Of a stretch of DNA of 23,233 nucleotides, positions 1-23,233 are shown piece by piece (positions within the stretch are counted from its first letter, which is position 1; every line of letters starts with the position of its first letter). The stretch lies in IMG/VR virus record IMGVR_UViG_3300042321_000306, positions 1 to 23,233 of that record, one strand, 5' to 3'. Origin of the DNA: a virus. Under the pieces are notes generated by a model. The model ran no database searches and was not told where the DNA came from. It was given only the letters and a program-made list of their open reading frames with translations. A program made the position numbers and the translations under genes.

Positions 1-771
1 AGTGCCGCTCCGGTGAAGAACGAAGGTCAGGCCATCGCGTATGACAATGCGCAGGAAGCCTTCACCGCTCGTTACAACCACGAGACTATCGCCCTTGGCT
101 TCTCGATCACCGAGGAAGCAGTGGAAGACAACCTGTATGACAGTCTGTCTGCCCGCTACACCAAGGCTCTGGCTCGTGCGATGTCTTACACCAAGCAGGT
201 TAAGGCCGCTGCCGTTCTGAACAACGGCTTCAACGGCGCTTACCCCGGCGGTGACGGTGTGTCGCTGTTTGGCGTTAACGCTTCGGCCACTCGCGTGGGT
301 CACCCCCTGGTTTCCGGTGGTGTGAACTACAACAGCCCGTCTGTTGCCGTGGACCTGAACGAGACTTCGCTCGAAAACGCTGTGATTCAAATCGCTGCGT
401 GGACGGACGAACGTGGTCTGCTGATCGCTGCCAAGCCGGTCAAGCTGGTCATTCCGCCCAGCCTGATGTTCGTTGCCAAGCGTCTGCTTGACACGGAACT
501 GCGCGTGGCCACTGCTGATAACGACATCAACGCTATTAAGCAGATGGGTGCGATCCCCGGTGGCTTCACCGTCAACCACTTCTTGACCGACGTCAACGCT
601 TGGTTCCTGACCACGGACGTGCCTAACGGTCTGAAGCACTTCGAGCGTGTGGCCATGTCCACCTCGATGGACGGTGACTTCGACACCGGCAACGTGCGCT
701 ACAAGGCCCGCGAGCGTTATTCGTTCGGCTGGTCTGATCCCCTGGGAATCTGGGGTTCTGCTGGCGCCTAA
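1..771 (+). CDS. Major capsid protein, C-terminal part (5' end outside window)
   Basis: The frame is open from the first base and ends at TAA 769-771, giving 256 residues of a protein whose start is missing. The sequence reads like the second half of an HK97-fold major capsid protein: helical segments (AFTARYNHETIALGFSITEE), then a HPL..GG..YN loop, a helix before NDINAIKQMG, and a C-terminal beta stretch ending YSFGWSDPLGIWGSAGA. In the virion it would form the icosahedral shell. The position directly before a strong terminator, with small structural genes and head-tail genes downstream, fits a capsid gene. Pyrimidine-ending preferred codons such as AAC and GGT are frequent, as expected for a highly expressed gene. 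I recognise the family by overall pattern, not by one diagnostic motif. Another abundant head protein is the main alternative. Confidence 0.8.
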   Translation, partial: SAAPVKNEGQAIAYDNAQEAFTARYNHETIALGFSITEEAVEDNLYDSLSARYTKALARAMSYTKQVKAAAVLNNGFNGAYPGGDGVSLFGVNASATRVGHPLVSGGVNYNSPSVAVDLNETSLENAVIQIAAWTDERGLLIAAKPVKLVIPPSLMFVAKRLLDTELRVATADNDINAIKQMGAIPGGFTVNHFLTDVNAWFLTTDVPNGLKHFERVAMSTSMDGDFDTGNVRYKARERYSFGWSDPLGIWGSAGA

Positions 772-788
772 TCAGCGTCGGAAATCGG

Positions 789-818
789 GAAAGGGGGCCT
801 TGTGCCCCCTTTCTTTTT
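789..818 (+). terminator. Rho-independent terminator after the capsid gene
   Basis: A perfect 10-bp inverted repeat (GAAAGGGGGC at 789-798 and GCCCCCTTTC at 804-813) encloses a 5-nt loop, CTTGT, and is followed directly by five T residues at 814-818. This is the classical intrinsic terminator form. It begins 18 bases after the capsid stop codon and no open frame crosses it. It would end, or partly end, transcription of the capsid gene and stabilise that mRNA's 3' end. It is the only convincing intrinsic terminator in the window. Confidence 0.9.
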
Positions 819-854
819 GCCCTATATTCAACACAGTCCCAAGATTTTCAACCT

Positions 855-897
855 GCTTGCTGACCGACTTGGCGGACTGACCTCAGAGACAGCAAGC
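855..897 (+). other. Possible leader stem-loop between terminator and next gene
   Basis: GCTTGCTG at 855-862 is an exact reverse complement of CAGCAAGC at 890-897. The 27-nt loop contains a small CCG/CGG hairpin (864-866 with 873-875). The structure ends 7 bases before the GAGGAG ribosome binding site of the following gene. It could be a 5' leader structure of the downstream transcript. The stem is only 8 bp, so chance is a real possibility. Confidence 0.3.
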
Positions 898-918
898 GCA
901 ATTTGAGGAGCGTTCCAC

Positions 919-1251
919 ATGGGAACCACGACCTTCAGCGGGCCAGTTGTATCCAATAATGGTTTTGTTGGTGCTATCACTGGCGCTGTCACCGCTACCA
1001 CGGTTACTGCAACTTCTGTTTCTGCCACGGGCAATCTGACCGCTGACAGCGGCACGGCCCCCGCAGCAGGCGGTATGTCGGCAGTTCTGATGTCCTCCAC
1101 TGCAAACTTGGGCGTCTTTGTTGGCTCCGGTGCCCCCACCGTGACGGCTGCTCAGGGTTCGCTTTACCTGCGTACTGACGGCACCACCACCAACGACCGC
1201 ATCTATGTGCGCGGCGCGTCTGCTTGGATTGCCATCACCACCGCTACCTAA
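919..1251 (+). CDS. Small Ala/Thr/Val-rich virion protein (head decoration or fibre type)
   Basis: This 110-residue protein has a good ribosome binding site (GAGGAG at 905-910, 8-nt spacer). The N-terminal half is a low-complexity run of short V-T-A-T-x-V-S-A-T-G motifs that look like successive beta strands. The C-terminal third (GSLYLRTDG.TTNDRIYVRGASAWIAI) is a compact pattern seen at the ends of phage head-fibre and structural proteins. No signal peptide or transmembrane segment is visible. It is the first gene after the capsid terminator, which suggests a capsid-associated decoration or fibre protein made in large amounts. The exact role cannot be read from the sequence. Confidence 0.75.
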   Translation: MGTTTFSGPVVSNNGFVGAITGAVTATTVTATSVSATGNLTADSGTAPAAGGMSAVLMSSTANLGVFVGSGAPTVTAAQGSLYLRTDGTTTNDRIYVRGASAWIAITTAT

Positions 1252-1263
1252 TAGGAGCGCATC

Positions 1264-1764
1264 ATGGCGATGCAATACGACGTTAAATCAGCGCACATGG
1301 CTGCGTCTGGTGTAGCGGTCACTTACCGTACGCGTCTCAAGGGTGCGATTGTTTCGGCCAATGCCAGTGCTGCCACGCGCAACACGGTGTACGCCAACAA
1401 TTTGGCTCAGACCGGCACTTACGGTCGTTCGACCAATACAGTCACGGTGACCATCACAAATCACGGACTCGCTAACGGCGACCGCGTGTGGCTGTCTTTC
1501 TCGGCAGGCACTGGCGGCACGGCGACGACCAACGTGTACTCTGTGACGGTTACCAACGCCAACACGTTCACGGTTACGGATACTGCGTCGGGCACCATCA
1601 CTGGAAGCCCTGCGGTCACCATGTACGCCGATCTCTTGTTGGAGGCCGACTCGTACAACCCGACAGCGTTCAACGTGATCATTCCCGGTGAAGGTATCTT
1701 GGCTGAGAACGGTATCTACGTTGGCTTGGTCAGTAACGTCACCACGACGATCTTTTATGGCTAA
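1264..1764 (+). CDS. Beta-rich virion protein with an NHGL..GD module
   Basis: A 166-residue protein with Shine-Dalgarno AGGAG at 1253-1257. Residues ~57-117 form a recognisable beta module: TVTVTITNHGLANGD at 59-73, then V.L.FSAGTGG, a central VYSVT, and NANTFTVTDTASG. Modules of this kind recur as insertions in phage structural proteins, and a related one lies in the 17974-19809 product. The flanks (LLLEADSYNPTAFNVIIPGEGILAENGIYVGL) resemble small phage proteins that sit on or near the capsid. The stop codon overlaps the next start by 8 nt. The likely role is virion decoration or joining, with no enzymatic motif. That assignment is inference from position and fold type. Confidence 0.75.
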   Translation: MAMQYDVKSAHMAASGVAVTYRTRLKGAIVSANASAATRNTVYANNLAQTGTYGRSTNTVTVTITNHGLANGDRVWLSFSAGTGGTATTNVYSVTVTNANTFTVTDTASGTITGSPAVTMYADLLLEADSYNPTAFNVIIPGEGILAENGIYVGLVSNVTTTIFYG

Positions 1765-2011
1765 GACCCCGGCATGGCAGAGGAAAGAAGGCAAGAACCC
1801 CAAGGGCGGACTGAACGCCAAGGGGCGAGCCTCCTACAACGCCGCGAATCCAGGGAAGCCTGGACTGAAGGCACCTCAGCCGGAGGGCGGTCCACGCCGC
1901 GACTCTTTTTGCGCCCGTATGAAAGGCATGAAAAAGAAGTTGACGAGCGAAAAAACCGCAAACGATCCGAATTCGAGGATTAACAAATCCTTGAGGGCGT
2001 GGAACTGCTGA
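1757..2011 (+). CDS. Small basic phage protein, KEGKNPKGGLNAKGR type (DUF6321-like)
   Basis: I start this gene at ATG 1757, not at upstream in-frame starts, because the protein then begins MAKTPAWQRKEGKNPKGGLN, a form I recognise from small conserved phage proteins. It is 84 residues long and overlaps the previous gene by 8 nt. It is strongly basic and rich in Gly, Pro and Asn. Conserved-looking blocks are GRASYNAANPGKPGLKAPQPE (18-38) and GGPRRDSFCARMKGMKKKL, with an end of INKSLRAWNC. The terminal Cys and the internal FCARM Cys are the only cysteines. No known activity applies. Gene order places it among head-completion genes, and nucleic-acid binding is possible from the charge alone. Confidence 0.8.
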   Translation: MAKTPAWQRKEGKNPKGGLNAKGRASYNAANPGKPGLKAPQPEGGPRRDSFCARMKGMKKKLTSEKTANDPNSRINKSLRAWNC

Positions 2012-2012
2012 T

Positions 2013-2513
2013 ATGCCAAGCAAAAGCAAAGCTCAACACAACTTGATGGCGATGGTGGCTAATGACCCCGCCGCTGCCAAGCGTGTTGGCATTCCGCAGT
2101 CTGTTGGCGCAGAGTTTGTAAAGGCCGACAAGGGCCGTAAGTTCGGTTCTGGGAGTCGCGCAGACGTCCAGTCCATCAACAAGCCGAAGACCGAGCACGG
2201 CAAGTCGGCAATTCTTGCAAGAGGTGGCAACGTGAAAGAGTCCAAGGCGATGGTTAAGAAAGAGATCGGCTTTATGAAGAAGGCCGGTGCTCCTAAGTCA
2301 ATGATCAAACATGAGGAATCCGAAATGAAGGGCATGAAGAAAATGGCTATGGGTGGCAGCGCCGGTACCGGCATCACCAAGGCCAAGATGGGCACTGTGA
2401 AGACCGCTGCTCCGAGCCGCGATGGTGTGGCCACCAAGGGCAAGACCAAGGGCACCATGATCAAGATGGCCGGAAGCACGCCCCTGGGCATGAAGCGCGG
2501 CGGCAAGTGCTGA
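2013..2513 (+). CDS. Lys-rich protein, DUF3008-like N-terminus plus GMKKM-type tail
   Basis: A 166-residue, very basic protein starting 1 base after the previous stop. Residues 1-45 (MPSKSKAQHNLMAMV, then RVGIPQSVGAEFVKADKG) resemble the DUF3008 group of small proteins. Residues ~74-107 (KESKAMVKKEIGFMKKAGAP, then KSMIKHEESEMKG) form a second, independent-looking unit often seen as a separate small phage protein. The last ~60 residues are Lys/Gly/Met/Thr low complexity (ATKGKTKGTMIKM) ending MKRGGKC. It thus looks like two short phage modules joined by flexible linkers. No membrane segment or catalytic motif is seen. A DNA-contacting or scaffold-like role is only a guess from charge. Confidence 0.75.
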   Translation: MPSKSKAQHNLMAMVANDPAAAKRVGIPQSVGAEFVKADKGRKFGSGSRADVQSINKPKTEHGKSAILARGGNVKESKAMVKKEIGFMKKAGAPKSMIKHEESEMKGMKKMAMGGSAGTGITKAKMGTVKTAAPSRDGVATKGKTKGTMIKMAGSTPLGMKRGGKC

Positions 2514-2514
2514 C

Positions 2515-2805
2515 ATGATGCCGAGCCGGGGGATGGGGGCCATCGCCCCCTCCAAGATGCCCAAGAAGAAGGTCATCCGACGCAAGGATGACCCGAACGA
2601 CGTTGACATGTACGCCGAAGGCGGGACTACCAAGTCCAAGGTCAACGAAGCGGGCAACTACACCAAGCCCGGTATGCGCAAGTCGCTCTTTGAGAAGATC
2701 AAGGGGCAGGCTGTGCAGGGCACGGCGGCAGGTCAGTGGAGCGCCCGCAAAGCGCAGCTTCTGGCCAAGCAGTACAAGGCCAAGGGTGGCGGGTACCGTG
2801 ACTAA
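2515..2805 (+). CDS. Small conserved phage protein (NEAGNYTKPGMRK type)
   Basis: A 96-residue basic protein starting 1 base after the preceding stop, with a second possible start at ATG 2518. The C-terminal half carries a pattern I recognise from aquatic phage genomes: SKVNEAGNYTKPGMRKSLFE, then KAQLLAKQYKAKGGGYRD. The N-terminal part (PSKMPKKKVIRRKDDPNDVD) is charged and probably disordered. The function is unknown. In related phages this type lies with the other small basic proteins between capsid and connector genes, as it does here. Its last 8 bases are shared with the next gene. Confidence 0.75.
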   Translation: MMPSRGMGAIAPSKMPKKKVIRRKDDPNDVDMYAEGGTTKSKVNEAGNYTKPGMRKSLFEKIKGQAVQGTAAGQWSARKAQLLAKQYKAKGGGYRD

Positions 2806-3034
2806 GCCGTCGCAGCAGTCGCTAAAGGATTGGACTGCACAAAAGTGGAGGACCAAAAGTGGTAAGCCGTCTAGTAAAACTGGTGAGCGATACCTTCCAG
2901 AAGCTGCGATCAAAGCTCTTTCCCCCCAAGAGTACGCCGCCTCAACCCGAGCAAAGCGAGCAGGCAAAGCCTCCGGCAAGCAGTTCGTAGCGCAACCCAA
3001 GGCCATCGCTAAGAAGACCGCGAGATTCAGATGA
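2798..3034 (+). CDS. DUF5872-like small basic protein
   Basis: I choose GTG 2798 as the start. It gives a 78-residue protein, MTKPSQQSLKDWTAQKWRTK, whose first residues match the DUF5872 pattern (LK.WT.QKWRTKSGKPS), whereas the upstream extension is just the preceding gene read in another frame. Further signature blocks are TGERYLPEAAIKALSPQEYA and the C-terminal QFVAQPKAIAKKTARFR. It overlaps the preceding gene by 8 nt and the following one by 4 nt (ATGA), so translational coupling is likely. DUF5872 has no established activity. The high Lys/Arg content and short length suggest a nucleic-acid or capsid-interior partner, which is inference. Confidence 0.85.
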   Translation: MTKPSQQSLKDWTAQKWRTKSGKPSSKTGERYLPEAAIKALSPQEYAASTRAKRAGKASGKQFVAQPKAIAKKTARFR

Positions 3035-3981
3035 CTACTTCAGGCGTAGCCAACTTTAACCTCGATCTCAACGAGATTGTTGAGGAAGCGTTTGAGCGTG
3101 CAGGCGGTGAGCTTCGCACCGGCTATGACTTGCGCACGGCTCGCCGCAGCATGAACTTGTTGTTCGCTGACTGGGGCAACCGTGGCGTGAACATGTGGAC
3201 GTTTGAGCAAAACGCCATCACCTTGGCTACTGGTCAGCCGACCTACGCGCTGCCTGACGATACGGTGGACTTGCTCGATCACGTCATTCGCACCAACCAG
3301 AACGTCCCCACCAATCAAGCCGACCTGACCATCACCCGGATCAGCGTCTCTACGTACGCTACGATCCCAAACAAGCTGATCACGGGCCGACCTATTCAGG
3401 TTTGGATTCAACGCCTGACTGCGTCGGACTCTGTGCTTGCCGGGACGCTGCAGGCGACCATACTGGCCACGACCACCTCAATTCCCATCACCTCGCTTGC
3501 CGGGGTGCCCAACGCGGGCTTCATCAAGATTGGCAGTGAGTTGATCGCATTCAACGAGGTTCAGCCCGCCAGTGGGGGCAACCCAGCACTGTTGTTGAAC
3601 TGCGCCCGTGGCCAAGACGGAACAACCGCCGTAGGCCACTCTTCGGGTGCGGCCATCACGTTGGCGCAGAAGAACAGCATCACGGTCTGGCCAACGCCCA
3701 ACCCTGGCACGACGTATCAGTTTGTGTACTGGCGCATGCGCCGTATTCAAGACGCTACCAACAGTGGCATCAAGACGTTTGACGTGCCCTTCCGTTTCCT
3801 GCCCTGCCTTGTGGCCGGTCTGGCGTACTACATCGCTCTGAAGATTCCTGATGGCATCCAACGCCTGCAGATTCTTAAAGAGCAGTACGACGAGGCTTGG
3901 ATGATCGCCGCAGGCGAGGATCAGGAAAAGGCAGCGGTGCGATTTGTGCCCCGGCAGATGTACATCGGGAGCGGCACCTAA
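3031..3981 (+). CDS. Head-tail connector / tail accessory protein with inserted beta module
   Basis: This 316-residue product begins in a 4-nt ATGA overlap. The N-terminal ~90 residues combine an alpha-helical start (LNEIVEEAFERAGGELRTGY, then helix AARRSMNLLFADWGNRG-like) with beta strands around TGQPTYALPDDTVDLLDHV. The C-terminal third has SITVWPTPNPGTTYQFVYWR and a helix-rich end (LVAGLAYYIALKI, RLQILKEQYDEAW). This architecture is that of podoviral adaptor or tail-accessory proteins (P22 gp4-like or SU10-like) that bind the portal and seat the tail. Residues ~136-210 look like an insertion between GRPIQVWIQR and the WPTP strand: a beta module with IKIGSELIAF and CARGQDGTTAVGHSSGA. A plain virion structural protein is the fallback annotation. 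Confidence 0.75.
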   Translation: MTTSGVANFNLDLNEIVEEAFERAGGELRTGYDLRTARRSMNLLFADWGNRGVNMWTFEQNAITLATGQPTYALPDDTVDLLDHVIRTNQNVPTNQADLTITRISVSTYATIPNKLITGRPIQVWIQRLTASDSVLAGTLQATILATTTSIPITSLAGVPNAGFIKIGSELIAFNEVQPASGGNPALLLNCARGQDGTTAVGHSSGAAITLAQKNSITVWPTPNPGTTYQFVYWRMRRIQDATNSGIKTFDVPFRFLPCLVAGLAYYIALKIPDGIQRLQILKEQYDEAWMIAAGEDQEKAAVRFVPRQMYIGSGT

Positions 3982-4410
3982 ATGGGCAACCGGTTTGCGT
4001 CAGGCAAGAATGCGATTGCGCAGTGTGACCGCTGCGACTTTCGGTTCAAGCTCACGCAACTGCGCAAGGAAGTTATCAAGACCAAGACTTACAACCTCTT
4101 GGTCTGCCCGGTCTGCTGGGACCCCGACCAACCGCAGTTGCAGTTGGGCATGTATCCGGTTGATGACCCGCAAGGCTTGCGCAACCCGCGCCCTGATCTG
4201 AGTTATGTGCAGTCGGGCAACACGGGGCTACAAGTCGTAGACACGACGGCAACCACGCAGGACGCAGTGGGTTTCCCGAGTGAAGGCAGTCGAGACTTTC
4301 AGTGGGGTTGGAATCCGGTTGGTGGGTCGCGTGGCCCCGATGCTGGGTTGACGCCAAACTACTTGGTGTTGACGGTTCAAATTGGTACAGTCACGGTTGT
4401 GACGGCATAG
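3982..4410 (+). CDS. Zinc-ribbon phage protein
   Basis: A 142-residue protein starting immediately after the previous stop. Four cysteines form two knuckles, C15-D-R-C18 and C42-P-V-C45, separated by a 23-residue loop, which is a typical treble-clef or zinc-ribbon arrangement. The motif DPDQPQLQLGMYPVDDPQ with L.NPRPD follows; this block recurs with the zinc ribbon in phage genomes. The rest (83-142) is Gly/Thr-rich with a hydrophobic beta end (YLVLTVQIGTVTVVTA). It lies between a connector gene and small basic genes, so a structural or assembly role is more likely than transcription control. No experimental function is known to me. Metal binding is inferred from cysteine spacing. Confidence 0.85.
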   Translation: MGNRFASGKNAIAQCDRCDFRFKLTQLRKEVIKTKTYNLLVCPVCWDPDQPQLQLGMYPVDDPQGLRNPRPDLSYVQSGNTGLQVVDTTATTQDAVGFPSEGSRDFQWGWNPVGGSRGPDAGLTPNYLVLTVQIGTVTVVTA

Positions 4411-4419
4411 GAGCGAAAA

Positions 4420-4614
4420 ATGGCAGGCGTTAAAGAAATGCTGAAGAAGCACATGGCCAAGGGCGCTGGTGCGCACCCTGATGCCGACGTGAAGAAAATG
4501 CGGGCGGGTGGCAAGACCAACAGCGACATGCTGAAGATGGGCCGTAATCTGGCCAAGGTCGCCAATCAGAAGTCGCCCGGTTACACCTACAAGAAGTCAA
4601 ATCGCGGAGGCTGA
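4420..4614 (+). CDS. Small basic hypothetical phage protein
   Basis: A 64-residue protein with Shine-Dalgarno TAGGAG at 4408-4413 and a 6-nt spacer. It has a helical start (MAGVKEMLKKHMAKGAG) and a conserved-looking MRAGGKTNSDMLKMGRNLA block. There are no cysteines, membrane segments or known domains. Composition matches the small Lys-rich proteins at 1757-3034, so it is probably part of the same functional group. Reality is supported by the ribosome binding site, tight packing and lack of a competing frame. The function is unknown. Confidence 0.7.
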   Translation: MAGVKEMLKKHMAKGAGAHPDADVKKMRAGGKTNSDMLKMGRNLAKVANQKSPGYTYKKSNRGG

Positions 4615-4615
4615 C

Positions 4616-4813
4616 ATGGCAACCTACAAGACTCCCAAGCCGGTGGCCACACCGGTTGTTGGCGCTGACGACATCAAGAAGGCGCTGCGCATGGACGTGT
4701 CCGTGGCCAACATGCACGCCAACGAATACAAGCCGACTAAGACTTCGGGTATCAAGACCCGTGGTAACGGCTGCGCTACCAAGGGCACGATGGCCAGGGG
4801 ACCGATGGCGTGA
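4616..4813 (+). CDS. Small basic hypothetical phage protein (KTRGNGCATKGTMARGP tail)
   Basis: A 65-residue protein with Shine-Dalgarno GGAGG at 4606-4610 and a 5-nt spacer, starting 1 base after the previous stop. The C-terminal block GIKTRGNGCATKGTMARGPM is a recognisable tail of small phage proteins; the 2013-2513 product contains a related GVATKGKTKGTMIKM. The N-terminal half (VVGADDIKKALRMDVS) is less basic. Its last 4 bases overlap the next gene (GTGA). The function is unknown. Confidence 0.7.
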   Translation: MATYKTPKPVATPVVGADDIKKALRMDVSVANMHANEYKPTKTSGIKTRGNGCATKGTMARGPMA

Positions 4814-5517
4814 ACTACACGCAACTCAGCAACGCCATCCAGGCGTACACCGAGAACGTGAGCAGCGATTTCGTTGCTCAGATACCCGTTTTCGTTCAAC
4901 AAGCTGAGCAGCGCATCTACAACACGGTTCAGTTCCCGTCCTTGCGTAAAAACGTCAAGGGCGTTGTGAGCATCAACAACAAGTACTTGTCGTGTCCCAC
5001 GGACTTTTTGGCTGTGTACTCGATGGCAGTCATCACAGACGTTACGGGCGGTGACATTGATACCGGCACGTACGAGTACCTGTTGAACAAGGACGTGAAC
5101 TTCATCCGCCAGTCGTATCCGTCCCCGCAAGATACTGGCTTGCCGCGTTACTACGCGCTGTTCGGCCCTACGGTGAATGGCAGCACCATCACGACCGAGT
5201 TGTCGTTCATTCTTGGCCCAACGCCTGACGCCAGTTACAACGTCGAGTTGCACTACTACTATTACCCGGAGTCAATCACGACGGCAAACACGTCCTGGCT
5301 TGGGGACAATTTTGACTCTGTGCTGCTGTACGGCTCGCTTGTTGAAGCCTACACCTACATGAAGGGTGAGCAGGACATGATCGCGTTGTACGACGGCAAG
5401 TACAAGGAAGCACTGGCCCTTGCCAAGCGCCTGGGTGATGGTCTGGAGCGCAGCGATGCATACCGCAGTGGCCAATCGCGTCTGGCTCCGCTGCCGCAGA
5501 ATAACGGGGTCAAGTAA
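4810..5517 (+). CDS. SU10-type head-to-tail adaptor protein
   Basis: A 235-residue protein translated from GTG 4810, with an AGGGGA ribosome binding site just upstream and a 4-nt overlap with the preceding gene. The order of elements is that of phage adaptor proteins of the SU10/gatekeeper type: helix-rich start (YTQLSNAIQAYTENVSSDFV), a helix with QQAEQRIYNTVQFPSLRKN, beta strands (KYLSCPTDFLAVYSMAV), and a long aromatic strand (VELHYYYYPESI) before C-terminal helices (LLYGSLVEAYTYMKGEQDM, KYKEALALAKRLGD). It would form a ring under the portal that bridges to the tail tube or nozzle. Its neighbours, a connector upstream and virion proteins downstream, agree. The adaptor class is well supported; the exact family is less certain. 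Confidence 0.75.
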   Translation: MNYTQLSNAIQAYTENVSSDFVAQIPVFVQQAEQRIYNTVQFPSLRKNVKGVVSINNKYLSCPTDFLAVYSMAVITDVTGGDIDTGTYEYLLNKDVNFIRQSYPSPQDTGLPRYYALFGPTVNGSTITTELSFILGPTPDASYNVELHYYYYPESITTANTSWLGDNFDSVLLYGSLVEAYTYMKGEQDMIALYDGKYKEALALAKRLGDGLERSDAYRSGQSRLAPLPQNNGVK

Positions 5518-5948
5518 TGCCCATCGAGCAAGGCGCGACCAATCAGTTCAAGGTGGGCTTGGCTTCTGGCCAGTTCAACTTCAGCACTGACACGTTCAAG
5601 ATGGCGCTTTACACCGGGGGCGCATCTATTGGCGCCAACACGGCTGCGTATACGACCACGGGTGAGACAAGCGGCACGGGCTATACCGCAGGCGGAGAGA
5701 CGCTCACAGTCAGCGTTGCCCCCACTACGGGCAGCAATCCGCAGAACACGGTGGCGTATCTATCGTTCAGTAATGTGACTTGGAACCCGGCAGCGTTTAC
5801 ATGCCGTGGGGCGCTGATCTACAAGGTAGGCAGCGGCAACCCTACTGTGTGCGTTCTCGACTTTGGCGGGGATAAGACTTGCACCACGTCTTTCCAAGTT
5901 CAGTTTCCCACTGCGGACAACACCAACGCAATCATAAGGATCGCATAA
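5517..5948 (+). CDS. Beta-rich virion protein, paralogue A
   Basis: A 143-residue protein sharing one base with the preceding stop. Its core pattern is TDTFKMALYTGGAS, then AYTTTGETSGTGYTAGGETL, VAYLSFSNVTWNPAAFTCRG, ALIYKVGS, and a C-terminal PTADNTNAIIRIA. The same order of motifs returns in the 6152-6643 product (TDTFKAALYLASA, STGEVTGTNYTPGGVT, DAVLIYN, TTTALIRLA), so the two are paralogues. The type is common in aquatic phage late regions and is a beta-sandwich-like structural protein without catalytic residues. Position suggests tail or capsid decoration. No precise role can be given. Confidence 0.75.
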   Translation: MPIEQGATNQFKVGLASGQFNFSTDTFKMALYTGGASIGANTAAYTTTGETSGTGYTAGGETLTVSVAPTTGSNPQNTVAYLSFSNVTWNPAAFTCRGALIYKVGSGNPTVCVLDFGGDKTCTTSFQVQFPTADNTNAIIRIA

Positions 5949-6142
5949 TGGCTCTCGTTAACACCACCAAAGGCGTAATGGACGATGCTCTTCTTGAGAA
6001 AAAAGAAGGCTCCGTCGATAATGACATCGAACATACGACTTGGGTTGAATACTGGCACGAGGGCGAACTTGTCCACCGTTCGGTTCATGTTCGTTTGAAG
6101 CAATCTCCCCCGCTGTTCGCTGAAGCAGCATCCATTGTGTAA
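5948..6142 (+). CDS. Small conserved phage protein (WVEYW.EGELVHRSVHV)
   Basis: I start this gene at ATG 5948, which overlaps the previous stop in TAATG and gives MALVNTTKGVMDDALLEKKE. The longer frame upstream is out-of-frame reading of the preceding gene. The 64-residue protein is acidic in the middle (GSVDNDIEH) and has a clear strand-turn-strand block, TTWVEYWHEGELVHRSVHVR. I recognise this small protein as a recurring companion of beta-rich virion genes in aquatic phages. It is placed between the two paralogues at 5517 and 6152, so it may assist or cap that pair. The function is unknown. Confidence 0.7.
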   Translation: MALVNTTKGVMDDALLEKKEGSVDNDIEHTTWVEYWHEGELVHRSVHVRLKQSPPLFAEAASIV

Positions 6143-6151
6143 GGAAACATC

Positions 6152-6643
6152 ATGGCAAATACACAAAGCATGTGCACCTCGTTCATGGGCGAGTTGCTTG
6201 TCGGCGGACATCAATTTGGTTCCACGACCCTGACCTCTCGTAGCAGTCTTACCAACCCTACGACGGATACGTTCAAGGCCGCGCTGTATCTGGCTTCGGC
6301 CACGGTCAACGCTTCTACGACGGTGTACTCGTCTACGGGCGAGGTGACTGGCACGAACTACACCCCTGGCGGTGTGACCATCACCAACGCCACTGGCCCT
6401 GCATCGAGCAACACGTCTTCTACGGCGGGCGTTGCGTACTGGACGCCGTCTGCTTCGATCACCTACACCAACGTCACACTGTCTACGGCGTTTGATGCAG
6501 TGCTGATCTATAACTCGACGCAAGGCAACAAGGCTGTGAGCGTGCACACGTTCGGTTCCCAGACGGTGACCGCCGGTACGTTCACCCTGACGATGCCCGC
6601 CAACACGACGACGACTGCGCTTATCCGCTTGGCTACCACCTAA
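6152..6643 (+). CDS. Beta-rich virion protein, paralogue B
   Basis: A 163-residue protein with Shine-Dalgarno AAGGAA at 6141-6146. It parallels the 5517-5948 product over most of its length (see that entry) but has a longer N-terminus (MCTSFMGELLVGGHQFGSTT), a Ser/Thr-rich centre (ATGPASSNTSSTAG) and HTFGSQTVTAGTFTLTMPAN before the shared end. Sequence identity between the two is modest, so the duplication is old or the copies were acquired separately. It is probably a surface-exposed structural protein. A short hairpin follows its stop codon. Confidence 0.75.
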   Translation: MANTQSMCTSFMGELLVGGHQFGSTTLTSRSSLTNPTTDTFKAALYLASATVNASTTVYSSTGEVTGTNYTPGGVTITNATGPASSNTSSTAGVAYWTPSASITYTNVTLSTAFDAVLIYNSTQGNKAVSVHTFGSQTVTAGTFTLTMPANTTTTALIRLATT

Positions 6644-6644
6644 A

Positions 6645-6677
6645 GAGGCAGGCGGCAAGTCCGCCTGAGTAGCCATG
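6645..6677 (+). promoter_or_regulatory. Hairpin-bridged ribosome binding site
   Basis: No purine-rich Shine-Dalgarno lies at a normal distance before ATG 6675. GAGG at 6645-6648 is 26 nt upstream. Between them is a perfect 7-bp stem (CAGGCGG 6649-6655 with CCGCCTG 6661-6667, loop CAAGT) and no T tract, so it is not a terminator. When folded, the hairpin leaves only 7 unpaired bases (6668-6674) between Shine-Dalgarno and start. T4 gene 38 is a known case of such a structured spacer. Use here is inferred. Confidence 0.5.
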
Positions 6678-7604
6678 TTCGGTATATCCGCCTTCTCCGA
6701 AGCGCCGTTCTCCTCGCTTGCGGGGGGCAATGTCACGGTTGCTCTTACCGGGGTTTCGGCCTCCGGCGGAGTAGGCACGGTTGCCGAGATCAACAGCCCA
6801 ACCGAAGACGGCGTTGTTGCCTATGGTGCCGTTGGATCTGTAACACAGTCCATCTCGGTTGCACTCACCGGGGTGTCTGCGTCTGGTGAAGTTGGCAGCG
6901 TCGCCCAAGACAATGTAGTTGCCATCACGGGGGTTTCTGCCTCCGGTGAGGTTGGGACAGCAGTTGCTACACCGCTGATTGCGCTTACCTCTGTTTCTGC
7001 AGAGGGGTTTGTTGGTGGAGTGGACCCATTCCCCAACCCAGAAATCCAAGAAGTTCATGCAGATGGCTACCTTGGTGCTGTTGCGTCTTCCCATGTCGTT
7101 GCCTTAACGGGCGTATCGGCGTCGGGGGCGGTGGGAAATGTTCAGTTTGCCACCCCTGTTTTCCCAACTGGCGTACAGGCAGATGGCGCAGTTGGTTCCG
7201 TATCCGCCTCTTCGCGCACGGTTGCACTCACCGGAGTCTCGGCTTCTGGCGGGGTTGGTACTGTTGCGGCAATCACGTCCGAAGGCGAAGATGGTGTTGT
7301 TGCCCACGGCCAAGTTGGGAGTGTCAGTGGTTCTCGTACGGTTGCGCTTACTGGTGTTGGCGCATCGGGCGAGGTTGGAACCGTTGTCTTCCAGCTTCAA
7401 ATTACCGGCAATGAGGCAACCGGCACTGTTGGAAACGTGATAGGCGCACGCACCGTAGCACTTACGGGTGTTGGCGCAACAGGCCAAGTCGGAACGATGG
7501 GGCTGCGTTATTGGAGTCTGATTGATGACAGCGAAATCGCCGATTGGCAGAATATAGACACAGCCGAAGTTTCTGATTGGGAACTGATTACCACGGAAAC
7601 ATAA
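6675..7604 (+). CDS. Tandem-repeat virion protein (13 x ~20-residue VALTGVSASG.VG repeats)
   Basis: A 309-residue protein. Residues 1-18 (MFGISAFSEAPFSSLAGG) are an N-terminal cap of a type seen at the start of phage structural proteins. Residues 19-275 consist of 13 consecutive units, nearly all 20 residues long, with consensus x5-V-A-L-T-G-V-x-A-x-G-x-V-G-x-V. Residues 276-309 form an aromatic, acidic cap (YWSLIDDSEIADWQNID). The regular length, Gly at fixed places and alternating small/hydrophobic residues suggest a beta-solenoid or stacked beta-hairpin rod. No cysteines, signal peptide or membrane segments are seen. A fibre shaft or spike between tail proteins and the fibre cluster is the likely role, by inference. 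Confidence 0.75.
   Translation: MFGISAFSEAPFSSLAGGNVTVALTGVSASGGVGTVAEINSPTEDGVVAYGAVGSVTQSISVALTGVSASGEVGSVAQDNVVAITGVSASGEVGTAVATPLIALTSVSAEGFVGGVDPFPNPEIQEVHADGYLGAVASSHVVALTGVSASGAVGNVQFATPVFPTGVQADGAVGSVSASSRTVALTGVSASGGVGTVAAITSEGEDGVVAHGQVGSVSGSRTVALTGVGASGEVGTVVFQLQITGNEATGTVGNVIGARTVALTGVGATGQVGTMGLRYWSLIDDSEIADWQNIDTAEVSDWELITTET
6729..7499 (+). repeat. Coding tandem repeat, 13 units of ~60 bp
   Basis: Units by residue of the encoded protein: 19-36, 37-56, 57-76, 77-96, 97-116, 117-136, 137-156, 157-176, 177-197, 198-217, 218-237, 238-255, 256-275. Nine are close to consensus (ALTGVSASGEVG-like). Units 2, 6, 8 and 10 are degenerate and more acidic or bulky. Units 9-10 copy the pattern of units 1-2 (ASGGVGTVA..., then EDGVVA.G.VGSV), which suggests a two-unit block was duplicated. 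DNA identity between units is lower than protein similarity, so selection keeps the protein pattern. Confidence 0.85.
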
Positions 7605-7613
7605 GGAGCAACC

Positions 7614-7961
7614 ATGCCATTTGTAGTCGCAGATCGGGTTAAGGAAACCACAACCACCACAGGTACAGGCACAGTAACGCTTGCCGGTGCAGCCACGGGC
7701 TTCCAGTCGTTTAGTGCTATCGGTAACGGCAACAACACGTACTACACGATTGCGGGGCAGACAGGCAACGAGTGGGAGGTTGGCATCGGAACCTACACCT
7801 CATCGGGCACCACGCTGTCCCGGGATACAGTGCTGTCTTCGTCAAACAGCGGCTCTCTGGTCAACTTCAGTGCAGGTGCTAAGGACGTGTTTGTCACCTA
7901 TCCGGCGGCACCGTCCGCAACCAAGGCCCGTGTCACCGGCATGGCGCTCGTTTTTGGATGA
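7614..7961 (+). CDS. Small virion protein, VKETTTTTGTGTVTLAGA type
   Basis: A 115-residue protein with a strong Shine-Dalgarno (AAGGAG 7603-7608, 5-nt spacer). The whole sequence follows a pattern widespread in environmental tailed phages: ADRVKETTTTTGTGTVTLAG, then GFQSFSAIGNGN, YYTIAGQTGNEWEVGIGTYT, TLSRDTVLSSSNSGSLVNFS and AKDVFVTYPA. It is beta-rich and lacks enzymatic motifs. Relatives are found beside fibre genes or fused to fibre proteins, so a tail-fibre or baseplate-like attachment role is reasonable. The precise function is not established. Confidence 0.8.
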   Translation: MPFVVADRVKETTTTTGTGTVTLAGAATGFQSFSAIGNGNNTYYTIAGQTGNEWEVGIGTYTSSGTTLSRDTVLSSSNSGSLVNFSAGAKDVFVTYPAAPSATKARVTGMALVFG

Positions 7962-7973
7962 TCGGAGAAATTA

Positions 7974-8327
7974 ATGGCTGCGCCAAATATCATCAACGCC
8001 ACCACCATCACAGGTAAAACTTCTGGGTTGGCGGTCACCACGTCTGCTTCTGCAATTGTCAGTAACGCAGCGAGTTCCAATAAAGTATTGAAGATCAACG
8101 CCCTGTATTGCTCTAACGTAGCGGCAAGCAATGGTTGGGTGACAGTAGATGTCTTCAAGAACGGTACGACAGCGTTTGATATCGCATATCAAATCACGGT
8201 GCCGACCAACGCCACGCTTGATGTGCTGAGTCAGCCTGTGTATCTGGAAGAGAACGACTCGCTTCGTTTGACGGCTAACGCCAATACGACCATTGAAGCC
8301 GTCTGCTCCTACGAAGACATCTCGTAA
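7974..8327 (+). CDS. Small virion structural protein
   Basis: A 117-residue beta-rich protein with Shine-Dalgarno GGAG at 7964-7967. The pattern is INATTITGKTSGLAVTTSAS, then KVLKINALYCSNVAASNGWV, TVDVFKNGTTAFDIAYQ and DVLSQPVYLEENDSLRLTAN, ending AVCSYEDIS. This is the form of small cyanophage-like virion proteins with a jelly-roll-type ligand fold. The stop overlaps the next start in TAATG. It probably belongs to the fibre or tail surface. I cannot assign it to a named family with certainty. Confidence 0.75.
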   Translation: MAAPNIINATTITGKTSGLAVTTSASAIVSNAASSNKVLKINALYCSNVAASNGWVTVDVFKNGTTAFDIAYQITVPTNATLDVLSQPVYLEENDSLRLTANANTTIEAVCSYEDIS

Positions 8328-9223
8328 TGCCTGACTTTCCCTCCACCACCAGCGCCTACGGGCGGTGGAACCTCATGGATGTGCGGGATGCGCGCATGGG
8401 GGATAACTGGCCCGGAGTGGCCGTGCTCGTCAACTACCTTGTTGTCGCGGGCGGTGGCGCGGGTGGCCCTGGTAATTATCACTCGGGTGGTGGGGGCGCG
8501 GGGGGACTGCTAAGTGGTAGTAATCAGTCTTTAACCCCGGGAACCACCTACACCATAACTGTTGGTGCAGGCGGTACAGGTAACTCCTCATACGCCACGC
8601 AAGGTGCTAACGGGAACAATTCTGCGTTTGGCGCTATAGCGTCCACTACTGGCGGCGGCGGTGCGGGCACTTACGGCAGTGAGTCTGTTGCTCCGGGAAA
8701 ATCGGGCGGTTCTGGCGGCGGTGCGGGCAATAATAGTTATGGCAGTTTTTACTCGGGCGGCTCCGCAGTAAGCGGACAAGGCAGCGCGGGCGGTTCTACA
8801 CAATCCGCCGGCCCCTACTACGGTTGCGGTGGCGGCGGTGGTGCAGGGGCAGTCGGCGGCAGCGGTACCAGTTCAGCCGGTGGTAATGGTGGCAGTGGTT
8901 CAGCCTCATCCATTACAGGGTCAAGCGTCACTTATGCCGGTGGCGGTGGCGGCTCGGCATACACCATAACCGGCGGCAGCGGCGGCAGTGGCGGTGGCGG
9001 CGCTGCGGGGGGCACGAATGGTACTTCTGGCACAGCAAATACTGGCGGTGGCGGAGGAGCGTCGCAGTCTCATACGGGCGGTACAGGTGGGTCTGGCGGC
9101 TCCGGTGTCGTGATCATCAGCGCTTCTCAAGCGGCATCTGCAACGACCGGTTCTCCTAGCGTTACATCTTCCGGCGGTCGCACCATCTATACGTTCACAG
9201 CCTCTGGCTCAATCACGTTCTGA
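8327..9223 (+). CDS. Glycine-rich tail fibre / adhesin with FPS..SA tag
   Basis: A 298-residue protein. Residues 1-29 form a tag (F4-P5-S6, S9-A10, W14, L16, A22, G25, N27-W28-P29) shared in identical positions with the 9226 and 10950 products. After NYLVVAGGGAGG (36-47) about 220 residues are dominated by GGGG, GGSGG and GGAG runs, then GSGVVIIS and a C-terminal TIYTFTASGSITF. This is the glycine-rich phage adhesin type. In such proteins poly-glycine-II helices pack into a sandwich and loops carry receptor specificity; T-even gp38 is the best-known example. It probably binds a host surface receptor. The start in TAATG couples it to the preceding gene. Confidence 0.85.
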   Translation: MPDFPSTTSAYGRWNLMDVRDARMGDNWPGVAVLVNYLVVAGGGAGGPGNYHSGGGGAGGLLSGSNQSLTPGTTYTITVGAGGTGNSSYATQGANGNNSAFGAIASTTGGGGAGTYGSESVAPGKSGGSGGGAGNNSYGSFYSGGSAVSGQGSAGGSTQSAGPYYGCGGGGGAGAVGGSGTSSAGGNGGSGSASSITGSSVTYAGGGGGSAYTITGGSGGSGGGGAAGGTNGTSGTANTGGGGGASQSHTGGTGGSGGSGVVIISASQAASATTGSPSVTSSGGRTIYTFTASGSITF

Positions 9224-9225
9224 TC

Positions 9226-10557
9226 ATGGCCCAATTCCCAAGCACCACATCGGCATCAGACGTTTGGAGTCTGATGGATCAGTACCGAGCGCAGGCGGGC
9301 GGGAATTGGCCCGACTCGACTTCGTATTGGGTAAGCACCCTGACCGGCGTCCCCATCGGCCTCTACGGCAGAGGTATTGCTGTTGACTCTTCCGGGAATG
9401 TCTACACAGCGGGAGGTAACCCAAGTACCGCGTTGTACGTACAAAAGTTTAACTTGACTGGCGTTCTGCAGTGGCAAAAGCAGTTGGAATACTACGCAAC
9501 AGGATACGCCGTCGCTGTTGATTCGGCGTCGAACATTTATGTCTCATTCTATTATTCCAGCGGAAGCGGCGGCCTCGTAAAGTACAACCCGAGCGGCACG
9601 GTGTTGTGGCAACGGCAACTTGCTTCGGCCTATGCGGGATACGACTACGCTTACGGCATATCTACCGACTCTTCAAACAACGTCTACATTACCGGTGTCA
9701 CATATAACGGCTCCAAGTATTTGCAACTGATAGCCAAGTATGACGCCAACGGCAATATTCAGTGGCAAAGAACGCTTTCCACCACGAGCGGAAATGATGC
9801 TATCGCATATAGTGTAAAGGTTTCTTCTGCCGGAAACGTGTACACGGTCGGGTACAGCATTCAGTCCGGGACGTTTGATGTCCAAGTCGCAAAATACGAT
9901 ACCTTCGGCACCATTCAGTGGCAGAGGAGCATGGACTCTACGACGGAATGGGGGCGTTCTGTTGCTATAGATTCGTCAGAGAACGTCTATGTTTTTGGCG
10001 AAGGATATAACCCTTTTGCCTGCTTTATTCTGGCGAAATTCAATTCCAGCGGCACGCTCCAATGGTCGCGAACTCTGACCACGGGCACCACAAAGACTGC
10101 GCTTGGAGCCACCGTGGATTCAGCGGGTAACGTGTACGTAACGGGCTTTGATTATTCGACGCCTGGCATTCAGGTGCTTGCAAAGTACAACGATAGCGGC
10201 GTCATTCAATGGCAGCGGAGCTTTAGCAACTTGCGTGTCAGCAGTGCTTCATATAACAATTTGGCAATTGATTCCGCAGGCGTTTTACATTTAATCGCGC
10301 AGGCCAACATTGGTGGCACCGCCGCAGCAAATAACTCTGCAGTGATTTGGAAACTTCCGTCGAACGGTGGCAAGACGGGCTCGTATGCGGTTGGCTCGTT
10401 CTCAAGCACTTACGCCGCCAGTTCATTGACAGATGCTGCGGGCTCATTCACTGCCACAGCGTCGGGTCTGACTTCATCAGCGTCTTCGCTGACAGACACC
10501 GCGACGTCGTTTACGTCGTCAGACTCCACTCTCACCTCAACAACAGCATCCCTATGA
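9226..10557 (+). CDS. Tail fibre with seven-bladed beta-propeller and FPS..SA tag
   Basis: A 443-residue protein. Residues 1-29 are the shared tag. From ~48 to ~360 there are seven repeats with a D-S-x-x-N-V-Y core (IAVDSSGNVYTAG, VAVDSASNIYVSF, ISTDSSNNVYITG, VKVSSAGNVYTVG, VAIDSSENVYVFG, TVDSAGNVYVTG, AIDSAGVLHLIA). Six of them alternate with K-[YF]-x-x-x-G-x-[IVL]-x-W-x-R strands. This matches SBBP/NHL-type propeller repeats and predicts a complete seven-bladed propeller. Residues ~385-443 are a Ser/Thr-rich tail with strict 7-residue spacing of Leu/Phe. The likely role is a distal receptor-binding domain on a tail fibre. Start ATG 9226 is 2 bases after the previous stop. Confidence 0.8.
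   Translation: MAQFPSTTSASDVWSLMDQYRAQAGGNWPDSTSYWVSTLTGVPIGLYGRGIAVDSSGNVYTAGGNPSTALYVQKFNLTGVLQWQKQLEYYATGYAVAVDSASNIYVSFYYSSGSGGLVKYNPSGTVLWQRQLASAYAGYDYAYGISTDSSNNVYITGVTYNGSKYLQLIAKYDANGNIQWQRTLSTTSGNDAIAYSVKVSSAGNVYTVGYSIQSGTFDVQVAKYDTFGTIQWQRSMDSTTEWGRSVAIDSSENVYVFGEGYNPFACFILAKFNSSGTLQWSRTLTTGTTKTALGATVDSAGNVYVTGFDYSTPGIQVLAKYNDSGVIQWQRSFSNLRVSSASYNNLAIDSAGVLHLIAQANIGGTAAANNSAVIWKLPSNGGKTGSYAVGSFSSTYAASSLTDAAGSFTATASGLTSSASSLTDTATSFTSSDSTLTSTTASL
10423..10554 (+). repeat. C-terminal 7-residue repeat of the propeller fibre
   Basis: In the last 44 residues of the 9226 product, L401, F408, L415, L422, F429, L436 and L443 are spaced exactly 7 apart. Each but the last is followed by Thr and surrounded by Ser, Thr and Ala (SSLTDAA, GSFTATA, SGLTSSA, SSLTDTA, TSFTSSD, STLTSTT). 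There is one hydrophobic residue per heptad, not two, so this is not an ordinary coiled coil. A narrow beta-structured or packed tail is possible. Confidence 0.7.
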
Positions 10558-10946
10558 GCGCATACATCAAACTCTCCACGCTTGAGTACCCTCGCCATAT
10601 CGGGGATATCGAGGTTGATCCGGCAGGCATGGCGGACTACGCGCCCGTCGAGTGGGTTGACCCACCGAGTTTCAATCGGGATACTGAGCGGCTGTATGAG
10701 GGTGCTCCCGTGCAGCAAGACGGCCAGTGGCGTATGAACTGGGTTGTCGCGCAGATTCCTGCGGATGAGATGGCGACAAAGGTCCGTAAGCAGCGCGACG
10801 CTAAGTTGGCCGCGACTGACTGGACTCAGCTTGCTGACTCCCCTGCGGATAAGGCGGTATGGGCAACGTACCGTCAAGCACTTCGGGATGTGCCTTCACA
10901 GCCGGGGTTCCCTTGGAACGTGCAGTGGCCTACGCAGCCGGAGTAA
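10554..10946 (+). CDS. Tail fibre assembly chaperone-like protein
   Basis: I start at ATG 10554, in a 4-nt ATGA overlap with the propeller fibre; this gives 130 residues. Upstream in-frame codons are only reading through the previous gene. The N-terminal half (YIKLSTLEYPRHIGDIE, then YAPVEWVDPPSFNRDTERLY) resembles small fibre-associated phage proteins. The C-terminal half (RKQRDAKLAATDWTQLADSP, then WATYRQALRDVPSQPGFPW and VQWPTQPE) is the typical signature of phage tail-fibre or tail assembly chaperones: R..L..TDW, then YRQ.LRD and a WP..P end. Such proteins bind fibres and help them trimerise. It lies between two fibre genes, in keeping with that job. I am fairly sure of the C-terminal signature. 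Confidence 0.75.
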   Translation: MSAYIKLSTLEYPRHIGDIEVDPAGMADYAPVEWVDPPSFNRDTERLYEGAPVQQDGQWRMNWVVAQIPADEMATKVRKQRDAKLAATDWTQLADSPADKAVWATYRQALRDVPSQPGFPWNVQWPTQPE

Positions 10947-10949
10947 CGC

Positions 10950-13007
10950 ATGGCTCAGTTCCCGTCCCAATCCTCTGCGTCAGGCATCTGGACGCTGAAG
11001 AAACAGAAGCGTGCAGAGCAAGGCGATAACTGGCCACCGCTGATTCTTCCCGATCCATACTTTGAGTACGTCACGATGCTGCTCCCAGGAGACGGCACCA
11101 ACGGGGCGCAGAACAACACGTTCCTCGACAGCAGCACCAACAACTTCACCATCACCCGCAACGGCAACACGAGCCAGGGCACCTTTGCGCCGTATGGGAG
11201 CAACTGGGGTAATTATTTTGACGGAACCGGAGATTGGCTATCTTCGCCTACTAATTCGGCATTTGAGTTTGGTTCTGGAAACTTTACGATTGAGTATTGG
11301 TTTTATGTCAATCGTATACCGTCTGGCTCGGCAGTCGGTTTATTGAGTAAACGAGCAGACGAATCGATTTACGCTCCGTTCAATATGTTTTTGTCTGCAG
11401 GCGGGGTGTTAAACTTATATATGTCAACTTCTGGTAGTAACTGGGAAGTTGGCCCGCTTTCTACTACAGCTTTGGCAACTGGAACTTGGTATCATGTTGC
11501 TGTAACTCGTTCTAGCAACACCGTATATATGTTCTTGAACGGAACTTCGGTCGGTTCCACCGGAACGCTTAGCGGAGCGTTAGTGACAAATTCGGCGGCA
11601 TTGACAATTGGAGCAAACAGCGAATCCCCCGCTTCTACAACCAGACTCAACGGCTATATCTCCAATCTTCGGTTTGTTAAAGGCACCGCTCTTTATACTG
11701 CCAACTTCACCGTACCAACTTCACCGCTCACCGCTGTCACTAATACCTCGCTGCTGACCTGCCAAAGCAATCGCTTTATCGACAATAGCACCAACGCACT
11801 AACCATCACGCGCAACGGCGATGTGAGCATCCAACGCTTCAGCCCGTTCTCTCCGACTGCGCCCTATGCCGCAGGCACTGATGGCGGGAGTGGTTACTTT
11901 GATGGGAGTGGGGATTCGCTGACCACTAGCAGTCTGCCATCTTTCAATGGAGACTTTGATATTGAATTTTGGGTTTATTCAACCGCTATTAGCACACCGT
12001 TTTATTTGTACAGAAGCGGTGATGCATACCCACTTGTAAGCATACAAGTTTCTTTTAGTTCTGCGTTGCGTGCCGATGTTTCAACAGATGGGGCGACATC
12101 CACAACCTTGACCCATCAAAGTACAGCCGTGGCGGGACAATGGAATCATGTTGCGTTGACGCGCTCAGGAACTACAGTTCGTCTATTTTTGAACGGCGTA
12201 GTGTCCAGTTCCACAATAACTGTGTCTGGAGCGATATCAACAACAAGCGCTGTAACTTACCTTGGTACCGGCGCGGCATTGCTTACTGGCTACCTTAGTA
12301 ATTTGCGCGTTGTTCAAGGTTCTGCTGTCTATACAAGTAGTTTCACACCCCCTTCTTCGCCTGTCACAGCAATTACCAACACTAGCCTCCTGCTGAACTT
12401 CACCAACGCAGGCATCATCGACAACGCGATGATGAACAACCTTGAAACGGTTGGCGCTACGCAAATCAGCACCGCGCAGAGCAAGTTCGGTGGGGCGTCG
12501 ATGTTGTTTGATGGCACGGGTGATGTGTGTGTAACAGCAAACGCGCCCTGGATGAACTTTGGCACGGGTAATTGGACGATTGAGTTTTGGGTATACGCAA
12601 ACAACACCAGTCGAGCGGATGTTGTATCAAAAGGCTCAAGCAGCACATTTAACCCGTACGTTGTTCAGTTATCCGGTGGTCAAATAAATGTGTATTTAAG
12701 CGACAACGGGGCTGGTTTTTCGCTCGTAGTTAACTCTTCTGGATCAGCATACACCGTTGGGAGTTGGGTTCATGTTGCTGTTGTCCGTAACGGAAACACA
12801 GTAACCATTTACTCAAACGGGACTAATGTTGGGTCTGGCAGTTATACGGGGTCGCCCGCTGTGACTACAGACCCCCTATCCATCGGCGGCGCATCGAATG
12901 CGGCGTTCTCGCTCAACGGATACATCGACGACCTCCGCATCACCAAGGGCTATGCCCGGTACACCGCCAACTTCACGCCGCCGACCACGGCATTCCCGCT
13001 TCTCTGA
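10950..13007 (+). CDS. Tail fibre with three LamG/concanavalin-like domains and FPS..SA tag
   Basis: A 685-residue protein with CCGGAG at 10938-10943 as ribosome site. Residues 1-29 are the shared tag. Three LamG-type beta-sandwich domains follow, at about 88-254, 315-464 and 516-674. Each has the order YFDG[TS]GD, [FI]E[YF]W[FV]Y, W.HVA[VL][TV]R, [LS]NGT.VGS-like, and NGYI..LR..KG.A.YTA.FTPP. Linkers are D.ST..FTITRNG (59-71 and 278-290) and a different one (487-505). LamG domains bind carbohydrates in many phages and bacteria, so this is a candidate receptor-binding or cell-surface adhesion fibre. The DNA encoding domain cores is clearly less GC-rich than the linkers, which points to domain exchange. 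Confidence 0.85.
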   Translation: MAQFPSQSSASGIWTLKKQKRAEQGDNWPPLILPDPYFEYVTMLLPGDGTNGAQNNTFLDSSTNNFTITRNGNTSQGTFAPYGSNWGNYFDGTGDWLSSPTNSAFEFGSGNFTIEYWFYVNRIPSGSAVGLLSKRADESIYAPFNMFLSAGGVLNLYMSTSGSNWEVGPLSTTALATGTWYHVAVTRSSNTVYMFLNGTSVGSTGTLSGALVTNSAALTIGANSESPASTTRLNGYISNLRFVKGTALYTANFTVPTSPLTAVTNTSLLTCQSNRFIDNSTNALTITRNGDVSIQRFSPFSPTAPYAAGTDGGSGYFDGSGDSLTTSSLPSFNGDFDIEFWVYSTAISTPFYLYRSGDAYPLVSIQVSFSSALRADVSTDGATSTTLTHQSTAVAGQWNHVALTRSGTTVRLFLNGVVSSSTITVSGAISTTSAVTYLGTGAALLTGYLSNLRVVQGSAVYTSSFTPPSSPVTAITNTSLLLNFTNAGIIDNAMMNNLETVGATQISTAQSKFGGASMLFDGTGDVCVTANAPWMNFGTGNWTIEFWVYANNTSRADVVSKGSSSTFNPYVVQLSGGQINVYLSDNGAGFSLVVNSSGSAYTVGSWVHVAVVRNGNTVTIYSNGTNVGSGSYTGSPAVTTDPLSIGGASNAAFSLNGYIDDLRITKGYARYTANFTPPTTAFPLL

Positions 13008-13015
13008 GGATGACC

Positions 13016-13339
13016 ATGCTTTACTCCAAGAACGGCTCTATCCCCAAGACTGAGACTGACGGCACCGAAGGGTGGATCGAAGTCGAGGTAGCCCCGACTC
13101 CCGGCGAAGGTCAGGAGGTGGTGTGGTGGTTCCCGCCCGGATGGGTGGTGCGGCCTGTGTGCCCCAACGAACCCGGCATGGTCTACAACTGGAGCCAGTC
13201 AGAGCAGAAGTGGATGGCCGCGCCCGTGGAAGAAGTGCTACCTGTGGTTGAGGTCAACCTTGGCGGAGATATTATCTTTGCCGGAAGTTCTGCTGACACT
13301 ATTACGGTGGGCAGCAATAGCGGCAGCATTACCATCTGA
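13016..13339 (+). CDS. Small fibre-associated phage protein (YSKNGSIP.TETDGT)
   Basis: Two starts are possible, ATG 13010 and ATG 13016. GAGGA at 13006-13010 overlaps the first and stands 5 nt before the second, so I choose 13016; the product MLYSKNGSIPKTETDGTEGW is 107 residues. The N-terminal block (YSKNGSIP.TETDGT.GW.EV) recurs in cyanophage-like genomes. The centre is rich in Trp and Pro (EVVWWFPPGWVVRPVCPNEP). The C-terminus (GGDIIFAGSSADTITVGS) is beta-like and more polar. It lies among fibre genes and may be a fibre accessory or adaptor. There is no known activity. Confidence 0.75.
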   Translation: MLYSKNGSIPKTETDGTEGWIEVEVAPTPGEGQEVVWWFPPGWVVRPVCPNEPGMVYNWSQSEQKWMAAPVEEVLPVVEVNLGGDIIFAGSSADTITVGSNSGSITI

Positions 13340-13349
13340 GGAGAAATGC

Positions 13350-13727
13350 GTGGCCCACTTTGCTGAGATCGGTCTGAACAACACGGTGCTTCGCGTCATC
13401 GTCGTGCACAACAACGAACTTCTTGATGAGCACGGTGTTGAGCAGGAAGCCAAGGGCGCAGAGTTCTGCCGCAATCTGTTTGGCGGCACCTGGGTGCAAA
13501 CGTCATACAACGGCAACAAGCGCAAGAACTACGCGGGTCAGGGTTTCACCTACGACAGCACCCGCGATGCGTTCATCCCGCCCAAGCCGTTTGCTTCTTG
13601 GCTGCTGAACGAGGATACTTGTCAGTGGTATGCGCCCGTTCCGTTCCCCACGGACATTGGGACGCCTGAAGCGCTCAAGCGTTATGTCTGGAATGAAGAC
13701 GCCCAACAGTGGGACTTGTTGGCGTAA
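13350..13727 (+). CDS. Conserved phage protein, MAHFAEI..NNTVLRVIVV type
   Basis: I choose GTG 13350 (GAGGAG at 13338-13343, 6-nt spacer), giving 125 residues beginning MAHFAEIGLNNTVLRVIVVH; the longer upstream frame lacks this pattern. Recognisable blocks are FCRNLFGGTWVQTSYNGNKR, NYAGQGFTYDSTRDAFIPPK and PFASWLLNEDTCQWYAPVPF, and the end is W-rich. This protein is common in T4-like cyanophages and other aquatic phages, usually beside tail-fibre or baseplate genes. Its function is not known to me. Relatives are listed as virion or hypothetical proteins. Conserved aromatic pairs suggest a compact beta fold that might bind a sugar or another fibre protein. Confidence 0.8.
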   Translation: MAHFAEIGLNNTVLRVIVVHNNELLDEHGVEQEAKGAEFCRNLFGGTWVQTSYNGNKRKNYAGQGFTYDSTRDAFIPPKPFASWLLNEDTCQWYAPVPFPTDIGTPEALKRYVWNEDAQQWDLLA

Positions 13728-13737
13728 GGAGACTTGA

Positions 13738-14760
13738 ATGACCACCGCGTACACCTCCCTGCTCGGTCTGGCGCTGCCAGTCACGGGCGAACTGTCGGGC
13801 ACCTGGGGTGACACCGTCAACAACTACATCACGTCGTACCTCGACGCTTCGGTGGCCGGTGCGCTGACAGTCAACGCCGACACCACGCTGACCAAGACTA
13901 CGGGCACATCGCTAGGCTCCACGTCTTCTCAGTACGCCATCATCATCGCGTCGGGGCATGTAGCCAACATCACCGTTACCGCCCCGGCGGCGAGTAAAAC
14001 CTATGTGGTGATCAACACCTCCGGCACGTACACGGTCAAGATTCGTGGCGCAGGCCCGACCACGGGCGTCACTGTTGGTGTCAGTGAGAATGCAATCGTT
14101 GCTTGGAACGGCAGCGATTTTGTAAAGCTGTCTTCAAGCATCGGGATTTCTTCGGTCGCAGTGGCATCGTCCAACGGGCTTGCCGGTACAAGCAGCGGCG
14201 GATCAACTCCCACGCTTACGCTGTCCACCACGGTCAACGGGCTTGTCAAAGGTAATGGCACAGCGCTTAGCGCCGCCACTGCGGGTACGGACTATGTCGC
14301 TCCTGGCACAGCCACAAACTTTACGGCTAAGCAGACCTTTACCGGCAGCACCAGTACGCTTGGCACCAAGTTGCTCAACGCTATTGAGGCCGTTACTGTC
14401 AGTGCCACTGCCGCAACAGGAACGATTAACTACGACTTGACGACACAGTCCGTCGTCTACTACACGACGAACGCATCTGGAAACTGGACGGTCAACTTCC
14501 GAGCATCAAGCGGCACAAGCCTAAATACCGCACTGGCTGTTGGCGAGTCTGTAACCGCCGCGTTTCTTGTCACTCAAGGCAGCACCGCATACTACAACAA
14601 CGTCATACAAGTGGACGGCGTCTCGGTAACACCTAAGTGGCAGAACGGCAACACGCCAATTTCAGGTAACGCAAACGGCATTGATGTGTACTCATACACA
14701 ATAATCAAGACAGCTTCGGCCACGTTCACCGTACTTGCGTCTCAAACGAGGTTTGCTTGA
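13738..14760 (+). CDS. Tail fibre-type structural protein (LLGLALPVTGELSGTWGDTVN)
   Basis: A 340-residue protein with Shine-Dalgarno AAGGAG at 13726-13731. The N-terminus (YTSLLGLALPVTGELSGTWG, then VNNYITSYLDASVAGALTVN) is a common opening in pelagic phage structural proteins. Residues ~20-140 are a beta-rich domain with ITVTAPAASKTYVVINTSG and VTVGVSENAIVAWNGSDFVK. A Gly/Ser/Thr linker follows (GLAGTSSGGSTPTLTLSTT). The C-terminal ~110 residues form a second beta domain (WTVNFRASSGTSLNTALAVG, ..., VDGVSVTPKWQNGNTP, VLASQTRFA). No enzyme motif is seen. It is probably a trimeric fibre or spike component. The N-terminal part would attach to the tail and the C-terminal part would be exposed. 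Confidence 0.8.
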   Translation: MTTAYTSLLGLALPVTGELSGTWGDTVNNYITSYLDASVAGALTVNADTTLTKTTGTSLGSTSSQYAIIIASGHVANITVTAPAASKTYVVINTSGTYTVKIRGAGPTTGVTVGVSENAIVAWNGSDFVKLSSSIGISSVAVASSNGLAGTSSGGSTPTLTLSTTVNGLVKGNGTALSAATAGTDYVAPGTATNFTAKQTFTGSTSTLGTKLLNAIEAVTVSATAATGTINYDLTTQSVVYYTTNASGNWTVNFRASSGTSLNTALAVGESVTAAFLVTQGSTAYYNNVIQVDGVSVTPKWQNGNTPISGNANGIDVYSYTIIKTASATFTVLASQTRFA

Positions 14761-14761
14761 T

Positions 14762-15475
14762 ATGCCAGTAATAAGCACTCGCGGCGTGGCGTCGGCAAAA
14801 GCCTTGGGCTTTTTGTCTGGTGGCACCGCAACCACCGTATCGTTTTTCACAACGAGTTCGTGGACAGCCCCGGCAGGCGTTACGAATGTTCGCGCAGTGC
14901 TTATTGGGCAACCCGTAATCCCGGCCTATTGGGATTATCCGCTTATTGGCCCTCGTGGAGAGTACACAAGTTCAACACCGCCTACACAGGCCAGTGTTGA
15001 TAACGGTATCGCCGCTTGGGTGGCTAACGCCACTCCCGTATTTGATGTGGGTGCCCCCGGGGTACGCACAATATCAGGTGCTGTAGGTCAAACATCGTGG
15101 CTGCTCAGTAACGGCGACACAACGCTTATAGCGGACAATGTGACGTTTTATGGCCCTACGTACACGATTCGCGGTACGTTTGCAGGAACCACTTTTTATC
15201 CTGCGCAGATAAACACCTCTTTCAAAACCTTCTTCGCTTATAACTCCAGTAACGGTATCGAGGTGTACCGCGACGCACAAGACGGTGGGGCAACAATCAT
15301 GTTTGGCTCATCTGCGGCAGGCGGTATAGCCCCGAGCGGTTCTCCGACAACAATAGTTTTGGCAAGCCAAGCTGTTGTTCCAGGCACAGCTTACAGCGTG
15401 ATTGTTCCCTCAACCTACACATCAGTTTTCGGCACCATAAGCGGGAGCGTGACGCTTACTTACGTCACTCCGTAG
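14762..15475 (+). CDS. Short tail fibre-type protein (ISTRG.ASAKALGF start)
   Basis: ATG 14762 begins 1 base after the preceding stop and yields 237 residues. The N-terminus MPVISTRGVASAKALGFLSG and the segment TSSWTAPAGVTNVRAVLIG are the usual opening of glycine-rich phage fibres, which then continue with GGGG stretches. Here the Gly-rich domain is absent. Residues ~50-237 form a different beta-rich domain (GVRTISGAVGQTSWLLSNGD, TFYGPTYTIRGTFAGTTFYP, a C-terminal TISGSVTLTYVTP). It is therefore a fibre-type protein whose distal module differs from the familiar type. It is the last gene before the lysis cassette. Confidence 0.7.
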   Translation: MPVISTRGVASAKALGFLSGGTATTVSFFTTSSWTAPAGVTNVRAVLIGQPVIPAYWDYPLIGPRGEYTSSTPPTQASVDNGIAAWVANATPVFDVGAPGVRTISGAVGQTSWLLSNGDTTLIADNVTFYGPTYTIRGTFAGTTFYPAQINTSFKTFFAYNSSNGIEVYRDAQDGGATIMFGSSAAGGIAPSGSPTTIVLASQAVVPGTAYSVIVPSTYTSVFGTISGSVTLTYVTP

Positions 15476-15507
15476 GTCGGGCATGCATAGCTAACAGGAG
15501 TTTGATT

Positions 15508-15705
15508 GTGGAAGAGTCAGTTGAAGTCCGCGTGGCGGTGCATGAAGCAGTCTGCGCCCAACGGTACGAGGCTATTGAGAAGCGTCTTGACGACGGCAGC
15601 AGGCGTATGAGCCGCATCGAAATCTGGCTGTACATCACGCTAGGCGCGGTCCTGCTCGGCCCTGGCGCAATGGCAGAAGTGGTGAAGAAACTTCTAGGGT
15701 TGTGA
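15508..15705 (+). CDS. Small membrane protein, first gene of the lysis cassette
   Basis: I choose GTG 15508, 7 nt after CAGGAG (15495-15500), rather than TTG 15502. The 65-residue product begins with a charged helical part (VEVRVAVHEAVCAQRYEAIE KRLDD shown in two pieces), then one hydrophobic segment at about 42-56 (IWLYITLGAVLLGPG), and a short basic end (VVKKLLGL). The layout of a soluble helix followed by one C-terminal membrane anchor is like XhlA-type small phage lysis proteins. It lies at the head of a run of membrane-protein genes ending in endolysin, which supports a lysis role. The family assignment is uncertain. Confidence 0.65.
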   Translation: MEESVEVRVAVHEAVCAQRYEAIEKRLDDGSRRMSRIEIWLYITLGAVLLGPGAMAEVVKKLLGL

Positions 15706-15706
15706 C

Positions 15707-15982
15707 ATGGCATGGTCAGATGTTCTCAAAGCAGTCATTCCCATCGTGGTGGCCGCACTGGCGTGGCTACTCGGTCAAGTGGCATCCTTCTCCGAGCGTC
15801 TGACCAAGATTGAGGGGCAGATGCCCGCGCTCATCACCAAGGAAGGCGTGCCCACCGACAGCCCAATCAGCGCAGAACGCAGGGCGATCCTGAAAGAGCA
15901 ACTGATGGCGCACATCAACGAGTTGCAAGTCAAGGTCAGGCTGCTTGAGGAACGCGAGCGCATCGCCAAGGGGAACAAGTAG
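15707..15982 (+). CDS. Membrane-anchored coiled-coil protein (candidate inner-membrane spanin)
   Basis: A 91-residue protein starting 1 base after the previous stop. Residues 7-27 (LKAVIPIVVAALAWLLGQVA) are one N-terminal transmembrane segment. Residues ~28-91 are soluble and largely helical, with EGVPTDSPISAERRAILKEQ and a coiled-coil-like INELQVKVRLLEERERIAK. An N-terminal anchor with a periplasmic coiled coil in a lysis cassette is the layout of i-spanins (Rz-like), but no lipobox-containing Rz1 partner is nested in the other frames. Similar small proteins in cyanophages have no proven function. I give the spanin idea modest weight. Confidence 0.65.
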   Translation: MAWSDVLKAVIPIVVAALAWLLGQVASFSERLTKIEGQMPALITKEGVPTDSPISAERRAILKEQLMAHINELQVKVRLLEERERIAKGNK

Positions 15983-15985
15983 TGT

Positions 15986-16480
15986 ATGGAACCGATAACC
16001 GGCATTCTCGCGGCAGTATCAGCGGCGAATGCTGCATTTGGGGCCGTTAAGAAACTCGTCGCCACAGGCCGCGAGATTCAGGACGTTGCCGGTCAGATTG
16101 GTAAGTGGTACGGCGCTTTCGGGGACTTCAACCGCCTAGCCAACGAGAAGGCCAACAAGAAGCCCTCTGTCTTTAAGCGCCTGTTGCACGACGGCAGTAT
16201 CGAGCAGGAAGCCTTGCAGATCACGATGCACAAGCAGGCGTTGGTCAAGCAGGAGTACGAACTGAAGTTGTTGATCATCGCTCACTACGGTGAGAACGTG
16301 TACAACGAGATGATCATGGAGCGCATCCGACTCAAGAAGGAGCGCGAGAAGAAAGACCGAGAGCACCGCCTGCGGCAGCAGGAGTTCATGCTCAACGCCA
16401 AGTACGGCGCAGCGATTGCCTTCGTGGCAACCGCCCTGATCGCGGTGGGTTACTACTTAATCGACAAGGCACAGCAATGA
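15986..16480 (+). CDS. Phage protein with C-terminal transmembrane segment
   Basis: A 164-residue protein, start ATG 15986, with AAGGGG at 15969-15974 as the ribosome site. It has an Ala-rich amphipathic N-terminus (PITGILAAVSAANAAFGAVK), a long central helical region with many charged residues (IEQEALQITMHKQALVKQEY, RIRLKKEREKKDREHRLRQQ) and one C-terminal hydrophobic segment at about 143-158 (AIAFVATALIAVGYYLI). Similar proteins occur in T4-like cyanophages without a known role. It overlaps the following gene by 4 nt (ATGA). A lysis-accessory or membrane-remodelling function is suggested only by position. Confidence 0.7.
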   Translation: MEPITGILAAVSAANAAFGAVKKLVATGREIQDVAGQIGKWYGAFGDFNRLANEKANKKPSVFKRLLHDGSIEQEALQITMHKQALVKQEYELKLLIIAHYGENVYNEMIMERIRLKKEREKKDREHRLRQQEFMLNAKYGAAIAFVATALIAVGYYLIDKAQQ

Positions 16481-16953
16481 GTTTCAGGAAGCCGCCGGAG
16501 GGTGCAAGCCGTTCAGAGAGGGAGGCCCATGTCAAGGCTCTTGCTGCGGTTTCTATTAGCCTGCTTGCTCTACTCCTTGCTGTTACAAATTACTTTGCCG
16601 GAAGGAACTCATCTGCGGTTCTCAACGGAACCATAGAGTCCAACAACCTGTGGGCGTGGTATCAGGCCAAGAATGTTCGGGCGACCATCTACGAGGTCAC
16701 CAACAACGAGCAGAAGGCCACGAAGCAACGCGCCGACATGGACGAGATCATGGAAAAGGCCCGTGCGGCTGAAGCCAAGCGCGATGCTGCCAAGGCCAAG
16801 TCTTCCTACTACTCCTACTCCGGCATGGCACTGCAACTGGCCATCGTCCTGTCCTCTGCGGCCATCCTGGCCGTCACCCTGAGCCTGTTCTATGCCTCCA
16901 TCGGCGTGGGGGCGGTTGGGGTGCTTCTGTTTTTCTTTGCTCTAGGAGCCTGA
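16477..16953 (+). CDS. DUF4337-like membrane protein
   Basis: A 158-residue protein. After a charged N-terminus (MSFRKPPEGASRSEREAHVK) there is a transmembrane segment at about 22-40 (LAAVSISLLALLLAVTNYF), a soluble loop with the DUF4337-like block ESNNLWAWYQAKNVRATIYE, a Lys/Glu-rich helix, and two close hydrophobic segments at about 117-137 and 139-158. DUF4337 proteins are bacterial and phage membrane proteins of unknown activity. The N-terminus is predicted cytoplasmic by its charge. Being in the lysis cassette does not prove a lysis role; it might instead modify the host envelope. Confidence 0.75.
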   Translation: MSFRKPPEGASRSEREAHVKALAAVSISLLALLLAVTNYFAGRNSSAVLNGTIESNNLWAWYQAKNVRATIYEVTNNEQKATKQRADMDEIMEKARAAEAKRDAAKAKSSYYSYSGMALQLAIVLSSAAILAVTLSLFYASIGVGAVGVLLFFFALGA

Positions 16954-16954
16954 G

Positions 16955-17458
16955 ATGCTGTCGCTTCTTTCCACCCTCGGGGGCTTGCTGCTCTCGGGCC
17001 TGCCCAAATTGCTTGAATACTTCCAGAACAAGGCAGATCAAGCCCATGAACTGAAGTTGGCTCAGGTTCAGACCGAGCGCGAACTTCAACTGGCAGCGGC
17101 AGGTTTTGCAGCCCAGGCCCGGATGGAGGAGATTCGCACCGAGCAGGTGGCGATGGAGACTGACGCCCGGATGACCGAGGCTGCTCTGGCGCACGACCAG
17201 AAGATCATGGACAAGGCTTCCCGGTGGGTGGTGAACTACACCGGCACCGTCCGGCCTACGGTTACCTACATCTTCGTGTTTGAGTTGGTGGCCATCAACG
17301 CCTTCATGGCGTGGTACCTGTGGAACCATCCGACGCTCATTCAGAGCATGGACGACATCATCCTGTACTCTGACCTGATCTTCTCTGCCGACGAGATGGC
17401 GATCCTCGGGGGCATCATCGGCTACTGGTTCGGTTCTCGCCAGTGGAGTAAGAAGTGA
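16955..17458 (+). CDS. Holin, 3-TM GTA/phage holin type
   Basis: A 167-residue protein starting 1 base after the preceding stop. It has an N-terminal amphipathic hydrophobic segment (LSLLSTLGGLLLSGLPKLLE), a long charged helix (AHELKLAQVQTERELQLAAA), then RWVVNYTGTVRPTVTYIFVF opening a transmembrane segment (~100-122), and a last segment with GGIIGYWFGSRQWSKK. The RP.VTY..., W and WFG.R marks are typical of the 3-TM holin family seen in gene transfer agents and phages. It would form membrane lesions that release the endolysin. It overlaps the endolysin gene by 4 nt (GTGA), the standard pairing. Confidence in the holin class is fairly high. Confidence 0.8.
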   Translation: MLSLLSTLGGLLLSGLPKLLEYFQNKADQAHELKLAQVQTERELQLAAAGFAAQARMEEIRTEQVAMETDARMTEAALAHDQKIMDKASRWVVNYTGTVRPTVTYIFVFELVAINAFMAWYLWNHPTLIQSMDDIILYSDLIFSADEMAILGGIIGYWFGSRQWSKK

Positions 17459-17958
17459 AACTGAGCAAGGCGGGCGAAGACCTCATGCACAAGTATGAGG
17501 GGTTTAGGAGTAAACCCTACCTTTGCCCTGCCCACATCTGGACGATTGGCTACGGCCACGTCTTGTACCAAGAGCAGATTAGGCTCCCGGTCATCCGCAA
17601 GGAAGGCTACACCGGGATGCTCCGCAACGAGTTCCCCCTGAAGCCGGAGGACAGCCGTGTCTGGACCAAGACGGAGATCGACGAACTATTCCGTGATGAT
17701 GTCGGGACTTTTGAACGCGGTGTTCTTCGACTTGTTCCCGGCGTATCTGGCCGTCAAGGCAGCTTTGACGCTCTGGTCAGTTTTGCCTTTAATGCAGGGC
17801 TAGGCAACCTTCAGCGCAGTCAGATCAGGATGCGGGCCAACCGGGACGACTGGAACGGGGCGGCAGACGCCTTCCGCCAGTGGACGATGGGCGGCGGCAA
17901 AGTCCTGCCGGGTCTGGTAAAACGCCGTGAAGCAGAGATTGCCCTTTTCTTGTCTTGA
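17455..17958 (+). CDS. Endolysin, GH24 lysozyme (muramidase)
   Basis: A 167-residue protein from GTG 17455. It hydrolyses the beta-1,4 bond between N-acetylmuramic acid and N-acetylglucosamine in peptidoglycan. The T4-lysozyme-type triad is E15, C24 and T30, with the exact spacing E-8-C-5-T (YEGFRSKPYLCPAHIWTIGY, 14-33). Cys replaces the more usual Asp, a form known in this family. TIGYGH, FDALVSFAFNAGLGNL and VLPGLVKRREAEIALF complete the GH24 pattern. The length equals that of a single-domain lysozyme. There is no signal peptide or SAR segment, so export needs a holin, and the adjacent holin gene fits. A ~30-residue insertion (QIRLPVIRKEGYTG...) after TIGYGH is longer than in T4 lysozyme. 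Confidence 0.93.
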   Translation: MKLSKAGEDLMHKYEGFRSKPYLCPAHIWTIGYGHVLYQEQIRLPVIRKEGYTGMLRNEFPLKPEDSRVWTKTEIDELFRDDVGTFERGVLRLVPGVSGRQGSFDALVSFAFNAGLGNLQRSQIRMRANRDDWNGAADAFRQWTMGGGKVLPGLVKRREAEIALFLS

Positions 17959-17973
17959 CACGAGAATACGGTT

Positions 17974-19809
17974 ATGCCACTCCAGAAAATCCTGTTCAAG
18001 CCCGGAGTGAACCGCGAGAACACGCGGTACACGACTGAGGGCGGTTGGTATGAGTGCGACAAGGTGCGCTTTCGCCAAGGCAATCCCGAGATCATTGGTG
18101 GGTGGGAGCGCATTTCTTCTAGCACTTTTCTTGGCTTGTGCCGCTCTTTGTGGAACTGGGTGACGCTTGGTAACCTGAACCTTGTTGGCGTTGGCACCAA
18201 CCTGAAGTTCTATATTGAGCGGGGCGGCGCGTATAACGACGTCACCCCGATTCGCGCTACCACAACACTGCCTGCCAACCCATTTACCGGAAACGGCACC
18301 ACTACGGTGGTGGTCAACGCGCCTGCTCATGGCGCAAATAACAACGACTTCGTGACTTTCAGCGGTGTGACGGGCACCTACGCTACGTTGCTCAACGCCG
18401 AGTACCAGATCACCTATATCGACGCAAACTCCTACAGCATCACCACGGCTTCTGTTGTAGCGGCGGGCACCACGGGCGGCTCGGCAGTCTCGGCTGCATA
18501 CCAGATCAATACCGGTCCTGCTGTAGTTGTACCACTTAACGGATGGGGTGCCGGTGGTTGGAGTGAGGGAGCGTGGGGTGTTGGTGGTACGTCTAATACG
18601 TCTATCCGACTCTGGAGCCAGAGCAACTGGGGGGAAGACCTGATCTTTGGTCCACGCGGCGGCGGTGTGTACTACTGGGATGCCACGACGGGCCTGGGTG
18701 TGCGCGGCTACAACTTGGCAACCGCTGTCGGTTCGTCCGATGTCCCCACGGTGCAGAACACGCTGTTTGTGTCCGATACCAACCGCTTTGTGTTTGCATT
18801 CGGCTGCAACGACTACGGCTCCTCAACGCTTGATCCGATGCTGATCCGGTGGTCGGCACAAGAAGACGCCACCAACTGGACGCCTGCGGCCACCAACCAA
18901 GCCGGTAGCATTCGCCTGTCTCACGGGTCTGAGATCGTAACGGTTATCCAGGCGCGGCAGGAAATCGTGGCGTTCACGGACTCGTCCATTTACTCGTTGC
19001 AGTATTTGGAGCCGCCGGTTGTCTGGGGCAGTCAGCTTCTGGGTGACAACATTTCCATCGTGGGGCCGAACGCTGTTGCGATTGCGTCTGGCGTTGTGTA
19101 CTGGATGGGTGTGGATAAGTTCTACGCCTACGACGGTCGAGTGCAAACGCTCAACTGTGATCTGCGGCGCTACATCTTCCAAGACTTCAACCCGTTGCAG
19201 TCGGCACAAGTTTTTGCAGGGACAAACGAAGGCTTCAATGAAGTCTGGTGGTTCTACTGTTCAGCAAATTCAAACGATGCCCGCGTAGACCGCTACGTCA
19301 TCTACAACTACGTCGAGAAGATTTGGTACTACGGCACGCTAGGACGCACGGCGTGGCTTGACTCCGGCTTGCGCGACTATCCGTTTGCGGCGACCTACAG
19401 CAACAACCTTGTTAACCACGAGAACGGCCTGAACGACAACGAAACGGGTACGGCTATCCCAATCGCAGCCAACATCTCTTCGTCGGAGTTCGACATCGGT
19501 GATGGCCACAACTTCGGGTTTGTCTGGCGCATACTGCCTGACCTGACTTTCAGCAACTCAACGGCCAACACGCCCACCGTCACCATGACGCTGTACGGGC
19601 TGTACAACTCGGGCTCAGGTAGTGTTGATAACGCAGGTCAAAACGTCGTCAAGGGCACCACATACAACATCACCGAAGAGTTCACCGGGCAGATTTACAC
19701 CCGTGTGCGCGGGCGCCAGATGATTTTCAAGATCAACTCAAACCAACTCGACACAGCGTGGCAGTTGGGCGCGCCTCGAATCGATATTCGTCCTGACGGC
19801 AGGCGCTGA
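17974..19809 (+). CDS. Tail nozzle/hub-like protein (P22 gp10-like), with inserted beta module
   Basis: A 611-residue protein with no strong Shine-Dalgarno. The opening (LFKPGVNRENTRYTTEGGWY, then CDKVRFRQGNPEIIGGWERI) and the propeller-like repeats (WGEDLIFGPRGGGVYYWD, FVFAFGCNDYG, IRWSAQEDATNWTPAATNQA, IVAFTDSSIYSLQYLEPPVV, GVVYWMGVDKFYAYDGRVQT) match large tail hub or nozzle proteins of podoviruses, such as the P22 gp10 packaged-DNA stabilisation protein. The role would be to plug the head and form the tail end. Residues ~105-176 are an inserted beta module (VNAPAHGANNNDFVTFSGVT) related to that in the 1264-1764 product. The C-terminus is beta-sandwich-like. The match to gp10 is by architecture and is not certain. 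Confidence 0.75.
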   Translation: MPLQKILFKPGVNRENTRYTTEGGWYECDKVRFRQGNPEIIGGWERISSSTFLGLCRSLWNWVTLGNLNLVGVGTNLKFYIERGGAYNDVTPIRATTTLPANPFTGNGTTTVVVNAPAHGANNNDFVTFSGVTGTYATLLNAEYQITYIDANSYSITTASVVAAGTTGGSAVSAAYQINTGPAVVVPLNGWGAGGWSEGAWGVGGTSNTSIRLWSQSNWGEDLIFGPRGGGVYYWDATTGLGVRGYNLATAVGSSDVPTVQNTLFVSDTNRFVFAFGCNDYGSSTLDPMLIRWSAQEDATNWTPAATNQAGSIRLSHGSEIVTVIQARQEIVAFTDSSIYSLQYLEPPVVWGSQLLGDNISIVGPNAVAIASGVVYWMGVDKFYAYDGRVQTLNCDLRRYIFQDFNPLQSAQVFAGTNEGFNEVWWFYCSANSNDARVDRYVIYNYVEKIWYYGTLGRTAWLDSGLRDYPFAATYSNNLVNHENGLNDNETGTAIPIAANISSSEFDIGDGHNFGFVWRILPDLTFSNSTANTPTVTMTLYGLYNSGSGSVDNAGQNVVKGTTYNITEEFTGQIYTRVRGRQMIFKINSNQLDTAWQLGAPRIDIRPDGRR

Positions 19810-19811
19810 CC

Positions 19812-21188
19812 ATGACATTTCTCATCGAAGATGCAACCGTACCTGCGCCGCCAAACCTACCTCTGGCCCCAACGGCGTACGAGTCGCGGTACCACGAGCA
19901 GTTCAACAACGTCCTGCGTCTGTACTTCAACCGCCTTAACGCACTGCTGAACAAGATCGTGGCTACAACCTCACCCATCCCAGTCTCAATCGGCGGCACC
20001 AACGTAGACGCCTTTGGGCGGGTGCGGGTCAGTCAGCCCTACACGCTCTTTGACTCTCAGCAACGTTACGCTGCAGACAATCAGTTCGACACAAGCACGG
20101 TCAACGGCGCATCCACCACATTCCTGAGCAACGAGTCCTCTGTGCTGATGTCGGTGGACAGCACCACCAACTCCGAGGCAGTGCGGCAGACGTTCCGCTC
20201 CATGTCCTACCAACCGGGCAAGGGCCTGTTGGTGCTTGCCACCTTCGCCATGAACACGCCCACGGCCAACATCCGGCAGCGTGTGGGGTACTTCAACACC
20301 CAGAACGGCGTGTTCTTCCAGGCCAACGGCACCACGCTGTCGATGGTCATGCGCTCTGACTCTCTGCCCACGCCGGGAACGCCGAGCGATATCCGCACCG
20401 TCAACCAAGCCGACTGGAACGGGGACAAGTTAAACGGTACCGGGGCATCAGGCTACACGCTTGACGTATCAAAGACGCAGATTTTCTGGTGTGACTTCGA
20501 GTGGTTGGGCGTGGGCTCGGTGCGTACTGGGTTCGTGATCAATGGCCAGTACATCGTCTGCCACACGTTCAACAACGCCAACGACATCAGTTCGGTCTAC
20601 ATGACCACGGCCATTCTGCCGGTGCGCTACGAGATCAAGAACCTGTCCAACCTCACCACCGCGAGCATGAAGCACATCTGCTCGACGGTCATCTCTGAGG
20701 GCGGCTACGAGCAATATTCTCCGAGCCATTTGGCGCGGCGCACGACCAGACTCAGCAACATCCAACTGACGTTCAAGCCGGTGGTGTCGATCCGTCTGGC
20801 GTCTACGGCGCTTGGTGCGGTGGTGCTCCCTGGCCGGATGCAGTTGCTTCCCATCACGAGCCAAAACTATGAAGTGGGCCTGTTCTTGAACGGAACGCTG
20901 ACCGGCGCTTCTTGGTCTGCCGTCTCATCTGACGCCAACGTGGAGATGGATACCTCTGCCACAGCCATAACGGGCGGCACCCTGGTGCAGACAGACTACG
21001 TGTCCTCAAGCGGCTCGGGCGGTACTCAGCCTCTGGTTGATCCGGCGGGCTATAACTGGGCTTTGCAGTTGGGCGTGTCCTTGGCCGGAGCCAGTGACGT
21101 CTTGACGCTTGCCATCCGCACGGTGGATTCTGCAACTCCGCAGGGCGACTGCTACGGCACTATCGCTTTCTGGGACTTGACCCAATAA
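19812..21188 (+). CDS. Virion structural protein with DAFGR.RVSQPYTLFDSQ signature
   Basis: A 458-residue protein starting 2 bases after the previous stop. Residues 1-50 contain APTAYESRYHEQFNNVLRLY and FNRLNALL, a helix known from the N-termini of podoviral tail proteins. Residues 66-83 (DAFGRVRVSQPYTLFDSQ) begin a large beta-rich domain found in cyanophage and pelagic phage virion proteins, with RQTFRSMSYQPGKGLLVLAT, QRVGYFNTQNGVFFQ, WCDFEWLGVGSVRTGFVING and ARRTTRLSNIQ. It thus appears to be a tail-attachment helix joined to a virion domain. No catalytic residues are seen. It is probably on the outer tail or a tail appendage. The order of neighbours suggests it contacts the nozzle. Confidence 0.75.
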   Translation: MTFLIEDATVPAPPNLPLAPTAYESRYHEQFNNVLRLYFNRLNALLNKIVATTSPIPVSIGGTNVDAFGRVRVSQPYTLFDSQQRYAADNQFDTSTVNGASTTFLSNESSVLMSVDSTTNSEAVRQTFRSMSYQPGKGLLVLATFAMNTPTANIRQRVGYFNTQNGVFFQANGTTLSMVMRSDSLPTPGTPSDIRTVNQADWNGDKLNGTGASGYTLDVSKTQIFWCDFEWLGVGSVRTGFVINGQYIVCHTFNNANDISSVYMTTAILPVRYEIKNLSNLTTASMKHICSTVISEGGYEQYSPSHLARRTTRLSNIQLTFKPVVSIRLASTALGAVVLPGRMQLLPITSQNYEVGLFLNGTLTGASWSAVSSDANVEMDTSATAITGGTLVQTDYVSSSGSGGTQPLVDPAGYNWALQLGVSLAGASDVLTLAIRTVDSATPQGDCYGTIAFWDLTQ

Positions 21189-21218
21189 AATGACTCAAAC
21201 CATATCCAAGGGGCGCAC

Positions 21219-23233
21219 ATGAGCCTTGCCGTACTAGCCGATCACATGGCATCCAAGGGTCGCAACGGCGACACGATGCTGGTGCACATGTCCCCCGAAG
21301 AAGTCCAAGGGCTGCATGCACTTGCACTGTCTCAAGGCGGCGCACTGACCATCAACCCGGAAACGGGCCTGCCGGAAGCCTTCAGTCTCAAGAGTCTGCT
21401 CAAGTCGGTGCTCCCGATGGTGGCGGGCTTCGCGCTTGGCCCCGCCGGGTTCGGCATCATGAGTTCGCTTGGCGCGGCAGCAACCGTTGGTGGCATCACC
21501 GGCTTGGCTACGGGCAGTCTTCAGAAGGGCATCATGGCCGGTCTGGGCGCTTATGGCGGCTCGGAGCTTGCCGGGGCTTTGGTAGGTGGTAGCAGCGCAG
21601 GCGCTACGGCAGCGGCGGGGGATGCCGTTGCTAAATTAAATGCTGCTGCTGATGCGGGCATGGCGTTTCCTGTAACTAGTGAAGCCGCACAGCAAGCCGC
21701 CACTAAAGCCTACGCTGACTTTGCCGCTAAGCCGTTCATGGATCAGGCAGCGGGCAGCTTTACCGCGCTTAAAAATGCGCCGGGTGGGATGTTCGGTGGC
21801 TTGGGTGCGATTGCAAAACCCGCCATGATGGCAGCAGCCCCGATCATGGCTGATGCGATGGTGCCTACTGCTACTGGAATGCCCGGTGCAGGTGCAACGC
21901 CCTATCCTTTCCGCATCCGCCCGATGGCGTTCAATCAGTATGGCCAGACGCTTGAGCAGTTGCCGATGATTTCCGCTACGGGTTATCAGCAACCTCCTGG
22001 CGGCGCGAGTGGCGGTATCGTGGCGCTTGCTGCGGGCGGAGCCTCTAAGCCTTTGTCGCCCGAAGAGTTTAAGCAGATGATCTACGAAGGTGGCGCAGAT
22101 CACGGAGTTGCCACCCAGCGCGGTCTTGACTACATCACGTCAAAGACCAACATGAACCCCACGCAGGCAACAGAGTTCTGGAACAAGGCATTGGGCACCA
22201 AGTTCACTGAGGGTGACTACTTCCGCGTCATGAAGGAGTACGACAAAGACCCGTACTACTACGAGAAGAAGTTCCCAACAACTCCAGGCCCAGTCACGGG
22301 TGGCGGTGTTACCTCTGGCACCTCTACGCAAGTGGGTGGCGGACAGCCTATTGTGGTGTCTCCCATCGGCAAAGAAACAATCCCAGGCTACAAAGGCGAA
22401 GACAAAATCTACGGTGGTGATATCACCATTCCGAAGTATGTCGCGCCTGATTTGGGAACCCCCGGCAAAGCCACACAGACTGGCGAAACGATTGCCGATA
22501 TCCGCAAGGAGTACAAGGGCACGGTTGAGATGCCCACCCTTAAAGACTTCAAACCCACGGTCACGGGCGGCAGCAAGGCTGCTTATGACTACCTAATGGG
22601 TCAGGGTGCATACCCGCTCAATCCGGTCATTCCCGGCGGTGGCCCCATCATGAAGCCCTATGCCGAGTCGGTTGGCATGGTGCAGCCTGGGTTCTATGGA
22701 CGGCAAGGTACGTTTGACGACGCGGGCGGCTTTACGCCTACGCCTCGCGTGGCCCCCGGCTCTGGTGGAACGGAACAGGCTGGTGGTACAACGGGTGGCA
22801 CAACGGGTGGCACAGGTATTGTGTACGGGCCGAACGGCGCTCCTTACGCCAATGCTGCCGCAGCCATTGCTGCGGGCGTCAGAAACTACAGCTTCAATCC
22901 GCCTTTTTCAACCACCAACACCTCTGGTACCGGCACGCCTATTACCGACTTCCTCTTTGGTACGCAGGATGCAAGCAAGGTGCCCGTTGAGGACCGCACC
23001 ATAAATCGCCTGCCCGAGCGTCAGGTTGATGTCAGTACGTACGACCCCGCCGCTTATGACTACGATGTCGGCAGCGGTGATCAATACACCGAAGACGAAA
23101 AGGCGATGATGGCCGGTATGCGCAGAGGCGGTCTTGCCGATGTCGCTGCTGCCGGTGCAGCACGCGGTGGCCAATTCAATCTGGGCGGTTACTCCGATGG
23201 CGGGCGCTTGCTTCGCGGCCCCGGTGACGGCGT
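21219..23233 (+). CDS. Large Gly/Ala-rich phage structural protein (3' end outside window)
   Basis: ATG 21219 follows AAGGGG (21208-21213). The frame is open for 671 codons to the window edge, so the protein is truncated. The N-terminus (MSLAVLADHMASKGRNGDTM, then LVHMSPEEVQGLHALALSQG) matches a conserved aquatic phage protein. Residues ~57-125 are hydrophobic, Gly/Ala-rich and almost uncharged (VLPMVAGFALGPAGFGIMSS), a stretch able to enter a membrane. Then come Pro/Gly/Thr-rich linkers and, near the edge, LGGYSDGGRLLRGPGDGV, the start of a PGDG-type motif common in this family. It may be an internal or ejection protein. That role is inferred from the hydrophobic block and late position. Confidence 0.75.
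   Translation, partial: MSLAVLADHMASKGRNGDTMLVHMSPEEVQGLHALALSQGGALTINPETGLPEAFSLKSLLKSVLPMVAGFALGPAGFGIMSSLGAAATVGGITGLATGSLQKGIMAGLGAYGGSELAGALVGGSSAGATAAAGDAVAKLNAAADAGMAFPVTSEAAQQAATKAYADFAAKPFMDQAAGSFTALKNAPGGMFGGLGAIAKPAMMAAAPIMADAMVPTATGMPGAGATPYPFRIRPMAFNQYGQTLEQLPMISATGYQQPPGGASGGIVALAAGGASKPLSPEEFKQMIYEGGADHGVATQRGLDYITSKTNMNPTQATEFWNKALGTKFTEGDYFRVMKEYDKDPYYYEKKFPTTPGPVTGGGVTSGTSTQVGGGQPIVVSPIGKETIPGYKGEDKIYGGDITIPKYVAPDLGTPGKATQTGETIADIRKEYKGTVEMPTLKDFKPTVTGGSKAAYDYLMGQGAYPLNPVIPGGGPIMKPYAESVGMVQPGFYGRQGTFDDAGGFTPTPRVAPGSGGTEQAGGTTGGTTGGTGIVYGPNGAPYANAAAAIAAGVRNYSFNPPFSTTNTSGTGTPITDFLFGTQDASKVPVEDRTINRLPERQVDVSTYDPAAYDYDVGSGDQYTEDEKAMMAGMRRGGLADVAAAGAARGGQFNLGGYSDGGRLLRGPGDG
22788..22811 (+). 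repeat. Two exact 12-bp coding repeats
   Basis: ACAACGGGTGGC occurs twice back to back (22788-22799 and 22800-22811), flanked by partial copies (GGTGGT before, ACAGGT after). It encodes a GGTTGGTTGGT linker inside the 21219 product. It is in frame, so copy-number slippage would change linker length without breaking the gene. Confidence 0.85.

Follow-up and report, generated by a model that had tools for sequence, protein, structure and literature searches.

The fibre of cyanophage Pam3 (gp24, with the chaperone gp25) is a homotrimer whose N-terminal part docks and whose distal part is proposed to bind the receptor (PMC9608196). In the virophage DSLV2 three related tail proteins, encoded one after another, co-purify as a 1:1:1 heterotrimer (PMC12724248), and gp35, gp36 and gp37 of mycobacteriophage Mysterious, encoded by three adjacent genes, are presented in a preprint as a baseplate heterotrimer (PMC13252515). 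Ackermannviridae tailspikes and the receptor-binding proteins of Klebsiella phages combine a conserved N-terminal anchor with exchangeable specificity parts, and several are carried per virion, in the accessible text of the reports (PMC11414711, PMC8262889). Heterotrimers from three adjacent genes are already published, and unrelated heads on a matched triad of tags would be a further variation on them.

The locus described here lies in the window, which is the whole 23,233-nucleotide stretch of viral DNA that was analysed. As in heterotrimeric fibres of the DSLV2 or Mysterious type, it has three neighbouring genes that share a related assembly part, and its subunit classes, read from the genes, are distinct and maintained together. 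The DSLV2 proteins have similar heads and each carry a T4 gp37-like collar domain (PF07484), and a short tag with unrelated distal folds is not noted in the available part of that report; Pfam finds no PF07484 in any of the window's three tagged proteins at E 0.05. In the Mysterious heterotrimer the joining element is a beta-sandwich-like domain bearing beta-hairpin arms and not a short tag, and the accessible section of the preprint describes no exchangeable heads. Pam3 makes its homotrimer from one gene, whereas the group to which the window belongs has a triad of tag classes.

Three adhesins with a common N-terminal tag

Three genes on the plus strand start with ATG at positions 8327, 9226 and 10950 and encode products of 298, 443 and 685 aa. 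An earlier note on this DNA had claimed that these adhesins share a gap-free tag of 29 residues, and the alignment confirms it: residues 1–29 align without gaps and have 13 invariant positions (M1, F4, P5, S6, S9, A10, W14, L16, A22, G25, N27, W28 and P29). The tags occupy 8327..8413, 9226..9312 and 10950..11036 (+) and belong to classes that we call A, B and C, assigned by comparison with relatives. The other two copies are 62% and 59% identical to the 9226 copy, and when 31 aa of that copy were searched against the window's own record, exactly three places matched, with E values of 8.6e-10 and 8.0e-8 for the two non-self tags. These values and the alignment rule out a chance likeness. The tag DNAs are absent from the direct repeats of at least 24 nt in the region 8280–11100; the likeness is therefore kept at the protein level and does not reflect a fresh duplication. 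Inverted repeats of at least 40 nt are absent from the window, which gives no sign of an inversion switch, and on both grounds we discarded fresh duplication or a switching repeat as the origin of the tags.

Beyond the tag the three proteins are unrelated, as the same note had proposed and the Pfam matches bear out. The class A protein continues into a Gly-rich adhesin domain (8414..9223, +; Gly_rich_2, PF21722, E 2.2e-20). In the class B protein a beta-propeller of the SBBP type with a Ser/Thr-rich C-terminal tail follows (9313..10557, +; Pfam SBBP, E 3.4e-23), marked by 38-nt repeats and by seven propeller repeats counted by eye in the translation, two of them imperfect. The class C protein bears three LamG (ConA-like lectin) domains (11037..13007, +; Laminin_G_3, E 3.4e-56, three stretches).

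The possibility that the tag is simply part of the distal fold does not hold for the 8327 product, the one product modelled, in which the tag is a low-confidence segment outside the body with one predicted helix at residues 16–25. The best fold match of this body is chain Q of the Bxb1 tail tip (PDB 9D93; Z 13.8, 3.2 Å over 170 residues), which begins at model residue 30 and leaves the tag outside. The Pam3 fibre (PDB 7YPX and 7YFW) has the same Gly-rich distal fold (Z 12.9 and 12.4), but the match begins at Pam3 residue 95–96 and at residue 31 of the 8327 product, so that about 30 residues with a single helix stand against the roughly 95 of Pam3's long N-terminal helical docking bundle. Among solved structures, a phmmer search with the 8327 protein listed monobodies only (best E 0.00096), which we took as composition matches.

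Outside the group, a seven-row tag profile found no solved structure at E up to 5, and a profile of the Gly-rich relatives found none at 0.01. Searches of cultured phages by the tag alone gave weak matches only (23 records at E 0.9 to 10, and one at 7 in another search), and a 47-aa query found nothing there. T4-like distal fibres were among these weak matches. The tag profile gave a partial weak match in the Melnitz-1 region, and scans of the proteins of cyanophages S-SKS1 and Bellamy gave weak or no matches. The tag core does occur in gp62 and gp64 of Pelagibacter phage HTVC033P, between two Gly-rich domains and away from the gene start. Among cultured relatives, HTVC033P and phage DSL-LC04 each have two tagged genes. 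No description of the tag was found in the literature searched, which leaves out most subscription journals.

The tagged genes have two usual neighbours. A gene at 7974..8327 (+) encodes a 117-aa protein with a predicted beta-sandwich (jelly-roll-like) fold, a probable adaptor for the tagged adhesins; its AlphaFold2 model is all-beta (mean pLDDT 92.8) and resembles many folds at Z 7–10. Downstream lies a PHROG 7759 gene (13350..13727, +; E 3.1e-43), whose start is uncertain, with a possible GTG at 13350. A tail-fibre assembly chaperone-like gene of the Phage_tail_APC type (PF16778, E 1.1e-23; 10554..10946, +, with the ATG read at 10554) sits between the second and third tagged genes; the earlier note had likewise seen it between two of the three.

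Gene number, tag classes and exchange of heads

The tag scans covered the best 80 of 106 relatives and the best 80 of at least 544 relatives. Three tagged genes occur in 43 of 78 non-redundant loci, two in 7 and one in 28, and none has more than three; these representatives exclude L001–L003 (pieces of the window), tag matches at E of at least 1e-4 and loci duplicating another's tags, and the 28 include contig-end fragments. The 55 loci bounded by both neighbours divide into 38 with three tags, 3 with two and 14 with one, again with none above three, and five whole triad contigs of 50–109 kb likewise stay within three tagged genes per locus. We abandoned a strict rule of one or three tags in view of the bounded loci with two (L175, L165 and L167; further L202, L206 and L268).

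Homologs of the 7974 gene are present in 75 of the 78 loci, and in the 55 bounded loci 0–14 bases separate the gene from the first tagged gene downstream of it; a single copy is present whether the locus has one tag or three. The PHROG 7759 gene has homologs in 61 loci. The chaperone-like gene has them in 4, the window included, and is thus local to a few loci rather than constant in the module. When loci were sampled by the 7974 homolog, one tagged gene was the commonest state among the matches listed, with 11 three-tag and 7 two-tag loci (L237, whose third match is spurious, counted as two-tag); a second tally of this sample is approximate, as it took the first 140 residues per frame only and lost one L244 tag, and in it a single frame of L206 had two matches, and L272 had three, two of them weak.

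Judged by sequence comparison, the three tags are three paralogous classes and not one interchangeable tag, and one of each is usually kept. A clear match to the A/B/C set of the window was found in 35 of the 42 triads that are complete (the contig end truncates the third tag of L019, which is not counted), with the labels assigned after the margins of the triad comparison had been seen. The gene order in these 35 is ABC in 24, BAC in 3, ACB in 3 and CBA in 5. Tag-by-tag calls with similar loci left out gave one of each class in 32 of 35 triads at a 70% identity cut (chance, 2/9) and in 27 of 35 at 62%, and failed at a 55% training cut (5 of 35), where the median training set was one locus. 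In a tree of the canonical tags, which leaves out the two-tag loci as well as the seven non-canonical triads omitted from all class statistics, the class label needs 2 changes, the minimum possible, versus 88 for the locus label. Mean net charge is −0.1 in class A, −2.1 in B and +2.8 in C, and 0.14 in single tags. The seven non-canonical triads come from three lineages and cannot be sorted clearly into A, B and C; when tags were matched among the ten most divergent triads, transitivity was weak (0.475 versus a shuffled mean of 0.29 and a shuffled maximum of 0.53). Within a triad the charges show no covariation: their sum has a variance no lower than in shuffled pairings (P from 0.12 to 0.94 in eight settings) in the 35 A/B/C triads, which are related and too few for a proper between-class covariation test.

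The heads are far less constant. In relatives the tag precedes Gly-rich, Fn3, LamG and propeller-type domains, and is therefore not tied to one domain type; such a tie would have counted against the proposal of the earlier note, by its own terms. Of 64 pairs within a class whose tags are at least 93% identical, 46 have distal parts less than 60% identical. L136 and L140 have an identical class C tag followed by a Gly-rich head in one and a LamG head in the other, and their DNA homology stops where the tag ends. A near-identical N-terminal part before unrelated distal domains recalls modular receptor-binding proteins. The anchors of Ackermannviridae and Klebsiella phages are larger domains than this short tag. 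A matched triad of short tags is not noted in the accessible parts of the reports on those phages. Exchange is uneven, since LamG heads lean to class C (10 of 34 proteins, one with a short distal part having been dropped from 35, compared with 3 of 70 in the other two classes together; the seven non-canonical triads are left out of the head comparison).

Assembly of the tagged adhesins

We propose that the tag is a stem for docking and assembly of tail adhesins, in three paralogous versions, and that a phage of this group typically makes one adhesin for each of the A, B and C tags. The three stems would most likely associate 1:1:1 in a heterotrimer and attach to the tail as a single unit, with the 117-aa product of the adjacent upstream gene as the probable link, and the three adhesins would then be present together on the virion. 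Phages with a single tag may use the same stem as a homotrimer. Recombination at the tag end would exchange the putative receptor-binding domain and give one tip different head types. For assembly of the A, B and C adhesins together, most likely as the 1:1:1 unit, our estimate is a little under one in two (about 0.48). Co-assembly is supported by the ceiling of three tags, the composition kept over four gene orders, the tag tree and class charges, head swapping with the tag outside the body, the single 7974-type copy and the heterotrimer precedents. Against it count the lack of charge covariation, the bounded two-tag loci, the predominance of one-tag loci in the sample drawn by the 7974 homolog, the seven unclear triads, the weak transitivity, the failed calls at the 55% cut, the Pam3 homotrimer and the uneven spread of LamG heads.

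Several of these contrary points would be expected if the proteins form separate fibres, each tag homotrimeric or monomeric at its own tail site, with differences between the three sites as the cause of class divergence. Pam3 gp24 has the same distal domain type and forms a homotrimer that docks by a bundle at its N-terminus (PMC9608196). Several receptor-binding proteins per virion are common, and two-tag loci and uncorrelated charges would both fit. Separate fibres nonetheless seem less likely to us than co-assembly, though likelier than the other rivals: a further reason would be needed for a maximum of three tags in every locus examined and for a constant composition under changing gene order, and one-tag and three-tag loci would make do with the same single 7974-type neighbour.

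The earlier note had left open whether alternative or simultaneous adhesins occupy one tail site. Three classes, usually one of each, fit simultaneous assembly and speak against alternatives competing for that site, with one type per virion in a mixed population. A docking motif common to all three proteins would suit such competition, but systematic class differences and one-of-each triads are not required by it, and the window lacks the long inverted repeats of a switch; of all the readings weighed here we give it the least credence. Scarcely more probable is a tag that does not dock and serves mainly as a recombination arm for head swaps or as a chaperone recognition signal. The end of L136/L140 homology at the tag boundary is what a recombination arm predicts, and the chaperone-like gene of the window lies between two tagged genes; yet the tags are conserved as protein despite diverged DNA within the window, class-specific residues persist across loci, the chaperone gene is rare, and in HTVC033P the core sits inside the proteins.

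Three tag versions carried together while their heads are swapped suggest, at the level of sequence, a tail tip of three different arms. A fuller version of joint assembly, which we hold more tentatively, is that the A:B:C stem is obligate and arose by an old triplication of a one-gene homotrimeric stem, that it places three adhesins (three unrelated folds in the window) together on one tip, and that heads exchanged class by class give a group of environmental phages a combinatorial, three-headed receptor recognition. If so, one tail tip would present unrelated binding folds at once, a 29-residue code would dictate the partner of each arm, and head changes in these phages without broken assembly would be explained. 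The route from a homotrimeric fibre to an obligate heterotrimer after gene triplication would become testable, because public data contain the locus with one, two or three of the genes, and the tag classes would offer a rule by which adhesin genes of environmental phages, at present without an assigned function, could be annotated.

A tag predicted to lie outside one distal fold

A gap-free, 29-residue N-terminal tag opens three plus-strand ORFs (8327, 9226 and 10950) in the 23,233-base viral contig and is followed, respectively, by a Gly-rich domain, an SBBP-type β-propeller and three LamG domains. With the 9226 tag as the query against the window's own record, the other two tags were recovered at E values of 8.6e-10 and 8.0e-8, and no further places were matched. 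These results bear out the common tag and differing distal domains described in the earlier note. Other genes of the window have homologs in families of phage head, tail and lysis proteins, so the contig is from a tailed phage. In the 9226 product, a repetitive Ser/Thr/Ala-rich tail (10405–10557) follows the propeller repeats, and 6675–7604 encodes a protein of repeated VALTGVSASG-x-VG units, with a 49-nt repeat present in five copies spaced 60–303 bases.

The AlphaFold2 model of the 8327 protein (52-row alignment) has pLDDT values of at least 90 for 229 of 298 residues. Residues 1–30 have mean values per ten residues of 48, 68 and 66, with a helix at 16–25. The body resembles chain Q from the tail tip of Bxb1 (Z 13.8; 170 residues at 3.2 Å) and the fibre of Pam3 (Z 12.9; 171 residues at 3.2 Å). 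Because both matches begin at residue 30–31, the tag is predicted to lie outside the distal fold, which answers, for this one of the three proteins, the concern that it might be an integral part of that fold.

Three tag classes and exchangeable heads

Four tag-profile scans of viral contigs, one of which took in the best 80 of 106 relatives, and one iterated profile search identified tags at E < 1e-4 in 185 loci, represented by 78. Three tagged genes are present in 43 representatives, two in 7 and one in 28, with part of the one- and two-tag counts cut by contig ends; none has more than three at this threshold. Among the 55 loci with both usual neighbours (a homolog of the 117-residue protein gene at 7974–8327 upstream and of the gene ending at 13727 downstream), 38 have three tags, 3 have two, 14 have one and none has more. 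The downstream neighbour sits between the second and third tagged genes in 5 of these 38 triads. Five whole triad contigs of 50–109 kb each contain exactly three tags (three-row profile of the window tags, E 0.01).

For every complete triad, we paired its tags with those of the window (8327, class A; 9226, class B; 10950, class C) by summed BLOSUM score. The margin was at least 25 in 35 of 42 triads, hereafter canonical, and 0 to 11 in the other seven, which come from three lineages. Because this matching yields one of each class by construction, we also called classes tag by tag, using profiles trained without loci of at least 70% identity; one of each was obtained in 32 of the 35 canonical triads (chance, 2/9). 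This number was 27 of 35 at a 62% cut and 5 of 35 at a 55% cut, where the profiles had a median of one training locus. Most triads thus carry one tag of each of three classes, the 35 canonical ones in the gene orders ABC (24), BAC (3), ACB (3) and CBA (5). On a poorly resolved maximum-likelihood tree (116 tags, 26 columns), which serves as a consistency check since class labels derive from similarity, class requires 2 changes among canonical tags, the minimum possible, versus 88 for locus; with single tags as a fourth group, the changes are 4 for A, 2 for B and 2 for C. The classes therefore predate most divergence among these loci, and gene order has subsequently changed more than composition. 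Tag matching was weakly transitive in the ten triads that diverge most (0.475, against 0.29 on average and at most 0.53 after shuffling).

Class A favours A-Y-G-x-W, with R20 in 35/35 and D21 in 31/35; class B favours A-S-D-x-W, with D18 in 35/35 and Y20 in 33/35; and class C has K17 in 33/35 and R21 in 34/35. Mean net charges are −0.1 (A), −2.1 (B) and +2.8 (C), and 0.14 for the 28 single tags. Charges that differ in this way would fit a bundle of mixed tags. Charge offers no covariation support, because shuffling the pairing does not make summed triad charge more variable than observed (eight settings, P 0.12 to 0.94).

Tabulating the attached domains of the canonical proteins by motif, we found Gly-rich, Fn3 plus Gly-rich, LamG and propeller types behind the tag: 27 Gly-rich, 5 Fn3 plus Gly-rich, 2 LamG and 1 other in class A (n = 35); 28, 5 and 1 of these types and 1 propeller in class B (n = 35); and 17, 7 and 10 in class C (n = 34). 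Pfam scans of ten canonical proteins confirmed fn3, Gly_rich_2, ALK_LTK_GRD and LamG; for one Fn3 plus Gly-rich protein (locus L069), Pfam gave fn3 only, and the 'other' class A protein (L181) has a seven-bladed Lactonase match (E 4.8e-4) below Pfam's cut-off. All 64 tag pairs with at least 93% identity are same-class, and distal identity is below 60% in 46. Loci L136 and L140 have identical C tags followed by Gly-rich and LamG heads, respectively, and the identity of their DNA, taken in 30-base windows, falls from 1.0 to roughly 0.3 over the tag end. Heads are exchanged at this boundary, widely but unevenly, as LamG leans to class C. A further distal type with an FTSIPQxYxxL motif follows tags at L144 3496–4508 and L099 8001–8612 and occurs as two untagged genes flanked by L144's two tagged genes; a PHROG search at 0.001 matched neither locus.

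Neighbouring genes and the wider family

The 7974 homolog is the usual neighbour, present in 75 of 78 loci; L179 has it between two tagged genes, and all the others have it upstream of them. It stops 0–14 bases short of the first tagged gene in the 55 bounded loci, and in the three loci lacking it, the available sequence ends 110 to 1,610 bases away from the start of the first tag. Its product is predicted to be a confident β sandwich (mean pLDDT 92.8) resembling several jelly-roll-type proteins, including a trimeric phage cement protein (Z 9.0); fold comparison gave no decisive family. Homologs of the gene ending at 13727 and of the Phage_tail_APC chaperone gene (10554–10946) occur in 61 and 4 of 78 loci.

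Sampling instead by the 7974 homolog gave 86 loci (80 viral, the best 80 of at least 544, and 6 genome loci), of which 32 have no detected tag, 36 one, 6 two and 12 three, including L237, which really has two. A wider profile reduced the untagged loci to approximately 16 of 86, and many of these proteins open with a GG-x-IG-P-like lead ahead of the motif. The tag is therefore a member of a wider family: loci with a single tagged gene are the most frequent, pairs are also found, and triads form one branch. In both gp62 and gp64 of Pelagibacter phage HTVC033P (L067 3152–4891 and 819–2615), the tag core is flanked by a Gly-rich domain on either side within the one chain; one core seems basic and the other acidic. 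A scan of a set of 18 proteins placed two tagged proteins in DSL-LC04, both with the motif inside their first 41 residues. In an Epulopiscium single-cell contig (L272), from a source far from the family's others, three frames of ~600 residues downstream of a 7974-type gene start with motifs resembling the tag, one a strong match and the other two weak. A Comamonadaceae MAG contig (L268) has two tagged genes flanked by both usual neighbours, and its binning with a bacterium hints at a possible host.

A candidate mixed stem

We propose that the tag would be a stem through which adhesins assemble and attach, as a homotrimer in one-gene phages and an A:B:C heterotrimer in three-gene phages, with the 7974 protein as a putative adaptor. 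Three separate fibres are a live alternative: the homotrimeric state of the Pam3 fibre is in keeping with it, as are the existence of two-tag loci, the triads outside the canonical set and the negative result for charge covariation. We favour the heterotrimer over separate fibres because no examined locus exceeds three tagged genes, triad composition is mostly kept while order varies and a single putative adaptor gene serves one-tag and three-tag loci alike.

By distal fold, the closest described fibre is Pam3 gp24/gp25, in the portions of its report consulted (PMC9608196). Excerpts of reports on virophage DSLV2 (PMC12724248) and mycobacteriophage Mysterious (preprint PMC13252515) describe heterotrimers from three adjacent genes. 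Because a short matched tag triad with unrelated-fold heads was not found in the portions of the literature consulted, including PMC10966104, PMC10811340, PMC13033339 and PMC13243795, we regard three-gene heterotrimers as known and, relative to these sources, a short matched tag triad bearing heads of unrelated fold as new.
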